Shown: positions 1 through 64,000 of the stretch, one piece after another
How the letters are laid out: the number at the start of each line of letters is the position of its first letter
How positions within the stretch are numbered: the first letter of the stretch is position 1
Assembly: GCA_022823185.1 (NCBI GenBank)
Contig: JAJDXQ010000013.1
Coordinates: forward strand, 186,001-250,000
Reading direction: 5' to 3'
DNA from: Caldilineaceae bacterium
GTDB taxonomy: Bacteria; Chloroflexota; Anaerolineae; Caldilineales; Caldilineaceae
Length of the DNA stretch: 64,000 bases
Notes under the pieces: generated by a model
The model's input: the letters and a program-made list of their open reading frames with translations, nothing else
Databases searched by the model: none
What the model was told of the DNA's origin: nothing
Made by a program: the position numbers and the translations under genes

Positions 1-1
1 C

Positions 2-487
2 GGTCCTGAGCTGAAGGTTCCAGAGCGAATTCGCGGCATCTACTGTGTATTCCCGGATACGGACAAGGCGCCGAGGCCAGCTCATTTTCACGTTGACGCG
101 CACGCATTCCATTTGGGCGTGGTGGGCTATGTTGGCGATGTACCGCCCGACGGCGGGGGGTTCACGGTCTGGCCCGGCAGCCACAAGCACTTTTATCGTT
201 CGTTCAAAACGGCCTATACGTTCAACCCGCTGGTAGAGAAAGAGGAGCTGTGGGATACGGAAGCGTTTCGAACCGTGCGGCAGATCGACCCGGTGCATAC
301 TTACGGTTCCGCCGGCGATGTGGTGCTGTGGCACCACCGCATGGGACACGGCGCGGGCCACAACCGGTCAAGTCAGGTGCGACAGGCGGTGCTGTACGAC
401 TTCTGCCGGGCCGATCTGGAGAAGGTCCAGGACGAGCCGCCGCCGGCTGACATGTGGCGGGACTGGCCCGGAATCAACGGAGGATAG
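2..487 (+). CDS. Phytanoyl-CoA dioxygenase family protein, 5' end missing
   Basis: The reading frame is open from base 2 to a TAG at 485-487, so the gene enters from outside the window. About 160 residues are visible. An iron-binding H-x-D (HVD in HFHVDAHAFH) is followed by GGGFTVWPGSHK and a distal histidine region (WHHRMGHGAGHNRS). This matches the double-stranded beta-helix of Fe(II)/2-oxoglutarate dioxygenases of the PhyH family. The substrate cannot be read from sequence. The gene ends 12 bases before a galactonate-dehydratase-like gene, so the two are probably co-transcribed and the oxygenase may act on a sugar-acid or ether-type compound (inference). Family call is firm; function is open. 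Confidence 0.85.
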   Translation, partial: GPELKVPERIRGIYCVFPDTDKAPRPAHFHVDAHAFHLGVVGYVGDVPPDGGGFTVWPGSHKHFYRSFKTAYTFNPLVEKEELWDTEAFRTVRQIDPVHTYGSAGDVVLWHHRMGHGAGHNRSSQVRQAVLYDFCRADLEKVQDEPPPADMWRDWPGINGG

Positions 488-499
488 GGCAGACAGACG

Positions 500-1636
500 A
501 TGAGAATCAGTGACATCAAGACCTACTTAATGCACGCCGGTGTACCGGGCGGTGGATGGACGAAGCGAAACTGGCTGTTCGTCAAGGTATTCACCGATGA
601 GGGGATTTACGGCGTCGGCGAAGCATCCGGTTGGCCGCGTGTGGTGGAGACGGCAGTTCAGGATCTGCGCGAGATCCTGATTGGCGAGGACCCGTTTCTG
701 ATCGAGCGCATCTGGCAGAAGATGTATCTGGCGATGATGGGTCATGGAATGACCGGAATCGTTGGCGGGGGCGCGCTGACCGGCATCGAGATGGCGCTGT
801 GGGACATCAAGGGGAAGGCGCTGGGCGTGCCGGTGTGGAATCTGCTGGGCGGCAACATCCGGGACCGCATCCGGCTCTATGCGCATGCGCAGACGGCGGA
901 AAGAGCGCAGGAGCTGGTAGAACGGGGCTTCAGCGGCCTTAAAACAGGAGGCGTTGAGAACCCGATCGCCAAGATCCGCTCCTTGCGCGAGGCGGTTGGA
1001 TCGGAGATCGATCTGATGGCCGACGTGCACGGGCCGCCGTGGTTCAGCGTGCGGGACGCCATTCGCGTTGGCCAGGCGCTGGAGGAGTTCGATCTGCTTT
1101 TCTATGAGGATCCGGTGCCGCCCGAGCATATCGAGAACCTGGCCAAAGTTGCCCGTCATGTCAATCTGCCAATCGCGGCAGGCGAGCGCCACTCGCACAT
1201 TTACGGTGTGCGGGAGTTGATTGAGCGGGAGATTGTAGACGTGATCCAGCCGGACACGGGGCGGGCCGGGGGCTTGATGCAGATGAAGAAGATGGCGGCG
1301 ATGGCGGAAGCCCACGGGATTGGGTTTGCGCCGCACGACGGCTCTTTGGGGCCGGTGGCGGAGATGGCCGCTGTCCATCTGTTGGCCACCTTGCCAAACT
1401 TCCTGATCCTGGAACATCTGGAGGACGATGCGCCGCAGCGGTACGAGGTGATGCAGCCGCAGCCGGAGATCGTGGATGGGTCGATTGTGGTGCCGGATGC
1501 GCCGGGGCTTGGTGTGGATATCGTGGAAGATGCGATCGCCCGCTATCCGTCGACTGGCAACGTCGCCACGCCGCGGCAGGATGAGTATGTTTACTTTCAG
1601 GCCAAATATGGCCGGGCCAAGTGGCTAGAGCAGTAA
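500..1636 (+). CDS. Mandelate racemase/galactonate dehydratase-like enolase superfamily enzyme
   Basis: 378 residues, full length for the family. Enolase-superfamily enzymes remove a proton alpha to a carboxylate, using Mg2+. Apparent metal ligands are D175 (MADVHG), E203 (FYEDP) and E229 (AAGERH); H279 (FAPHDG) is the likely general base and LILEHL follows near the end of the barrel. A histidine at that place and the E-R-H at the third ligand fit the D-galactonate/gluconate dehydratase side of the superfamily, so dehydration of an aldonate is more likely than racemisation. The exact sugar acid is not determined. It lies between a PhyH-type oxygenase and an RraA-type protein, all on the same strand, consistent with a sugar-acid degradation operon. 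Confidence 0.88.
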   Translation: MRISDIKTYLMHAGVPGGGWTKRNWLFVKVFTDEGIYGVGEASGWPRVVETAVQDLREILIGEDPFLIERIWQKMYLAMMGHGMTGIVGGGALTGIEMALWDIKGKALGVPVWNLLGGNIRDRIRLYAHAQTAERAQELVERGFSGLKTGGVENPIAKIRSLREAVGSEIDLMADVHGPPWFSVRDAIRVGQALEEFDLLFYEDPVPPEHIENLAKVARHVNLPIAAGERHSHIYGVRELIEREIVDVIQPDTGRAGGLMQMKKMAAMAEAHGIGFAPHDGSLGPVAEMAAVHLLATLPNFLILEHLEDDAPQRYEVMQPQPEIVDGSIVVPDAPGLGVDIVEDAIARYPSTGNVATPRQDEYVYFQAKYGRAKWLEQ

Positions 1637-1734
1637 GGGCGAACGACAAGCAGATCTTGCTTAAGCGGTGAGTCCAGTGGGGCAGGCAGCTTGGCATTAG
1701 CGGACAGCGAAAAGACAGGCAAACTGGGAGAGGG

Positions 1735-2466
1735 ATGACGACGAAATCAGTCCGAACACATGAGATTTCAGCGGACGCCAAGAGGAAGTTGCGTTCGGTT
1801 TCGACGGCCACGCTTACGAGCCAACTGCAGAATCACGGCTTACGCAACACATTTTTGGCCGGTCTGTACCCGCTGCGGCCCGACCTGCCCATGGTGGGCT
1901 ACGCCTTCACATTGCGCTATATTCCGGCGCGTGAAGATCTGGCGGATGAACGCTATGACAACACGAAGAACGTGCAGCGTTTGGCAGTGGAGGCTGTGGG
2001 GCCCGAAGATGTGTTGATTATTGACGCCCGCGGTGAAGTCAGCGCAGCCTCGTTCGGCCACATTCTGGGGACGCGCATTACCCAACGCGGCGCGGCCGGT
2101 TTCGTCACCGACGGCGCGCTGCGGGATACACCTTTCTTTCGAAGCCTGGAGTTGCCAACGTATATCCGGGCGCCCCACGCCACCACCTCATTTGTGGCCC
2201 ATCATCCGGTCGAAATGCAGGTCCCTATTGGCTGCGCGGGCGTGGCGGTGACGCCGGGCGATGTGGTCGTAGGCGATGCCGAGGGCGTGGTGATCATACC
2301 GGCTCATCTGGCGGAGGAAGTAGCCCACGGCAGCTACGAGCAGGAGATCAGGGAAAAGTTTTTTGAGGAGAAAGTGGCCGGCGGGGCCAGCATAGTGGGC
2401 GTGTATCCGCCCAACGACGAGACGCTGGCAGAGTTCGAGAAATGGCGGCGGGAGAGGGGCGTTTAG
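1735..2466 (+). CDS. RraA family protein (aldolase/decarboxylase-like)
   Basis: 243 residues. The core has the RraA/HMG-aldolase pattern: GHILGTRITQRGAAGFVTDG followed by ALRD, where the R-D pair belongs to the metal and substrate site, then GCAGVAVTPGDVVVGDAEGVV. The fold is shared by 4-hydroxy-4-methyl-2-oxoglutarate aldolase, oxaloacetate decarboxylases and the RNase E inhibitor RraA. Old 'dimethylmenaquinone methyltransferase' labels for this family are misannotations. Downstream of an aldonate-dehydratase-like gene, a retro-aldol cleavage or decarboxylation of a 2-oxo acid is the likeliest role (inference). The start is the ATG following a GGGAGAGGG-type ribosome-binding site. The gap to the previous gene is 98 bases. 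Confidence 0.87.
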   Translation: MTTKSVRTHEISADAKRKLRSVSTATLTSQLQNHGLRNTFLAGLYPLRPDLPMVGYAFTLRYIPAREDLADERYDNTKNVQRLAVEAVGPEDVLIIDARGEVSAASFGHILGTRITQRGAAGFVTDGALRDTPFFRSLELPTYIRAPHATTSFVAHHPVEMQVPIGCAGVAVTPGDVVVGDAEGVVIIPAHLAEEVAHGSYEQEIREKFFEEKVAGGASIVGVYPPNDETLAEFEKWRRERGV

Positions 2467-2559
2467 CATTCCGCATACGATTCGGGGCGTTCATGGCCCT
2501 CTCGCGACTCCCCGCGGCAAGTCCCGATAATCTGCAAATGGCAGACAGGACAGGAGTCG

Positions 2560-2916
2560 TTAGTCCCCTCGTATCGCCCGCAACTCCGCCTCCAACTCGC
2601 GAATCCGGGAGGTATTGGCGTGTTGCCTCCCCCGACCAAGATAGTTGGCGATGACGTTGGCCACAATCGCGATAACCATAACCACGATTATTTCGTTGAA
2701 CAACCCCCTGCGTTGATCCTGGTCGGCTGCGAACGTCGCGATTAAGGATTCATCCACTTGGTCACTATCTTGCGCGAGTTCCTCAAGCGCCAACGTGATC
2801 CCGGTCGAGCTGGCCAGTAGCCTTGGCCCCTCAGTGACCATCTGGCTTAAGGCATACAACATCGCCACAATCGTAATTGCGTTGAAGACCACGGGCTGTA
2901 AGAGTTTGCCGTTCAT
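2560..2916 (-). CDS. Small two-TM protein, tandem paralogue A
   Basis: 118 residues, family not recognised. A hydrophobic segment at about 6-28 and a second at 73-93 flank an acidic middle part; the tail NTSRIRELEAELRAIRGD should form a short cytoplasmic helix or coiled coil. It is clearly related to the next gene upstream (3206-3562): both share LQPVVxNxITIVA near the N-terminus and ANxIANYLGRGR plus RIRELEAELRA at the end. The start ATG follows AGAGGA at a workable spacing. Function unknown; the conserved charged tail suggests an oligomerisation or partner-binding role (inference). The stop lies 93 bases from the convergent RraA-like gene. Confidence 0.72.
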   Translation of the reverse strand: MNGKLLQPVVFNAITIVAMLYALSQMVTEGPRLLASSTGITLALEELAQDSDQVDESLIATFAADQDQRRGLFNEIIVVMVIAIVANVIANYLGRGRQHANTSRIRELEAELRAIRGD

Positions 2917-3205
2917 TCTCCATCCTCTCTGTCCAAGCGTACCGAAATGATTTCACCTTCTAAGGTAACGCATCTGCCTGTCATTTGACAATTTGCCGCC
3001 GCTGCCTGCCAGACGGACATGTAAACCGGGATGCCAAAAACCCGGATTGTTTGCCCGCGAAGGAGGTTTGGCTTGCCGTGGGCGTCGGCGCTCACTCCGG
3101 GACGCATTCTCCATTGACCAAAACGTCAGGTCCGCTTCTAATCGGACCAACAGGGCCCTGGAAACGGCGCCACAGGTCTGGTGCTGCTCTGGAGACTTGG
3201 CGACG

Positions 3206-3562
3206 CTATTCTCCTCGCAGGGCGCGCAGTTCTGCCTCCAATTCACGAATCCTGGCGGTGTTTGTAAAATGTCTGCCTCTGCCAAGATAGTTGGCGACGA
3301 CATTGGCCAGGATCGCGATCAGCATGGTGACGATGAGATAGTTATCTAACCGTCCGCGCATCGCCTGGTCGGCCGAGAGGCCCTGGACAATCGTTTCGTC
3401 GTCGAGGACGCCTTCAGCGACAAATTCTTCGAGAACCTGGATTGCTTCAGAGGTTCGGATCAAGCGCCCGGAAGCGCCCGTCACGATCTGGAACAGAGAA
3501 AACAGCAACGCCACAATCGTAATGATATTGTAAACCACGGGTTGGAGCATGGTGTCTTTCAC
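3206..3562 (-). CDS. Small two-TM protein, tandem paralogue B
   Basis: 118 residues, the same length as paralogue A, with TM segments at about 6-28 and 72-94 and the near-identical end NYLGRGRHFTNT then RIRELEAELRALRGE. The chosen start is GTG at 3562, because GAGGAG lies 8 bases before it; an in-frame ATG at 3550 would be about 20 bases from that site. The middle segment between the two membrane spans differs most from A, so the duplication is not recent. Between the copies (2917-3205) no convincing gene is seen. Function unknown. The strongest support for coding is conservation between the two copies. Confidence 0.72.
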   Translation of the reverse strand: MKDTMLQPVVYNIITIVALLFSLFQIVTGASGRLIRTSEAIQVLEEFVAEGVLDDETIVQGLSADQAMRGRLDNYLIVTMLIAILANVVANYLGRGRHFTNTARIRELEAELRALRGE

Positions 3563-3781
3563 TTTGCGTTCTCCTCATGATGGCGCTCCAGCCTTACTGT
3601 AACCAAGTATGAATCTGGGGCAGAAAATTGCACTTTTGTCCTTGGGAACAAGGACTTGATTTGGCGGTGAAGTCGTTGCGTTAGATAAGCGTCCTGTTGC
3701 AGAAGAGTACATTGCGGTCCTCTTCCAACCAGAATATCGCCGAAGGGACGTTCAGCCAAGCCTGGCGGGCGGTTCGGTGAG

Positions 3782-4384
3782 TTATTCGTTCAGAAGGCTG
3801 GCAAGCAGCAGCTTTGCCAGGCCCGAGGCCTTGCCTCGATGGCTGATTCTGTTCTTGACCGACGTAGGCAGCTCGGCCAGTGTTCGCCCGACTTCGGGCA
3901 CATAGAAAACGGGATCATAACCAAAGCCGCGTGTTCCTCGCGGTATTCCAGTGATCAGTCCCTCCAAAGTCCCAGTGCAGGTTTCGGTAGAGGCCTGAGG
4001 GCGGGCAATGGCAACCACACACTGGAAGCGTGCGGTCCAAGGCCGGGGGTGCGGTTGGAGTTCTGTGAGCAGCTTATCATTTCTGTCCCGGTCGGATGCT
4101 TGTGGGCCGGCATAGCGGGCGGAATGTACGCCGGGCGCGCCGTGCAAGGCATCCACTTCCAGGCCGCTGTCGTCGGCCCAGGTCCAGAGTCCGGTCAGGC
4201 CAGCGTAGTGCCTGGCTTTGAGTACGGCATTGGCTGCGAAAGTACATTCTGTTTCTGCGACCTCTTCCTGGACGCCGATTTCGGCGAGATAGGTGAGTGT
4301 CAGCGGCAGGTCGCGCAGAAGTATGCGGTACTCTTGCAACTTGCCCTGATTATGGGTCGCGACCAATAGTTCACGGTTTTTCAA
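3782..4384 (-). CDS. rdgB: RdgB/HAM1 non-canonical purine NTP pyrophosphatase
   Basis: 200 residues when started at the TTG at 4384, where GAGGAGG lies 5 bases upstream; longer in-frame versions add a proline-rich tail with no family match. House-cleaning enzyme hydrolysing dITP, ITP and XTP to the monophosphate and PPi, keeping deaminated purines out of DNA and RNA. Seen: LLVATHNQGK (nucleotide site, residues 7-16), the acidic WADDSGLEVDAL (metal-binding, about 69-80), the FGYDPVFYVPE loop and the C-terminal SHRGKA. Length matches the family (190-200). It is transcribed leftward, away from the IS remnant. The gap to paralogue B (3563-3781) holds no gene I can support. Confidence 0.93.
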   Translation of the reverse strand: MKNRELLVATHNQGKLQEYRILLRDLPLTLTYLAEIGVQEEVAETECTFAANAVLKARHYAGLTGLWTWADDSGLEVDALHGAPGVHSARYAGPQASDRDRNDKLLTELQPHPRPWTARFQCVVAIARPQASTETCTGTLEGLITGIPRGTRGFGYDPVFYVPEVGRTLAELPTSVKNRISHRGKASGLAKLLLASLLNE

Positions 4385-4636
4385 GATTGCCTCCTCAGGG
4401 AGCGGTCGTCCCCTGCCCGCTCGGTTGCGCAGCTTGTTGACCTGCCCCCGATGTTTGTACCACCTGTTTTGTAAGTACGACAAGCACGGGAACAGGGCCG
4501 GCAGGCATGGGGTGAGTGCGGGGGCGGCCACGCTAGCGCGAGAAGGTGTTGTCTTGGGGAATCTAGCAGAAGGTACCACCGGTCGAATTGCAGGAATTGG
4601 GCCCTAAACTGCTGATTGCCTCACCTGAATTCGAAG

Positions 4637-4850
4637 TTAAATGGTGGCTGGCTGTAGAGCCAGATCTTTCTCAGAGAGATGAAGTGATGGCTTTGGGGGT
4701 TTCCAAGAGTACGCAATCAGACCGGCGATGAGATTGACGAGAAAATGGGTCATGCTGCGGTGACGGGTGTGTTCAATCTGGGAGATACTCTTGAGTTGGT
4801 CGACGATAGTCTCACTGATGAAACGTTTACGCGTCAGTAGTTGGTCTTCA
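4637..4850 (-). pseudogene. IS982-family transposase remnant (C-terminal end)
   Basis: The last 60-70 residues encoded here ([14 protein letters not shown], then [32 protein letters not shown]) match what I know of the C-terminus of IS982-type transposases, including the glutamate of the DDE triad in ISETI. Upstream of about 4850 the similarity stops, and the open frame continues into unrelated sequence, so the catalytic N-terminal two thirds are gone. No complete terminal inverted repeats were found on either side. This is a dead fragment left by an old insertion between rdgB and the coiled-coil gene. The upstream limit is approximate. Confidence 0.7.
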
Positions 4851-4964
4851 GAACGCAGAGCGGATCGGACGAATGTCTGATCCGACCAGAATGTTCCCGT
4901 TAGAGTGAGTCTGTTCGGGCTGTCGGCGCAAAGAGGGGGGGCGCACGCGAGTGATACCTGTGCT

Positions 4965-5525
4965 TCAGGGCAAGCGTTCAAGCAATGTTTGCAGGAACGG
5001 CAGCAGGACGCCAAGCATTACAATGCCGAGGGCCCATTTCATCCACCGGAGATCGTTCCTCATCACGGCATTATCACTTTTCAGTTCGGTTCTGACTGCG
5101 TATATCTCCGTCTGCAGATCGGACTTGAGAGTATGCATCTCCTCTCGCAGGTCAGACTTGGCCGCTTGTATCTCATTTTGCAGCTCGGTCTTGAATGTCT
5201 GCGCCTCCGACCTGACGGACTGTATCTCACTCTGCAGCTCGGTTTTGAATGTCTGCACCTCCGACCTGACAGATTGTATCTCTTCCTGCAACTCGGTTTT
5301 GAATGTCTGCACCTCCGACCTGACAGATTGTATCTCTTCCTGCAACTCAGTTTTGACCGACTGCACATCCGCCTTGACGTCATGCAACTCAGTTTTGACC
5401 GTTTGCACCTCCGCTTTGACGTCATGCACTTCGGTCTTTATGGATTCTACATCGGCTTTTGTCGCCAGATGTTCGTAGGCGCCCTCAATGCGGGCGATCC
5501 GTTCACTCTCGGTTGCCATTGTCAT
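4965..5525 (-). CDS. Repetitive coiled-coil protein with C-terminal membrane anchor
   Basis: 186 residues. After a short head ([20 protein letters not shown]), residues about 25-155 are an uninterrupted coiled coil made of near-repeats such as [19 protein letters not shown] hydrophobic segment (about 163-180, [16 protein letters not shown]) near the C-terminus should anchor it, with the rod in the cytoplasm. The architecture resembles DUF1640/CCDC90-like and other tail-anchored coiled-coil proteins; function is unknown. Two possible starts (codons 1 and 3) cannot be separated. The 18-residue repeats are also strong at DNA level (see the repeat entry), suggesting recent expansion. Confidence 0.72.
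5190..5420 (-). repeat. 54-bp tandem repeats encoding 18-residue coiled-coil units
   Basis: Within the coiled-coil gene a unit of 54 bases (18 codons, [18 protein letters not shown] type) occurs about three times with very few base changes. It is flanked by shorter degenerate 42-base units ([14 protein letters not shown] type). The period is a multiple of three, so copy-number changes keep the reading frame. Such units expand and shrink by slippage or unequal recombination. Confidence 0.75.
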
Positions 5526-5808
5526 TGCCGTCTCAATTCAGCTACGTGTTTCGGGTCCGGGGGCTTTGCGGCCCGGGCATCGTGAAAAATGTCCCGTGCC
5601 AAGGTGCCGGCGGCGCCCACTTTGGGGGCCAGCGTGTACACGTTTTCACCTGCTATCAGAAGTATACTATACTCACACGGCGCTGGAAAAGCCCAATTCA
5701 AGGCGGAAAGGTGCACATATTACACTGTTCTTCCCATCGAATCAGGGTGAACGCCTCAATCGAGACCTGAATTGGTCCAAAATGCAGGGAAGTTGCAACC
5801 CAGAACCG

Positions 5809-6190
5809 CTAGGGCCGGCTCTCAGCCAGGCCTCCCCCAAAATCCGCCAGCAGGTCGATCTCCTCCTTCAACAGAAAGAGTGGGACACTGGCGCGCATGC
5901 CAATTTGGGCGATGGTCAGCGGGCGCACGATGATCGGCTTCGGCCGGCGCCCGCGGAGGCCGCTGGTCAACTCCTCGCCATCCCAGTTGGCGCCGGAAAA
6001 AGGCGGCGAACCCGGCGGAATGTTCGGCTTCAAGCTGGGTCAAAATCGTAACGCCCGGTATGGCCCCCGGAGCCTGTTTGAGGCGATGGGTGAGCCGCGC
6101 AGAGTGTGCATTGATACGAATTGCCTGAATGGACAGCAGAGGGCTCTTCTCTTGCCATTTCAGGTGTGTGAGGATATGATAGGGGAGGCT
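5809..6190 (-). pseudogene. Probable frameshifted gene remnant, family not recognised
   Basis: On the minus strand two overlapping frames read as parts of one protein. The first (about 6190 to 5990) gives [30 protein letters not shown] and LEAEHSAGFAAFFRRQ. The second (6030 to 5809) continues with NWDGEELTSGLRGRRPKP, LTIAQIGMRASVPLFLLK and EEIDLLADFGGG. The switch falls near a run of T in GCCTTTTTCC, suggesting a single-base indel. I do not recognise the family and no clean start is visible. A plus-strand open frame over the same bases looks non-coding. The rest of 5526-6198 holds nothing else I can support. Confidence 0.35.
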
Positions 6191-6198
6191 GGCAGCTG

Positions 6199-7194
6199 TT
6201 GCTCCAGCAGTCCCCGAGCGCCCCAAGACAGGAGAGAGTGGCATTGTCGTACCACCCGTTACGCATTTTCAGTGGTTCTTCTCATAAGGCGCTGGCGCTG
6301 GAGATAGCCCAAACGCTTGGTGTGGAACTCGGTCAGTCGACCACTCGCCGTCTCCCGGACAGTGAGATCCACGTCATGATCGATGAGGTGGTTCGGGATC
6401 AGGACATTTTCCTGGTGCAATCCTGTTGCCAGCCAGTGAACGATCATGTGATGGAGTTGATGCTGTACCTGGATGCATTCAGGCGGGCCAGCGCCCACAG
6501 CGTCAGTGTGGTGGTCCCCTATTTTCCGTACGCGCGTCAGGAGCGGATGGCGCACGGCCGAGAGGCCGTCAGCGCCCGAGTGATCGCCAATATGCTGGAG
6601 ATGATGGGTGCGCACCGGGTCATCTTTGTGGATATACACGCGCGGGCGATCCAGGGATTCTTCAATATACCTGTTGACCCGCTTTCGGCGCTGCCGATTC
6701 TGGCGGACTATTTTCGTCAGGAAGAGTGGGAAAACGCGGCCATCGTGAGTCCGGATGTGGGTCGAGCGAGCTTGGCGGGCCGGTATGCGCAGCTGTTGAA
6801 TTTGCCGCTGGTGGTCATGCACAAGAGGCGGACGAGCGTCAGCGTTACTGAGACGACCCACGTGGTTGGTGAAATCGCCGGAATCCGCCCGATCATCATT
6901 GACGACATAATGGCCGGTGGGAGCGTTCTCAAACAGATCGACGCTCTTTACGAAGCGGGAGCGGAAGGGACCGCCGCGTTCGCGGTAACGCACCCGGTGC
7001 TGTTGCCCTCTGCGCTGGCGCATCTTGAGTCAGACGACCGCATCGCCAAGTTGGTCGTGTCCAATACACTTCCCGTTCCCCCGGAAAAGCGGTCTGAAAA
7101 AGTGGAGGTGTTGTCGATTGCGCCGATGCTGGCGGACATAATCAATCGAATCCACCAGGGCCGCAGCATTTCAAAGAAGCTGATTTTGATGTAG
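6199..7194 (+). CDS. prs: Ribose-phosphate pyrophosphokinase (PRPP synthase), divergent
   Basis: Makes PRPP from ribose 5-phosphate and ATP for nucleotide, His and Trp synthesis. Family signs: [16 protein letters not shown] near the N-terminus, [28 protein letters not shown], the HKRR flexible loop and [14 protein letters not shown]. There is no ATG start. TTG at 6199 (AGGGGAGG upstream), GTG at 6238 and TTG at 6244 (AGGAGA 8 bases before) are all possible; 6244 would give the most family-like N-terminus. Oddities: the usual RQD is RQE, the usual D-KRR is H-KRR, and the PRPP-binding loop reads DDIMAGGS, one residue shorter than the common DDxxDTGGT. It may be a paralogue with altered catalysis. 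Family sure, activity less so. Confidence 0.83.
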
Positions 7195-7395
7195 AGAGGC
7201 CGCGCCGGGGTTGGCGCGATACCGGACTAGACTGCAATTTGTTCAGGTTTCCGTGTTGAATTTTGGCCGGTCGAACAGAGTCTTGACTGGATGAAGTGAA
7301 AACATAGTCGATAGGCTTGTCCTGTAAAGCCGCAACAGAGGGTACCGTTCACCCATCGCGTACAATGGGCTTAGCGGATGCCTGGAGAATCTCAT

Positions 7396-8586
7396 ATGGA
7401 GACACTGCAACGTTCCTGGATCGAAAGGTCTGGCGAGGACGAGGACGCATTTCGCGACGACGAGGCGAATCTCGATCTGGAAATCATCGAAGATGAGGAC
7501 ATTTTCGTCGCGTCATACTCGCAACTGATGTGGTGGCGATTCCGGAAGCATCGGATGGCGGTTCTTTCGGGATTTCTGGTCGTCATACTGTATGGGATAG
7601 CCGCCTTCGCCGAATTTGTAGCGCCGTATGATCCGGAGCAGTCCTTTGTGCAGTACAAGTTTGTGCCGCCAATGAATATCCGGATCATTGATGCGGAAGG
7701 GAATCTGCGGCGGCCTTTTGTCTACAAGATAATTCGAGAGCGGGATCCGGAGACGCTGCGCAACATCTACATTGAGGACGAATCGACGGTCCATCCGATA
7801 CGATTTTTCGTGAAGGGGACCGAATACGAGTTGTGGGGGCAGTTTGCCTCCTCGTGGCACCTTTACGGATTGGATGTGCCGCATGAGGAGCAGGGCGTCT
7901 TTCTATTAGGGGCAGACCGTCTGGGGCGCGATCTCTTTTCGCGGTTGTGTTACGGTGCCCGCATCTCGCTGACGATTGGATTGGTGAGTGTTGTCCTCAG
8001 TCTGGTTATCGGCATTTTGCTGGGCGGCATCTCGGGCTTCTACGGGGGCGCCCTCGACAACGCCATTCAGCGTTTGATCGAGTTCATCCGTTCAATCCCG
8101 GAGATTCCGCTGATCATGGCGCTGGCAGCGGCTCTCCCCGCCGACTGGCCGGTGGTCCGGCTCTATTTCGGAGTAACGATTCTGCTATCATTCGTGGGGT
8201 GGACGGGCTTGGCCCGGGTTGTGCGCGGGCGCTTTCTGAGCATGCGGGAAGAGGATTTCGTTATGGCGGCCCGGTTCAGCGGCTCGAGTGAAATGCGAAT
8301 CATTTTGCGGCACATGGTCCCATCGTTCCTTAGCCATATTATCGCTTCCTTGACATTGGCGATTCCGGGCATTATTCTGTCGGAAACGGGACTCAGCTTC
8401 ATTGGTCTGGGACTGCGAGCGCCGGCAATCAGTTGGGGTGTCTTGTTGCAGGAGGCCCAGAATGTGCGTTCCGTGGCGCTTGCGCCGTGGGTGCTGACCC
8501 CTGGTCTGGCGGTGGTTTTGGCAGTGCTGGCCTTCAATTTTCTGGGCGACGGCATCCGCGACGCCGCCGATCCATATGCCAGGTAG
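7396..8586 (+). CDS. ABC importer permease, OppC/DppC type (orphan of its operon)
   Basis: 396 residues from the ATG at 7396, which has GGAG 8 bases upstream; an in-frame ATG at 7378 lacks such a site. A cytoplasmic acidic N-terminus precedes TM1 (MAVLSGFLVVILYGIAAFAE), then an insert of about 110 residues faces outside (LRRPFVYKII, HPIRFFVKG, GLDVPHEEQG). The BPD_transp_1 domain follows, from DRLGRDLFSRL to GDGIRDAADPYAR, with the EAA-type coupling loop near FVMAARFSGSS. It is very similar to the OppC at 14849-16027. No binding protein or OppB is adjacent; an OppD follows. The missing partners may be the OppB and OppF at 29-36 kb. Confidence 0.9.
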   Translation: METLQRSWIERSGEDEDAFRDDEANLDLEIIEDEDIFVASYSQLMWWRFRKHRMAVLSGFLVVILYGIAAFAEFVAPYDPEQSFVQYKFVPPMNIRIIDAEGNLRRPFVYKIIRERDPETLRNIYIEDESTVHPIRFFVKGTEYELWGQFASSWHLYGLDVPHEEQGVFLLGADRLGRDLFSRLCYGARISLTIGLVSVVLSLVIGILLGGISGFYGGALDNAIQRLIEFIRSIPEIPLIMALAAALPADWPVVRLYFGVTILLSFVGWTGLARVVRGRFLSMREEDFVMAARFSGSSEMRIILRHMVPSFLSHIIASLTLAIPGIILSETGLSFIGLGLRAPAISWGVLLQEAQNVRSVALAPWVLTPGLAVVLAVLAFNFLGDGIRDAADPYAR

Positions 8587-8702
8587 TCGGAAGGAAAGAA
8601 CTCGCTTTTTGAGAAGCGGACCGGTCGCGGCGCACAGTTGGGCGACGGGGTAATGAAAATAGAGCGACGACTGCATATACATGACGGGAACGGAAATCAC
8701 TC

Positions 8703-9785
8703 ATGACAATTTCATCTTCGCAAATTGACAACGTGACCGAAGCCGGCGCAGCCGCCGATTCTCGGGAGATGCTGCTGGAAGTCCGGGGGTTGAAGACGCA
8801 CTTCTTCCTGGCGCAGGGGATTGTTCGGGCCTTGGAGGGCGTTGACTTCACCGTACGGCGCGGCCAGACTGTCGGCCTGGTTGGCGAAAGCGGCTGCGGA
8901 AAGTCGATTACCGCTCGCTCAATCATGGCGATCGTGCCATCTCCGGGACGGGTTGTAGAGGGCGAGGTTCTGTTCCACCTTCAGAGGGAGGAGAACGGAA
9001 GCGTAACCGATCAGGTCGTCGATATGACCAAGATTGACGCCATGGGCACGCAGGCCCGTTCTATTCGCGGCGGCGAAATCTCGATGGTTTTTCAGGAGCC
9101 GATGACGTCGCTGAGCCCCGTGCATACAATTGGGAATCAAATTATTGAGGCGATTCTACTGCACCAGGAGGTAGACAAGGAGGAGGCCCGCGCCCAGGCG
9201 ATTGACGTCCTCAATAAGGTAGGCATGCCCCAGCCTGAACGCACCATCGACCGTTATCCCCATCAGTTGAGCGGCGGGATGCGTCAGCGCGCGATGATTG
9301 CAATGGCCCTTTCCTGCCAGCCCAGTTTGCTGATTGCCGATGAGCCGACGACTGCGCTGGATGTCACGACACAGGCGCAGATTTTGACGCTCATGCGTGA
9401 TCTGCAGGATGAATTGGGGATGGCCATCATATTCATCACGCATGACCTGGGTGTGATTGCCCAGATGGTCGACTATGTGGTGGTCATGTATCTTGGGGAA
9501 GTGGTGGAGATGGCCGATGTCGATACCATCTTCTATGATCCCAAACATCCCTACACGCAGGCGCTGCTGCGGTCCATTCCCCTATTGGGCCGCAAGTCGT
9601 CCCAGGGCATTACCAGCCAGTTAACCGCGATTCGCGGCTCGGTGCCGGACCCCTACTCGATCCCTGAAGGGTGTCCCTTCCACCCGCGTTGCCGCAAAGC
9701 GATCGCCGGTGTGTGCGACACCCGCAACCCTCCCCTCCTGGAACTGGAAGGCGGTCATATGGTCCGCTGTGTTTTGTACGAATAG
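8703..9785 (+). CDS. ABC importer ATPase, OppD/DppD type
   Basis: 360 residues. Energises oligopeptide/oligosaccharide-type import by ATP hydrolysis at the cytoplasmic face. Seen: Walker [10 protein letters not shown]-loop [12 protein letters not shown], signature [15 protein letters not shown], Walker [13 protein letters not shown], switch HDLGV. The C-terminal oligopeptide-transporter extension has spaced cysteines ([23 protein letters not shown]), known from the family to be able to hold an Fe-S cluster. It follows the OppC gene by 116 bases and is followed by an intrinsic terminator, so C-D form a two-gene unit without OppF. The OppF encoded at 29477 on the same strand is a plausible partner (inference). 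Confidence 0.92.
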
Positions 9786-9821
9786 CGGGCCAGATCCGCA
9801 TCTTCGCCGGATTCTTCAATC

Positions 9822-9846
9822 GAGGCCGCGTGTCGCGGCCTCTTTT
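9822..9846 (+). terminator. Intrinsic terminator after the OppC-OppD pair
   Basis: Perfect 9-base stem GAGGCCGCG/CGCGGCCTC with a TGT loop followed by TTTT. It lies 36 bases after the OppD stop and 53 bases before the next gene, so it separates the permease-ATPase pair from the 905-residue gene. Confidence 0.8.
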
Positions 9847-9898
9847 GCAATACGCCAGAACTTTCACCAAGAGATTTGTCAATCGGAGTGAACTGTAA

Positions 9899-12616
9899 AT
9901 GAGCACACAGACGGACGCTCAGCCGGCCGGTGGCTCGGAAGAGTCGGGGGCTGACGGTCAAGCGGCTTTGTCGCCGGTCTGGCAGGAGTCCGCCCTGCGG
10001 GCCGGTTTTATCCATGACTGGCTGGTGGCGGGCCCGGTGGCAACGCCGCTAACGGACATAGACGGCTACCCAGGCCCGAGTTTCAAGAAACAGGTCGCGG
10101 CTGAATTCAGAGCTGCCTCGGGGGCAAAGGGAGAGGGAAAGGAGCCCGCAGTCCCCGCGTCATTGGACATTTTCGCGACTGCCCTGGAGCGTTGCGCGTT
10201 CATTCCCGACCGCAAAGAGAGTACATGGCGCGTCATCCGCTGCCTGGACGACCATTTCGTGGACCTGTCCACATTCCACCATACGCCCCACTTTCTCCAG
10301 TCATGGGCCTACTGCGCGCTGGACGTTGCCAGCGCGCGTGAAATAACCTTTTCGGTGACGACCAACGGCCCGGCTGACATCTGGGTCAACGGGGAGCACT
10401 GTCACCGGGTGGAGCATTTCCATCACCAGTTGCCTGAAACCGTTTCCTTCCCGGCCATGTTGCGGGAGGGGCGTAACGAGATTGGCATCTGTTTTGAGGC
10501 CGTTGCCATGCGGGAGTGTCCGTATGTATTGGCAATGCAGTTGGCGGCGCCTCGAGACGCCGGCGCCGCGCCCTCAAATGGGGACGGGACCAGCCTGGAT
10601 GACATCAAGGTGCTTCTGCCGACTTCGGTGCGGCCGGAGAGCCGGAGGAAGGCGTTGGAATCGCTCTTCGCCCAAGCCTACCTGGATCGGGATGTATACA
10701 GCCGCCATGCGAAGGTGACTGTGCGCTGGCCGGAGGATCAACCGGTGACCGATGACTTCGCCTTGCGGCTGACGCGAGAAGGAGGGCGCATCTACAGTGA
10801 ACACCACACAAAGGGCGAACCGCGTGACGAGGTGATCCTGGGTACGGCCTTCCAGTTTCCGCAGGATGATTATCAGATCATGCTCTTTCCCAATCCAGAG
10901 CACTACTATGTCAACGACCTGCGCGTTGAGCGGCGGCTGGATGTTCACATCGTCGGCAACAGCGAGTATTCGACTGAACGCTACGGCACGTATCAGGCCC
11001 GCCGCCGGGAAGCCCTGCTCAATGCGGCGCGACGCGGGGCCGAGGGCAGCGTCTTTTCCGAAATTGCGGCGATGGAACTGGGGATGTGGAACAACCTCAA
11101 CGAGAAGGTCATTCTGGACTGTATCGAGAGGATCAACGAGCGGGCAGATTGCAGCGACTTCGATCTGGTCGGTCTTCTGGGCATGGCGGGGCGCTATATT
11201 GAGGAGCCCGACTTCCCGCAGTCGCTGGTCGAGCCGCTGCAGAACTGTTTTCTCAACTTCCGCTATTGGATGGACCAGCCGGGCGCGGATGCGATGTGCT
11301 TCTGGTCGGAGAACCATCAGATACTGTTTCACACGTGTGAGATTCTGGCTGGACAGCTCTTGCCGGACGATCTGTTCGCGAATGCGGGCCTGACTGGAAA
11401 GCAGCATCGCGAGAAGGGCGAGGAGCGGGCGCTCTCGTGGCTGCGCAAGCGGGCTGCGGGGGGGTTCCGGGAGTGGGATTCCAACACCTATTTTGAGGAG
11501 GACGTGCTGGCGCTCAGCCACCTGGTCGATCTGGCCGAGAACGACGACGTGCGCGAACTGGCGGCGGTTGTGTTGGACAAGATGTTCTTCGGGCTGGCGG
11601 TCAACTCCTTCAAGGGGGTGTTCGGCTCCAGCCATGGGCGTACGTATTCGCCCTACATCAAGGATGCCTTCCGGGAGCCAACGTCGGGCATCGCGCGGCT
11701 GTTGTGGGGCAAGGGGATCTTCAACCGGAGTATCCGGGGGACGGTCAGCCTGGCCTGCGCCATCAACTACCAGTTGCCGCCGGTAATCGAGGCGATATCG
11801 ATTGACCCGGCTGACGAGATCTGGAGCCGGGAACGTCATGCCGGCCGGTTGGAGGCGTGGTGTGACCGGGAAGAGGGCGAATGGGAGGTAAACAAGGTCA
11901 CCTACAAGACGCCGGACTACATGCTGTGTTCGGCGCAGGATTTCCGGCCCGGTGAATCCGGTTACCAGCAGCATATCTGGCAGGCGACTCTCTCGCCGGA
12001 AGCTGTCGTATTCGTCACCCATCCACCGTGCATCAGCGAAGACGGCTCACACCGCCCGAATTTCTGGCACGGGAACGTCGTGCTGCCCAGGGTCGCCCAG
12101 TGGAGGGACCTTCTGGTGGCAGTTCACCGGTTGCCGGAGGATGACTGGCTGGGCTTTACGCACGCCTATTTCCCGATCTATGCATTTGATGAGCACGAAA
12201 TCCGCGACGGCTGGGCGTGTGCCCGAGTCGGTGAAGGGTATCTGGCGATTACGGCTTCCGCGGGGCTGACGCTCACGCAGGAGGGAAAGAGCGCGTTTCG
12301 AGAGTTGCGCTCGCACGGGCAGAACAACATCTGGGTGGCCCAGATGGGGCGGGCCGATCTGGACGGGAGTTTTGCCGAATTTGTAGAGAAGGTGACGGCG
12401 CTGGACGTCACGTTCGGGGAGGACAGCGTACACCTGACCAGCCTGCGGGGCGAAAGCGTCGACTTTGGCTGGCAGGGACCGTTGCTGGTAAACGAAGAGG
12501 AGCAGCCGATCAGGGGCTTCCTCCACTTTGACAACCCCTACTCCAGCACGGAACTGGGCTCGGAGATGATGAGCATTCAGTTCATGGACCTGCTGATGCA
12601 GCTTGATTTTTCTTAG
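9899..12616 (+). CDS. Large uncharacterised protein, carbohydrate-active-enzyme-like architecture
   Basis: 905 residues, family not recognised. Start supported by GGAGTGA before the ATG. No signal peptide or TM segment, so probably cytoplasmic. Residues 30-220 look like a jelly-roll sugar-binding domain (DWLVAGPVATP; ADIWVNGEH; REGRNEIGICFE), as in GH2/GH78-type enzymes. Residues about 390-620 are helical and rich in conserved-looking aromatic and acidic clusters (MWNNLNEKVI, MCFWSENHQILFHTCE, FREWDSNTYFEED, FGSSHGRTYSPYIK), compatible with an (alpha/alpha) toroid as in polysaccharide lyases. Residues about 690-880 look beta-rich. A glycan-cleaving or rearranging role is inference; catalytic residues cannot be assigned. 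It lies between the OppC-OppD pair and the minus-strand MocA/cupin genes. Confidence 0.75.
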   Translation: MSTQTDAQPAGGSEESGADGQAALSPVWQESALRAGFIHDWLVAGPVATPLTDIDGYPGPSFKKQVAAEFRAASGAKGEGKEPAVPASLDIFATALERCAFIPDRKESTWRVIRCLDDHFVDLSTFHHTPHFLQSWAYCALDVASAREITFSVTTNGPADIWVNGEHCHRVEHFHHQLPETVSFPAMLREGRNEIGICFEAVAMRECPYVLAMQLAAPRDAGAAPSNGDGTSLDDIKVLLPTSVRPESRRKALESLFAQAYLDRDVYSRHAKVTVRWPEDQPVTDDFALRLTREGGRIYSEHHTKGEPRDEVILGTAFQFPQDDYQIMLFPNPEHYYVNDLRVERRLDVHIVGNSEYSTERYGTYQARRREALLNAARRGAEGSVFSEIAAMELGMWNNLNEKVILDCIERINERADCSDFDLVGLLGMAGRYIEEPDFPQSLVEPLQNCFLNFRYWMDQPGADAMCFWSENHQILFHTCEILAGQLLPDDLFANAGLTGKQHREKGEERALSWLRKRAAGGFREWDSNTYFEEDVLALSHLVDLAENDDVRELAAVVLDKMFFGLAVNSFKGVFGSSHGRTYSPYIKDAFREPTSGIARLLWGKGIFNRSIRGTVSLACAINYQLPPVIEAISIDPADEIWSRERHAGRLEAWCDREEGEWEVNKVTYKTPDYMLCSAQDFRPGESGYQQHIWQATLSPEAVVFVTHPPCISEDGSHRPNFWHGNVVLPRVAQWRDLLVAVHRLPEDDWLGFTHAYFPIYAFDEHEIRDGWACARVGEGYLAITASAGLTLTQEGKSAFRELRSHGQNNIWVAQMGRADLDGSFAEFVEKVTALDVTFGEDSVHLTSLRGESVDFGWQGPLLVNEEEQPIRGFLHFDNPYSSTELGSEMMSIQFMDLLMQLDFS

Positions 12617-12755
12617 CGCCAGAAGAGGCGCCATAGCGAAGTTCCATGCCGCCTTACAGTTAGTCCAAGCAAAGTATGCGGGCCGAAGCCATCGGCTTGG
12701 CAGACTGTTCGGCTATCCTGACCGCAAGCGGGTCGGTGCCTTATAATCGGCGGCG

Positions 12756-13073
12756 TCAACCGTTGTCTTCTTCGGGGCGAATGATGACCATGTAGCGCAT
12801 GGGCGCCTGGCTGGTGTTGATCAGCCCATGCAGTTTGCGCGGGTCGAAAACGACCGCTTCGTTGGCGCGCAGTGGATGGCGCTCCCCGTCGATCTCCAGC
12901 GTCCCCTCTCCTTCAATCATATAGAAGGCTTCAAAGCCCCCGTGTTTGTGAGGCGGATGGGAGCGCTGGCCGGCTTCGACCTCCGAGATGTGGACCCGCA
13001 ACGGCTCGCCTTCCACGTCGGCGTCAAGAAGGTAGCGCGAAATCCCCTTTTTGTCCAAATCCATAAACTGCAC
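12756..13073 (-). CDS. Single-domain cupin protein
   Basis: 105 residues from GTG at 13073, with AGGA 8 bases upstream (an internal ATG is three codons further on). Cupin motif 1 is HPPHKHGGFEAFYMIEGEG, giving metal ligands H42, H44 and E48; motif 2 is PRKLHGLIN. Small metal-dependent beta-barrels of this kind act as isomerases, epimerases or sugar-binding sensors. It is the last gene of the minus-strand transporter operon, 135 bases after the MocA oxidoreductase stop. A role in processing the imported substrate is inference. Confidence 0.83.
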   Translation of the reverse strand: MQFMDLDKKGISRYLLDADVEGEPLRVHISEVEAGQRSHPPHKHGGFEAFYMIEGEGTLEIDGERHPLRANEAVVFDPRKLHGLINTSQAPMRYMVIIRPEEDNG

Positions 13074-13208
13074 AGTTCACTTCCTTTCTGAATTACGCCG
13101 CTACGTACGATTCGCGGGCAGTTGCGGATGGCAGAAGAGGAAGGCGTACGGCCGCGTACGCAGACCGCGTCGCCCCTTTTTCCTCTTTTCCACACGTTCC
13201 CTGGAATC

Positions 13209-14411
13209 TTAGCGGCGGGGGTAGAAGACGTCGAGCAGCGGTTCAATATCGGTATAATCGTAACCGTAGGTCTCTTTGAAGCGCTCCTGGATCTGCTCCT
13301 CGGCTTTCGAAGGCGAGCGCAGGGGGAAGTCCAGCGCCTGCTTGTTCATGAGCGCGGATTCGGAGGCGGCCAGAGTCATTTCCTGGTCGAGCCGGGCTTC
13401 CTGCACGCCGTATGTCGGGTCGATGTCGTTTAGGACGGCGTTGGCGATGCTCATGAGCTGGTCTGCCATGTCGACGCCGCGGCCGTTGTTTTCGCCGACG
13501 CCGAGGTGGGCGTAGGGGTTCTCCCAGACGATCTCCTGATCGGGCAGCTCCAGGCTGATGCGCTCCAGGACCTGGCGACCGTCGACATCGATGATTTTGA
13601 GTTGGGGCTCGTAGGCGATGGCGCTGGCGCCGCTCTGGTACGTGGCAGGGTCGGTGAAGTAGACGGTGTTGCCGACGATGGCGCCGCGGGTGCCGTCAAT
13701 CTGGGAGATGCCGGTTGTTTTGCGGCCGAGAGAACGGGCGTGGATCACGTTGGAGTAGATCATGGTGGCGGCCGCGCCGTTTTCAAACTCGAGGAAGCTG
13801 GTGGTGCAGTTTTCCCGGGAGTGGTGGCGCTTCATGCGGTCGATGATGGGCACGACGTCGGTGACGTGGGTAACGCCAAGGATCGATTTGGGGGGGCTGC
13901 CTGCAAGCAGGCGCAGCATGCTCATGCCGTGGTAGCCGCCCTCGTAGAAGATGCGGTAGATGCGGCCGACATCGCCGATGACGCCGGAATCGATCACCTT
14001 GGCCTGGAAGCGGGCCATGGGGACGCGGTGGTAGTTTTCGGCCACCTCCAGCTTGACGTTGTTGCGCTCGGCGGCCTCGATCATCATGTCGGTCATGGGG
14101 CGGGTGACGGCGACGGGTGTTTCGACAATGATGTTGATGCCATTCTCTGCCAGGTAGCAGCAGATGGGATGGTGGGCGTCACCGGGGACGACGACGTCAA
14201 CGACGTCCAGATCCTCGCCCGCCACCAGGTCGCGCACGCTGGTGTAGGTGTTGACCCCGTACTCGGCGGCCACTTCGCGCAGGACCTCCTCTTCCTTGTC
14301 ACAGACCGCGACGAATTCAAAAGTGTCTTTCAGTCTTGGATAGATTGGCAGGTGCCCGCCGCGGCCGCGGCGACCCAGACCGATCAGGGCCAACTTCAAT
14401 TTGCGTGGCAT
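13209..14411 (-). CDS. Gfo/Idh/MocA family oxidoreductase without the EKP lysine
   Basis: 400 residues. The N-terminal Rossmann fold binds NAD(P) (LALIGLGRRGRGGHLP, then VAVCDKEEE), and the C-terminal beta-sheet domain binds a sugar or sugar derivative (YHRVPMARFQ; GGYHGMSMLRLLAG). Members usually oxidise a hydroxyl of a sugar, inositol or related compound. The normal catalytic motif EKP reads ETP here (NIIVETPVAV), so the hydride-transfer lysine is missing; either another residue replaces it or the enzyme works differently. The start ATG follows AGGA. It is flanked by two cupin genes in the transporter operon, consistent with conversion of the imported compound. Confidence 0.88.
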   Translation of the reverse strand: MPRKLKLALIGLGRRGRGGHLPIYPRLKDTFEFVAVCDKEEEVLREVAAEYGVNTYTSVRDLVAGEDLDVVDVVVPGDAHHPICCYLAENGINIIVETPVAVTRPMTDMMIEAAERNNVKLEVAENYHRVPMARFQAKVIDSGVIGDVGRIYRIFYEGGYHGMSMLRLLAGSPPKSILGVTHVTDVVPIIDRMKRHHSRENCTTSFLEFENGAAATMIYSNVIHARSLGRKTTGISQIDGTRGAIVGNTVYFTDPATYQSGASAIAYEPQLKIIDVDGRQVLERISLELPDQEIVWENPYAHLGVGENNGRGVDMADQLMSIANAVLNDIDPTYGVQEARLDQEMTLAASESALMNKQALDFPLRSPSKAEEQIQERFKETYGYDYTDIEPLLDVFYPRR

Positions 14412-14463
14412 TGTTTTTGTTTCCTTTGGCGGTGAGGGGACTTAGGGCTTGGGTTGGGCGAGG

Positions 14464-14757
14464 TTATCCGAAGCAGATCCAGCGGACCCAATTGTCGGCG
14501 CGCAGGCTGTGGTCGGTCCAGGGGGCGAGAAGGATCAGGTCGGTCGGCCTTACGGTGGTGGTCTCGCCGTCGATGGTAACGGTGGCCTCGCCCTCCAGGA
14601 TGTACCAGAAGCGTCGCTCGCCGTGTTTCTCCGGTTCAAAGGGGTTGGCCGGTGTTGTAATGCGCACGGCAAAATGATCGATCTGGTCCTGCACGTCGCG
14701 AATTTCATAGCCCTTGCGGTTGTTCAGTTCGGGGATGGCGCTGCCTTTGATGATCAT
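14464..14757 (-). CDS. Single-domain cupin protein
   Basis: 97 residues, a bare cupin barrel. Motif 1 is diverged: EPEKHGERRFWYILEGEATVTIDGE has one clear histidine (EKHGERRF) and an arginine where the motif glutamate is usual; motif 2 is PWTDHSLRA. Metal binding may therefore differ from that of the other cupin in this operon. It lies between the OppC-type permease and the MocA oxidoreductase. Possible roles are sugar-ring isomerisation or ligand sensing; nothing fixes the substrate. The ribosome-binding site is weak. Confidence 0.78.
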   Translation of the reverse strand: MIIKGSAIPELNNRKGYEIRDVQDQIDHFAVRITTPANPFEPEKHGERRFWYILEGEATVTIDGETTTVRPTDLILLAPWTDHSLRADNWVRWICFG

Positions 14758-14848
14758 AGTGGTGGGACCTGCTCGCTTTTCGTAGTCGGAATCCGGTTCT
14801 TGGTCACTGCTGCCTGAGCCTGTTCCTGCCCAAGGGCAGTGGCGTCAG

Positions 14849-16027
14849 CTATAGGGTGGCGTAGGGGTCGGCGGCGTCGCGCATGCCGTCGCCCATGAAA
14901 TTGAAGGCGGTGACGGCGATGACGACCATGAGGGCCGGCGCGACCATGGTCCAGGGTGCAATGGCGACGGCGCTGATGTTCTGCGCTTCCTGCAGGAGGA
15001 CGCCCCAGCTGATTGCGGGTGGGCGCAGACCGAGACCGAGAAAGCTGAGTGCGGTCTCGCTGAGAATCATGGTAGGTATGGCCAGGGTCATGGAGGCGAT
15101 GATGTGGCTGAGGAAGGAGGGCAGCATGTGGCGCAGGATGATGCGGAGCTCGCTGCTGCCGGAGAAACGCGCCGCCATGACGAACTCTTCCTCCCGCAGC
15201 TGAAGGAACTTGCCGCGCACGACGCGGGCCATGCCTGTCCAGCCGATGAAGGAGAGAATGACAGTAATGCTGAAGTAGACATAGAGGATGGGCCAACCGG
15301 GCGGCAGCGCGGCGCTGAGCCCCATCCAGAGCGGGATCGAGGGGATGGACCGGAGGAACTCGATGATGCGCTGGATGATGTTGTCGATTGTGCCGCCGTA
15401 GTAGCCGGAGAGGCCGCCCAGAAGGATGCCGAGGACCAGGCTGATGACAACGCCGATGAGGCCGATGGAAAGGGATAGGCGGGCGCCGTAGGAGACGCGG
15501 GAGAACATATCGCGGCCGAGGCGGTCGGTGCCCAATACGAAGAAGCCTTGCTCTTCGTGGGGCACGTCGAGGCCGAAGAGCTTCGTGGTCACGGTGAATT
15601 CACCCCAAAGCTTATATTCTTCGCTCTTGGGGAGGAAGCGGATGGGGTGGATGATGGTGGTATCTTCGTGGTAGGTGTTGCGGAAGGTCTCCGGATCGCG
15701 CTCGCGCACGGTCTGGTAGATGAAGGGCAGGCGCAAGTTGCCTTCGGCATCGACGATATGAACTGGTGTCGGTGGGTGCAGCTTGTATTTGACGAATTTG
15801 GCCTCCGGATCGTAGGGAGCGACAAATTCGCTGAAAGCCGCGATCAGATAGAAGATGATCACCACAAAGGTGCTGAAAACAGCGACGCGGTGGCGGCGGT
15901 AACGCCACCAGATCAGTTGCCAGAAGGAAGCGACAGCAAAATTCGCCTCGTCGTCCCGCGTTTCCAGGTAACGCTCTTCTTCGGGGTCGTCGTCATGGAG
16001 AACCGGTCGTTGTTCCTCAGTCGTCAT
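14849..16027 (-). CDS. ABC importer permease, OppC/DppC type
   Basis: 392 residues. Cytoplasmic head, TM1 (VAVFSTFVVIIFYLIAAFSE), a large external insert (LRLPFIYQTV, HPIRFLPKS, GLDVPHEEQGFFVLG), then the inner-membrane permease domain from DRLGRDMFSRV to GDGMRDAADPYATL with the coupling loop FVMAARFSGSSE. Long stretches are identical to the orphan OppC at 7396, including the external insert, so the two probably serve transporters of related specificity. It lies directly downstream of its OppB (16123-17118), 95 bases apart. This B-C pair has two binding proteins upstream but no ATPase genes of its own. Confidence 0.92.
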   Translation of the reverse strand: MTTEEQRPVLHDDDPEEERYLETRDDEANFAVASFWQLIWWRYRRHRVAVFSTFVVIIFYLIAAFSEFVAPYDPEAKFVKYKLHPPTPVHIVDAEGNLRLPFIYQTVRERDPETFRNTYHEDTTIIHPIRFLPKSEEYKLWGEFTVTTKLFGLDVPHEEQGFFVLGTDRLGRDMFSRVSYGARLSLSIGLIGVVISLVLGILLGGLSGYYGGTIDNIIQRIIEFLRSIPSIPLWMGLSAALPPGWPILYVYFSITVILSFIGWTGMARVVRGKFLQLREEEFVMAARFSGSSELRIILRHMLPSFLSHIIASMTLAIPTMILSETALSFLGLGLRPPAISWGVLLQEAQNISAVAIAPWTMVAPALMVVIAVTAFNFMGDGMRDAADPYATL

Positions 16028-16122
16028 CGTTTGTTCCGTTCCATGTGAAAGCGCTCAATTTGCGAAGGATTCGTACATTCGACTCATACGAGCAGGTAGC
16101 AAACAGGGAATACATGAACTGA

Positions 16123-17118
16123 CTACCCCGCTTCTTCCAGGCGGATGCGGGGATCAACCCATGCCAGAAGGAGATCGGACAACAGCGTGCCGATGACCGT
16201 CAGCACGCTGAGCATCATGATGAAACTGCCGGCGAGAAACATATCCTGATTGATCAACGCCTGGAAGAGCATTGGGCCGGTCGTCTGCAGACTGAGAACG
16301 ATAGCCACAATGGTTGTGCCCGAGATCAGGTCGGCCAGCGACCAGCCCACAGTGCTGAAGAAGGGGTTGAGGGCGACACGGGTCGGGTACTTCCAGATCA
16401 GCCGGGTCTCTTTGACGCCCTTGGCGCGAGCGGTTTCGACGTAAGGTTTATTGAGTTCGTCGAGCAGATTGGCGCGGGTGATGCGGATGCCGTTGGCGGT
16501 GCTGCCCACGGCCAGGATCACGATTGGGATCCAGACGTGCGCCAGCAGATCGAGGACGCGGTCGACGGTCCAGGGCGCGTCCATAAATTGGGGGCTGAAG
16601 AGGCCGCCGACGCTCATATCGGAATAGCTGGTCACCAGCCACATGATAACGAGGGCGAGCATGAATTCGGGCATGCCTTTGCCGATGAAGTTGAGCGCGG
16701 TGACGACATAGTCGATCACGGAGTATTGATGGGTCGCCGAATAGACGCCTAAAGGGATGGAGACGAGCCAGCCGAACAGCAGGGTGGTAAAGGAGAGTAC
16801 GAAAGTAAGGCCGAGCCGGTTCCAGATCAATTCTTCCACCGGTTTCTGGTACAACATCGACTCACCCCAGTCGCCGCGCAGGAGGATACCTGAGATCCAC
16901 TTGAGGTACTGGATGTGCTGAGGCTGTCCCAGGCCGTACCGTCTTTCCAGCCTGGCCATGAGGACCTCGTCAACCTCGTCGCCCTGTTCGCGCAACTGCG
17001 CGGCGTAGGTCGTCAGGTAGTCGCCCGGCGGGAGCTGGATGATGATAAAGGTGACGACCGAGATGACGAAGAGAGTCGGTATCATCACGGCGAAGCGGCC
17101 GAGGATGTATGAGAACAT
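16123..17118 (-). CDS. ABC importer permease, OppB/DppB type
   Basis: 331 residues, typical OppB length. TM1 near the N-terminus (FAVMIPTLFVISVVTFIII), the family hallmark LPPGDYLTTY, then YGLGQPQHIQYLKW, five further membrane spans and the coupling loop PYVETARAKGVKE. It ends DPRIRLEEAG, close to the DPRIRxE ending of the other OppB proteins here. With the following OppC it forms the membrane channel for SBP2/SBP3 substrates. The gap to SBP3 holds a strong stem-loop, suggesting differential expression of binding protein and permease. Confidence 0.93.
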   Translation of the reverse strand: MFSYILGRFAVMIPTLFVISVVTFIIIQLPPGDYLTTYAAQLREQGDEVDEVLMARLERRYGLGQPQHIQYLKWISGILLRGDWGESMLYQKPVEELIWNRLGLTFVLSFTTLLFGWLVSIPLGVYSATHQYSVIDYVVTALNFIGKGMPEFMLALVIMWLVTSYSDMSVGGLFSPQFMDAPWTVDRVLDLLAHVWIPIVILAVGSTANGIRITRANLLDELNKPYVETARAKGVKETRLIWKYPTRVALNPFFSTVGWSLADLISGTTIVAIVLSLQTTGPMLFQALINQDMFLAGSFIMMLSVLTVIGTLLSDLLLAWVDPRIRLEEAG

Positions 17119-17145
17119 GAGGAACCTCGAGGAGAGAGTAAAGAG

Positions 17146-17178
17146 GAGCGGGGAGAGAGGCAGCCTCTCTCCTCGCTC
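17146..17178 (-). promoter_or_regulatory. Intercistronic stem-loop between SBP3 and OppB
   Basis: Arms 17146-17161 and 17163-17178 are complementary at 15 of 16 bases around one central base. There is no T-run, so it is more likely an mRNA-stabilising or attenuating hairpin than a full terminator. It keeps binding-protein mRNA abundant relative to permease mRNA in many transporter operons (established for such hairpins in general; inference here). Confidence 0.7.
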
Positions 17179-17198
17179 GTTGCTCTACACTGCGCAAC

Positions 17199-19229
17199 TT
17201 ACATGTGCATGGACGGGTCATCCCAATACCAGGTGGCGTTGTCGATGATGTGCTCATAGACGCCGCGACAGCAGTCCCACGGGTTGCCGGCATGGATGCC
17301 TTTGAAACCGTTCTTGACCATGACCAGGCGGGGCAGCTCGCCGAAGAAGCCGACCGAGGGCAGCTCTTCGGACCAGATTTCGAGAATCTGCTTGAAGAGT
17401 TCGGCCTGGGCTTCCTCGCCAGGCGTGGCGCGGATCTGATCCCACAAGTCCCAGATTGTCCAGATCCAGTGACCGGCAGGCGGCTCCTGGGCGATGGGAT
17501 TGGTCGGGTCGAGCTTCCAGGCGGTCCAGGCGTTGCACCAGGGCCGGTCGTTGATGTTGCGGTGCTTGACCCAGATCTGCGGGTCGGCCAGCGGCACGAG
17601 GTTGCGGTCCATGAAGGAGGTCGTGCATTCGACATCGTTGGACTGGTGGAGTTCGATGCTGAGCGAGCGGTCAACGCCGCGATAGTTGACTTCGAAGCCG
17701 ATGTCGCCCAGGTAGTCGATAAAGGTCTGGGTCAGGTCGGAGAGCTCGGCGCCGCCCAGCATGGTCCAGGAGATGCGCTCGCCGCTGCCGTCCTTCCAGA
17801 GGCGGTAGCCGTCGCTGTCCTTTTCGGTGTAGCCGAGGCCGTCAATCAGCGCATTCGCCCTGTCGGGATCGTAATCGAGGTAGGCGTTGCTGAGCTTTTC
17901 GTGATGGACGGGTGACTCGACGGGGGGTCCGTACTGCATATTGGTGCCAAACCCATCGTAGATCAGTTCCCTGACATTATCGCGGTCGAAGCCCAGGGAG
18001 ACAGCGATGCGGAAGTCGCGCTCCTGGAAGAGTTCGCGGCGGCGGTCGTCGTTGGTGGTCATGTTGAAGTGGACACCGTAGACAGCGGTCCAGCGCCAGA
18101 ACTGGATTTTGTAGTCGCCGCTCTCTTCATTTTCTTTGAGCACGGTGAGGTCAGTGTTGCGGATATGGCGGGACTGGCAGTCGATCTCGCCATTGACCAG
18201 TCGAAGCGCATGCACGTCGGAATCGTTGAATATGCGGAAGGAGAGGTCGTCGATGTAAGGAAGCTGGTTGCCGGCGGTGTCAACGGCCCAGAAGTAGGGG
18301 TTGCGGCTGCAGGTGACGATTTCTTCGGAGAAATCGTTGTCCTGGAGCCAGGGCCAAAGCAACGGGCTTTCAGGGTTCTGCAGTCGGGGGCTGCGCTTGT
18401 CGTTATACAGTTCCGTCCAGTTGTCCAGGCCGGCATCTGAAATCATCTGATCCAGGGCGGCCTGGTCGTCGGTGTGATCGGGATGGAACTGCTTGAGGTA
18501 TGCGGACGAACGCAGCGGGCAGTCGAGGACAACACCACCTTCCAGGTGGAAGAGAGCGTTGGGTCCGGCGAATTTAAAGACGACGGTCGTGTCGTCGGGC
18601 GCGGTCAACTCGACCGGCACATCTTCGCCCTCGACGGGACTGGTAAGCCAGCCGGGGAAGACGGGCGTCAGCGTCTCGTTCTTCATTTCGCTCTCGAACC
18701 AGTAGACCCAATCTGCGCTGGTAAAGGGTGAGCCGTCGGACCATTTCATGCCATCACGCAGGTTGAAGGTGTATTCGGTGGCGTCGTCGCTGACGGACCA
18801 GGACTCGGCAATCATCGGGTTTACGGTGAGTTCCTGGTTAATCGACAGGATACCGCGAATGATCACCTGACGGACTGCGAAGTGGTCGGCCTGGCCGCGG
18901 AAGCCGGCGCGCCAGAGGCCGCCGTAGTTGCCGACGCCGTCGAGCCCTTCGAGCACAAGCGGGTTGACGGGCAGGCGTTCGTCCACCGGCGGAAGTTCGC
19001 CGTTGGCGACCATTTCGGCCAGCCGGGGGGCTTCGTTGTACATGGAGTCGGACGCGGCGGGAGCGGAATCGGCAGCGGAATCGGCCGGCGCCTCTTCCAT
19101 CGGCGCTTCGGCTGCGGGCTCTCCGCCGGCGCCGCAGGCGACAAGGACGGTGCCGGCCGTCGCGAACGCGGAGACGCGCATGAACTCGCGACGGGTTACA
19201 TCAGTTGTTGGGAGTTTGAGACTCTTCAT
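17199..19229 (-). CDS. Family-5 extracellular solute-binding lipoprotein (SBP3)
   Basis: 676 residues; captures substrate outside the membrane for an Opp/Dpp-type importer. The N-terminus is a Tat-type lipoprotein signal: VTRREFMRVSAFATAG then LVACG, whose cysteine is the lipidation site, followed by an Ala/Glu/Pro linker. SBP_bac_5 domain: EYTFNLRDGMKWSDGSPFT, the central DRDNVRELIYDG region and C-terminal FFGELPRLVMVKNGFKG. Such large members in Chloroflexota and Thermotogae often bind oligosaccharides instead of peptides. It is a close paralogue of SBP2 directly upstream, with many identical blocks, so the pair arose by tandem duplication. The start ATG follows AGGAG. Confidence 0.93.
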   Translation of the reverse strand: MKSLKLPTTDVTRREFMRVSAFATAGTVLVACGAGGEPAAEAPMEEAPADSAADSAPAASDSMYNEAPRLAEMVANGELPPVDERLPVNPLVLEGLDGVGNYGGLWRAGFRGQADHFAVRQVIIRGILSINQELTVNPMIAESWSVSDDATEYTFNLRDGMKWSDGSPFTSADWVYWFESEMKNETLTPVFPGWLTSPVEGEDVPVELTAPDDTTVVFKFAGPNALFHLEGGVVLDCPLRSSAYLKQFHPDHTDDQAALDQMISDAGLDNWTELYNDKRSPRLQNPESPLLWPWLQDNDFSEEIVTCSRNPYFWAVDTAGNQLPYIDDLSFRIFNDSDVHALRLVNGEIDCQSRHIRNTDLTVLKENEESGDYKIQFWRWTAVYGVHFNMTTNDDRRRELFQERDFRIAVSLGFDRDNVRELIYDGFGTNMQYGPPVESPVHHEKLSNAYLDYDPDRANALIDGLGYTEKDSDGYRLWKDGSGERISWTMLGGAELSDLTQTFIDYLGDIGFEVNYRGVDRSLSIELHQSNDVECTTSFMDRNLVPLADPQIWVKHRNINDRPWCNAWTAWKLDPTNPIAQEPPAGHWIWTIWDLWDQIRATPGEEAQAELFKQILEIWSEELPSVGFFGELPRLVMVKNGFKGIHAGNPWDCCRGVYEHIIDNATWYWDDPSMHM

Positions 19230-19266
19230 TCAACTTTCTCCTTGTGAATTGCGCGAATGGACTGGA

Positions 19267-19294
19267 GGCGAGTGACCGATAGAGGCCACTCGCC
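19267..19294 (-). promoter_or_regulatory. Intercistronic stem-loop between SBP2 and SBP3
   Basis: Perfect 8-base arms GGCGAGTG and CACTCGCC with a 12-base loop lie directly after the SBP2 stop and before the SBP3 ribosome-binding site. No T-run follows in the direction of transcription. Confidence 0.6.
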
Positions 19295-19302
19295 GCTGGT
19301 CT

Positions 19303-21327
19303 CTACATATGGTTTTCCGGATCTTCCCAGTACCAGGTGGCATTGTCGATAATGTGCTCGTAGACACCGCGGCAGCAGTCCCACGGGTAGCCGGCGTGGA
19401 TGCCTTTGAAGCCGTTTCTTACGACGACCGGTCGCGGCAGTTCGCCGAAGTAGCCGACGGTGGGCAACTCTCGACCCCAGATGCGCAGAATCTCTTTGAA
19501 TAGCTCGTTCTGCTTGTCGCCGTCCGCGGTGACGCGGATCTCATCCCAGATGCGCCAGAGGTCCCACTGCCAGTGGCCGTCGGGGGGCGGTTCGCCGATG
19601 GGGTTGTCGGGGTTGACGGACCACATCTGCCAGGCGTTGCCCCAGGGGCGCTCGGTGTTGGCGCGGTTGATCCAGATGACGGGATCGGCAAGGGGGATGA
19701 GGTTGCGGTCCATGAAGGTGGTGCGTGCCTCGATGTCGTTGTTGCGGTCGAGCTCCTGGGCAAGGGCGCGTTCTGCGCCGCGATAGTTGATTTCAAAGCC
19801 CATATCAGTGAGAAAGTCGATCAGCATCTGGTCGTTGTCTGTGACCGTCGGACCGCCCAGCATGGTCCAGCGGATACGCTCCCCGCTGCCATCTTTCCAA
19901 AGGCGGAAACCTTCGTCGTCGCGTTCGGTATAGCCGAGGCCGTCAATCAATGCGTTCGCCCTGTCCGGATCAAATTCGAGATGGGCGTTGTTGAGCTCTT
20001 CGACATAGAGGGGTGATTCGACGGGCGGGCCGTACTGCATGTTGGTGGCGGTTCCGTCGAAGACGAGCTCGTTGATGGCGTCGCGGTCCACGCCGATGGA
20101 GCAGGCGATGCGGAAATCTCGTTCCTGGAACAGCTCGCGCAGGCGGGGTTCCCTGGCTGTCATGTTCAAGTGCAGACCGTAGACTGCGGTACGGCGCCAG
20201 ATCTGGAGGGTGTAGTCGCCTGCCTCCTCGTTCTCCTTGAGAACCGTGATGTCGGTGTTGCGCACATGGCGGGACTGGCAGTCTATCTCGCCGTTGATGC
20301 ACCAGAGTGCGTAGACGTCCGGGTCGGTGAACTGGCGGAAGGTCAGGTCGTCGATGTAAGGGAGTTGGTTGCCGTCGGTGTCGACCGCCCAGAAGTAGGG
20401 GTTGCGGGTGGCGGTAACGAGCGGGACGGTGAAATCAGTATTGACGGTCCAGGGCCAGAGCATCGGCGATTCGGGGTTCTCGTGGCGGCCGCTGCGCTTG
20501 TCGACGTAGAGATCGGTCCACAGCTCCAGGTCGGCGTCGGCGATCATCTGGTCGAGCGCGGCCGGGTCGTCGGTATGGTCAGGGTGGAACTGTTTCATAT
20601 ACTCGGCGGAGCGGACGGGGAAGGAGAGAAGGATACCGGCGCTGTAGTGGAAGAGCGCGTTGGGGCTGGCGAACTTGAAGATGACTGTGGTGTCATCGGG
20701 CGTATTGAGTTCGGCGGGCACGTTTTCGCCGTCGACGACGCTGGTGAGCCAGGCCGGGAAGACGGGTGTCAGCTCCTCATTGTGGACCTCTTCGTCGTAC
20801 CAAAACCTGACGTCGGCGGAGGTGAAGGGGGCGCCGTCCGACCATTTCATGCCTTCGCGCAGATTGAAGGTGAACTCGGTGGCATCGTCGCTGACAGACC
20901 AGGACTCGGCAACCATAGGATTGATGGTCAACTCCTGGTTGACTGACAAGGCGCCGCGAATGATGACCTGGTTGATTGCGAAGTGGTCGGCCTGGCCGCG
21001 GCGGCCGGCGCGCCAGAGGCCGCCGTAGTTGCCGACGCCGTCAAGGCCTTCCAGTACGAGCGGTGTGGCGGGCAGGCGTTCGTCCACGGGCGGCAGTTCG
21101 CCGTTGGCGACCATCTCGGCGAGCCGCGGGGCCTCGTTGTACATGGAGCCTGAAGCGGGAGCGGATTCGGCAGCGGATTCGGCCGGCGCCTCTTCCATCG
21201 GGGCTTCGGCTTCGGGTGCTCCACCTGCGCCGCAGGCGACAAGGACGGCGCCGGCGCCAGCCATCGCTGACAAGCGTACGAAATCGCGACGCGTAACATC
21301 GGACTTGATGGGCTTCAGACCTTTCAT
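19303..21327 (-). CDS. Family-5 extracellular solute-binding lipoprotein (SBP2)
   Basis: 674 residues from ATG 21327, where GGAG is well placed and the Tat signal begins (VTRRDFVRLSAMAGAG, then LVACG); the longer open frame upstream adds sequence without a signal. It has the same domain order as SBP3 and shares many blocks with it: YNEAPRLAEMVANGELPP, LEGLDGVGNYGGLWRAG, GIHAG(Y/N)PWDCCRGVYE. Differences concentrate in the central binding lobe, so the two may offer the same permease different ligands. The 240 bases upstream (21328-21567) contain no gene; they may hold a promoter, but I see no convincing boxes. Confidence 0.92.
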   Translation of the reverse strand: MKGLKPIKSDVTRRDFVRLSAMAGAGAVLVACGAGGAPEAEAPMEEAPAESAAESAPASGSMYNEAPRLAEMVANGELPPVDERLPATPLVLEGLDGVGNYGGLWRAGRRGQADHFAINQVIIRGALSVNQELTINPMVAESWSVSDDATEFTFNLREGMKWSDGAPFTSADVRFWYDEEVHNEELTPVFPAWLTSVVDGENVPAELNTPDDTTVIFKFASPNALFHYSAGILLSFPVRSAEYMKQFHPDHTDDPAALDQMIADADLELWTDLYVDKRSGRHENPESPMLWPWTVNTDFTVPLVTATRNPYFWAVDTDGNQLPYIDDLTFRQFTDPDVYALWCINGEIDCQSRHVRNTDITVLKENEEAGDYTLQIWRRTAVYGLHLNMTAREPRLRELFQERDFRIACSIGVDRDAINELVFDGTATNMQYGPPVESPLYVEELNNAHLEFDPDRANALIDGLGYTERDDEGFRLWKDGSGERIRWTMLGGPTVTDNDQMLIDFLTDMGFEINYRGAERALAQELDRNNDIEARTTFMDRNLIPLADPVIWINRANTERPWGNAWQMWSVNPDNPIGEPPPDGHWQWDLWRIWDEIRVTADGDKQNELFKEILRIWGRELPTVGYFGELPRPVVVRNGFKGIHAGYPWDCCRGVYEHIIDNATWYWEDPENHM

Positions 21328-21567
21328 GGGATCGTCTCCTTGAGTGGGTAGGGTTAAGGCATCACCTGGATCGTTACCTATATGCTCAAGCTGCATTTCA
21401 GAGTGATGAGACGTGCCGCATCGTGGACCGCCAGAAAGGAGGTACTCCAGCGTGGGCAAAAGTATACTCGCGGGGACTGCAAAGATGCAAGTGACTTTTC
21501 GGGGCGCCCATTGCGGGCAAATTCCGGCACTGTTTCAGTCGCTGAAGGTTTGCCGTGTGTGGTTCCT

Positions 21568-21945
21568 TTACGCCGCTACCAGAGAAAAGAGATACCTGTA
21601 CAGGGCGACCGATGCCAACAGGAGAACGAGTGTTGAGCCAAGAGCGATCGAGGTACGGCGGAACAGGAGGTTTTTCGGCACAGCCGTACGGAGATAGTGT
21701 TCGACTATGATCACCATGCTGAGCCCGACCAGGCCCAAGATGACGAAGCTGAAGTTATGCACTGCCGACCTTGCCCAGCGATTGACTTCGAGGGCCTCTA
21801 TCAGAAGCAGCAGATTTAGCCGCAACCTCGTCAGCAGATAGAAGGTCAAGCCGACGAAGGCGACCCAGCTGACGAAGTAGACCGCGTATTTTCCCCATGT
21901 GATCCAGGTGGGCTGGGAGTCGAGCTGCTCTTGCACCGACCTCAT
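21568..21945 (-). CDS. Small three-TM protein linked to Opp operons (copy 1)
   Basis: 125 residues, family not recognised. The ATG at 21945 overlaps the stop of the OppF gene (ATGA), so translation is coupled. Three hydrophobic segments: about 20-38 ([19 protein letters not shown]), 65-85 ([19 protein letters not shown]) and 100-120 ([19 protein letters not shown]). It aligns with the 127-residue protein at 29013-29396, also next to an OppF gene: both have VN-x-W-x-R, a following F-x-ILG, an M and E-x-x-x-R in the second span. The arrangement suggests an accessory membrane subunit of the importer (inference). Confidence 0.75.
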
Positions 21946-23033
21946 CCCAGTTCTCCGCTTGCGGTGACGCCGGTGAGGGTCAACTCCTCGGCAAAGTGGC
22001 AGGCGGCATAATGGCCGGGGGCGATCTCGCGCAGTTCCGGCGTTTCCAGGCTGCACTGATCCTGGACGTAACGGCAGCGGGGATGGAAGTAACAACCGCT
22101 GGGTGGGTTGGCCGGGTCGGCCACATCTCCTTCCAACACGATGCGGGATTTCTGCTGCCGCATACGGGGGTCGGGGTTGGGCACCGCGGAGAGCAGCGCC
22201 TCGGTATAGGGGTGGAAGGGCTGGGCGAACAGCTCCTCGGTTTCGGCGACCTCGACGATCTTGCCGACGTACATGACGACAACGCGATCGCAGATATACT
22301 CGATCACGCTGAGATCGTGTGAAACGAAGAGGTAGGTCAGGTTGAACTCTTCCTGCAGGTCCTTGATCAGGTTGAGGATCTGGGCGCGGACCGAAACATC
22401 GAGGGCGGAAACGGCCTCGTCGGCGACGACGAGGCGGGGGTCGAGGGCCAGAGCGCGGGCGATGCCGATGCGCTGTCTTTCGCCGCCGCTGAAAGCATGA
22501 GGATAGCGGCGCATGTACTCGGGCCGCAGACCAACCCTCGCGAGGAGGGATGCGACGCGGTCCTCCAGTTCTTTGCCGGCCGCGACGTTGTTGATCTTGA
22601 GCGGGTCGCCAACGATATCGATCACAGGCATTCGCGGATTCAGGGAGTTGAAGGGGTCCTGAAAGATCATGCGCACCTGCTGGCGATAGGGCTTCATCTC
22701 GTTGTTGTTCAGGGGCCCCAGGTCGACCATCTTGCCGTCATGGTCCTGGAACAGGATCTGGCCGCCGGTGAGGTCGTAGGCGCGCAGGATGCAGCGGCCG
22801 GCCGTTGTTTTGCCGCAGCCGCTCTCCCCGACCAGACCCACGGTTTCGCCCTGCAGGACCTGGAAGGAGATATCATCCACTGCCTTTACGTGGCCGATCG
22901 TGCGGCGGAAAAACCCTGCCGTGATGGGAAACCATTTTTGCAGGTTCTTGACATCGAGCAGGACGTTGTCAGCGGCTGCGCTGCCGTTGGCAGAGGTCGA
23001 ACGTTGTGATCCGTTTGTCTGTTGTGCGCTCAT
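21942..23033 (-). CDS. ABC importer ATPase, OppF/DppF type
   Basis: 363 residues. Second ATPase of the transporter, paired with the OppD upstream. Walker [14 protein letters not shown]-loop [14 protein letters not shown], signature [15 protein letters not shown], Walker [13 protein letters not shown] (alanine in place of the usual proline after DE), switch SHDLSV. The C-terminal cysteine-bearing extension reads [15 protein letters not shown]. As the only D-F pair complete within one operon in this window, it could also energise the ATPase-less B-C pair at 14.8-17.1 kb (inference). Confidence 0.93.
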
Positions 23034-23115
23034 TGGCTTATGGGGACTCTCATTTGATAGGCAGCGCGTGGCGGCGGGGCATCAAGCGAGGCGTTCGACG
23101 CCGCGGCCGGCGCGC

Positions 23116-24186
23116 CTATTCGTCTTCATACAAGAGGCAGTGGACCTCGCGGCCATCCCCTAACTGAATTGCGGGCGGGTTTATGGCGTCGCAGCGGCCG
23201 GGCATGAAGTGATCGCAGCGCGGCCCGAACATACAGCCGGTTGGCCGGTTGTAGGGATCGGGGACCATGCCGCGAATTGAGTCCAGCCTCTGCAAAGTGC
23301 GGCTTACGCCGAGCCTGGGAATCGACTTCAGCAGAGCCTGCGTGTAAGGATGTTTGGGATCGTGGAAGATCGATTCCACGTCTCCTCTTTCCGCGACCTG
23401 CCCCAAATACATGACGACGACATCGTCGGCCATCTCAGCGACAACGCCGAGGTCGTGGGTGATGAGCATGATGGCCATGCCAAAGTCATCCTGCAACTCT
23501 TCGAGCAGCTCAAGAATCTGGGCCTGGGTGGTGACGTCGACGGCGGTGGTGGGTTCGTCGGCGATCAGGAGGGCAGGGTTGCAGGAGAGGGCCATGGCGA
23601 TCATGACGCGCTGGCGCATGCCGCCGCTCAGCTCGAAAGGGTAGGTGTCCAAGCGTTCTGCCGGGCGCGGGATGCCGACGCGGCGCAGGAGTTCGATGGC
23701 GTGCTCGTCGGCCTCGTCGTCGAGCATATCGGTATGCAGCTTGATTGCTTCGGTGATCTGGTTGCCGACGGTATGGATCGGGCTGAGCGAGGTCATCGGC
23801 TCCTGGAAGATCATCGAGATATCCTGGCCGCGGATCTCTCGAATCTCTCTGCCGCGAGGATCGAGCGCGGCCAGGTCGATGATCTCCGTGGACGAACTCC
23901 CGTCGGCGCCATTCGAGCTGGGCAGACCCTCGCTGAGCCCGACGCCACTCAATCGATCGGGCCGGTGGTAGAGGATCTCGCCTTCCACGATTCGGCCCGG
24001 CTGATCGACGATCTGCAGAATCGACCGGGCGGTGACGCTCTTGCCGCAGCCGCTCTCTCCCACGACGCAGAGGGTCTTGTGCTGGTGAATGGTAAAGTCG
24101 ACGCCGTTGACGGCCTGGACGGTGCCTTCGTCAAGGAAGAAGTGGGTCTTGAGGTTCTTGATTTCGATCAGTACGGGAGTATCCAT
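23116..24186 (-). CDS. ABC importer ATPase, OppD/DppD type
   Basis: 356 residues. Walker [15 protein letters not shown]-loop [18 protein letters not shown], signature [15 protein letters not shown], Walker [13 protein letters not shown], switch THDLGV; C-terminal [16 protein letters not shown] extension. A stretch of about 40 residues inserted before the Q-loop ([15 protein letters not shown] onward, then [18 protein letters not shown]) is also present in the OppD at 8703, so it is a feature of this subgroup. It is fourth in the operon SBP1-B-C-D-F. Confidence 0.93.
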
Positions 24187-24193
24187 GTAACTT

Positions 24194-24207
24194 CAGTAGT
24201 CAGTGGT
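24194..24207 (+). repeat. Two heptamer units, CAGTAGT-CAGTGGT
   Basis: Two adjacent units of the CAGTGGT family lie in the short gap between the OppC stop and the OppD start. This is the shortest of five such arrays in the window; see the arrays at 32524, 46553, 52956 and 61793. Confidence 0.5.
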
Positions 24208-24228
24208 CGGTGGGCAGTTCCACAACAG

Positions 24229-25392
24229 TTAGCGGTTGTAGGGGTCGGCGGCGTCGCGCAGACCGTCGCCGAGGAAGTTGAGGGCGAGTACGGCAACCAG
24301 TACCGCCAGGCCAGGTATCAGCAGCCAGGGGGCGGTGGCGACAGAGCGAATGTTCTGGGCCTCCTGCAGGAGGACACCCCAGCTGACGACCGGGCGGCGC
24401 AGGCCGAGACCCAGGAAGCTGAGAGATGTTTCAGCCAGAATCATGCCCGGAATGGAAAGAGTCAGGGAGGCGATGATGTGGCTGAAGAAGGAGGGAACCA
24501 TATGGCGCCAGATGGTTGTCAGCTCACTGGCCCCGTCCAGGCGGGCGGACATGACGAAGTCCTCGGTACGCAGGGAGAGGAAACGGCCGCGCACGACGCG
24601 GGCCAGGCCGGTCCAGCCGATAAAGGAAAGGATGATGGTGATGCCGAAGTAGATGCGCAGGGGCGGCCAGTCTGTGGGAAGCGCCGCGGCCAGACCCATC
24701 CAGAGCGGAATGGTGGGGATCGAGCGGATGAATTCGATGATGCGTTGAATCAGATTGTCGACCGTTCCTCCGTAAAAGCCGGAGATGCCGCCAAGCAGGA
24801 TGCCGAGGAAGAAGCTGAGAATGACACCCAGCAGACCGATCGACATCGATACGCGCGTGCCGTAGATCATGCTGCTCAGCAGGTCGCGGCCCATGCGGTC
24901 GGCGCCGAGGAAGTAGACGGGCACTTCGTCATCGGTGGAGCCTATCAAGTGGAGGTCCGACTCCCACAGGCCCCACATTTTATAGGTTTCGCCGCGTACG
25001 AAGAAGCCAACATCTACGATCTGCTCCTCGTCGATCACAAATGTCCGCCTGAGCGCTTCCGGATCGATTTCAACCTTATAACCGTTGACGTAGGGATCCC
25101 AACGCATGCCATTTTCAGTCTGTCGGAAGAAGTGCAGCTGCTGGGGCGGCGCCCAGGTATAGTCGGCGCGGATCACGCCGGGGCTGGAGGGCGAGAGGAA
25201 CTCGACAAAGATCGCGATGACGTAAATGATGAGGGTTACGACCCCGCCTATCATGGCAGCGCGATGTTTGCGGAATTTCCACCACATCAGTTGCCATTGC
25301 GAGGCAACGGAAACGCTGCTCTCTATTTCAGCATCGGCAGCTCTTGGTGAGACAGTCTCCGGGGGCAGCGTTTTGGCGTCAGTTACGGCCAT
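24229..25392 (-). CDS. ABC importer permease, OppC/DppC type
   Basis: 387 residues. Cytoplasmic head, TM1 (MIGGVVTLIIYVIAIFVEFL), a roughly 120-residue external insert that differs from the other two OppC proteins here (WAPPQQLHFF; GSTDDEVPVYFLG), then the permease domain DRMGRDLLSSM to GDGLRDAADPYNR with coupling loop FVMSARLDGASE. Its divergence in the external part suggests a different substrate or binding-protein contact. It follows OppB by 30 bases and precedes OppD. Confidence 0.92.
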   Translation of the reverse strand: MAVTDAKTLPPETVSPRAADAEIESSVSVASQWQLMWWKFRKHRAAMIGGVVTLIIYVIAIFVEFLSPSSPGVIRADYTWAPPQQLHFFRQTENGMRWDPYVNGYKVEIDPEALRRTFVIDEEQIVDVGFFVRGETYKMWGLWESDLHLIGSTDDEVPVYFLGADRMGRDLLSSMIYGTRVSMSIGLLGVILSFFLGILLGGISGFYGGTVDNLIQRIIEFIRSIPTIPLWMGLAAALPTDWPPLRIYFGITIILSFIGWTGLARVVRGRFLSLRTEDFVMSARLDGASELTTIWRHMVPSFFSHIIASLTLSIPGMILAETSLSFLGLGLRRPVVSWGVLLQEAQNIRSVATAPWLLIPGLAVLVAVLALNFLGDGLRDAADPYNR

Positions 25393-25422
25393 TAGGTCTT
25401 CCCTCTTCTCTTACTTCCGCAG

Positions 25423-26409
25423 TTATTCCATGCGGATGCGGGGATCCAGCCAGGCGAGCAACAGATCGGACACCAGCGTGCCGATCACGGTTAGAATGCT
25501 AAGCAGCATGATGAAACTTGCCGCCAGGTACATATCCTGCTGCAGGAGCGCCCGGATCAACAGGGGGCCGGTGGTCGGCAGGCTCAACACGATCGAGACG
25601 ATGGCCGCGCCCGAAACCAGCGTGGGCAGCACCCAGCCGACAGTGCTGACGAACGGGTTTAGGGCGATGCGCACGGGATATTTGAACAGGAGCCTCCACT
25701 CCGGGAGGCCCTTGGCGCGGGCGGTCACGACATAGGGTTTGCGCAGCTCATCGAGCAGATTGGCGCGCATGATGCGGATGAGACTGGCAGTGCCTGCGGT
25801 GCCGATAATGACCACCGGCACCCACAGATGGGCGAAGAGATCGGCCACTTTGCCCCAACTCCACGGCGCTTCCTGGTATTCGGGTGAAAAGAGGCCGCCC
25901 ACGCTCTGATTGAAGAACCTGAAGGCGATGTACATCAAAATCAGCGCCAGTAGAAAATTTGGCGTGGCGAGGCCCAGAAAACCAATAAAGGTAGCGAAAT
26001 AATCGCCGATTGAATACTGCTTGACCGCCGAATAGATGCCAATGGGGAATGCCACGACCCAGACAAAGAGGAGGCTGGCCAATGAAATAACGAATGTCAG
26101 CGCCAGACGGCTCCACACCAGTTCGGAAACGGGCTTGTTCCAACCAAAGGAGTCGCCAAAGTCTCCTCTGAAGATGATCCCCTGCATCCATTTCAGGTAC
26201 TGGATGTGGACGGGCTGGCCGAGACCGTACTGCTCCTCCAGGGCGCGCATTGCCGACTGATCCATGTCTTCGCCTTGCGCGGCCATCGAAGCCACCATGG
26301 TCGTCAGAAAGTCGCCGGGCGGCAACTGGATGATGCCGAAGGCGACGATCGAAATGGCGATCAGCGTTGGGATCATGAATAACAGGCGGCGCAGAAGGAA
26401 CTGAAGCAT
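25423..26409 (-). CDS. ABC importer permease, OppB/DppB type
   Basis: 328 residues. TM1 FMIPTLIAISIVAFGIIQ, hallmark LPPGDFLTTMV, YGLGQPVHIQYLKWM, coupling loop PYVVTARAKGLPE, end DPRIRME. Membrane channel subunit with the following OppC. Expressed downstream of SBP1; a perfect 15-base hairpin sits in the gap between them. No anomaly seen. Confidence 0.93.
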   Translation of the reverse strand: MLQFLLRRLLFMIPTLIAISIVAFGIIQLPPGDFLTTMVASMAAQGEDMDQSAMRALEEQYGLGQPVHIQYLKWMQGIIFRGDFGDSFGWNKPVSELVWSRLALTFVISLASLLFVWVVAFPIGIYSAVKQYSIGDYFATFIGFLGLATPNFLLALILMYIAFRFFNQSVGGLFSPEYQEAPWSWGKVADLFAHLWVPVVIIGTAGTASLIRIMRANLLDELRKPYVVTARAKGLPEWRLLFKYPVRIALNPFVSTVGWVLPTLVSGAAIVSIVLSLPTTGPLLIRALLQQDMYLAASFIMLLSILTVIGTLVSDLLLAWLDPRIRME

Positions 26410-26442
26410 GGCGAGGCCCTATTGAAATTGGAAATACAAAGG

Positions 26443-26476
26443 AGGAGTGGGAAGCGTTGACACGCTTCCCACTCCT
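26443..26476 (-). promoter_or_regulatory. Intercistronic 15-bp stem-loop between SBP1 and OppB
   Basis: Perfect complementary arms of 15 bases at 26443-26457 and 26462-26476 with a four-base loop. It lies 16 bases after the SBP1 stop. There is no downstream T-run on the minus strand, so partial termination or 3'-end protection of the SBP1 message is more likely than full termination. Confidence 0.8.
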
Positions 26477-26492
26477 GAATGCTCGCTAAACG

Positions 26493-28538
26493 TTACTCAC
26501 CGCTGATCCAGTACTGTTCAGGCTGGGTCGGCGCGGGTGTCGGATACTGCCATGAGCCCGGCATGGACGTAGGCACGTTGTGGAAGTTGTTCTTCACGAT
26601 GCCGTAGCCCGGCGGGCTGGATGATGTGCCGATGACGTAGAACTGATCCTTGGCGATTGCCAGAATCTCCTTCATCAGCTCATTCTGGACTGCCTGGTCA
26701 CCAGAGGACAGGATCTGCGCATAGAGGTCCATCTGTTGCTTGACGATGTCCGGCGGTTCCTCCGGCTGCGTCATGGCGCCGGCGCCGCTGGGATTGGTGC
26801 GCCAAGTGACCCATGACTGGGCGAAGGTGGACTCAGCGCTGAACGGGAAGAAGTGACGCGGGTCGAGGAAGATCTGCGGGCCTGTGCCGGCGCCCCAGAC
26901 ATGAACGTCGTGCTCGTTGGCGTCTTTGCGCTGGTAGAGCAGGGTGCGGTCGATGATGCTCAACTGGGCGTTGACGCCGCAGGCCTGCCACTGGTTCACG
27001 GCCATCTCGGCGCGGTCATGGAAGCCGAAGGCCTCGGTAGCCTGCACCACGAACGAGAAGGGTTCGCCGTCCGGGCCGAGGAAGTAGCCGTCCTCGTCGC
27101 GCTCGGTCATGCCGGCGTCAGCCAGATACTGGTGCGCGAGAGCCTGGTCGAACTCGGTGTAAAGCGAGTACCACTCTTCATCGTAGAATTCGGCCATGTC
27201 CTTGGGAATCGCGCTCTGCATCGGTTCGCCCTGGCCGATGTACAGGACATCGATAATCTCCTGGCGGTTGAGGCAGTGGGACATGGCGATGCGGAAGTTC
27301 TTGTCATTGAAGATTTCCCGCATGCGAGCATCTTTGTGGGTCAGGTTGAAGTGGAAACCGGTGGTATTGCCGATGCTGCGGGTCTCGAAGAACTCATATT
27401 CGCCGGCTTCGCGGTTATCGGCGATGACGGCCTTGTTGTCGTTTGTGTTGAAGTGGCGGCTCATCATGTCGATTTCGCCGTTGAGCACCTTCAGCAGCAG
27501 GACTTCGCGATCTTCGAGAATGTCATAGACGACGCGGTCGATGTAGGGAAGCTGGTTGCCCTCGGTATCGACTTTCCAGTAGTAGGGATTGCGCTCCAGG
27601 ATCATCTGGGAGCCTTCGCCGTAGGCCACGGCAACTCGCCAGGGCATCAGGGTAGGCAGGTCGCCGTTGAACCAGCGCGAGTCGGACGGTGTGCCGGGCA
27701 CGCTGGAGCACTTCATCTGGTAGAGATGGACCCAGTCGTTGGCGTTGTTCTCAGCGATCAGGGCGTCCAGGTTTTCGGTGTTATGGTCCGCGTGGAACTG
27801 GGAACAGTAGTGCATGGGAACACGGGTGAAGATGCTGCCGCTGGGCGTGGCCAGGTTCTGCAGGAAAAGGCCGTTGGGCGCGTCGAAGGTGATCTTCAGC
27901 GTGTGATCGTCGACGGCCTCGAAAATCGCGTCAGCCTCGCCGGCGCGCATCCAGCCGGGTGTCCCGCCAGGGGAAAGATCGGAATTCAGGATCTGATCGT
28001 TCCACCAGAAGGCAAGGTCATGGGCGGTAAAGGGCGCGCCATCGGACCATTTCTGCCCTTCGCGGAAGATGAACGTGTATTCGCTGGCGTCGTCACTGGC
28101 GATGACGTCTTCGACCGCATTGGGCACGACGCCGTCCCACTGGGGTGTCCACCCCATCGGGTGAATGTAGCTGACGGTGCGGACGAGCCAGGCGGTATCG
28201 GAGCCGCCGACCAGGGCGGTATTCCAGGTGCCGCCGTACTGACCGATGCCGTCAACAGGCACGACGACGGCCGGGTTGACCGGCAGCCGCTCAGCAAGCG
28301 GGGGCAGGTCGCCGTTGCGGACCATCTCCTGCAGTGCGGGAGCCTGGTTGGGGCTGACGCCGTCATCCGCCATTGCCTCGCCGGAATCGTCGGCGGCGCT
28401 TTCGGCCGCCGGAGCTCCCTCGGCGGGCGCGGCAGGTTCTGCCCCGCCGCAGGCGGCCAAGGCGCCGACTGCCACGATGGCAATCAGCAGGACTGCCAGC
28501 AGGCGGCCCGGTTTCAATGTCCAATTCCGTTTCTGCAT
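26493..28538 (-). CDS. Family-5 extracellular solute-binding lipoprotein (SBP1)
   Basis: 681 residues from ATG 28538, with GGAG 7 bases upstream; the longer open frame upstream contains direct repeats and no signal. Unlike SBP2-4 it has a Sec-type lipoprotein signal: basic MQKRNWTLKPGR, hydrophobic LLAVLLIAIVAVGALAAC, lipid-attachment Cys in LAAC, then an Ala/Pro/Glu linker. Family-5 landmarks: YTFIFREGQKWSDGAPFT, FRIAMSHCLNRQEIIDVLY and the C-terminal YGIVKNNFHNVP. It has diverged from SBP2-4, so a different ligand is expected. First gene of the longest operon in the window. Confidence 0.93.
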   Translation of the reverse strand: MQKRNWTLKPGRLLAVLLIAIVAVGALAACGGAEPAAPAEGAPAAESAADDSGEAMADDGVSPNQAPALQEMVRNGDLPPLAERLPVNPAVVVPVDGIGQYGGTWNTALVGGSDTAWLVRTVSYIHPMGWTPQWDGVVPNAVEDVIASDDASEYTFIFREGQKWSDGAPFTAHDLAFWWNDQILNSDLSPGGTPGWMRAGEADAIFEAVDDHTLKITFDAPNGLFLQNLATPSGSIFTRVPMHYCSQFHADHNTENLDALIAENNANDWVHLYQMKCSSVPGTPSDSRWFNGDLPTLMPWRVAVAYGEGSQMILERNPYYWKVDTEGNQLPYIDRVVYDILEDREVLLLKVLNGEIDMMSRHFNTNDNKAVIADNREAGEYEFFETRSIGNTTGFHFNLTHKDARMREIFNDKNFRIAMSHCLNRQEIIDVLYIGQGEPMQSAIPKDMAEFYDEEWYSLYTEFDQALAHQYLADAGMTERDEDGYFLGPDGEPFSFVVQATEAFGFHDRAEMAVNQWQACGVNAQLSIIDRTLLYQRKDANEHDVHVWGAGTGPQIFLDPRHFFPFSAESTFAQSWVTWRTNPSGAGAMTQPEEPPDIVKQQMDLYAQILSSGDQAVQNELMKEILAIAKDQFYVIGTSSSPPGYGIVKNNFHNVPTSMPGSWQYPTPAPTQPEQYWISGE

Positions 28539-29012
28539 TGACTTTCTCCTTATGAGGATCTTACTGTGAACAAACGGTGATATTAGGTGGAAAACATTGC
28601 GCTGTGCGTCTGTTGAGAACGGTCGCGCGAGCAGGGTTTGATGTTGGTAGTGCCGCTGTTGGGATTTCAGGAGTAGTGCCGCTGTTGGGATTTCAGGACA
28701 CGTCGTTGTGTACGTAGTCGTTGCGCTGTCGGGCGACCGCAGTTCTGAATTCGGGGCGGGGATATTATAGCCAAGAAGTGTACGGGGGCCAAATTCTGGA
28801 AGGGTAAAACTGCGAGTGTATCCATTGGAACAGGATTTGAAGGACTGCATCAGGATTCTCAAAATGGGTTTGGACGTTGTTTGGGGGAGCAGGCTTTGGG
28901 GCCGCCTACACATTCGTCAGGCCAGAATTGGCGTATTGACAGCTTTTCAAGTACAATCCCCTTCACCCCTTCAAGTCCGCGTGCTGCCTTGATTCAATTT
29001 GAAGAGACGCCA
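28539..29012. other. Divergent intergenic region, 474 bases
   Basis: Separates SBP1 (leftward) from the small 3-TM gene (rightward). It holds a perfect two-copy 26-base tandem repeat (28647-28698) and, on the minus strand, a TATAAT box at 28764-28769 that could serve SBP1 with a leader of about 220 bases; no good -35 box is 16-18 bases from it. On the plus side TTGACA near 28939 is followed by TACAAT after only 10 bases, too close for a standard promoter. No gene is seen. Confidence 0.6.
28647..28698 (-). repeat. Perfect 26-bp direct tandem repeat in the SBP1 leader
   Basis: Two identical head-to-tail 26-base copies, 28647-28672 and 28673-28698, each starting GTAGTGCCGCTG and ending TTTCAGGA. 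They lie downstream of a TATAAT box and 109 bases before the SBP1 start. Direct repeats of this kind can be regulator sites; a local slippage duplication is the simpler alternative. Confidence 0.8.
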
Positions 29013-29396
29013 ATGGACAGACTGCCCTCGGAATCCGAATCCGTCTTGGATGTTTTCAGACAGGCCGGAATACAGTTATCGCACTATATCCTCTGGATTC
29101 TCAGCTTTGCCCTGGGAATAGGACTGATTCTGCTGCTCCATGAGATTCTGGAAGTGGTCCTGTTTCTGCGCGTCAATCCCTGGCATCTGCGCGCGTACAG
29201 GGTGTGGTCGATTTTCATCTTGGGAATGGCGCTCATGGTCTGCATGTATCTGATTGAGGGTCATTTTCGGCGATCACGGCGCGAAGGACGTTTGCTTGGC
29301 GCGTCGATGCGTGTGTTTTCGATCCAGTTGGCGTTGATCGCCATGTGCGCGGCTGCGCTTTACTTTCGGAATATCAGAGACCTTATTTTGTTTTGA
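29013..29396 (+). CDS. Small three-TM protein linked to Opp operons (copy 2)
   Basis: 127 residues from ATG 29013; the open frame upstream adds 44 residues without hydrophobic or family character. Three membrane spans: about 30-50 ([19 protein letters not shown]), 68-88 ([19 protein letters not shown]) and 103-120 ([18 protein letters not shown]), with a basic loop RRSRREGR after the second. It aligns with copy 1 (21568-21945) through the VN-x-W motif and the second span. It lies 80 bases before the TTG start of an OppF gene. In copy 1 the order relative to OppF is reversed, yet the pairing is kept. Function unknown. Confidence 0.75.
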
Positions 29397-29476
29397 GCGG
29401 CTGCGCAGACGGATGCGTCAGCACTCGGGGCGCAGATTTTCCCGGCCGAAATCCTACTTTTGCAGGAGGTAGCGTT

Positions 29477-30544
29477 TTGTCTCAGAACGACAACCAGGCT
29501 GTTGCCGCAACAGGGGGAAATGGAGGCGACACGCGTCGTCCACCGTTGCTTGAGGTAACGGATCTGAGGAAATGGTTCCCCATCCAGAGGGGCTTCTTTT
29601 CGCGCACGGTCGGGCAGGTGAAGGCTGTGGACGGGGTGAGCTTCTACGTGCGGCCAGGCGAAACTTTGGGGCTCGTCGGTGAGAGCGGCTGCGGCAAAAC
29701 CACGACGGGCCGCCTGATCATGCATGCGTTCCCACCGACGGCAGGGGATATTCTGTTTGACGACCAGGAGCTGGGTCAGGTCAATATCGCCAAGGTGGAC
29801 GGCCAGCAGTTGAAGCGGTTGCGGCGCAACATGCAGATGGTCTTTCAGGACCCCTACTCCTCGCTCAATCCGCGCATGAACCTGCTGCAGAACGTGGGTG
29901 AGCCCCTGCTGGTCAACGAAATCGCCAAAGGCCAGGAGTTGGAGGACCGGGTTGCGGAACTGCTGCGGGTGGTGGGGCTGCGGCCCGAGTATTTGAACCG
30001 CTACCCACACGCCTTCAGCGGCGGCCAGCGCCAGCGCATCGGCGTCGCACGCGCCCTGGCATTGAACCCGCAGCTCATCGTCCTGGACGAGCCGGTGTCC
30101 GCGCTGGACGTGTCGGTGCAGGCGCAGATTCTGAACTTGCTGCAGGATTTGCAGGAGGAGTTCGACCTCACCTACCTGTTTATCGCCCACGATCTGAGCG
30201 TGGTGGAACACATCAGCGACCGGGTCGCGGTCATGTATGTGGGCATGCTCGTGGAGAGCGCGCGCACGGAAATACTGTACCGCAACCCGATGCATCCGTA
30301 TACGGAAGCGCTGCTTTCGTCGGTGCCGAAGCCGGATCCGCGCAACAGGGCTGAGCCGATCGTCCTGGAGGGTGACGTGGCCGACCCGGCGAACCCGCCC
30401 AGCGGCTGCTACTTCCATCCCCGGTGCCTGTACAACGACAACGAACGCTGTACGGAGGAGACACCGGAATTGCGGGAGGTGGAGCAGGGCCACTTCGTGC
30501 GCTGTCACTATGCGGGTGAATTGGATCTGACAGGGGTCGCCTAG
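29477..30544 (+). CDS. ABC importer ATPase, OppF/DppF type
   Basis: 355 residues from TTG 29477, which has AGGAGG 7 bases upstream; a longer frame would overlap the preceding membrane-protein gene. Walker [14 protein letters not shown]-loop [15 protein letters not shown], signature [15 protein letters not shown], Walker [13 protein letters not shown], switch AHDLSV, C-terminal [16 protein letters not shown]. No OppD is adjacent; the nearest unpaired OppD on this strand is at 8703. Followed by an intrinsic terminator. Confidence 0.92.
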
Positions 30545-30567
30545 CTCAGGCTTCGGCCCCTTTTTTT
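30533..30567 (+). terminator. Probable intrinsic terminator after OppF
   Basis: GGGGTC pairs with GGCCCC (one G-U), and an inner GCC/GGC extends the stem; seven T follow directly. It overlaps the last codons of the OppF gene. Confidence 0.7.
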
Positions 30568-30603
30568 GTTTACGCTGGAAGGACCTTTGGTTACGACATC
30601 TCA

Positions 30604-32529
30604 ATGGAAAAAAACAGGGAACCCGGCGCCCAGGGAAATGGCGCGCAACTGAATCATACGCAGTTCAATATCGAATTGGATGCGCCTGGCCTGAAGGGCG
30701 CGGGGGCAGATCTGCGGAACGAGGGCCAGAAGAGGCCCAAGGTGATGCTGCTTTTCCCGCCCAATTGGACGCCGACGATGCCGCATTTGGCGCTGCCGAC
30801 ACTGACGGCCTATCTGCGGCAGCATGGTGTTGACGCGCTGCAGCGCGACCTGAATGTAGAGGTTTTCGACGAGATTTTGAGCCGGCGTTATCTGACAGCT
30901 TCGCTGGCGCGGCTGCGGCGTATGCGCGGCGGGTCCAAGAGCGGCGCGGGCCTGGGGCACAGGCAGTCGTCAGGGGCTGAGCGGGCGAGCCCGGACAGGA
31001 TAAGCTGGGCCTTGGAGGCGGGCCCGCGGCTGGCCAAACAGGTGGAGCGGGCCAAGGCGGGGATACGGACATCGGCCTTTTACGACGGCCCCATCGGCCT
31101 GGAGATGTTAAGCACGCTGCTGGACTGTCTTGAGATCGCAAATCTGCCGTTCTATCCGGCCAGCCTGCATTTTCAGGGGTATGACGCGGCCGGCCCGCCG
31201 GACAACAGCCGCTTTCTGCTGCACGGCGTGCGCGACGACGAGAGCAACATGTTTCTCGACATTTACCGGCGCCTGCTGTTGCCGGACATTGTACGGGAGA
31301 AGCCGGACGTGGTGGGCATTTCGATCCCGTCAATGGCGCAGATGTTGCCGGGGTTGACGGCTGCCTACCTCGTGAAGGAGGCCGGGCTGGACTGCCACGT
31401 GACAGTGGGCGGACCGCATATCAGCATGCTGCGCGCGCAACTGCCGGACGCGCCCGGACTGTTCAAGTTGATTGACAGCGCAATTGTTTTTGATGGGGAG
31501 CTGCCGCTGCTGCAGCTATCCAGGGCAGTTGCGGCGGAGGAGAGCCTGGCCGGCATTCCCAACCTGATATACAAGGACGGCGGAACGATCCGGGTGAACG
31601 AGCGCAAGGAGCCGGAGAAGATCGCCAATCTGCCGATGCCGGACTTCGATGGCCTGCCCCTGGACCGGTATCTGGCGCCGGAGTTGGCGCTGCCGCTGCT
31701 GACGGCGCGGGGCTGTTATTTCGGCAAGTGCGCATTCTGCAACGTGGGCTACGGCGAACCGGAATCCTTCAGCCAGCTGCGTGCGCAGCAGTTGGCAGAC
31801 CAGATGCTGGCGCTGCACGAGAAGTACGGTGTGCGGCATATCTTCTTCTCCGACGAGGCGGTGACGCCGCGCAATCTGCGCGATCTTTCGAAGATCATGC
31901 GCGAGCGCGACGAGACGCTGCATTGGGGCGGCTGCGTCCGCTTTGAGAAAGTGATTTCAGGGCAGCTGCTGGAAGATATGGATGCCGGCGGATGCAGGAT
32001 GATCCTGTTCGGGCTGGAGAGCGCGTCGGCCGCGATCATCGACCATATGATCAAAGGCACACAGCTGCCCCATATGAGCCGGATTTTGAGAGAAAGCGCG
32101 ACAGCAGGTATCTGGAACCATACCTTTTTCTTTTTCGGCTTTCCGGGCGAAACGATCGAAGACGCCCAGGAGACGGTCAACTTTCTGTACGGGCACAAGG
32201 AATTCATCCATTCGGCGGCGATGGGAACCTTTTTGATGGAGCGCGACTCGCCGGCGCACAAGTACCCGGAATCTTTCGGCGTAAAGCGTGTGATTGAGGA
32301 CCCGTCGAAGGATCTGGCGATCTATTTCGACTTTGAGGTGAGCGCGGGCATGAGCGAACAGATGGCCGAGATGGTCCACGACAGGTTTCTGGAGTCTTTG
32401 CCCGCCAAGCGATACCCGCAATTTTATATCAGTGACGTGTACCGGTTTTTGTACGCCAGCCATTTGAGCGAGCGGGGCCTTCCGCATCCGCCCTGGTTGG
32501 TGCCGGAGGAAGGTATTGTACAGCAGTGA
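30604..32529 (+). CDS. B12-binding-domain radical SAM protein
   Basis: 641 residues. Residues about 45-330 form a cobalamin-binding-type Rossmann domain (PKVMLLFPPNWTPTMP; KPDVVGISIPSMAQM; VTVGGPHISML) but lack the DxHxxG cobalt-ligand motif. The radical SAM core follows: cysteines C371, C376 and C379 (GCYFGKCAFC, spacing CX4CX2C, a variant of this subgroup), then FFSDEAV and LFGLESAS. Members do methylations, ring contractions or other radical chemistry on unactivated carbons; the substrate is unknown. It sits between an OppF gene and SBP4. The N-terminal 40 residues are low in conservation signal. The stop codon lies inside the first unit of a heptamer array. Confidence 0.87.
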   Translation: MEKNREPGAQGNGAQLNHTQFNIELDAPGLKGAGADLRNEGQKRPKVMLLFPPNWTPTMPHLALPTLTAYLRQHGVDALQRDLNVEVFDEILSRRYLTASLARLRRMRGGSKSGAGLGHRQSSGAERASPDRISWALEAGPRLAKQVERAKAGIRTSAFYDGPIGLEMLSTLLDCLEIANLPFYPASLHFQGYDAAGPPDNSRFLLHGVRDDESNMFLDIYRRLLLPDIVREKPDVVGISIPSMAQMLPGLTAAYLVKEAGLDCHVTVGGPHISMLRAQLPDAPGLFKLIDSAIVFDGELPLLQLSRAVAAEESLAGIPNLIYKDGGTIRVNERKEPEKIANLPMPDFDGLPLDRYLAPELALPLLTARGCYFGKCAFCNVGYGEPESFSQLRAQQLADQMLALHEKYGVRHIFFSDEAVTPRNLRDLSKIMRERDETLHWGGCVRFEKVISGQLLEDMDAGGCRMILFGLESASAAIIDHMIKGTQLPHMSRILRESATAGIWNHTFFFFGFPGETIEDAQETVNFLYGHKEFIHSAAMGTFLMERDSPAHKYPESFGVKRVIEDPSKDLAIYFDFEVSAGMSEQMAEMVHDRFLESLPAKRYPQFYISDVYRFLYASHLSERGLPHPPWLVPEEGIVQQ

Positions 32530-32558
32530 TCAGTGGTCAGTGGTCAGTGGTCAGTGGT
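32524..32558 (+). repeat. CAGTGGT heptamer array, five units
   Basis: One CAGTGAT followed by four CAGTGGT units, head to tail, beginning inside the last codons of the radical SAM gene (its TGA is within unit 1). The array lies 76 bases before the SBP4 start. Confidence 0.85.
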
Positions 32559-32634
32559 CGGGGAATACGGACCTGAACACTGAGGACTGCGCACTGCAGT
32601 AAACTACCATTTTTCTTCACCAAGGAGAGACTCA

Positions 32635-34662
32635 ATGCGAAGGATTGCACCAAATTCGATTTCCCGGCGCGAGTTCATGCGCGTGTCAGGCGTGGCGGCC
32701 GCGGGAGCGGTGGCTGTGGCCTGCGGCGCGAGCGGCGAGCCGGAGCCGATGGAAGAGGCGGCGCCCGCGGACAGCGCGGCCGACTCTTCTGAGGCTGCGC
32801 CGGCGGCACCGTCGTCCCAATACAGCGAGGCGCCGATGCTGGCGGAGATGGTCGCCGCTGGCGATCTGCCGCCCGTGGACGAACGCCTGCCGGTCAACCC
32901 GATGGTGATGCCGGTTTCTGAGACGAACGGCAACTACGGCGGCACATTCCGCCGCGGCTTCAAAGGCGTCTCCGACCGCTGGGGCCCGACGAAGATGCAG
33001 GACCGCGGGCTGTCCTGGTATGACCAGAACCTGAACATGCAGCCGCGCATGGCCGAATCGTGGGAAATCAACGATGACGCCTCCGAGTGGACCTTCCACC
33101 TGCGCGAGGGCATGAAGTGGTCGGACGGCACTCCGTTCACCACCGAGGCGATCCGCTGGTGGTGGGAGGAGGACGAGACCAATACCACGATTTCGCCCAG
33201 CATTGGCGGCACATGGGTCTCCGGCCCCGAGCGCACGCCGATGGAGCTGGAAATTGTTGACGACTCCACAGTAACCTTCAAGTTCCCGCTGCCCAACCCA
33301 CTGTACGTCTACCGGCTTGGCCGTCAGACACGCAATCTCTACCTGCCGGGCCACTATCTGAAGCAGTTCCACATGGACTTGACCGACGACCAGGATGCGC
33401 TGCAAGCCCAGGTGGAAGAAGCCGGCTTCAACAGCTGGGAAGAGTACTATACCGACCGGCGCTGGTGGTATCTCAACCCGGATCTGCCCAGCATCGGCCC
33501 GTGGATCTCGAAGAATGAGCTTTCGAACGAACTGTTCCTGATGGAGCGCAACCCCTACTTCTTCGGCGTCGATTCCGACGGCAAGCAGTTGCCGTACATT
33601 GACGACGTAAGCCATCGCTTGTTCGAAACGAATGACGTATTCGACCTGCGCATCATCAATGGTGAGATCGACTTCCAGGCCCGCCATGTGAATATCGGCA
33701 ACTTCACACTCTACAAGGAAAACGAAGAGTCGGGAGACTATAAGGTGTTCCTCGGCTCGGCCTCAGGCCACTCTGCCATTCAGCTCAACCAGTCGACCAA
33801 GAACGAGCGCCTGAACGAGTTCTTCAACATTCGCGACGTGCGCATCGCGCTCTCAGTCGCGGTCGACCGCGTGGCGATCAACGAGCTGGTCTGGGACGGG
33901 TTGATGACGCCGAGGCAGTACAGCCCGCTGGAAAGCTCGGCGCAGGCATACCCCAAGCAGGCCAACGCGTGGATCCAGTACGACCCCGACCTGGCCAACC
34001 AGCTTCTGGACGATGCCGGCTACGCGGAGAAGGACAGCGACGGCTTCCGCTTGTGGAACGACGGCAGCGGCGAAACCTTGAGCTTCGTGATTGAAGGCAC
34101 GGCGCAGCCGGGCACGACGGACGAAGACACGGTCCAGGAAGTGATCAAGTACTTCGCGGCCGTGGGCGTCAAGGCGGCCTACAAGGGTTTCGAGCGCTCG
34201 CTCTACGAAGAGCACCATGGCGCGAACGAGATCGAAGCTGCGTGGTGGGGCGGCGACCGCACGGTCGTGCCGCTGGTCAACCCGACGATCTGGACATGCG
34301 AGCAGCCGGATCGCCCATGGGCAGCCGGCTGGGCGCACTGGCGCAACAGCGGCGGCACCAACCCGGCAGGCGTCGAGCCGCCGGCGGGCCACTGGGTATG
34401 GACCATCTGGGAGATCTGGGACGCGATCAAGATCGAGCCGGATGCCGAAAAGCAGACGCAGATGTTCCACCAGATTCTTGACATCTGGGCGGAAGAGTTG
34501 CCGATGATAGGTTACCTGGGCGAACGCCCGGCGCCGATTATCGTCAAGAACGGCGTTCGCAACTACCTGGCTGGATTCCCGTTGGATGATACGACCGGTG
34601 ATGAGCATCTGCTGCACACCGAGACCTACTTCTGGGAAGACCCGGACACGCAGAGCACATAG
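32635..34662 (+). CDS. Family-5 extracellular solute-binding lipoprotein (SBP4)
   Basis: 675 residues. Tat-type lipoprotein signal SISRREFMRVSGVAAAG then VAVACG, and an Ala/Pro/Ser/Glu linker. Landmarks: YSEAPMLAEMVAAGDLPP, WTFHLREGMKWSDGTPFT, IALSVAVDRVAINELVWDG, YLGERPAPIIVKNGVRN. It is related to SBP2/SBP3 but clearly separate from them. GGAGA precedes the ATG. It is followed by a hairpin and an OppB gene; there is no OppC downstream. With the OppF at 29477 it belongs to the incomplete plus-strand transporter set. Confidence 0.93.
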   Translation: MRRIAPNSISRREFMRVSGVAAAGAVAVACGASGEPEPMEEAAPADSAADSSEAAPAAPSSQYSEAPMLAEMVAAGDLPPVDERLPVNPMVMPVSETNGNYGGTFRRGFKGVSDRWGPTKMQDRGLSWYDQNLNMQPRMAESWEINDDASEWTFHLREGMKWSDGTPFTTEAIRWWWEEDETNTTISPSIGGTWVSGPERTPMELEIVDDSTVTFKFPLPNPLYVYRLGRQTRNLYLPGHYLKQFHMDLTDDQDALQAQVEEAGFNSWEEYYTDRRWWYLNPDLPSIGPWISKNELSNELFLMERNPYFFGVDSDGKQLPYIDDVSHRLFETNDVFDLRIINGEIDFQARHVNIGNFTLYKENEESGDYKVFLGSASGHSAIQLNQSTKNERLNEFFNIRDVRIALSVAVDRVAINELVWDGLMTPRQYSPLESSAQAYPKQANAWIQYDPDLANQLLDDAGYAEKDSDGFRLWNDGSGETLSFVIEGTAQPGTTDEDTVQEVIKYFAAVGVKAAYKGFERSLYEEHHGANEIEAAWWGGDRTVVPLVNPTIWTCEQPDRPWAAGWAHWRNSGGTNPAGVEPPAGHWVWTIWEIWDAIKIEPDAEKQTQMFHQILDIWAEELPMIGYLGERPAPIIVKNGVRNYLAGFPLDDTTGDEHLLHTETYFWEDPDTQST

Positions 34663-34677
34663 TTCGGCAAAAAGTAA

Positions 34678-34715
34678 GGGAAGGAGTGGGATGCGAGAGC
34701 GTCTCGCTTCTTCCC
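34678..34715 (+). promoter_or_regulatory. Intercistronic stem-loop between SBP4 and OppB
   Basis: An inner stem GCGAG/CTCGC (34693-34697 with 34703-34707) is capped onto an outer helix GGGAAGGA/TTCTTCCC with a 7-base bulge on the 5' side. It lies 16 bases after the SBP4 stop, the same place as the hairpins after SBP1-3. Confidence 0.6.
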
Positions 34716-34743
34716 TGCCGCTCTTCTTGATTCAGGAGAATTC

Positions 34744-35730
34744 ATGCTCCAATACATTGTTCAGCGCATACTCTTAATGATCCCAACGCTGGTTGCGATC
34801 TCGGTACTCTCCTTTCTCATCATCCAACTTCCGCCCGGAGACTTTCTGACCTCTTATGTTGCCCAGTTGCGGCAGGAAGGGGATGAAGTGGACGAGGCGG
34901 AGCTGGAGTCTCTGCGTCAGCGCTACGGCCTGGGCCAACCGGTCCATGTCCAGTATTTCAAATGGATTTACGGTGTGCTTGCGAAGGGGGACTGGGGACA
35001 GTCATTCGAGTGGCAGAAACCGGTGAAGGAACTGATCTGGGAGAGGCTGGGCCTGACGATGGCGCTTTCGATGGGGGCGCTGCTGGTGGGCTGGTTTATC
35101 GCCATACCGGTGGGGGTCTATTCAGCGACCCATCAATACTCGTGGCTCGACTACGTGATGACGACATTCAGCTTTATTGGGCTGGGGACGCCGGGCTTTC
35201 TGCTGGCGTTGATCATCCTGTTTCTGGTCCAGTCCTGGCTGGGCATGAATGTAGGCGGCCTTTTCTCCGACGAATATATGCTGGCGCCGTGGAGTTGGGG
35301 CAAAGTTGTGGATATGCTGAAGCATATCTGGGTGCCTCTGCTGATTGTGGCGGTCAATGGCACGGCCGGGAACATCCGTATCACGCGCGCCAATCTGCTG
35401 GATGAACTCAACAAGCCCTATGTCGAGACGGCGCGGGCGAAGGGGGTGAAGGAGGGCGCGCTGGTCTGGAAGTACCCGGTGCGGGTTGCGCTCAACCCCT
35501 TTTTCAGCACGGTTGGCTGGTCTTTGGCGAGCCTGGTTTCGGGGACAACGCTGGTGGCGATGGTGTTGAGTTTGCCGACCACAGGGCCGATGCTGCTGCG
35601 TTCGCTCACGTCGCAGGACATGTATCTGGCCGGAAGTTTTCTGTTTCTGCTCAGCGCGCTTACGATCGTTGGGACACTGCTGTCGGATATTCTGCTGGCG
35701 ATTGTGGACCCGCGGATTCGGCTGGAGTAG
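34744..35730 (+). CDS. ABC importer permease, OppB/DppB type (no OppC follows)
   Basis: 328 residues. TM1 LMIPTLVAISVLSFLIIQ, hallmark LPPGDFLTSYV, YGLGQPVHVQYFKW, coupling loop PYVETARAKGVKEG, end DPRIRLE. It is closest in appearance to the OppB at 16123 (shared PYVETARAKGVKE and ALNPFFSTVGWSLA). No OppC follows; the gene ends at a bidirectional intergenic region with a terminator. The matching OppC is presumably the orphan at 7396, itself very similar to the OppC partner of the 16123 OppB (inference). Confidence 0.93.
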   Translation: MLQYIVQRILLMIPTLVAISVLSFLIIQLPPGDFLTSYVAQLRQEGDEVDEAELESLRQRYGLGQPVHVQYFKWIYGVLAKGDWGQSFEWQKPVKELIWERLGLTMALSMGALLVGWFIAIPVGVYSATHQYSWLDYVMTTFSFIGLGTPGFLLALIILFLVQSWLGMNVGGLFSDEYMLAPWSWGKVVDMLKHIWVPLLIVAVNGTAGNIRITRANLLDELNKPYVETARAKGVKEGALVWKYPVRVALNPFFSTVGWSLASLVSGTTLVAMVLSLPTTGPMLLRSLTSQDMYLAGSFLFLLSALTIVGTLLSDILLAIVDPRIRLE

Positions 35731-35831
35731 GCGTTCCGTTTCTGGCGGTCGGATCGTAGCTGCGTGACGGCTGCCGCGTATGCGGTGGTTGGTGGGACGG
35801 AAGTTTCCAGGTCCCTTATATCTCTTGTTGG

Positions 35832-35855
35832 CCCCGCTATTGAGCGGGGTTTTTT
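35832..35855 (+). terminator. Intrinsic terminator after the SBP4-OppB unit
   Basis: CCCCGCT (35832-35838) pairs with AGCGGGG (35843-35849), loop ATTG, followed by six T. It ends the rightward transcripts; the next gene is on the opposite strand and convergent. Confidence 0.88.
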
Positions 35856-35934
35856 GTTGTCCAGCTTGGCGGATTGGATTCTGGGCCGACTCTGTCTGCA
35901 CTGTGAATTTGGGGGGGGTGAGGCTGGGCCGGGG

Positions 35935-37053
35935 TCAGCCTTTGTCGGCGCGGTAGAAGGCGACTTTGTCTTCGTCGAGTTGCACGCCGAGCCCTGGGCC
36001 TGTGGGCGGGCTGGCCCAGCCGGCGCGGATGGGGAGGGGATCCTGGAGCAGGTCGGTCTCGTAGAAAAAGGGGCTGAGGATATCACAGGGAAAGGTGTCT
36101 GCGTCGATCGCGAAGGTAGAGACGGCGAGATGACACATGGCGGCGTTGCCGATGCCCAGTTCGAGGTTGCTGCCCAAGGTGCAGACGAGTCCTGCTCCCT
36201 GGGCGACGGCGGCAACGTTGCGGGCGGGCGAGATGCCGCCTTTGCCGACGTAGATGGAGAAAACGTCGGCGGCCTGGGCGCGGGCGACGGCCATCGCGTC
36301 CTGGGGAGAGTAGACGATCTCGTCGGCCATGACGGGCAGGTGGGTGCGGCGGCGCACGTCGGCGAGCCAGGTCACGTCCTGGTCGGGGGTCGGCTGCTCG
36401 ACGAAGTAGATGTCGTACTGGTAGAGCTGGTGGATGGTCTGGACGGCGGCGCGGACGGACCAGCCCCCGTTGGCGTCCACGCCGAGGCGCACATCGGGGC
36501 CGACGGCGTCGCGCACCGCGGCGACGCGGGCGATGTCTTCGGCGGGCTCGAGACCGACCTTGACCTTCATGGTATCGAAGCCCTGCTCCACGGCCCAGGC
36601 TGCGATGGCGGCGGCCCTGGCCGGGGCCAAGCCGGACACTGAGAATTTGGTTTTGATCTCGTCGCGCACGGGGCCGCCGAGGAGACGGTAGAGCGGCAGG
36701 CCGGCGACCTTGCCGAGGATATCCCACAGGGCCATCTCGATAGCGGACTTGGTGAAGGGGTTGTTGGCGACAGCGGCGTTGACCGCGGCCATCAGACGTT
36801 CGATTGCGGTTGGGTCCTGGCCTCTCAGCAGCGGCGCGAGAAGGCGCTGGATCAGGTGAGCGGCGGTGAACTGGTCCTCGCCGCTCCAGATTGGCGTGCA
36901 GGAGACCTCGCCAAGCCCTTCGATGCCCTCGTTGGTGTGGATTCTGACGAGGAGAAAGGGGGACTCGGTATGGCCGCCGCGTCCGCCGCGGATGGCCCGT
37001 TCGGGGTTGATGGGCACGTTTACGGGAATGGTCTCAATCCGCGTTATTTTCAT
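35935..37053 (-). CDS. Muconate-lactonizing-type enolase superfamily enzyme
   Basis: 372 residues. The MLE-subgroup signs are KVKVG (the KxK base motif), metal ligands in LGVDANGGW, FVEQPT and MADE, and the second lysine in YVGKGG. This set is shared by muconate cycloisomerases, o-succinylbenzoate synthases and dipeptide epimerases, so the reaction is a 1,1-proton transfer or beta-elimination on an undetermined acid. It differs from the D-E-E/His-type enzyme at 500-1636. Its start overlaps the stop of the deacetylase-like gene by four bases (ATGA), indicating translational coupling. Confidence 0.88.
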   Translation of the reverse strand: MKITRIETIPVNVPINPERAIRGGRGGHTESPFLLVRIHTNEGIEGLGEVSCTPIWSGEDQFTAAHLIQRLLAPLLRGQDPTAIERLMAAVNAAVANNPFTKSAIEMALWDILGKVAGLPLYRLLGGPVRDEIKTKFSVSGLAPARAAAIAAWAVEQGFDTMKVKVGLEPAEDIARVAAVRDAVGPDVRLGVDANGGWSVRAAVQTIHQLYQYDIYFVEQPTPDQDVTWLADVRRRTHLPVMADEIVYSPQDAMAVARAQAADVFSIYVGKGGISPARNVAAVAQGAGLVCTLGSNLELGIGNAAMCHLAVSTFAIDADTFPCDILSPFFYETDLLQDPLPIRAGWASPPTGPGLGVQLDEDKVAFYRADKG

Positions 37054-38768
37054 TTTGAAGCTGCCCCGCTGGAATAGTCGAATCGATAGGGTACGCCGGG
37101 GGAGAGGTCGCTGAAGGTGATGGTTGCATAGCGGCGGCCCCAGCGTTCCTGCATGCCGGTTTGCCCTTCCGTTGGGCCCGCGTCCAGGGCCGGCGGCAGG
37201 AGAAGGGTCAAGGCGGGCAATGGAGCATCGGTGTAGAGTGCCCCCCCTTCGGCGTCTAAAGCAATACGGACCTGGTCGCGAGACTGGGTCCAGTCGAGCC
37301 AGTCGTCAGCGGAGAGGATGGGCATCCCCTCTTCTGCGGCGGCGTTCCAGTTGCCTTCGATAAGAGGGCTGGAGTAGGTGGCAAAGCTGACCGGGTGGGA
37401 GTTGAGTGCGACGGGCGTGTAGTAGCGGCGGGCGGCGCGGCGGATGATGGCGCCGGTTTCTGCCAGCGCCCGTTCGACCGACCACTTGAAACTGAAGACG
37501 AACTCCGGATGGATGAGGCACTCTTCGGTCCAGTGGGTGGGTTGCTGGAAGCAGTCGATGAGGGCGCCGGTTTCGTCGACGAAGCGAAGCGGTCGGCCAG
37601 AGCCGCACATATAGCCGAGGAAGGGCGAGACCGCGAGGTAGTTCAGGTCCATACGCACGCCCAGGTCGGCCAGTTCGCGGGCCGCGTCGACATAGCCGAG
37701 CCAGCGCACGGCGTGCTGGCGAACGGTGCGAACGGGGCGGCCGAACTCGGCCTGGAAGCGAGCGATGTTTTCGGCCAGCATGGGGCCAACCAAAGCGCTC
37801 TGCGGCTCCTCGATCTTCATCTCGCGCACGGTGTCGGCTTCGAGGGCGGGATGGACGCTGAAGGTATGTCCTTCGGCCTCCCAGGCGTCGATCCTGTCCC
37901 GCGTGAGATTGGTTTGAGGGACGACGTAGAAGGTGCAGCCGGCATTCCGGCGGCGCAACCCGTCGAGCAGTTGATCGAACTGCTCCAGGGTGGACCAGTC
38001 GTCGTCGCTGGTCATGATCATGACGCTGGTCTGCTCAGCGCGGGGATAGTACCAGAGGCGGGGCCGGGGCGCCAGCTCTTCAATGAGCCGGGCCAGCAGC
38101 GCGCAGTGCAGATCGGCCTGGGGAATCAGCATCTGTTCGAGGGGAAGCTGTCCTACGAAGAGCTCGCTAGGACGGTAGATGCCATCGAGGCCGGCGAAAC
38201 AGAGATCGACATGTTCGGGGTTGCCTTGCCGCAGGCGGGCCACGGTGTAGGGAAGGTCATAGGAAACCAGGACTGCCGCGCCGCGGCCGGCGGTTGCGAA
38301 GACGACGGCGGGCGAGCTCTCCTCATCTTCGTTCCCAGCTGGATGGATGGCGGCCAGCTGGCTCAGTCCATCGGAGGCGTCCGGAGACCAGGCAATGGCA
38401 GGGGTGGCGACCTGGACGGGTTCGGGGCAAAGACCGGTGAGGGCAGGATGCTGGGTATCGACATGAAGCAGCCCGCCGTCGAGGCCGCGGTATGAAGGGC
38501 GCAGACCCAGCTCTTCAGAGAGCTGCGGCTCGGGCTGAAAGGCGATGAGCCGCCCGCCATTGCGCACATAGTCGACCATCTGGCCCGCCTGGACGCGGCG
38601 GAGCGCGACGCGCGGCAAAATGACCAGATCATGCTGGGCCAACAGGCTGCCCTCAAGCGCGCTGATATCCTCTTCGGCAAAATCAACAAACCCTTCCATG
38701 CGCAGAATTTCAGCCAGATAGCGGCTGTAACGGCTGCGCGCTTCCCCTACATGATGGAACAGGAGCAT
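37050..38768 (-). CDS. Glutamine-amidotransferase-like plus polysaccharide-deacetylase-like fusion
   Basis: 572 residues. Residues 1-225 look like a class I GATase-type Rossmann domain (HDLVILPRVALRR; MVDYVRNGGRLIAFQPE; AAVLVSYDLPYTVARL) without a visible catalytic Cys-His-Glu triad. Residues about 250-480 resemble NodB/CE4 deacetylases: VMIMTSDDDWSTLEQFDQL takes the place of the TFDDG motif, and EGHTFSVHPALE gives the H-x4-H metal pair. This kind of protein is found with sugar-degradation genes and probably acts on a glycan or sugar derivative in the cytoplasm; no signal peptide is visible. It is translationally coupled to the following enolase gene. Confidence 0.78.
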   Translation of the reverse strand: MLLFHHVGEARSRYSRYLAEILRMEGFVDFAEEDISALEGSLLAQHDLVILPRVALRRVQAGQMVDYVRNGGRLIAFQPEPQLSEELGLRPSYRGLDGGLLHVDTQHPALTGLCPEPVQVATPAIAWSPDASDGLSQLAAIHPAGNEDEESSPAVVFATAGRGAAVLVSYDLPYTVARLRQGNPEHVDLCFAGLDGIYRPSELFVGQLPLEQMLIPQADLHCALLARLIEELAPRPRLWYYPRAEQTSVMIMTSDDDWSTLEQFDQLLDGLRRRNAGCTFYVVPQTNLTRDRIDAWEAEGHTFSVHPALEADTVREMKIEEPQSALVGPMLAENIARFQAEFGRPVRTVRQHAVRWLGYVDAARELADLGVRMDLNYLAVSPFLGYMCGSGRPLRFVDETGALIDCFQQPTHWTEECLIHPEFVFSFKWSVERALAETGAIIRRAARRYYTPVALNSHPVSFATYSSPLIEGNWNAAAEEGMPILSADDWLDWTQSRDQVRIALDAEGGALYTDAPLPALTLLLPPALDAGPTEGQTGMQERWGRRYATITFSDLSPGVPYRFDYSSGAASK

Positions 38769-38856
38769 CGTTGGCGCCTCGTCTTGCGGATGCTGGCCGG
38801 GTCGCGGAAAGGCCGCGGTGGAGCGTGTTCACGGCGCCGCGCAGAAAGGTTGCGCC

Positions 38857-39972
38857 TCAATCGAAAGCCGGGACTGCGACCGGACCGCCTCCTTGCTGAG
38901 CGGACTGGAGTGCGCAGATTCCGGCGGCGGTGGAGCGGGCGGCCTCGCGCGGCCCGATTTTGGGTTCCCCGTCGGTGATGATGGCGTGAAGAAACTGTTG
39001 GGCCTGCTCGATCTCCATGGTGCCGTGTCCGAGCGCGTGCTGCCTCTGAATCGCGGGATTGCTCCAGTTGGGGACGGTGACGGGCGCCATGCGCCGTGCC
39101 CCCTCGATCCTGGTGTGATAGTGAAAGTTGATGGTATCTTCGACCGCGCCGCCCTGGTCGCGCGTGCGCTCGAAGGATCCGGCGCTGCCGTAAACGGAGT
39201 AGTAGAGACAGTAGGGGCGCGCCATGCCGTAGGATACGGTTACTTTGGCGACGCCGCCGTTGCTGGCTTTGAAAATGGCGACTGTGGTGTGTGTGGTCTG
39301 CCAGCGGGAAGGTTGTTCCGCGTTGTAGGCCTGCGCTTCGACAAAGTCGACGCCCATCAGCCAGCGGAGCGTGTCGATGGCGTGGGGGCCGCCGCCGAGG
39401 AGGGTGGTCTGGGGCGTCTGGGGATGGATGCGCCAGTGATCGGGCGGGCGGTGGCTGACGATGTCGTCCATGGTGTGGAGGTACTCGCCTTCGCCGTAGA
39501 AGACTTCGCCGAGGTCGCCGGCGCGGATCATGCGCTGCACGTCGCGCAGGCAGAAGGCATAGCGGACCTGGTTGCCCATATGATATTTGAGCCCGTAACG
39601 GTCGGTGAGCTCGACGATGCGCCGGCATTCGTCCAGCGTGGTGGCCATGGGGATTTCGGAGAGGACGTGTTTGCCCGCTTCCAGGGCCATGATGGCGTGC
39701 TGACCGTGCAGGTGGTCGGGAGTTGCGACGACGATCAGGTCGATGCTGTTGTCTTCGAGCATGGCCGCGTAGGTCGCGTGGCGCGTACTGACCCCGTATT
39801 CTTGCGCCACGCGCTCGGCCAGGCGTTCATCCTGGTCGCAGACGGCCGATACGGCTGCTCCGTCCAACATTTGAAAGGCGCGCAGGTGGGAGCGGCCCTG
39901 TCCGAGGCCGAGCACGCCGACGCGGATGGGTGCACTCTTCGCGGCGTCTTGTACAAAGGTGGATTCGCCCAT
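38857..39972 (-). CDS. Gfo/Idh/MocA family oxidoreductase without the EKP lysine
   Basis: 371 residues from ATG 39972; the open frame upstream adds 33 residues with no Rossmann character. N-terminal NAD(P) site RVGVLGLGQGRSHLRAF and VSAVCDQDER; C-terminal domain with GDLGEVFYGEGEY and LLGGGPHAIDTLRWLMG. The catalytic EKP motif reads EIP (HVLSEIPMATT), so here too the usual lysine is absent. The H of GGGPHAIDTL is kept. Together with the deacetylase-like fusion and the enolase it forms a three-gene leftward operon that probably processes a sugar or cyclitol derivative. Confidence 0.88.
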   Translation of the reverse strand: MGESTFVQDAAKSAPIRVGVLGLGQGRSHLRAFQMLDGAAVSAVCDQDERLAERVAQEYGVSTRHATYAAMLEDNSIDLIVVATPDHLHGQHAIMALEAGKHVLSEIPMATTLDECRRIVELTDRYGLKYHMGNQVRYAFCLRDVQRMIRAGDLGEVFYGEGEYLHTMDDIVSHRPPDHWRIHPQTPQTTLLGGGPHAIDTLRWLMGVDFVEAQAYNAEQPSRWQTTHTTVAIFKASNGGVAKVTVSYGMARPYCLYYSVYGSAGSFERTRDQGGAVEDTINFHYHTRIEGARRMAPVTVPNWSNPAIQRQHALGHGTMEIEQAQQFLHAIITDGEPKIGPREAARSTAAGICALQSAQQGGGPVAVPAFD

Positions 39973-40337
39973 TTTATTGCACTCTCCGATTCGAATTTGA
40001 GAAGCCAGAGACAGTGCCAAGGGTTCCGTGACCTTGGCGCAGGACGATGCAGTGGGAGCCGCCAGAAGCACGAGCGCAGGTACTGTATCCGATCTCGATG
40101 CGCTTCCGGGAACAATACAAAGACGGTATGCAGTTCAGTATAGCAGATGGTCAGAAAGTGAGGTCCCCGCAAGGGCGCGAAAACACTTGCGAACGTGCAA
40201 CGCGCGTAATTTAGGGGACCGCTGGCAGTGCATGCTGACGACCAAGCCTTGATATACGAATGCGCAAATGCTCTTGGATTACAGGATTCTTTACCTTTTT
40301 TCGTTCGGAATCATAGCAAGACATTGGGAAACGGATG

Positions 40338-40380
40338 AATTCTTGGGATTTCAACCGAAATATTAAAAAAATCAAGAATT
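40338..40380. promoter_or_regulatory. Inverted repeat directly upstream of the 40385 promoter
   Basis: AATTCTTG (40338-40345) and CAAGAATT (40373-40380) are exact inverse complements 27 bases apart; pairing extends inward (GGGATTT with AAATC) if two bases are skipped. It ends four bases before the -35 box, a typical place for an activator or repressor site. Confidence 0.5.
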
Positions 40381-40384
40381 GGTA

Positions 40385-40413
40385 TTGACAAATCTAAAAT
40401 TGTGAAGTATTAT
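40385..40413 (+). promoter_or_regulatory. Sigma70-type promoter of the SHOCT/ABC operon
   Basis: TTGACA (40385-40390), 17-base spacer, TATTAT (40408-40413). This is the best consensus match near a gene start in the window. The predicted start of transcription is about 40420, giving a 40-base leader before the ATG at 40463. Confidence 0.8.
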
Positions 40414-40462
40414 CTTGATTATATGTGAATTCCTATTAAGAAAATGCAAATGAGGATGCGAA

Positions 40463-40708
40463 ATGTTCATGGAAAGGATGGCGTTGGAAGAGAAGCTGCG
40501 GAGGGAGTTGCTGACATCGGAGGCGCCGACGTATCAGGGACTTCGGCCTTACCGACCTACGCCGCGCTGGCAGGCGCTGCTGTTCACGCGTATCGGTGAG
40601 TCGCTGGTGGCGTGGGGCGTCGCTCTGCAGCGGCGTTACCGGCGGGCCGAAGCGAAGCTGGTTTTGCCCGCATATTCGAGACATGACGGAATGGAGCGGA
40701 CGCTATGA
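40463..40708 (+). CDS. Small basic protein heading the SHOCT/ABC operon
   Basis: 81 residues, not recognised. The sequence is charged and Arg-rich (ALEEKLRRELLTSEAP, ALQRRYRRAEAKL) with a mildly hydrophobic middle (WQALLFTRIGESLVAWGVAL) that may lie against the membrane. GAGG precedes the ATG; in-frame ATGs at codons 3 and 6 are alternatives. The stop overlaps the start of the DUF2089-type gene (ATGA), so the two are coupled, and the strong promoter lies 50 bases upstream. Position and coupling support a real gene; function unknown. Confidence 0.65.
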   Translation: MFMERMALEEKLRRELLTSEAPTYQGLRPYRPTPRWQALLFTRIGESLVAWGVALQRRYRRAEAKLVLPAYSRHDGMERTL

Positions 40709-41088
40709 ATCCACTACCGACTGCCTGTCCAATCTGTGAGGCCCAAGACCTGACGGTAACAGGCTTTTTCTGCCGTGAGTGTGACACGAAGGTGGAGGGG
40801 CGGTTCCTGGTGGAGACGCCGTTTCGCGGCCTGACGCAAGAGCAGCTGGCGTTCGCGGCCACGTTTATCCGCTGTGAAGGAAAGTTTAACCGGATGGAGG
40901 AGGAGCTGGGCCTCTCGTACCCGACGCTGCGCGGGCGGCTGCATGAGATGATCCGCGCGATGGGCTTTGAGCCTGGTCGTGATGAGCCTGCGCCGCTGCC
41001 GGAGAAGGCGCGGCGGCAGATTCTGGAACAGCTGGAGGCCGGCGAAATCAACTATGAAGCGGCGATGGCGCAGCTGCAAAGCCGATAG
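40705..41088 (+). CDS. DUF2089-type zinc-ribbon/HTH protein
   Basis: 127 residues. An N-terminal zinc ribbon (CPICEAQDL, then FFCREC) is followed by a helix-turn-helix-like segment (LTQEQLAFAATFIRCEGKF; NRMEEELGLSYPTLRGRL), typical of DUF2089 proteins, which are probable DNA-binding regulators. The C-terminus RQILEQLEAGEINYEAAMAQL forms a short helical hairpin resembling the SHOCT-like motif in two other proteins of this operon. It may autoregulate the operon and sense the partner proteins through that hairpin (inference). Confidence 0.85.
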   Translation: MNPLPTACPICEAQDLTVTGFFCRECDTKVEGRFLVETPFRGLTQEQLAFAATFIRCEGKFNRMEEELGLSYPTLRGRLHEMIRAMGFEPGRDEPAPLPEKARRQILEQLEAGEINYEAAMAQLQSR

Positions 41089-41154
41089 GGCTTCCGGCGC
41101 TGAGAACTGGCGAAATGGGCAGGGACAGATGAGAGGCATAGAGAGGGGAACGAA

Positions 41155-42669
41155 ATGAGTGAGTTGATACAGGTGGAGCCGGAAACTCCCGAGCCGCGGG
41201 TTCGGATCCGTTGCGGAGGAGATCTGCGTGTCGAGGGTTGGGACCGGGCGCTGATTGAGGCGGAGGGGGAGCACGGGCCGCCGGTGGTGGAGGCCGGGGA
41301 TGAGCGGATCGAGATCGAAGCTGAATCCGCGTGTACGGTGCGCCTGCCGCTGGCGAGCGCACTGGTCGAGAGCGCGGCGAGAGGACAGGTGAACGTGAGC
41401 AACCTGCAGGGCGGCGTGGCGCTGACGCAGGCCGGCGGCGACCTGCAGGTTGAGAATGTCGGCAGTGTGCGCATCGAGCGCGCGGCGGGCCGGGTGAACC
41501 TGACGAACGTGGCCGGCGGCGTGGATGTGACGGAGCGCGCGCAGGGCGATCTGACGGCCGAGCACATAGGGGGCGGAATCTCAATTGCCGAGGCTGCAGG
41601 ACGGTTGACGCTGCGAAATGTCGCCAGCGTACGCGTAGAACGGGCGCGCGCGGACGTGGACGTGCTGAACGCGGGCGGAAACGCGGTGGTCGAGAGAGCG
41701 GACGGCTCGGTGGAGTTCATCAACGTCGATGGCGCGGCCGCGGTCGGCAAGGCGCGAGGACAGGTCAGCCTGCGCGAGGTGCGGGGCAATGTCGCCTGCG
41801 ACGCGGTGAATGGGTCGTTGCATCTCACGGACGTCGGCGAGGTTGCCGCGAGGCGGGTGATGGGCGATCTCACAGCTGAGAGCGTGCGGGGCGCGCTGGC
41901 CTGCCGGAAAGCGCACGGGGGGGCGACGCTGCGCGAAGTGGGCGGGTCGGTCTCGCTGGGCGGAGTGGGCGGCGACCTCGTCGTAGAGGGATGCGGCGGC
42001 TCGCTTTCGGCCAAGTGCGGCGGCAGTGTTGCGCTGGCGACGATCCGCGGAAATGTCAACGTTACTGCAGGCGGGGATGTGCGGTGCCGTTTGGACGAGA
42101 AGGAAGGGGGTTCCTTCAGGGCGGTCTGCGGTGGAGGGCTCACGGTCGAAGGCGGCGCGACGATGGTCGCGCGCGGTCCGGGCGTGCATACGTTCCGTGC
42201 CGGTGCGGGGAAGAGCAGTTATTCCCTTATCGCCGGGGGCAGCATGCATCTCGAATCCGCCGGCATATTGAAGGGTCTTGGCGAGGAAGAGGGCGTAAGA
42301 GGGGCACGTCACGCGGCGCGCGCGCAACGCCGCGCCTCCCGCTCGCTGGGCAGGACGCTGCGGAGGACGCTGCGGGCGGCGGGAAAGAGGGCGGCGGAAG
42401 GCAATTGGGAGGATGCCAGCAGCTGGTCCTTCAGCTTCGACACGGATGCGCCGGCGCCCAGGTCTGCGGCGAGAGACGAGGAGCCGCTGACCGACTTTGA
42501 GGAAGTGGACGTGAATGTGGAGTTGGACGTCGGGAGCGGGGCGGACGTCGAGCCGGTCTCCGAGGAGGAGCGGATGACGGTTCTGCGCATGTTGTCGGAG
42601 GGCAAAATAACGGCTGACGAGGCGGAACGGTTGTTGGACGCTCTGGGCGGCCAGGAATCAGAACTGTGA
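41155..42669 (+). CDS. Beta-helix (DUF4097-like) protein with C-terminal SHOCT-like domain
   Basis: 504 residues. From about 10 to 380 it consists of short repeated strands with Gly/Asn/Asp turns (GGDLQVENVGSVRIERAAG, GRVNLTNVAGGVDVTERA style), the pattern of a right-handed beta-helix as in DUF4097/YvlB-like proteins. A basic stretch rich in Arg (about 380-420) and an acidic linker follow. The C-terminal hairpin EERMTVLRMLSEGKITADEA-ERLLDALGG is the SHOCT-like motif. No signal peptide or membrane span, so cytoplasmic. YvlB-like proteins belong to envelope-stress operons in Firmicutes; a similar role here is inference. GAGAGGGGA precedes the ATG. Confidence 0.85.
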   Translation: MSELIQVEPETPEPRVRIRCGGDLRVEGWDRALIEAEGEHGPPVVEAGDERIEIEAESACTVRLPLASALVESAARGQVNVSNLQGGVALTQAGGDLQVENVGSVRIERAAGRVNLTNVAGGVDVTERAQGDLTAEHIGGGISIAEAAGRLTLRNVASVRVERARADVDVLNAGGNAVVERADGSVEFINVDGAAAVGKARGQVSLREVRGNVACDAVNGSLHLTDVGEVAARRVMGDLTAESVRGALACRKAHGGATLREVGGSVSLGGVGGDLVVEGCGGSLSAKCGGSVALATIRGNVNVTAGGDVRCRLDEKEGGSFRAVCGGGLTVEGGATMVARGPGVHTFRAGAGKSSYSLIAGGSMHLESAGILKGLGEEEGVRGARHAARAQRRASRSLGRTLRRTLRAAGKRAAEGNWEDASSWSFSFDTDAPAPRSAARDEEPLTDFEEVDVNVELDVGSGADVEPVSEEERMTVLRMLSEGKITADEAERLLDALGGQESEL

Positions 42670-42714
42670 GCCTGGTCGCGGCGCGACCACACACTTTGCG
42701 ATTGGAGGAGCAAG

Positions 42715-43173
42715 ATGGACAGTGACAGTCGGGATGAAGGCAGCCAACTTCCGGCCCGCTCGCGGCCGGCCATTGAGGTCCGCAGCGACGGCGCAATTGG
42801 GGAGGCGTGGGATGGGGGCCAGGCGGCGCTGCCGCAGGTCGTAAGCCAAGTCCGGGATGGTAGCCGCCAGCCGTACGGCACATTCTTGCGCCGTGTGTTC
42901 TTTTTCTGGCTGCGCGTTTATGTATGTGAAGTCTATACGAACGGTAAATCGAAAGCGGTGAATGTGCGCATCCCAATCCCGTTACCTTTGATCGGCGCAT
43001 TCTTTCAGTCCAAGTTAAGCTGGTCGCAGGCGTTTCAGTTTATCGAGCGGAGTGGCCGCGCGCAGGGGATTCCTCCGGAACGATTTCTGGAATCGTGTAT
43101 GGCGCTGGAGTTCGTGCGCGTGTACGAGGACAAGGAAGAGAAAGAAGAGCTGGTGGTGGTCGGACTGGATTGA
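42715..43173 (+). CDS. Partner-domain protein of the SHOCT operon
   Basis: 152 residues. After a low-complexity head (about 1-50), the domain LRVYVCEVYTNGKSKAVNVRIPIPLPLIG is recognisably the same as LRLRVSDTRSGKTRVNLTLPIGLV in the protein at 45308, and both end in an acidic strand (EEKEELVVVGLD; EEELVEIFVE). Here the N-terminal SHOCT-like hairpin is missing. GGAG precedes the ATG. It may supply the partner domain separately to the beta-helix protein, which has the hairpin but lacks this domain (inference). Confidence 0.75.
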   Translation: MDSDSRDEGSQLPARSRPAIEVRSDGAIGEAWDGGQAALPQVVSQVRDGSRQPYGTFLRRVFFFWLRVYVCEVYTNGKSKAVNVRIPIPLPLIGAFFQSKLSWSQAFQFIERSGRAQGIPPERFLESCMALEFVRVYEDKEEKEELVVVGLD

Positions 43174-43187
43174 ATTGGAAACCGGTG

Positions 43188-44201
43188 ATGAAAACAGCGA
43201 TTGAAATCGAATCTCTGAGCAAGATATTCCGCAGCCGGGGTGGCAATGACGTCGAGGCCGTGAGCCGGTTGAACCTGACGTTGGAGGCTGGGCAGGTGTT
43301 CGGCTTCCTGGGCTCAAATGGAGCCGGCAAGACCACGACGATCAAGATGGCCTGCGGGCTGGTGCAGCCGACGACGGGCACGGTTCGGCTGAACGGGTAC
43401 GACGTGCTGAGGCAGCGGGGCCAGGCGATGCGGCAGATCGGCGCAGTGTTGGAGGGGACGCGCAACGTCTACTGGCGCATGAACGCATGGCAGAACCTGC
43501 TCTACTTTGGCCGGATAAAAGGAATCTCGTCGAGCGGATTGCTGAAGGCGAGAGCGGAACAGCTGTTGCGGGAGCTGGACCTTTGGGAGCGGCGCAAGGA
43601 CCCGGTGGGCGAATTCAGCCGGGGCATGCAGCAGAAGGTGGCGATCGCGGCTGCCCTGATCGCGGACCCGCCGATCGTGCTGCTGGACGAGCCGACGTTG
43701 GGGTTGGACGTACACGCGTCGCGCACGGTTCAGGAGTGGATCGTTCAGCTGGCAAAGGAGCGGGGCAAGACGGTTGTGCTGACGACGCATCAGCTGGACA
43801 TGGCCGAAAATCTCTGCGACCAGGTTGCGATCATGAGCCATGGACGGCTGCTGGCCCACCGCCCCACCGCAGAGCTGCTGGACCTGTTCCGGCGGGAGTT
43901 CTATCAGGTGCGGCTGCGGGGCGTGGTTGATACGGAGAAGAACGGCGTTTTCCCCGGCTTCGCGGCCAGCCAGGAGAACGGGCACACGATCCTTTCCGGC
44001 GAGGTTGGCGACGACATGTCGGTGTTCGACCTGGTGGAGCGGGCGCGGACCGCGGGTATGGACCTGATCAGCGTCTCGCCCGGTGAGCCGAATCTGGAGG
44101 AGATATTTGTCGAACTGATCGAGCGGGCGGAGGAGACGGTTGGGCAGGACGGCGGATTGGTAACGGGACGCGGGGAACAGGCCCGCCGGCATCAGGAGTA
44201 G
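43188..44201 (+). CDS. ABC-2 exporter ATPase
   Basis: 338 residues from ATG 43188; the longer open frame overlaps the preceding gene in another frame. Walker A GSNGAGKTTT, signature FSRGMQQKVAIAAAL, Walker B IVLLDEPTLGLD, switch TTHQLD; a C-terminal extension of about 100 residues precedes the usual EEIFVELIE. The F/Y-S-x-GM signature is typical of drug, lipid and sodium exporters (DrrA/NatA type). It pairs with the permease 11 bases downstream. Within the SHOCT operon it parallels envelope-stress ABC exporters; cargo unknown. Confidence 0.92.
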   Translation: MKTAIEIESLSKIFRSRGGNDVEAVSRLNLTLEAGQVFGFLGSNGAGKTTTIKMACGLVQPTTGTVRLNGYDVLRQRGQAMRQIGAVLEGTRNVYWRMNAWQNLLYFGRIKGISSSGLLKARAEQLLRELDLWERRKDPVGEFSRGMQQKVAIAAALIADPPIVLLDEPTLGLDVHASRTVQEWIVQLAKERGKTVVLTTHQLDMAENLCDQVAIMSHGRLLAHRPTAELLDLFRREFYQVRLRGVVDTEKNGVFPGFAASQENGHTILSGEVGDDMSVFDLVERARTAGMDLISVSPGEPNLEEIFVELIERAEETVGQDGGLVTGRGEQARRHQE

Positions 44202-44212
44202 AGGGTAAGGCA

Positions 44213-45001
44213 ATGATGGTGACGGGAACGGTTTTGCTGAACGAATGCCAGAAGCGACTGATCATCATGTGGTCGTACAGGTTCAATTTCATGCTCGAGA
44301 CATTCATGATCGGATTCCTGTTCGTCGGAATCAGTTTTTTCGTATCGGGCGGCAGGCCCACGCCTGAGCAGATGGCGCCGGCGCTGTTGGGATACCTGAC
44401 CTGGTTTTACGCGGTGTTCGCGATTTCGGATATGAGTCAGGGGATCCGGGAGGAGACCCAGACGGGAACGCTGGAGCAGATGTACATGAGCCCGCTGCCG
44501 TCGGGTCTTCTGCTGGCAGGGCGCTCGGTGGCGTCACTGTTCATCAGCACCGGCATGGTTGCCCTGGTTGGCGGGATCCTGATGCTGGCGCTGGGGATCC
44601 GGATTCCGGTGCGGCTGGCCGGTGTGCCGGTCTTTGCCCTGACACTGGCGGGGCTGTACGGCTTCGCCTTTTTCATGGGCGGGGCCACGTTGGTATTCAA
44701 GCAGGTGAATGCGCTGGGCAATCTGCTCACGAATATGCTGTTGTTCCTGAACGGCTCCTTTCTGACGGTCGAACGCATGCCGGGCTGGCTGGAAGGGTTT
44801 GCCCGCAGCCTGCCCTCGACGCAGGGAATCGACGTATTGCGCCGGGTTGTGTTGGACAATCTGTCCCTGGCCAGCGTGTGGCAGGACGGAAGCCTGATGT
44901 GGCTGACGGTGCATACGGCTTTCTTTCTTTTGGCCGGGTGGGGCGCGTTCCTGTGGGGAGAGCGGGTTGCCCGAAAGCGGGGTATGCTGGGGCAGTATTA
45001 G
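44213..45001 (+). CDS. ABC-2 exporter permease
   Basis: 262 residues with six predicted membrane spans (FMIGFLFVGISFFV near 30-45 to FFLLAGWGAFLWGE near 240-255). The ABC2_membrane-type motif IREETQTGTLEQMYMSPLP matches the conserved E-x-GT-x-E-x-x-x-x-x-P of the family. Two adjacent ATGs (44213, 44216) are possible starts. It forms an exporter with the ATPase just upstream. Cargo cannot be predicted. Confidence 0.9.
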   Translation: MMVTGTVLLNECQKRLIIMWSYRFNFMLETFMIGFLFVGISFFVSGGRPTPEQMAPALLGYLTWFYAVFAISDMSQGIREETQTGTLEQMYMSPLPSGLLLAGRSVASLFISTGMVALVGGILMLALGIRIPVRLAGVPVFALTLAGLYGFAFFMGGATLVFKQVNALGNLLTNMLLFLNGSFLTVERMPGWLEGFARSLPSTQGIDVLRRVVLDNLSLASVWQDGSLMWLTVHTAFFLLAGWGAFLWGERVARKRGMLGQY

Positions 45002-45307
45002 GCGGAACTGCAGGGAAACTTCTGGGGAACTGCGGGAAAGGACAGGGGACTGCGGGAGTTAGAGGACTTTGGGTGCGCCATGGCTTTTTGATTTCGTGGG
45101 CCTGGTGGGTTGACGGGAGGGGGGCGTTGCGGGGGGAATCCCCCCGCGCAAGGGAGGGCCGAAGGCCCGACCGCCCAGAGCGGCCAAGGGCATCTTTCCG
45201 CGGGGAGAGGAGGTTGGCGTCGCGAGGAGAGAAGCGGATGCGCCCGTCTCGTTCAGGACCGGGAACTGACCAAGGTTGGGTTTTTGCGATTTGGGGAAGA
45301 GGTTGAT
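45002..45307. other. Structured intergenic region, 306 bases
   Basis: No gene is seen. It holds a perfect stem GCGGGGGG-AAT-CCCCCCGC (45129-45147) and, a little further, GGGCC-GAA-GGCCC, both without T-runs. It is purine-rich near its end, with several GAGG/GGAG runs before the SHOCT gene start. It could be a REP-like element or an intra-operon processing site. Confidence 0.5.
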
Positions 45308-45694
45308 ATGGCAACAGCGGAAGAGCGAATGCGGGTCTTGAAGATGATCGAAGAAGGAAAGATCTCCGCGCAGGAGGGCGCGCGCCTGCTGGAGGCGCTG
45401 GGCCAAAGACACGAACGAGCCCGCCGCCAGCGGGGGACGGGAGAAGCGGGCGGAGAGGGAAGGGGACGCTGGTTGCGTCTGCGTGTATCAGATACAAGGA
45501 GCGGCAAAACGCGGGTCAATCTGACGCTCCCGATTGGGCTGGTCAACATGGGTTTGGCGGTGGGGGCGCGGTTTGTGCCGGACGTGGCTGAACTGGACGT
45601 AGAGGAGATTCGCGACGCGCTGCGATCCGGGCTCAATGGGAAGATCCTGGAGGTCCGCGATGAAGAGGAGCTGGTTGAGATATTTGTGGAGTAG
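45308..45694 (+). CDS. SHOCT-like domain protein with partner domain
   Basis: 128 residues from ATG 45308, with GAGG 5 bases upstream. Residues 5-32 are the SHOCT-like hairpin EERMRVLKMIEEGKISAQEG-ARLLEALGQ, nearly the same as the C-terminus of the beta-helix protein. A basic linker (ERARRQRGTGEAGG) leads to the domain WLRLRVSDTRSGKTRVNL through EELVEIFVE, shared with the protein at 42715. It is the only member carrying both modules, so it could bridge the others. It is 306 bases after the exporter permease on the same strand and may have its own promoter. Confidence 0.82.
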   Translation: MATAEERMRVLKMIEEGKISAQEGARLLEALGQRHERARRQRGTGEAGGEGRGRWLRLRVSDTRSGKTRVNLTLPIGLVNMGLAVGARFVPDVAELDVEEIRDALRSGLNGKILEVRDEEELVEIFVE

Positions 45695-45884
45695 GATGCA
45701 GTTGCGCAGGAAATTCCGCCCGTCAGGCAGATCGTAGGCGGATCGTAGGAGAATTGTCTGACCCGTAGGTTGCGGCATTTTTGGGTCGCGGCCCAGCTGT
45801 TTCGGTGGGTCCTACCAGAGTAAATTCCGGCGGATTTAGTGGGAAAGCCTGGTCGGGGAACGGTTCCGAAATTACTCTGCCCGG
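45695..45884. other. Intergenic region before the 45885 promoter
   Basis: No gene is seen. GTCAG and CTGAC about 35 bases apart near 45720-45760, with a repeated GATCGTAGG between them, could form a weak hairpin ending the SHOCT operon. There is no clear T-run directly after it. Confidence 0.35.
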
Positions 45885-45913
45885 TTGACAGCCATTCAGC
45901 AAGAGCATATACT
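45885..45913 (+). promoter_or_regulatory. Sigma70-type promoter
   Basis: TTGACA (45885-45890), 17-base spacer, TATACT (45908-45913). The predicted transcription start is about 45920. The next gene begins only at 46219, leaving a leader of about 300 bases that contains a strong terminator-like hairpin. Confidence 0.75.
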
Positions 45914-45918
45914 GTGAG

Positions 45919-46129
45919 CAGCCGTGCCCCCCATGACGAGCGGCTCCGGACAAATCCACCAAAAGGGACCAGATCCGTCCGTCAGTTGGATCGTTCATTG
46001 GGCCGGTCAGACTACAGTTGACCCTCAAGGATGAGCGTGGACGCCTTTCATAGTTGTTGTTGTAGCCGGAAACCCGATTGGGAAGCATCGTTTGCAAGCA
46101 CCTGGGCTCGCGTTATGCCCAGGTGTTTT
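45919..46129 (+). ncRNA. Candidate small RNA or attenuated leader
   Basis: A consensus promoter is followed after about 180 bases, without a credible gene, by an intrinsic terminator: CACCTGGGC (46099-46107), nine-base loop, GCCCAGGTG (46117-46125), then TTTT. The unit of about 210 bases is in the size range of regulatory RNAs such as 6S RNA, but I could not match it to 6S, SRP, RNase P or tmRNA signatures. The alternative is an attenuator for the SWIM-domain gene 90 bases downstream. The parts are visible; the RNA itself is inference. Confidence 0.4.
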
Positions 46130-46218
46130 CATCTTATGTACACGCGCAACTTGTGGGGCCCGTACTCGATACCGTTTCGTTTCCTCAGCATTATGCACCC
46201 CAGAGAAAGGAAAACAGA

Positions 46219-46470
46219 ATGGACGCGATTGCCAGCCGTATCATCAAAGCCCGCCAGTACGCAGCCGAACGCGACGAGCGCCTGTGGGTAAACAACCTGC
46301 AGGTGAAGATTCATGGCGAGAACTCCGATCACTCCGTTTCCTATGATCAGGGTTCCTGGGACTGTGATTGCGAAGAGTTTCAGCGCAGAAGCATATGTGC
46401 CCACGTAATGGCGATGGAAGAGATTCTCGGTGAGGCGGTTGAGCCTGCGATGCTCCCGATTCCGGGTTAG
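46219..46470 (+). CDS. Small stand-alone SWIM zinc-finger protein
   Basis: 83 residues from ATG 46219, with AAAGGA upstream. The SWIM motif is C49-x-C51-x8-C60-x-H62 (WDCDCEEFQRRSICAHVMAM), preceded by strand-forming VNNLQVKIHG and SVSYDQGSWD. SWIM domains bind nucleic acids or proteins and usually sit in larger helicases, transposases or Rad51 cofactors. Here the whole protein is little more than the finger. It has its own long leader with a terminator-like hairpin and is followed by a strong terminator, so it is a single-gene unit. Confidence 0.85.
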   Translation: MDAIASRIIKARQYAAERDERLWVNNLQVKIHGENSDHSVSYDQGSWDCDCEEFQRRSICAHVMAMEEILGEAVEPAMLPIPG

Positions 46471-46506
46471 GGCAGGCTCGCATAGTCCAGCTCGTCTACC
46501 TTTATG

Positions 46507-46535
46507 TGCCAGGCCGTTTGGCCTGGCATTTTTTT
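46507..46535 (+). terminator. Intrinsic terminator after the SWIM gene
   Basis: Perfect 9-base stem TGCCAGGCC/GGCCTGGCA with a GTTT loop, followed by seven T. It is the strongest terminator in the window. Confidence 0.9.
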
Positions 46536-46552
46536 GTGGTCAGTTGAACAGC

Positions 46553-46568
46553 GGTGGTCAGTGGTCAG
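46553..46568 (+). repeat. Short CAGTGGT heptamer array
   Basis: GGTGGTCAGTGGTCAG, about two units, with a further GTGGTCAGT at 46536-46544 directly after the terminator. Same heptamer as at 32524, 52956 and 61793. Confidence 0.6.
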
Positions 46569-46671
46569 GGCAGCGGAGCTTGGCTCGGGAATGGGTCCGG
46601 ATTGGGGGCGGATTTCAACGGGCGCGGGACCTGTGGAATAATAGCGGGATAGGCAGTGACAAGAGGGATGG

Positions 46672-47691
46672 ATGAAACGTGCGGCGCAGCTGCTGATCGG
46701 GATTCTGATCAGCCTCTTTTTTCTTTATCTGATTTTGCCGGGGCTGCATCTGCCGGAAGTGTGGCGGGCGATGGGGCAGGCCAACTACTGGTGGATTGCG
46801 CCCGGCGTGGCGGTCTACATGGTGGGCCTTTGGGCGCGCACATGGCGCTGGCACTATATGCTGCGGCATCTGAAACCGGTCTCGCTGGGCAGGCTTTTTC
46901 CGGTGGTGTGCATCGGATATTTCGGCAACAATGTGTATCCCTTTCGCGCCGGGGAGGTGATGCGGGCCTACGTCCTGTGGCAGCGGGAGGAGATCCCGAT
47001 CAGCTCCAGCCTGGCGACGGTGATCATCGAGCGTGTCTTCGATGGGCTGGTGATGCTGCTGTTCGTGTTCCTGGCGCTGCCCTTTGCGCCGATTCCGGCG
47101 GCCTTTCAGCAGTTTGTCGTCTTTGTGACCTTTCTGCTGCTGATCGTCACCGCGCTTTTCATTTGGATGACGGTGCGGCCGCGGCGGATCGCCGCCCTCT
47201 ATGGCTGGCTGGCGGAACATCTGCTGCCGGACCGAATCCGCGAACGGACGGACAGCCTCTTTGACCGCTTCATGGAGGGGCTGGGCAGCCTGCGCAGCGG
47301 CCGCGACCTGATCCTGATCTTTGCCACCAGTATCGTGGTGTGGTTGATGGAGACGGTCAAGTATTGGTTTGTCATGCACGCCTTTGCATTCAGTGTCAGC
47401 TTTCTGGCGCTGATGTTAATCAACGGCCTCGTCAATCTCGCGACAACGCTGCCGTCGGCGCCCGGATACATCGGCACATTCGATACGCCGGCGATCGAGA
47501 CGCTGGCCGCCTACGGGATCGATCCGCAGCTGGCGGCCAGCTACACGCTGACGCTTCACGCGGCGCTGTGGGCGCCGGTGACCGCGCTGGGGGCCTACTA
47601 TTTCTGGCGCGTGCAGCTGCGCTGGAGTGATTTCAACAGGGCCCGGAAGCGGGCGGACCGGGCGGCGAAGGTCGAGACGGCCGTAGACTGA
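46672..47691 (+). CDS. Flippase-like integral membrane protein (LPG synthase TM/UPF0104 type)
   Basis: 339 residues with about eight membrane spans. Motifs of the lysylphosphatidylglycerol-synthetase TM region/AglD-like family: [30 protein letters not shown] and [12 protein letters not shown], then [17 protein letters not shown]. Members move or help assemble lipid-linked compounds and polysaccharides across the membrane; the substrate is unknown. The C-terminus is a short basic cytoplasmic tail ([12 protein letters not shown]). It is on the same strand as the M16 peptidase 86 bases downstream. Confidence 0.86.
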
Positions 47692-47777
47692 GGCGCGGCT
47701 GTATTGCCGGCTGGATGCAGCATCGACTTTACAGAGAAAACCGTAACAGTTCAAAAAAGGAACAGGAGCCAGAAGCG

Positions 47778-49082
47778 ATGGGTGCAGAGAGTAGAGAGCG
47801 GGCGGGCGAGAATGGCGGGGTTCAGAAGACTTGCCTTGACAATGGCCTGCAGGTCATCCTCAAAGAGAGCCACCTGGCGCCGGTCGCCAGTTTCTGGATC
47901 TACTACCGGGTGGGAAGCCGTAACGAGGCGCCGGGCGCGACCGGAATCAGCCATTGGGTGGAGCATATGCTCTTCAAGGGAACTGAGAGGTACCCGCAGG
48001 GGGCATTTGACAAAGCGGTGGCCCGCGCCGGCGGCGCGTTCAACGGCATGACCTGGCAGGACTGGACGACCTATTTCGAGACGTTTCCGGCGGAGCGCAT
48101 CGAACTGGCGCTGGACGTGGAAAGCGACCGGATGGCGAACGCTATTTTCGACGCGGAGGAGACCGAATCGGAGCGCACGGTGATCATCAGCGAGCGGGAG
48201 GGCAGCGAGAACAGCTACCGCTGGCTCTTGAATACGGAGATGCAGGCAGCCGCGTTCCAGACACACCCCTACCGGCATCCGGTCATTGGCTGGAAGCAGG
48301 ATCTGCTGACGATGGGCCGCGACGAACTTTACGAGCACTACAGAACCTTCTACACGCCCAACAATGCGGTGGCTGTGGCGGTGGGCAGCTTTGACGGGGC
48401 GGAGATGGCGGATCGCATCGAGCAGTACTTTGGGGGCCTCGAGAAGGGACCGACTGTGCCGGACATGCGTTTGCAGGAGCCGGAGCAGCGGGCCGAGCGG
48501 CGTATCGTGTTGCGGGGCGCGGACCAGACTTCCTATATTGGCCTGGCATTCCATGCGCCGGCCGCGCAACATCCGGATTTCTTCGCCCTGACAGTGCTGG
48601 ACAGCATCCTGAGCGGCGCGAAAGGGATGGGGCTGTTCGGCGGAGGCTCTTCCAACCGCAGCAACCGGCTGTACCGTGCGCTGGTGGACAAGGAGTTGGC
48701 GGTGGGCGTTTCATCCTCGTTTATGCCGACAATTGATCCTTATCTCTTCGGCTTCAGCGCTACGCTTGCCCATGATGTGACACACCAGGAGGTGGAGGAC
48801 GCGATCTGGGCAGAGATCGAACGTGTGCAGAAGGAAGCGGTGTCGGCTGAGGAGTTGGACAAGGCGATCAAGCAGACCAAGGCGCAGTTCGCTTACAGCA
48901 GTGAAAGCGTGACAAATCAGGCGTACTGGCTGGGCTTCAGCGAGATGATCGCGGACAGCGAATGGTTCGAGGGATGGCTCGAAAACCTGGAGGCGGTGAC
49001 GGCTGACGATATACAGCGGGTCGCCCAGACCTGGTTTGGCCGCAACAAGCAGACGGTTGGCTGGTATCTGCCCGAACTGTAA
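47778..49082 (+). CDS. M16-family zinc metallopeptidase
   Basis: 434 residues from ATG 47778, with AGGAG upstream; the longer frame adds 21 residues without homology. The inverted zinc motif HxxEH is H59-W-V-E62-H63 ([13 protein letters not shown]), and the third ligand region is [14 protein letters not shown] second M16-type domain lacking the motif follows ([26 protein letters not shown]), as in pitrilysin/processing peptidase-like enzymes of this length. No signal peptide is visible. It degrades or processes peptides, probably in the cytoplasm, and lies directly upstream of recF (33 bases). Confidence 0.92.
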
Positions 49083-49115
49083 CGAGGGACGTCTATCGCA
49101 TCCTGAACCCAATCC

Positions 49116-50354
49116 ATGTTTCTATCCCGGCTTCAACTGGAGCATTTTCGTAACTACAGAGAGCTGGACCTCTCCTTCCGCGCGCCGGTGACGCTTGTCC
49201 AGGGCCGCAACGGGCAGGGCAAGACAAACCTGCTCGAGGCAGTCTACTATTTGGCGACGAGCAAGTCCCGCCATGTTCGCACGGAGCGGGAAGCGGTTGA
49301 CAGGGCCGCGGCGGACGAACCGATCCCCTACGCCCGCATCCGGGGAGAAGTATTGCGCGGGGAGGAGTCAACAACGCTTGAGATTCTGTTCACGCTGCGG
49401 GGAGATGGCTTGAACTACACGAAGCAAGCACGCGTGAACGGCGCCCCCCGCCGCAGCATGGACCTGATAGGCCACCTGCGGGCGGTCCTCTTTTTGCCGG
49501 AGGACCTCACGCTTGTCGCCGGCAGCCCCAGTGAGCGGCGGCGTTATATCGATGTCGCCCTCTGCCAGATCGACCGCGGCTACTGCCAGGCGCTCTCCCG
49601 CTATCAGAAAGTGGTGACGCAGCGCAACAGCCTGCTGAAACAGTTGCAGGAGCGGGAGCAGGGCGACAGCGCCGCGGTCGCGGCGGAACTCGGATTCTGG
49701 GACGACCAACTAATCGAACTTGGCACGCAAGTGTACACCCGGCGGCATGCCTACCTGGCCGATCTGGCCCCGATCGCGCGCCGCGCGCACGCGGAGCTGT
49801 CGGGGCAGCAGGAGACCTTGTCGCTGCTGTATCTTCCGAGCTTCAACACCGGGCTCTACTCGGAGCTTGCCTACCAGCGGTTGCGGGACGGCGAAGAGGT
49901 GGAGGCCGACGGCTTGGCGCGCCAGGAGGTCGACGCGGCGATGATCGGCCAGCGCTTCCGCGAACGGCTGGAGGAGCGGCGCAGCGTGGAGTTGAAAGCG
50001 GGCAGCTCGCTCTACGGCCCGCACCGGGACGAGTTGGTCTTTCTCGTCAACGGCTGGAATCTGCGCGCCTACGGCAGCCGCGGGCAGCAGCGCACGGGCG
50101 CGCTCGCCCTGAAGCTCGCGGAGCTGCAGGCAATGGCGGAAGCGACCGGCGAGAAGCCGATCCTGCTGCTGGATGACGTGATGAGCGAATTGGACGCGCA
50201 GCGGCGGGGCGCTCTGCTGGGCGCGCTGTCTGATGTGCGCCAGGGAATCGTGACGACGACAGACTGGGCGCAGTTTTCAGCCGATTTCCAGATGGCGGCG
50301 CAGCGGATTCATGTCGTGGCCGGCACGGCTGCGCCCGCGCCCGCCGGCATGTGA
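49116..50354 (+). CDS. recF: DNA replication and repair protein RecF
   Basis: 412 residues. Walker A GRNGQGKTNLLEAVYYL at residues 30-46 directly after the RecF-type N-terminus LEHFRNYRELDL; ABC-type signature region YGSRGQQRTGALALKL and Walker B PILLLDDVMSELD near the end. RecF binds gapped DNA with RecO and RecR and loads RecA. Length (about 360-400 in most bacteria) is slightly long. In many genomes recF lies next to dnaN and gyrB; here it does not. The stop overlaps a possible GTG start of the following gene. No clear ribosome-binding site precedes the ATG. Confidence 0.94.
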   Translation: MFLSRLQLEHFRNYRELDLSFRAPVTLVQGRNGQGKTNLLEAVYYLATSKSRHVRTEREAVDRAAADEPIPYARIRGEVLRGEESTTLEILFTLRGDGLNYTKQARVNGAPRRSMDLIGHLRAVLFLPEDLTLVAGSPSERRRYIDVALCQIDRGYCQALSRYQKVVTQRNSLLKQLQEREQGDSAAVAAELGFWDDQLIELGTQVYTRRHAYLADLAPIARRAHAELSGQQETLSLLYLPSFNTGLYSELAYQRLRDGEEVEADGLARQEVDAAMIGQRFRERLEERRSVELKAGSSLYGPHRDELVFLVNGWNLRAYGSRGQQRTGALALKLAELQAMAEATGEKPILLLDDVMSELDAQRRGALLGALSDVRQGIVTTTDWAQFSADFQMAAQRIHVVAGTAAPAPAGM

Positions 50355-50410
50355 CCTGCCGGGCCAGCATCCGCCTGCGCATTTCCACCCTGCTACTGAC
50401 ACGTGACCCC

Positions 50411-51622
50411 ATGAACGAGAGACTCTACTACAAAGACGCTTACTGCGCTGACTTTGTCGCGCAGGTGACCGGGCGGCTTGCGCATCGGACCCAGCCGGCA
50501 GTGCGGCTGGACCGGTCGGCCTTCTACCCGACGTCGGGCGGGCAGCCGCATGACACGGGAACTTTGAACGGGACCGCCGTGGTTGACGTGCAGGTGGGGG
50601 CGGATGGGGCTGTGCTGCACCTCCTGGCGGAGCCGCTGCCGGAGGAGACGGTGAGCGTTCGGGGACAAATCGACTGGCCGCGGCGCTATGATCACATGCA
50701 GCAGCATTCGGGTCAGCATTTGCTGTCGCAGGTGTTTTTCCGGCTTCTGGGCCTGGAGACGGTGAGCGTGCATTTCGGCGATACGCTGAATACGGTGGAC
50801 CTGGAGGGCCCCGCCCTTTCGGCCGCGCAGCTGGCGGATGTCGAGACCGCGGCCAACGTGATGGTGTGGGAGAACCGGCCGATACGGGCCTACTGGGTCG
50901 ATGAGGCGGCGCGGGCGAAGGTGCCGCTGCGCCGGGCGCTCGCTGTGCAGGGCGCGACCCGCATCGTGGAAATCGACAAGTTCGACTGGTCTGCGTGCGG
51001 CGGCACGCACGTACGCCGAACGGGGGAGGTCGGACTCATTTCATTGGCGCGGCTCGAGAAGCACCGGGGCAGAAGCCGCGTGCATTTTGTGTGCGGCAGG
51101 CGGGCGCTGGCGGATGCGGCGGCGCGCCGCGCGTTGCTGGCGGAGACGGCGGGCCTGCTGGACAGCGGCGTGGGTGACGTGCCGGCGCTGGTGTCGAAAC
51201 AGCAGGACGCGCTGCGGGCCGCGGAGCGGGAGCTGAAAGCGCTGCGGGAAGAGCTTGTCGAATTCCGGGCGCGTGAGCTGCTGGCGGAGGCGGAGGACGC
51301 GGGCGGTCTGCGGCTGGTGGCGCGGGAGATTGCGGATAGCGATCCGGCGGCGGTGCAGAGGCTGGCGAGGGCGCTCGTGGCCGGGCCGGGTGTTGTGGCG
51401 CTGCTTGGCTGCGCGCAACGCGGTAAGGGGACGGTCATTTTTGCCCGGTCCGAGGACTGTTCGTTGCACGCTGGCAATCTCCTGCGGGACACGTTGAGGC
51501 AGTTTGGCGGCGGAGGCGGCGGCAGGCCGGATTTTGCGCAGGGCGGGGGCGTGGCGGCGGAGAAGCTGGCGGATACGCTCGGCGCGGCGGCGGAAGCAGT
51601 GCGGAGAGCTGTCGACAGTTAG
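50411..51622 (+). CDS. AlaX/DHHA1-type alanyl-tRNA editing protein
   Basis: 403 residues from ATG 50411; a GTG at 50351 overlapping the recF stop would add 20 residues. Editing-domain motifs: FYPTSGGQPHDTG, zinc ligands HMQQHSGQH (HxxxH) and SACGGTH (C and H). A coiled-coil part (about 270-310) and a DHHA1 domain with the glycine-rich QFGGGGGGRPDFAQGGG follow. The catalytic synthetase domain of AlaRS is absent, so it is a trans-editing factor that hydrolyses Ser- or Gly-tRNA(Ala) (AlaX-L type). Coupling to recF is unusual. Confidence 0.9.
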   Translation: MNERLYYKDAYCADFVAQVTGRLAHRTQPAVRLDRSAFYPTSGGQPHDTGTLNGTAVVDVQVGADGAVLHLLAEPLPEETVSVRGQIDWPRRYDHMQQHSGQHLLSQVFFRLLGLETVSVHFGDTLNTVDLEGPALSAAQLADVETAANVMVWENRPIRAYWVDEAARAKVPLRRALAVQGATRIVEIDKFDWSACGGTHVRRTGEVGLISLARLEKHRGRSRVHFVCGRRALADAAARRALLAETAGLLDSGVGDVPALVSKQQDALRAAERELKALREELVEFRARELLAEAEDAGGLRLVAREIADSDPAAVQRLARALVAGPGVVALLGCAQRGKGTVIFARSEDCSLHAGNLLRDTLRQFGGGGGGRPDFAQGGGVAAEKLADTLGAAAEAVRRAVDS

Positions 51623-51630
51623 TGTTCGTT

Positions 51631-51699
51631 CATATTGAAACCCCCTTTTCCACATTGCGTATTGCGTAGATGAAGGCGAGTCGCCTTCGTTTCAATATG
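51631..51699. repeat. 69-bp palindromic element with inner hairpin
   Basis: Exact 11-base inverted ends CATATTGAAAC (51631-51641) and GTTTCAATATG (51689-51699) enclose a second near-perfect hairpin GAAGGCGA-G-TCGCCTTC (51672-51688) and a doubled ATTGCGT. It lies between the AlaX-type and Rieske genes. It could be a small non-autonomous element or a terminator pair without T-run. Confidence 0.6.
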
Positions 51700-51794
51700 C
51701 GTTCGCCGGCGATTGGGTGAAACGCCATAGCCGCTGTTGCCGGCAACCCGGGAAGTCACCGCGCCGGTCAGCCGGGAGAGAGGAAGACTTTCGA

Positions 51795-52949
51795 ATGAAT
51801 CGTAAGGGAACCATGCCGGTCCTGCCGGTTGAGGCTTACACATCGCAGGACTGGTTCGACCGCGAGCAGGAGCTGATTTTTTCGCGAACGTGGGCTTTTG
51901 CCGGATTGGTGGGGGACGTCAGCGAACCGGGACAGTATGTGGCCGTGCAGGCGGGGCTGAATAACATCTTCATCGTAATGGGGGAGGACGGGCAGCTGCG
52001 GGCCTTTCACAATATCTGCCGCCACCGGGGGACGCAGCTGCTGCGCGCCGTCGGCAACACGAAGAAGGTCATCACCTGCCCCTACCACGACTGGACCTAC
52101 AGTCTGGAGGGTTGTCTGCTATCCGTTCCGGACAGGAAGAACCAGTTTCCTGACTTGGATATGGCGAGTCTCGGGCTGAAAAAGGCATCAGTCGCTCGCT
52201 GGCGAGGCATGTTGTGGGTCCATCCTGACGAGAACGCCGCGCCTGTGGAGGAGTGGTTCGGCGGCGTGGAACCCCGCCTTGGCCCTCACAAGGTCGACGA
52301 GTTGGTGGAGTACAAGAAGGGGTGCGCCGAATACGAAATTGCCGCCAACTGGAAAATCGTGGTTGAGAACTATATTGACGGCTATCACCTGGCGCATCTG
52401 CACTCCGGGACCTTGTCGATGTACGATCACAAGCGCATCGAATCTGGTTTCGCCGGGCCGCACTTCTTCTTTTGGGAGCCGCTCAGCCCGGAATACGCGG
52501 CGGACGTGGAGAAGAACGCGCCGTCGCCGCTGGTTATCCCGGCAGAGCAGGCCGGCGCATGGGTTCCGATGCTGTTTCCGGGCATTGGACTGGCAGAGAA
52601 CGAGGACTCGTGGTCTGTGTTTCATGTGACGCCGCTGGCGCCCGACCGCACGCGGGTCGTCACGCGCACCAAAATGGCTGACGCTTCAGTGCTGGCGTTC
52701 GCTTCGCAGTCGATCCGTTCTTACAGCTTTTGGGCGAAGCGTGTGCGGGGCAAGTATGACGGCGATGGCGGTGACGACCCGATGGCGTCGGGCGACTTTA
52801 TGCAGGAGGATATCTACGCGTGCGAACAGCAGCAGCGGTCGCTTGCGAGCCCGTTTTTCGAGCACGGTCCCTCTGCCTCGAAAGGGGAGGCCGGTGTGCG
52901 GCGACACCAGGAGCTGGTGTTGGAATGGTTGGAGGGAGAAGGGCGGTGA
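51795..52949 (+). CDS. Rieske-type aromatic-ring-hydroxylating oxygenase, alpha subunit
   Basis: 384 residues from ATG 51795, with GAGAGGA upstream. The Rieske [2Fe-2S] motif is C75-x-H77 (CRHRG) and C95-x2-H98 (CPYHDW); the mononuclear iron site is in NWKIVVENYIDGYHLAHLH (D-x2-H-x3-H region). Such oxygenases hydroxylate aromatic rings or demethylate quaternary amines such as carnitine or glycine betaine. No reductase, ferredoxin or beta-subunit gene is adjacent, so electron-transfer partners are elsewhere. Substrate unknown. The gene is isolated between a palindromic element and a heptamer array. Confidence 0.92.
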   Translation: MNRKGTMPVLPVEAYTSQDWFDREQELIFSRTWAFAGLVGDVSEPGQYVAVQAGLNNIFIVMGEDGQLRAFHNICRHRGTQLLRAVGNTKKVITCPYHDWTYSLEGCLLSVPDRKNQFPDLDMASLGLKKASVARWRGMLWVHPDENAAPVEEWFGGVEPRLGPHKVDELVEYKKGCAEYEIAANWKIVVENYIDGYHLAHLHSGTLSMYDHKRIESGFAGPHFFFWEPLSPEYAADVEKNAPSPLVIPAEQAGAWVPMLFPGIGLAENEDSWSVFHVTPLAPDRTRVVTRTKMADASVLAFASQSIRSYSFWAKRVRGKYDGDGGDDPMASGDFMQEDIYACEQQQRSLASPFFEHGPSASKGEAGVRRHQELVLEWLEGEGR

Positions 52950-52955
52950 GAAGGG

Positions 52956-52997
52956 CAGTGGTCAGTGGTCAGTGGTCAGTGGTCAGTGGTCAGTGGG
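52956..52997 (+). repeat. CAGTGGT heptamer array, six units
   Basis: Five perfect CAGTGGT units and a final CAGTGGG, starting 7 bases after the Rieske gene stop. The rest of the gap to 53126 shows no gene. Confidence 0.88.
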
Positions 52998-53126
52998 TTG
53001 CAAATGGTGGTTTGTAGATAGTGGTTCGTAGGGGCAACTTAAGAGGGAGCGAGGAAGCGGCCGCCGGGAGGGATGTCCTCTTGCCGGTCGCTGTTTTTGG
53101 GCATGCGCTCAGGACGATTTGCAGCG

Positions 53127-53855
53127 CTACATGTAGAGGCCGGACTGGAAGCGGCGCAGAAGGACGGTGACGATGGCGCAGGTGTAGAGGAAGCCGAAGG
53201 CCGCGACCCAGAGGAATGGCTCTCCTGCGGAGGCGAGCCAGTAGCCCTTTGCCGCCCAGTATGTGGGAAAGACGCCCAGGAGCCACTGCCAGGGCTCGGG
53301 CACGAACCAGGCCGCGATCGGGATCAGCAGAAAGACGCCCAGCCCTTTCATTACGGCGAGTCCTTCAACCTTGTTTTTGGCCAGGGAGGCGATGAGCAGA
53401 GCCATCATAGGGCCGAGAGGCGCGGCGGAGATGGCAAGCGGAAGCAACTGCTCAAAGGGAAGCGCGAGAATGTTAATGAAAGGAACGACCACCAGAATGC
53501 CCAGGACCGTGACCAGCGCGGGGGTCAGGGCCCGGTAGAGGGCGTAGGCGCGGATTGGCATCGGCGTCACCATGAGGGCGGTCAGGGTGTCCTGGTCCTT
53601 TTCGTCGAGGAGGAATGTGCCGACCAGAAAACCCACGAGTTGGGGAATGATCAGCAGGCCGAAGAAGCTGACAATCAGGAGGTGGTATTCTGCTAGATCG
53701 AAGCCGATGCTTTCCTGGAGGCCCGACTGTACCCATGGCAGGAGCAGACGTAGAATGCCGCCCAGGATGAAGGGATAGATGAGCAGAAACTGCAGCATTG
53801 AATCCCGCCGGAAGTTGAGGAGATCACTGCATCCGATTGTGGCGAAAACACCCAT
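53127..53855 (-). CDS. ABC-2 exporter permease (second exporter, subunit 2)
   Basis: 242 residues with six membrane spans (FLLIYPFILGGILRLLLP to FLYTCAIVTVLL). The conserved cytoplasmic part FLLDEKDQDTLTALMVTPMP fits the ABC-2 permease pattern. AGGAG-like GGAG precedes the ATG. It partners the permease at 53913 and the ATPase at 54611. The arrangement of one ATPase and two different small permeases resembles the Rv2686c-Rv2688c fluoroquinolone exporter of mycobacteria (family-level comparison); the true cargo is unknown. Confidence 0.87.
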   Translation of the reverse strand: MGVFATIGCSDLLNFRRDSMLQFLLIYPFILGGILRLLLPWVQSGLQESIGFDLAEYHLLIVSFFGLLIIPQLVGFLVGTFLLDEKDQDTLTALMVTPMPIRAYALYRALTPALVTVLGILVVVPFINILALPFEQLLPLAISAAPLGPMMALLIASLAKNKVEGLAVMKGLGVFLLIPIAAWFVPEPWQWLLGVFPTYWAAKGYWLASAGEPFLWVAAFGFLYTCAIVTVLLRRFQSGLYM

Positions 53856-53912
53856 TGGTCGCTCCTGACATCGTGCGTATTCGTTGCTTGCGCCGGTTCG
53901 CGGCCTGTGGCC

Positions 53913-54614
53913 CTAGCCGCCGACCTGACGGGCGATGACCTGCTGCAGCGTCCGCTGCGCCAGGCGTGTGCCCGCGACGAAGAGAACGCCGGTATAGAGC
54001 AGCGCAAAGATGAGTAGCCAGAGAGGGATGCTGCCGAACGCTGCGGTCAGAAAGATCATGCCCGGGCCGCTGGGGAGAATGTAGAGCAGCGGGGGTGGAA
54101 CAATATCAAAGTAGGTGAGTAGCGGGATCTGGAGGATGGCAAGGATCAGGGCGCCAGGCACGAGATATTCGCTGATGCCGTTGAAACGGGCCGCGATGAC
54201 AAATCCAAGCAAAGATATGGGATAGGACATCGCCAGGATGCCGATGGTGAACCACAACCAGTTGAGCGCAGCGCCGTAAACGATGAGCGTAACCGCGGCG
54301 CCGACGGCAAAGGCGGCCACGGAGAGAACGACGACCTTGACCGACAGATACTCCCAGGTGCGCAGCGGCGTTACGACCAGGCCCTCCAGAACCCGATCCC
54401 CCTTTTCCAGATAGTAGATTCCGGGCATGAAGAAAAAGCCGAAGACGCCCAGATCAATGAAATGGATGGAAACGAGCACGGGCTCGATACCGGCATCGGG
54501 AAGCCAGATGAGGATCAGCGCCCACATGGCGGCGACTGCGGCCGCAGCGTAGAAGATCCCCAGGCGAAACTGAATGGTGGCTTCCCAGCGCAGGAGGGTG
54601 AGCAGGCGGCTCAC
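53913..54614 (-). CDS. ABC-2 exporter permease (second exporter, subunit 1)
   Basis: 233 residues, six membrane spans. The motif YYLEKGDRVLEGLVVTPLRTWEYL is the ABC-2 cytoplasmic signature. The start overlaps the stop of the ATPase gene by four bases (ATGA), so synthesis is coupled. The N-terminal LLRWEATIQFRLGIFYAAAA begins the first span. The downstream permease follows after 57 bases. Confidence 0.88.
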   Translation of the reverse strand: MSRLLTLLRWEATIQFRLGIFYAAAAVAAMWALILIWLPDAGIEPVLVSIHFIDLGVFGFFFMPGIYYLEKGDRVLEGLVVTPLRTWEYLSVKVVVLSVAAFAVGAAVTLIVYGAALNWLWFTIGILAMSYPISLLGFVIAARFNGISEYLVPGALILAILQIPLLTYFDIVPPPLLYILPSGPGMIFLTAAFGSIPLWLLIFALLYTGVLFVAGTRLAQRTLQQVIARQVGG

Positions 54615-55471
54615 GTGAGGGTCCTCCCTGTCGTCTCGATGAAGATGTCCTCAAGGGTTGCTTCCTGCGTGTGGATCGTTTCGATGGGGTTGTTGCGCAG
54701 GACCTCAAGGAATTCGCTGTTATCGCCCAGGCCGTCCAGCGGAAATTCGGCCTGCTGCGCTGGGGAGGAGAGCCCGTCCCGGTGGAATTCGACCCTCACG
54801 CGACGCTCGCCATGTTGGAGGCGGAGGTTGCGGGGAGAGTCGATGAGCGTGATTTTTCCGTCGATGATGAAGGCGACCCGATCGCAGATCTGGTCGGCGA
54901 CGGTCATGTCGTGGGTGGTCAGAAAAATGGTGCGGCCGGCCTCCTTCTGGGCGCGGATGATCTCTTTAATCTTCTGGCCGTTGACGGGGTCGAGGCCGGT
55001 GGTGGGCTCGTCCAGGAAGAGCAGGTCCGGCTTATGGAGCAGGGCGCGCACGAAGTTGAGGCGCATCTGCATGCCCTTGGAGAACTGGCTGAGGCGGGTA
55101 TCGGCATCTTCTTCAAGACCGACCATTTCCAGCAGGTTTGCCGGGTCATGGGTTTCACCGCTGTAAAGAGAGCGAAAGAGGGCGAGGTTTTCTGTGGCGG
55201 TCAGCTTCTGGTAGTGATTGGGCAGCTCGAAGGCGACGCCGACCTGCTCGTAATAGCTGTCGTCCCATTCGTTCAGGGGCTTGCCCAGGACCGTGACGTG
55301 GCCCTGGAAGCCGCGCAGCAGGCGGATCAGCACCTTCTGGGTGGTGCTCTTGCCGGCGCCGCTGGGGCCCAGAAAACCGAAAATTTCGCCTTTCTCAATC
55401 GTGAAGTCGATCCCGCGTACGGCTTCTGTTCCGCCGGGATAGGTATAGGAAAGATCTTCGACGGAGAGCAT
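54611..55471 (-). CDS. ABC-2 exporter ATPase (second exporter)
   Basis: 286 residues. Walker A GPSGAGKSTTQK, signature FSKGMQMRLNFVRAL, Walker B LLFLDEPTTGLD, switch TTHDMT, C-terminal EATLEDIFIETTGR, the DrrA/NatA pattern. AGGAG precedes the ATG. It lies 37 bases after the GbsR-type regulator gene and probably belongs to the same transcript as the first exporter. Confidence 0.93.
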   Translation of the reverse strand: MLSVEDLSYTYPGGTEAVRGIDFTIEKGEIFGFLGPSGAGKSTTQKVLIRLLRGFQGHVTVLGKPLNEWDDSYYEQVGVAFELPNHYQKLTATENLALFRSLYSGETHDPANLLEMVGLEEDADTRLSQFSKGMQMRLNFVRALLHKPDLLFLDEPTTGLDPVNGQKIKEIIRAQKEAGRTIFLTTHDMTVADQICDRVAFIIDGKITLIDSPRNLRLQHGERRVRVEFHRDGLSSPAQQAEFPLDGLGDNSEFLEVLRNNPIETIHTQEATLEDIFIETTGRTLT

Positions 55472-55508
55472 CCATCTGCTCCTTGGTCAGAATGTTGGGA
55501 AGAGGTCT

Positions 55509-56060
55509 TTACGTCTCGGAACGGCTGTCCCGGCTATTTCGCTTGGGCTGAAGTTGGGCCGATCTGTGTGCCCGCCAGTGGTCCAGAATCAGGGGAAACT
55601 CCCGTTCCATGAAGACGTAGTAATCGCGCATTTCCTCCAGCCGTTGACGACGGGCGGGAGAGGCTCCGTCGAGCAGATCGAGACCCCTTTCGGACAGACG
55701 CCGCAGCTCGGTAAACTGTCTTTTCGCCTTCTCCTCCATGATGTGTGACCAGGAATCGGGCAAGACGCGGAAGTGATCGCGGCGCTGGCCTGGCAAGCTC
55801 AGGCGCTCGATGAGCCCCATCTGGATGAGCATTCGCGTGCCGGTGCTGATGGAGGACTTGCTGGCCTGCAGGGCTTCGGTCAGCTCGTGCATCGTCTGAT
55901 GCGGAGGATCACAGATGAGGAGCCAGCTCAGGATGCGGCCGGCCATGCGGGGCAGGCCGGCCTCCTCCCAGTATAGCCCAAAACTCTCGACATATTCGTG
56001 CAAGTCGCTGTCTGGCACCGTGACTTCAGAGGCAAGCGGTCTGTGGTTGGCGGCGCTCAT
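55509..56060 (-). CDS. GbsR/MarR-family transcriptional regulator
   Basis: 183 residues. Winged-helix DNA-binding region about 40-105: AGRILSWLLICDPPHQTMHELTEAL, recognition part QASKSSISTGTRMLIQMGLIERL, wing PGQRRDHFRV. Dimerisation helices follow (MEEKAKRQFTELRRLSERG). The family includes repressors of efflux and glycine-betaine genes. Its ATG overlaps the stop of the upstream permease gene (ATGA). It is encoded between two exporters in one operon, and a palindrome over the operon promoter is a ready-made operator, so autorepression relieved by an exporter substrate is likely (inference). Confidence 0.88.
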   Translation of the reverse strand: MSAANHRPLASEVTVPDSDLHEYVESFGLYWEEAGLPRMAGRILSWLLICDPPHQTMHELTEALQASKSSISTGTRMLIQMGLIERLSLPGQRRDHFRVLPDSWSHIMEEKAKRQFTELRRLSERGLDLLDGASPARRQRLEEMRDYYVFMEREFPLILDHWRAHRSAQLQPKRNSRDSRSET

Positions 56061-57142
56061 GTTTCCAGGGCCAGTTTTTGTTGTTGGCGGCCGATGACGC
56101 TGTTGAGAAGAATCAGGAGGGCGGCGGCGAGAACGACCATCACAGCGATGTCGATAAAGATGTCAGCAAAGCCGGCGCCGTTTTGCGTCACTTCGAGCAG
56201 GGGGCTCATAAGATAGTAGGTCGGGAAAATGCGGCCGATCCACTCGGGAACCTGTGGAAATATCTTGAGGATGCCGGGCGCGTAGAGCAGGATGCCGGCG
56301 GCCTTGATGATTCCCATGAAGGTATCCATGTCTTTAGAGACGGAGCCGAGAATGATGCCGAAGACAGAGGACATAAGTCCGCCAAGGGCAATGACGAGCA
56401 GAAGCAGGGCGATATGGCCGGCAAAGGCGCCGTTGAGCAGCAGAATGATGACGGCCATGAGGGCGCTGAGGATGAACCCCATCAGCGTCTTGGAAAGATA
56501 GACGTCGAGCAGCGTGGCCGGTGTGGTGGTGAGGGCGATGAGCGTGTGTTTTTGCCGCTCATCGATCAGTGAGGTGGCGGGAATGAAGAGGCCGCCGAGA
56601 ACGATGGACATGATCAGCAGGAGCGGGAGCAGGCGTTGGGACCAGGTCAGGTTGTTGGCGCTGCCCAGCTGTTCGGCATTGACGCCGATGGGGAGCTGGT
56701 CGATGCCGCTGCCGATGCCTTCGGCCATGGCGCGGCCGACGGCTGATTCGAGGAGGAGGAGATTGCGCACGCCGGCCTCGCCCCAGCGGTAAACGGTGAA
56801 GTCGACCTGCGCGCTGTCGCTCCGCATAGCCTCGGCGAAGCCGGCGGGCAGGCTGAGGCCAATCTCTTCGGCGCCTCGTTCGACGGCGCGCGTGAGCGCG
56901 TCCTCCGAGCCGTAGAGCGTGGTGTTGATGCTGGGATGGTCGAGCAGCGGCTGGATGAACTGCTGACTGTCGGAGGCGTCGTAGATGCCGAGGCGCGGTG
57001 TCTGCGCGAGGAGGTCGCCGAAGACGAGCGCGATCAGGAGGCTGAGAACGACCGGCATCACGAGCACGTAGATGCTCATGAAGTTGGTCGCGCCGAGGCG
57101 CGCTTCCTTGCCAAGCAGAATCAGAATGCGCTGAATATCCAT
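56057..57142 (-). CDS. ABC-2 exporter permease (first exporter, subunit 2)
   Basis: 361 residues. TM1 near the N-terminus (NFMSIYVLVMPVVLSLLIAL), then a large extracytoplasmic domain of about 130 residues (RLGIYDASDSQQFIQPLL; FTVYRWGEAGVRNLLLLE), and five spans at the C-terminus with the cytoplasmic motif SLIDERQKHTLIALTTTPAT. This is the ABC2_membrane_3 architecture of DrrB/YhgE-like exporters. The start shares one base with the stop of the upstream permease gene (TGATG). Confidence 0.9.
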   Translation of the reverse strand: MDIQRILILLGKEARLGATNFMSIYVLVMPVVLSLLIALVFGDLLAQTPRLGIYDASDSQQFIQPLLDHPSINTTLYGSEDALTRAVERGAEEIGLSLPAGFAEAMRSDSAQVDFTVYRWGEAGVRNLLLLESAVGRAMAEGIGSGIDQLPIGVNAEQLGSANNLTWSQRLLPLLLIMSIVLGGLFIPATSLIDERQKHTLIALTTTPATLLDVYLSKTLMGFILSALMAVIILLLNGAFAGHIALLLLVIALGGLMSSVFGIILGSVSKDMDTFMGIIKAAGILLYAPGILKIFPQVPEWIGRIFPTYYLMSPLLEVTQNGAGFADIFIDIAVMVVLAAALLILLNSVIGRQQQKLALET

Positions 57143-58200
57143 CAGAACTTTCTCCTTATGGCGGTTGTTCCGATCGCCAGCGTAGCGGCGCCGCCGATGA
57201 GCAGCATCGCCAGGTTGCGGCTCACATCTGCCCAGCCTGCGCCGAAGTTGAGGATGCGGTGCAGAGAATCAACAAAGTAGTAGGAGGGGATGATCTCCAT
57301 CCACCCGGTCGAGAGGCCGGGCAGCAGAACGGTCATGCTTGGGATGACCATCGGTATGATGAATACAATGGCCCAGGCCATGGCCGAGGTGTTGTCCTTG
57401 GCGAGCGCGGCAACGAAAAAACCAGTGCCCACCATGAGGAAGCTGCCCAGCAGAAGAGTCGTCAATAGCAGTAGGGTCGATACGCCCAGAACACCCATGA
57501 CGGCGCTGAGGAAGAGGAGCTGGCCGAAGGCCAGGATCAGGCCCATCAGAGCTTTGCCGGCGAAGAACTGGTGCAGGCGCAGGGGCCCGGTAATGAGGGC
57601 GCGGGCAGTGCCGTTTTCTACGTCGCGGTTGAGGAGTGTCGCCAGCCCGAATATCTCAATCATCACGATAAAGACGAGGAAGAGCGGCACGAAGCGGTCG
57701 CGCAAGGAGAGGGGCGCGCCCATCAGATCGTTGCCTAGCACGAATTCAGTCTCATTGAACCGCGTCAGGTTCGCCAGCGTTTCGGGATTGACGGCATTGG
57801 CGAAGAGCACGAGCACGTCGTGGAAGATCTGCCTGGCTTCAGCGGGGACGCCGGGCGCGTAGTAGGCGTTCAGCTCGACCGCCTCGCCGCGGGCGGCGGC
57901 CGCGGACAGATCCGCTGGCAGAGAGAGTCCGACGAAGTAATCACCTGTCTCCTGCAACGCGGTCAGCATTTCGGCCTCGGTGTCGAAGAGGACGTAGTCT
58001 CCGGGTTCATCAGTAAGACGCTGGTAGAGGGCCGACTCCCGGTCCTCGATGTAAAAGGCCATGCCGAGGCTTTCATCCACCTGGTCGGGGATCAGAAAGT
58101 AGATGATGGGGTAGAGAACCAGCCCCAGGGCGGTAACGATGAGAAAAAAACGGTTGCGGACAAAAAGCTTGATATCCTTGACGACAAGCGTGCCGATCAT
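57142..58200 (-). CDS. ABC-2 exporter permease (first exporter, subunit 1)
   Basis: 352 residues, same architecture as its neighbour: TM1 (FFLIVTALGLVLYPIIYFLI), an external domain (GMAFYIEDRESALYQRL; VELNAYYAPGVPAEARQIF), then a C-terminal membrane part with LLNRDVENGTARALITGPL as the cytoplasmic motif. The two probably form a heterodimeric channel. Its ATG overlaps the ATPase stop (ATGA). Overlaps at every junction of this operon point to tight translational coupling. Confidence 0.9.
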   Translation of the reverse strand: MIGTLVVKDIKLFVRNRFFLIVTALGLVLYPIIYFLIPDQVDESLGMAFYIEDRESALYQRLTDEPGDYVLFDTEAEMLTALQETGDYFVGLSLPADLSAAAARGEAVELNAYYAPGVPAEARQIFHDVLVLFANAVNPETLANLTRFNETEFVLGNDLMGAPLSLRDRFVPLFLVFIVMIEIFGLATLLNRDVENGTARALITGPLRLHQFFAGKALMGLILAFGQLLFLSAVMGVLGVSTLLLLTTLLLGSFLMVGTGFFVAALAKDNTSAMAWAIVFIIPMVIPSMTVLLPGLSTGWMEIIPSYYFVDSLHRILNFGAGWADVSRNLAMLLIGGAATLAIGTTAIRRKF

Positions 58201-59063
58201 CCCTGTAACCCCCTGCCGGTGATATCGAAGAAGATATCTTCCAGCGTTGCCTCTTCGCTGTGGACGGTGAGGATGCGCTCGTTCTTGAAGAGATCGAAGA
58301 CGGCTTGGGGAGTCTGGTCTTCGTCGAGCGTGATCTCGCGTTCCTCGGCGCCGCCGTCGGGCAGCTCGACCTCGACCTTGAGGGCGCGCATGCCGAAGCG
58401 CTGCTTGAGGCGGGCCGGCGTGTCGAGCGCGACGATCCTGCCCTGGTTGAGGAAGGCGACGCGGTCAGAGAGCTTGTCGGCCTCGACCATATCGTGCGTG
58501 GTCAGGAAGACGGTTGTTCCTTCCTTGGTGGCGTTGCGGATCAGGGCGTGGATCGTCTCGGTGGAGACGGGGTCGAGGCCGTCGGTCGGCTCGTCCAGGA
58601 AGAGCATTCTGGGGTCGCTGACAAGGGCGCGCGCCATCATGAGGCGCTGTTTCATGCCCTTGGAGTAGCTGGCGACATGCTCCTTTTCGCGGCCGCCGAG
58701 GCCGACCTTTTCGAGCAGGCCCATGGCATCGAAATCGGACACTTTGTAGAGCTTGGCGAAGAGGTCGAGGTTTTCGACAGCGCTCATCTGCTCGTAGAGA
58801 TTGGTGGACTCGAAGGAGATGCCGATCTCCTGCTGCACCTGTTTGCGCTCCTTGACGATGTCCATACCCATCAGCGAGGCCGACCCTTTCTGCGGCGTGA
58901 GCTGTCCGGTCAGCACTTTGACGACGGTAGATTTGCCGGCCCCGTTGGGGCCGAGGAAGCCGATGACTTCGCCTTCGGCCACGTCGAATGAGATGTCGTC
59001 CACGGCCAGGATGTCGCCGTAGCTGTAACTGAGATCTTTGACTTCAATCGCGGGTTGGGCCAT
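58197..59063 (-). CDS. ABC-2 exporter ATPase (first exporter)
   Basis: 288 residues from ATG 59063, which has AGGAG upstream; the longer frame adds nine residues. Walker A GPNGAGKSTVVK, signature YSKGMKQRLMMARAL, Walker B MLFLDEPTDGLD, switch TTHDMV, C-terminal EATLEDIFFDITGRGL. First gene of a seven-gene leftward operon: ATPase, two permeases, GbsR-type regulator, ATPase, two permeases. The promoter and operator lie about 90-135 bases upstream. Confidence 0.93.
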   Translation of the reverse strand: MAQPAIEVKDLSYSYGDILAVDDISFDVAEGEVIGFLGPNGAGKSTVVKVLTGQLTPQKGSASLMGMDIVKERKQVQQEIGISFESTNLYEQMSAVENLDLFAKLYKVSDFDAMGLLEKVGLGGREKEHVASYSKGMKQRLMMARALVSDPRMLFLDEPTDGLDPVSTETIHALIRNATKEGTTVFLTTHDMVEADKLSDRVAFLNQGRIVALDTPARLKQRFGMRALKVEVELPDGGAEEREITLDEDQTPQAVFDLFKNERILTVHSEEATLEDIFFDITGRGLQG

Positions 59064-59153
59064 GCTGCTGCTCCTTACAGCGGGACGCAAGCGCCGGCGG
59101 GGGAGGTGATCCCAGCCGCCGGTGGAGCGGAAATTAGAAGATAGTGCTTGGAC

Positions 59154-59198
59154 AGCCTAGCATGTTCTGTCTGTTCAGTCAATACCGAACAAACAGAA
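59154..59198 (-). promoter_or_regulatory. Exporter operon promoter with -35 box inside a palindromic operator
   Basis: Read on the minus strand: -35 TTGACT (59182-59177), 17-base spacer, -10 TAGGCT (59159-59154, weak). The -35 box lies in the 10-base spacer of an inverted repeat TTCTGTCTGTTC (59165-59176) / GAACAAACAGAA (59187-59198), complementary at 11 of 12 bases. A repressor bound there would block RNA polymerase. The GbsR/MarR protein encoded in the operon is the obvious candidate. Confidence 0.7.
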
Positions 59199-59539
59199 TT
59201 ATCTGACGACTGCCTGACAGTTGGCGGACGACAGGAGCGCGATAAGCGCTGTCTGATCAGGGGAGGGGCGGAACGCGGTTTTTGCGCAGCTGTGGGCGCT
59301 GCCCTGCCTCATACGCGCACATAGTCGGGATCGAGCAGCGCGAGCAAGCCCAGAAGCCCCATGTTGACGAAGAGGAGAGGCGCCAAAGGGGGGCGCGGTT
59401 TGGGCGGGAAATTCTGGTTTCGCGCGCGATGGCGTATACTCCTTTGACGGGCCGCGGCCTTGGGCGGCGGGCCCGGTCAAGACACTCGCGAGCTCCAAAG
59501 AGAGGCGATAAGGAAGAGGGACGAGGAGAACCAATAGCT
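59199..59539. other. Intergenic region between exporter operon and aldo/keto reductase
   Basis: No convincing gene. A TATACT about 100 bases before the reductase start could be a -10 box, but the matching -35 is poor. On the minus strand a very short frame ending LLALLDPDYVRV was considered and not accepted. Confidence 0.5.
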
Positions 59540-60355
59540 ATGGAGACTTTGACGCTCAATGACGGAGGCCGTCTTCCCGTGCTGGGGTTGGGCACCTGGC
59601 AGATGGGCGGCGGCCGCAGCCGCGACTATTCGCGGGATGACGAGATGGTCGCCATCATCCGGGATGCGATCGCTATGGGGTATACGCATATCGACACGGC
59701 AGAGTTGTACGGGGTCGGTCACTGCGAGGAGCTGGTGGGGCGGGCAATGCAGGAGTTCGCGCGCGAGGAAATCTTCCTGACGACGAAGGTCTTGGCGGAC
59801 AATTTGCGCTACGACGATCTGCTACGGGCGCTGGACCGCAGCCTGGAACATTTGCAGACGGAATATGCCGACATGTATCTCATTCACTGGCCCAATCCAA
59901 ACGTGCCGCTGGAGGAGACGTTCAGGGCGCTGAACCGGGTGGCGGCGGATGGCCGGGTGAAGCGGATCGGCGTGAGTAACTTTGATGTTCCGTTGCTGCG
60001 CGAAGCGCAGGAACTGTGCAATACGCCGGTTGTGACGAACCAGGTGCGCTACAATCTTTACTCTCGGGAGCCTGAGGAGAACGGGCTGTTGCGCTACTGC
60101 CAGGAGAACAATGTCGTGCTGACCGCGTATTGTCCGTTGAAGGACGGTGTGATGCAGGACGAGACGGTACAGGCGGTGGCGCGGAAGCACGGCGCGTCGG
60201 CGGCGCAGGTTGCCATTCGCTGGCTGACGCGGCAACCGCAGGTGGTGACAATCCCGATGTCGACCAACCGCGACCATCTGCGGCAGAATGTCGAGGCACT
60301 GACGCTGGCGTTGGATGATGAGGATGTGCAGCGGCTGAACGAGGTTTCGATGTAG
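59540..60355 (+). CDS. Aldo/keto reductase
   Basis: 271 residues from ATG 59540, preceded by GAGGAGA; the long upstream frame is unrelated. (beta/alpha)8-barrel NADPH-dependent carbonyl reductase. Catalytic tetrad D52, Y57, K83, H116 (HIDTAELYG; LTTKV; LIHWP), and the nucleotide-binding end IPMSTNRDHLRQN. GVSNFDVPLLREAQ is typical of the AKR family 5-like group (2,5-diketo-gluconate reductase type). Substrate unknown. Single gene, 43 bases before the TldD-type gene. Confidence 0.92.
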   Translation: METLTLNDGGRLPVLGLGTWQMGGGRSRDYSRDDEMVAIIRDAIAMGYTHIDTAELYGVGHCEELVGRAMQEFAREEIFLTTKVLADNLRYDDLLRALDRSLEHLQTEYADMYLIHWPNPNVPLEETFRALNRVAADGRVKRIGVSNFDVPLLREAQELCNTPVVTNQVRYNLYSREPEENGLLRYCQENNVVLTAYCPLKDGVMQDETVQAVARKHGASAAQVAIRWLTRQPQVVTIPMSTNRDHLRQNVEALTLALDDEDVQRLNEVSM

Positions 60356-60398
60356 TGAGAGGTACAGGCTACTTTTTTTTGTCGTGACAGGAGAACCT

Positions 60399-61787
60399 AT
60401 GCTTCCGAATGAATCGATTCGCCGGGTGTTGGAGGCCGGGCTGGCGAAGGGCGCCGACCTGGCAGAAGTCTATCTGGAGAACAAGGAAAGTCTTTCGCTG
60501 ACGCTGGACGAGGGCCGCCTGGAAAAGGCGACACAGGGCAACGACATCGGGGGCGGCGTGCGGGTCTTCTATGGAAACAACGCGGCCTACGCCTACACCG
60601 ACGATCTGACGGAGGCGTCGCTGATCGAGGCGGCCGGCGTTGCCGCGGCCGCGGGCCAGAACGCGAACAATGCGCAGGTGTGCGCCGATCTGACAAAGGG
60701 AGAGAGTCCGGTCGTTTCCCGGGTCGAGCGCCCATTCGAGGAGATGTCGACGCAGGAGAAGGCCGGCATTTTGCGGCAGATGGATGACGTCACACGGCAG
60801 CGCAGCCCGCATATTGTCAGCGTGCAGTGCGGCTACACGGAGACGCGGCGCAGGGTCTGGGTCTACAACTCCGACGGTGTGTGGGCGGAGGATGACCGCT
60901 CCTTCCTCGAGTTTCAGGGGCAGGTGGCGGCGCAGAAGGGAGAGGTGCGCCAGTCCAGCGGCGCCGGGGTCGGCGGACAGGTCGGGCTGGAGTTTTTTGA
61001 CGACCGCGACCCGGTGAAGATGATGCCGGAGGCGGCTGACACGGCGCTGCTGATGTTGGACGCGCGGCCGGCGCCGGCCGGCGAGATGCCGGTCGTGATC
61101 ACGAACGGCTGGGGCGGTGTTCTCTTCCACGAGGCCTGCGGCCACTGTATGGAGGCGGACTTTATCACGAAGGGGGCATCGGCCTACACGGGGCTGGTGT
61201 GCGAGAAGGTGGGGCCGGACTTCCTGACCGCGTACGACGACGGCACGATCCCGGGCCGGCGGGGGACGATGCGCTTCGATGACGAGGGCGCGCCGACGAA
61301 CCGGACTGTGCTGATCGAGAACGGCATTCTGAAAGAGTACATGTGGGACCTGACGGAGGCGCGGCGGGCAGGCCGCGAGTCGACGGGCAACGGGCGGCGG
61401 CAGTCCTTCCGCCACATGCCGATGCCGCGCATGACGAACACCTACATTGACGCGGGCCCGCACGACCCGGAGGAGATCATCGGCTCGGTGAAGAAGGGGC
61501 TGTACGCTAAAAGGCTGGGCGGCGGCCAGGTGGAGATTGGCCGCGGCGATTACGTCTTTACGGTGACGGAAGGCTGGCTGATCGAGGACGGCAAGCTGAC
61601 GGCGCCGGTGCGCGGCGCGACGCTGGTCGGCAACGGCCCGGAAACACTGCGCCAGATCGACATGATCGGAACCGATATGTCGCTGGACCCGGGGCGGGGC
61701 ATGTGCGGAAAAGGACAGTGGGCGCGGGTAAGCGTCGGCCAGCCCACGGTGCGCGTGCCGAAGCTGACGGTTGGCGGCACGGAATGA
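60399..61787 (+). CDS. tldD: TldD-type metallopeptidase
   Basis: 462 residues from ATG 60399, with AGGAG 5 bases upstream; an in-frame GTG at 60384 lacks this. The TldD zinc motif HExxxH is H244-E245-A-C-G-H249 (LFHEACGHCMEADF), with the further conserved CEKVGPDFLTAYDDGT and RQSFRHMPMPRMTNTY. TldD works with the PmbA/TldE subunit to cleave unfolded or modified peptides such as microcin B17 leader and CcdA. Its partner is encoded 99 bases downstream, after a heptamer array. Confidence 0.93.
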   Translation: MLPNESIRRVLEAGLAKGADLAEVYLENKESLSLTLDEGRLEKATQGNDIGGGVRVFYGNNAAYAYTDDLTEASLIEAAGVAAAAGQNANNAQVCADLTKGESPVVSRVERPFEEMSTQEKAGILRQMDDVTRQRSPHIVSVQCGYTETRRRVWVYNSDGVWAEDDRSFLEFQGQVAAQKGEVRQSSGAGVGGQVGLEFFDDRDPVKMMPEAADTALLMLDARPAPAGEMPVVITNGWGGVLFHEACGHCMEADFITKGASAYTGLVCEKVGPDFLTAYDDGTIPGRRGTMRFDDEGAPTNRTVLIENGILKEYMWDLTEARRAGRESTGNGRRQSFRHMPMPRMTNTYIDAGPHDPEEIIGSVKKGLYAKRLGGGQVEIGRGDYVFTVTEGWLIEDGKLTAPVRGATLVGNGPETLRQIDMIGTDMSLDPGRGMCGKGQWARVSVGQPTVRVPKLTVGGTE

Positions 61788-61792
61788 AAAGG

Positions 61793-61827
61793 CAGTGGTC
61801 AGTGGTCAGTGGTCAGTGGTCAGTGAT
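61793..61827 (+). repeat. CAGTGGT heptamer array, five units
   Basis: Four CAGTGGT units and one CAGTGAT, starting 5 bases after the tldD stop and lying inside the tldD-pmbA gap. It is the mirror composition of the array at 32524, where the CAGTGAT unit is first. Confidence 0.87.
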
Positions 61828-61886
61828 CAGACTTTTGAGACATCAGATTATGCTGCGCCTTTGGCAGCGGGAGCAGGAGTATAAAC

Positions 61887-63251
61887 GTGGACTATCTTGA
61901 GTTTGCGCAGGACGTGGTTTCGCGGGCGGTCGAACGGGGCGTGGAGGCGGAAGCCTACGTCAATGTGGGACAGAATACGTCTGTCAATGTAGACCGCGGC
62001 GAGGTGGAGAAGCTCTCGCAGGCGGGCTCGAAGGGGCTGGGCGTGCGGGTGGTCCGGGACGGGAGCATGGGCTATGCCTACACGTCCGATTTTGGGACGG
62101 AAAGCGTCGAAAAGACGATCGAGGCGGCGGTCACGCTGGCCGAAGTCGCGGACGGCGATGCGCATCGAACGTTGCCGGCGCCGCGGCCTATCCCGGAGGA
62201 TGATCTGGAGGTCTATGATCAGGCGATCGTGGATCTGCCGATCGGGCGCAAGGTTGAGATGGCGAGACGGATTGAGAAGGCCGCCCTGCGCTTCGACGAA
62301 CGCGTTGTGTTGACCAATCGCTGCACGCTGCTCAGCCAGTACGGGACGGTGGCGGTCGCCAACTCCAAGGGGATCGCCGGCAGTTACGACAAGAGCTTCA
62401 TTGGCGGCTTTGTAATGGCGATGGCTGCGGACGAGAATGACCGATCGGTGGCGTTTGGGTTCGACTTTGGCTCGCGGCTGGCGGATTTCAAGCCCACCGC
62501 GGTCGGAAAAGATGCCGCGCGCAAGGCGGTGGGGATGTTGGGGGGCAGGCCGGTGCCGACGCAGCGGGCCTCTGTCGTCTATTCGCCGATGGCGGCGACG
62601 AGCGTGCTGGGCGCGCTTTCGCGGGCGCTTGGCGCGGACGCAATGCAGCGCAATCGGTCCTTCCTGGAGGGAAAGATCGGAGAGACGGTGGCAGCGGATA
62701 TGGTCACCGTGCTCGACAACGGGCGCTTGCCGGGCGGAATCGCGACGCGGCCGTTTGACGATGAGGGCGTCCCGACCGCCGCGACGCGGCTGATCGACGA
62801 GGGCGTCCTGCAGACGGCGCTGCATGACCATTACACGGCAACCCGCGACGGGACGGCCAGCTCGACCGGCAACGCCAACCGCCGTTCCCACGCAACGATG
62901 CCGGCGCTGGACGCGAGCAATTTTTACTTCCAGCCGGGGCAGGAGACGCCGGAGGAGGTGATCGGCGGTGTTGATCAGGGGCTGTACGTGGAGAGCGTGA
63001 TGAACACGGCGAGCATCAACCCAGTCAGCGGCGACTATTCGATCTCGGCGAAGGGTTTTTGGATCGAGAACGGCGAGTTGAGCCATCCTGTAAACGAGGT
63101 GACAATTGCGCTGCCGCTGCAGGAGCTGCTGCGCAATGTCAAGGCGGTCGGCAACGATCTGACGTTTGTGCCAATGATGGGCGCGCTGGGGTCGCCGACG
63201 ATCCGGGTGGACGGGGTAATGATTGGCGGCCTGACCGCGGAGGCACAATAG
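61887..63251 (+). CDS. PmbA/TldE-type subunit, partner of TldD
   Basis: 454 residues from GTG 61887, preceded by AGGAG. Same fold as TldD (VNVDRGEVEKLSQAGSKGLG; TRPFDDEGVPTAATRLIDEG; STGNANRRSHATMP), but the HExxxH motif is absent: the corresponding place reads VVYSPMAATSVLGAL. That is the defining feature of the non-catalytic PmbA/TldE partner in the TldD-TldE heterodimer. In Chloroflexota and Archaea the pair is usually adjacent, as here. No substrate peptide gene was found nearby. Confidence 0.92.
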   Translation: MDYLEFAQDVVSRAVERGVEAEAYVNVGQNTSVNVDRGEVEKLSQAGSKGLGVRVVRDGSMGYAYTSDFGTESVEKTIEAAVTLAEVADGDAHRTLPAPRPIPEDDLEVYDQAIVDLPIGRKVEMARRIEKAALRFDERVVLTNRCTLLSQYGTVAVANSKGIAGSYDKSFIGGFVMAMAADENDRSVAFGFDFGSRLADFKPTAVGKDAARKAVGMLGGRPVPTQRASVVYSPMAATSVLGALSRALGADAMQRNRSFLEGKIGETVAADMVTVLDNGRLPGGIATRPFDDEGVPTAATRLIDEGVLQTALHDHYTATRDGTASSTGNANRRSHATMPALDASNFYFQPGQETPEEVIGGVDQGLYVESVMNTASINPVSGDYSISAKGFWIENGELSHPVNEVTIALPLQELLRNVKAVGNDLTFVPMMGALGSPTIRVDGVMIGGLTAEAQ

Positions 63252-63466
63252 GAGTAGGGGGCTTACGAACCCCCCGCGCCTCGCACACAACCACCCACTT
63301 GCCATTGCCGTCCTGACCACTGCTGTTCTGACCCCTCACGCATGCAGCCGTCATCGAATGTGATCGGCAACTTGAGAAGCAAGTCGGATTTTCGACGCGG
63401 AACCTGGCAACAGAAGGGGATCGTCAGCCTGCGAGTAAGCATTGAACGTCCGGCAAGTGAAGACGC

Positions 63467-63748
63467 ATGATGTCACGATGCGCTCATGCAAGAGCCAAGA
63501 CGGCGGCGTACGTCCTGGATATGGCGGTCATGCACGCCATCATTTCTCGCGAAGACTACGATTATCTGACCGACATGATGAAGTATCGAAACGCGATTGC
63601 CCGCGGTTTTGATGTCAACGGGTTCAGCGACGAGAAGGTGATGGAGTTGTTCGGGGTTGTTGCGCGGCTGCTGGATTCGAAGCCTGAGGTGGTATGGTGG
63701 CGCCGGGAGACGGTTTGCAATGCCAGTGGTTTTCGCCATTTACTCTGA
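63467..63748 (+). CDS. Hypothetical protein, possible HEPN-like fragment
   Basis: 93 residues. The middle part AIISREDYDYLTDMMKYRNAIARGFD resembles the end of HEPN-type proteins, whose catalytic motif is R-x4-H; here it reads RNAIAR, so the histidine is replaced by Arg. The C-terminus VCNASGFRHLL is unlike any family I know and the N-terminus is unconvincing, so the gene may be truncated or frameshifted. It lies 14 bases before an antitoxin-like gene. The 215 bases before it hold no supported gene. Confidence 0.45.
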   Translation: MMSRCAHARAKTAAYVLDMAVMHAIISREDYDYLTDMMKYRNAIARGFDVNGFSDEKVMELFGVVARLLDSKPEVVWWRRETVCNASGFRHLL

Positions 63749-63762
63749 AACGGTAGGGGAAA

Positions 63763-64000
63763 ATGACCAACGTTCAGATCGAAATCTCTGATGCAGATCG
63801 CGAGCGCTTCGTTCGCCAGGCTCGTCGCGAAGGCATGACGCTGAGCGGGTGGTTGTACGCCGCTGCCTGCGAACGGCTTGAAAGTCGTCAGCGGGCCAAA
63901 CCCTTCGCCTCCGTGGAAGATGTTACGGCCTTCTTCCGCGCCTGCGATGATCTGGCCGGCCCTGCAGAGGAGCCGGACTGGAGCGAGCCTTTGCGTGTTA
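63763..64000 (+). CDS. Antitoxin-like protein, 3' end outside the window
   Basis: 79 codons are visible from ATG 63763 to the window edge. It begins with a strand-type segment (TNVQIEISDADRERFVRQAR), then REGMTLSGWLYAAACERL, and an acidic PFASVEDVTAFFRACDDL. The pattern fits ribbon-helix-helix or VapB-like antitoxins paired with PIN-domain toxins; the toxin gene would lie just outside. AGGGGA sits very close to the ATG. Call based on pattern only. Confidence 0.5.
   Translation, partial: MTNVQIEISDADRERFVRQARREGMTLSGWLYAAACERLESRQRAKPFASVEDVTAFFRACDDLAGPAEEPDWSEPLRV

Follow-up and report, generated by a model that had tools for sequence, protein, structure and literature searches.

The operon at 40463-45694 in the window, the whole 64,000-nucleotide stretch of DNA analyzed here, belongs to a conserved type found across the phylum Chloroflexota. 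Its core is a DUF2089 gene and a gene whose product joins a SHOCT-like hairpin to an unnamed domain; a Toastrack gene whose product ends in a SHOCT-like hairpin usually accompanies them. The conservation of this core across Chloroflexota is new here. By analogy, its most likely function is that of a stress-responsive exporter operon, because of published parallels among Toastrack/SHOCT-like proteins, LiaX, and bacteriocin clusters that contain DUF2089. Seven open reading frames follow the promoter on the forward strand, one more than the six that a preliminary description of this DNA had counted. The first, P0001, overlaps the DUF2089 gene P0002 by ATGA and is conserved under purifying selection (dN/dS 0.13-0.43). 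Between P0006 and P0007 lies a dispersed repeat with at least 40 matches across the window's own genome.

Features of the operon and its promoter (positions in the window)
Feature	Start	End	Strand	Description
Sigma-70-type promoter, TTGACA-N17-TATTAT	40385	40413	+	-35 at 40385-40390, 17 bp, -10 at 40408-40413
CTTGATTATAT block	40414	40424	+	Directly after the -10; largely conserved among 13 relatives
P0001	40463	40708	+	Small protein of 81 aa, function unknown; no TM segment, no Pfam match
P0002	40705	41088	+	DUF2089 regulator: zinc ribbon (residues 8-36), HTH (43-89), C-terminal SHOCT-like hairpin (103-122)
P0003	41155	42669	+	Toastrack/DUF4097-like beta-helix protein; C-terminal SHOCT-like hairpin (471-500); no TM segment
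P0004	42715	43173	+	Stand-alone copy of the unnamed domain common to P0007; no Pfam match
P0005	43188	44201	+	ABC ATPase, DrrA-like; PF00005, 3.2e-30
P0006	44213	45001	+	ABC-2 type permease, DrrB-like; PF01061, 6.2e-12; hydrophobic segments
Dispersed GC-rich repeat, ~60 bp	45118	45180	.	Gap between P0006 and P0007
P0007	45308	45694	+	SHOCT-like bihelix (4-40) and unnamed beta-beta-alpha-alpha-alpha-beta-beta domain (55-127)

The preliminary description had staked its proposal on co-occurrence of these genes in related genomes, and this was clearly found, phylum-wide and on one Bacillota plasmid. A scan for the P0007 family gave 80 loci, titled as Chloroflexota lineages or as uncultured bacterium. 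In 70 of the 80, a DUF2089 gene accompanies the P0007-type gene, and a Toastrack gene joins the two in 59. GNAT genes occur in 43 of these loci, and an ABC or MFS gene lies within the fetched locus in 39, a figure that takes in possible bystanders. Among 19 loci from other lineages of the phylum, drawn by their P0007-family matches, 17 have DUF2089 (two do not) and 13 have Toastrack, and exporter genes are absent from many of the operons. The P0007 family itself is present in 163 of 400 Chloroflexota genomes. One misplaced region, L144, was excluded from the analysis. On a plasmid of Paraclostridium bifermentans (Bacillota; L152, 4565-5702), genes for DUF2089, a SHOCT-like protein with the domain, and a domain-only protein stand in a row, the last with a weak match to the unnamed domain. 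Since the domain occurs there beside DUF2089 both alone and with a SHOCT-like head, the domain spans more than one phylum. Within the genus, the genes downstream to about 52 kb are syntenic too, so conservation at that level says little and the cross-family evidence bears the weight.

Zinc ribbon and HTH of P0002 are well recognized, with matches to PF09862 (2e-19) and PF22747 (8.4e-7) above cut-off, and the CxxC..CxxC pattern is kept in 70 of the 72 DUF2089 sequences compared. One DUF2089 protein, from a small single-contig genome (L127, 7683-8057), lacks the cysteines of the zinc ribbon; its gene lies next to a P0007-type gene and one for a small hydrophobic protein. The window's own genome has a second DUF2089 gene on contig C6 (L043, 6356-7602), followed by one whose SHOCT-like product has repeated 'MRIHGVTPEF' units. 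P0003 scores 22.6 bits against Toastrack (DUF4097, PF13349), slightly below the Pfam cut-off of 22.9, and a related protein from L126 lies above it.

The hairpin noticed earlier in P0002, P0003, and P0007 is real and homologous, though already known: it is catalogued as Pfam PF22746, SHOCT-like_DUF2089-C, and is to that extent not undescribed. Against the curated cut-off of 27 bits, P0007 (47.5 bits, 1.1e-12) and P0003 (37 bits, 2.3e-9) match clearly, and the C terminus of P0002 matches weakly as a single sequence (16.2 bits, 0.0079, below cut-off). We then compared family profiles, with the DUF2089 C termini picked by position. They match the P0007 hairpin at an E value of 1.1e-12, far beyond the 0.025-0.48 of 40 column-shuffled controls, so the likeness is not due to chance. 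A Toastrack C-terminal set was gathered with the P0007 hairpin model itself and, being circular, was not used as evidence. In the whole genome, PF22746 has five matches at E values up to 0.1, all inside the two DUF2089 loci.

What the hairpins do may be read in more than one way. The accessible part of a 2024 study proposes that SHOCT-like/Toastrack proteins assemble or anchor sub-membrane signaling complexes, and predicts membrane anchoring for SHOCT-like hairpins (PMC11237479). The hairpins might therefore hold each protein at the inner leaflet, with co-localization rather than pairing coupling the parts. We regard this as a serious possibility, though we would not favor it. It would agree with the one experiment found on this point, a 2013 paper in which a canonical SHOCT domain was tested for oligomerization and self-association was not supported (PMC3581485). 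However, sister operons encode a P0007-type version with two segments of transmembrane strength between hairpin and domain, and these membrane-bound proteins retain a hairpin even though they would need no extra anchor; moreover, the soluble proteins of the window have no hydrophobic segment of that strength. The two-segment versions place the module at the membrane in the species of the sister operons, and by extension it may be there in the window's organism.

P0004 and P0007 share a second motif, W-LR-V..GK..VN..IP, and the earlier observation to this effect held up in a profile comparison. The first strand pair aligns with an hhalign E value of 9.3e-8, where the lowest value from 100 shuffles was 0.0095; beyond that pair, the two agree only in the order of predicted strands and helices. 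The AlphaFold model of P0007, of fair confidence (pLDDT 79), gives a bihelix followed by ββαααββ, and the P0004 model, poor at pLDDT 39 and used solely for the order of predicted elements, repeats that order. No Pfam family covers the domain. For P0007, PDB sequence matches to the family are weak, and among PDB folds the domain has no Foldseek match under an E value of 0.001, and VIA gives it no row above Z 4, which does not establish a new fold. This unnamed domain is a new lead.

A second lead is the cassette-like exchange of P0004 between relatives. In L045, P0002, P0003, P0005, P0006, and P0007 are 94-98% identical to those of the window, whereas P0004 (5430-5966 in L045) is 59% identical. 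In L030, the same operon as obtained from a genome search, DNA identity drops from about 95% to 60-77% over roughly 42600-43200, the region of P0004 (8159-8617 in L030), and then recovers. The core genes group the window with L044 and L045, and the P0004 tree sets L045 elsewhere. In AU tests, P0004 rejected the core grouping (p=6e-7) and the core genes rejected the P0004 grouping (p=2e-5), values that are optimistic because the groups were chosen after the first trees had been seen. The simplest reading of these alignments and trees is that P0004 is swapped by single-gene recombination. Differential loss of paralogues is possible as a source of the conflict; the class survey gave one P0004 match per P0004-bearing genome.

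The TTGACA-N17-TATTAT promoter was confirmed, with 11 of 12 consensus matches. Across 13 Caldilineaceae relatives, its -35 and -10 boxes and the distance between them hardly vary, and the flanks diverge. The inverted repeat reported beside it is present (AATCAAGA at 40370-40377, TCTTGATT at 40413-40420), but its left arm is not conserved in the relatives, leaving it unsupported as an operator, and as a conserved operator we rejected it. The CTTGATTATAT block could be the initially transcribed region or a regulator site. The extended promoter pattern has a single match in the window's own genome, and a genome-wide regulon was rejected on that basis. Across the phylum, TTGACA lies upstream of 39 of 55 DUF2089 operons, with 8.1 expected. 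K-mer enrichment upstream of DUF2089 operons consists chiefly of this -35 box, plus a weaker AATATCAA signal found upstream of 11 of the 55 (1.1 expected; for example, L062, L102, and L091), which may be a regulator site.

Near-consensus -35 and -10 elements, which the genus shares with most of the other operons examined, would also fit steady expression for membrane upkeep and export, with DUF2089 acting elsewhere or mainly repressing its own gene rather than serving as this operon's stress sensor. The lack of a conserved inverted repeat points the same way, but DUF2089 keeps the same partners phylum-wide and on the Bacillota plasmid, and we think this explanation rather unlikely.

The exporter varies among operons: it is of the ABC-2 or MFS kind, often with an acetyltransferase (GNAT). 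P0005 and P0006 score below the curated DrrA and DrrB cut-offs (242 versus 312 bits for TIGR01188; 20.6 versus 223 bits for TIGR01247). A DrrAB-like or MFS exporter and a GNAT gene in many operons, together with DUF2089 in bacteriocin clusters, could suggest a module for drug efflux or self-protection in which these two are central and the SHOCT/Toastrack proteins accessory. This is improbable: in several lineages DUF2089, the P0007 type, and Toastrack persist without a recognized exporter nearby, and there are no biosynthetic genes among the recognized genes of the operon. Searches with defense-system models returned only generic ATPase matches. As for chance grouping or plain vertical synteny, the synteny within the genus would fit, but this gene set recurs in other families and lineages of Chloroflexota and in Bacillota, which contradicts it, and we practically discount it.

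Our preferred reading is a Lia/Psp-like operon for envelope stress or antimicrobial response, regulated by DUF2089, with a SHOCT-like scaffold and an exporter as output, to which we would assign about even probability; the link to envelope stress is drawn by analogy to LiaX/YvlB. We suggest that DUF2089 binds the strong sigma-70-type promoter, or DNA close to it, and regulates the operon. The SHOCT-tailed Toastrack protein P0003 and the SHOCT-headed P0007 would form scaffold and adaptor at the membrane's inner face, and the SHOCT-like hairpins would recruit DUF2089 to this complex, by pairing or through a common membrane or protein partner. Disturbance of the membrane, or exporter activity, would then change transcription. 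The output would be the exporter (ABC-2 in this operon, in other lineages MFS), frequently accompanied by an acetyltransferase, and P0004 would be an accessory component that varies and may contribute specificity.

Counting for this Lia/Psp-like reading are the co-occurrence, the hairpin homology, the confinement of SHOCT-like matches to the genome's two DUF2089 loci, the SHOCT-plus-domain proteins with two transmembrane segments, the enrichment of TTGACA, and the published analogues. Against it count several observations. PspA (PF04012) had no match in the window's own genome, which is 99% complete, and positive controls matched. PspC (PF04024) is not in the operon, and the genome's match is solely on contig C23. 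The near-consensus promoter could mean constitutive expression, a canonical SHOCT domain did not self-associate in the one published test (PMC3581485), two of the 19 sampled loci have no DUF2089, and many operons have no exporter.

A bolder proposal, which we hold to be unlikely, is a distinct form of membrane-to-gene signaling without a two-component system: a scaffold beneath the membrane would hold or release a zinc-ribbon HTH regulator by means of matching SHOCT-like hairpins, and P0004, made of the new domain that the adaptor P0007 also has, would be an exchangeable part for specificity. Should our interpretation of the operon be right, the widespread but uncharacterized DUF2089 and SHOCT-like proteins would gain a function open to testing, and Chloroflexota a possible envelope-stress system; no PspA was found in the window's own genome.

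Compared with known systems, P0005 and P0006 resemble DrrAB-type ABC-2 exporters in pairing an ATPase with an ABC-2 permease in adjoining genes, and differ in being linked to SHOCT-like proteins and DUF2089. The leaderless bacteriocin clusters of bawcin and enterocin DD14 also combine DUF2089 with ABC exporter genes (PMC10707071, PMC7332713); unlike these, the operon has no recognized bacteriocin gene, HlyD, or PH-domain proteins. Like LiaX of Enterococcus (lia) and YvlB of Bacillus subtilis (yvl), it combines a SHOCT-like hairpin with Toastrack, as those proteins do in envelope-stress operons (domain make-up partly after the available part of PMC11237479). LiaX and Toastrack-PspC proteins have been tied to membrane-active antimicrobials (PMC11601895, PMC10269926, PMC12791056). 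P0007 matches the NCBIfam LiaX model weakly; unlike LiaX and YvlB, P0003 has its hairpin at the C terminus, and the operon contains no LiaFSR or PspC gene. The closest parallel is the four-gene DUF2089-Toastrack context of Ravi et al. 2024 (PMC11237479), so that this context, called undescribed in the preliminary description, had in fact been published, as the available part of that article makes clear. The accessible text does not mention the domain of P0004 and P0007, the exporter and GNAT variants, or a Chloroflexota-wide operon, and its own variants involve LiaI-LiaF-TM, B-box, or PspC. As in the operon described here, DUF2089 appears in that text as a ZnR-HTH-SHOCT-like protein encoded with a Toastrack gene, and its authors likewise propose membrane-linked signaling to transcription.
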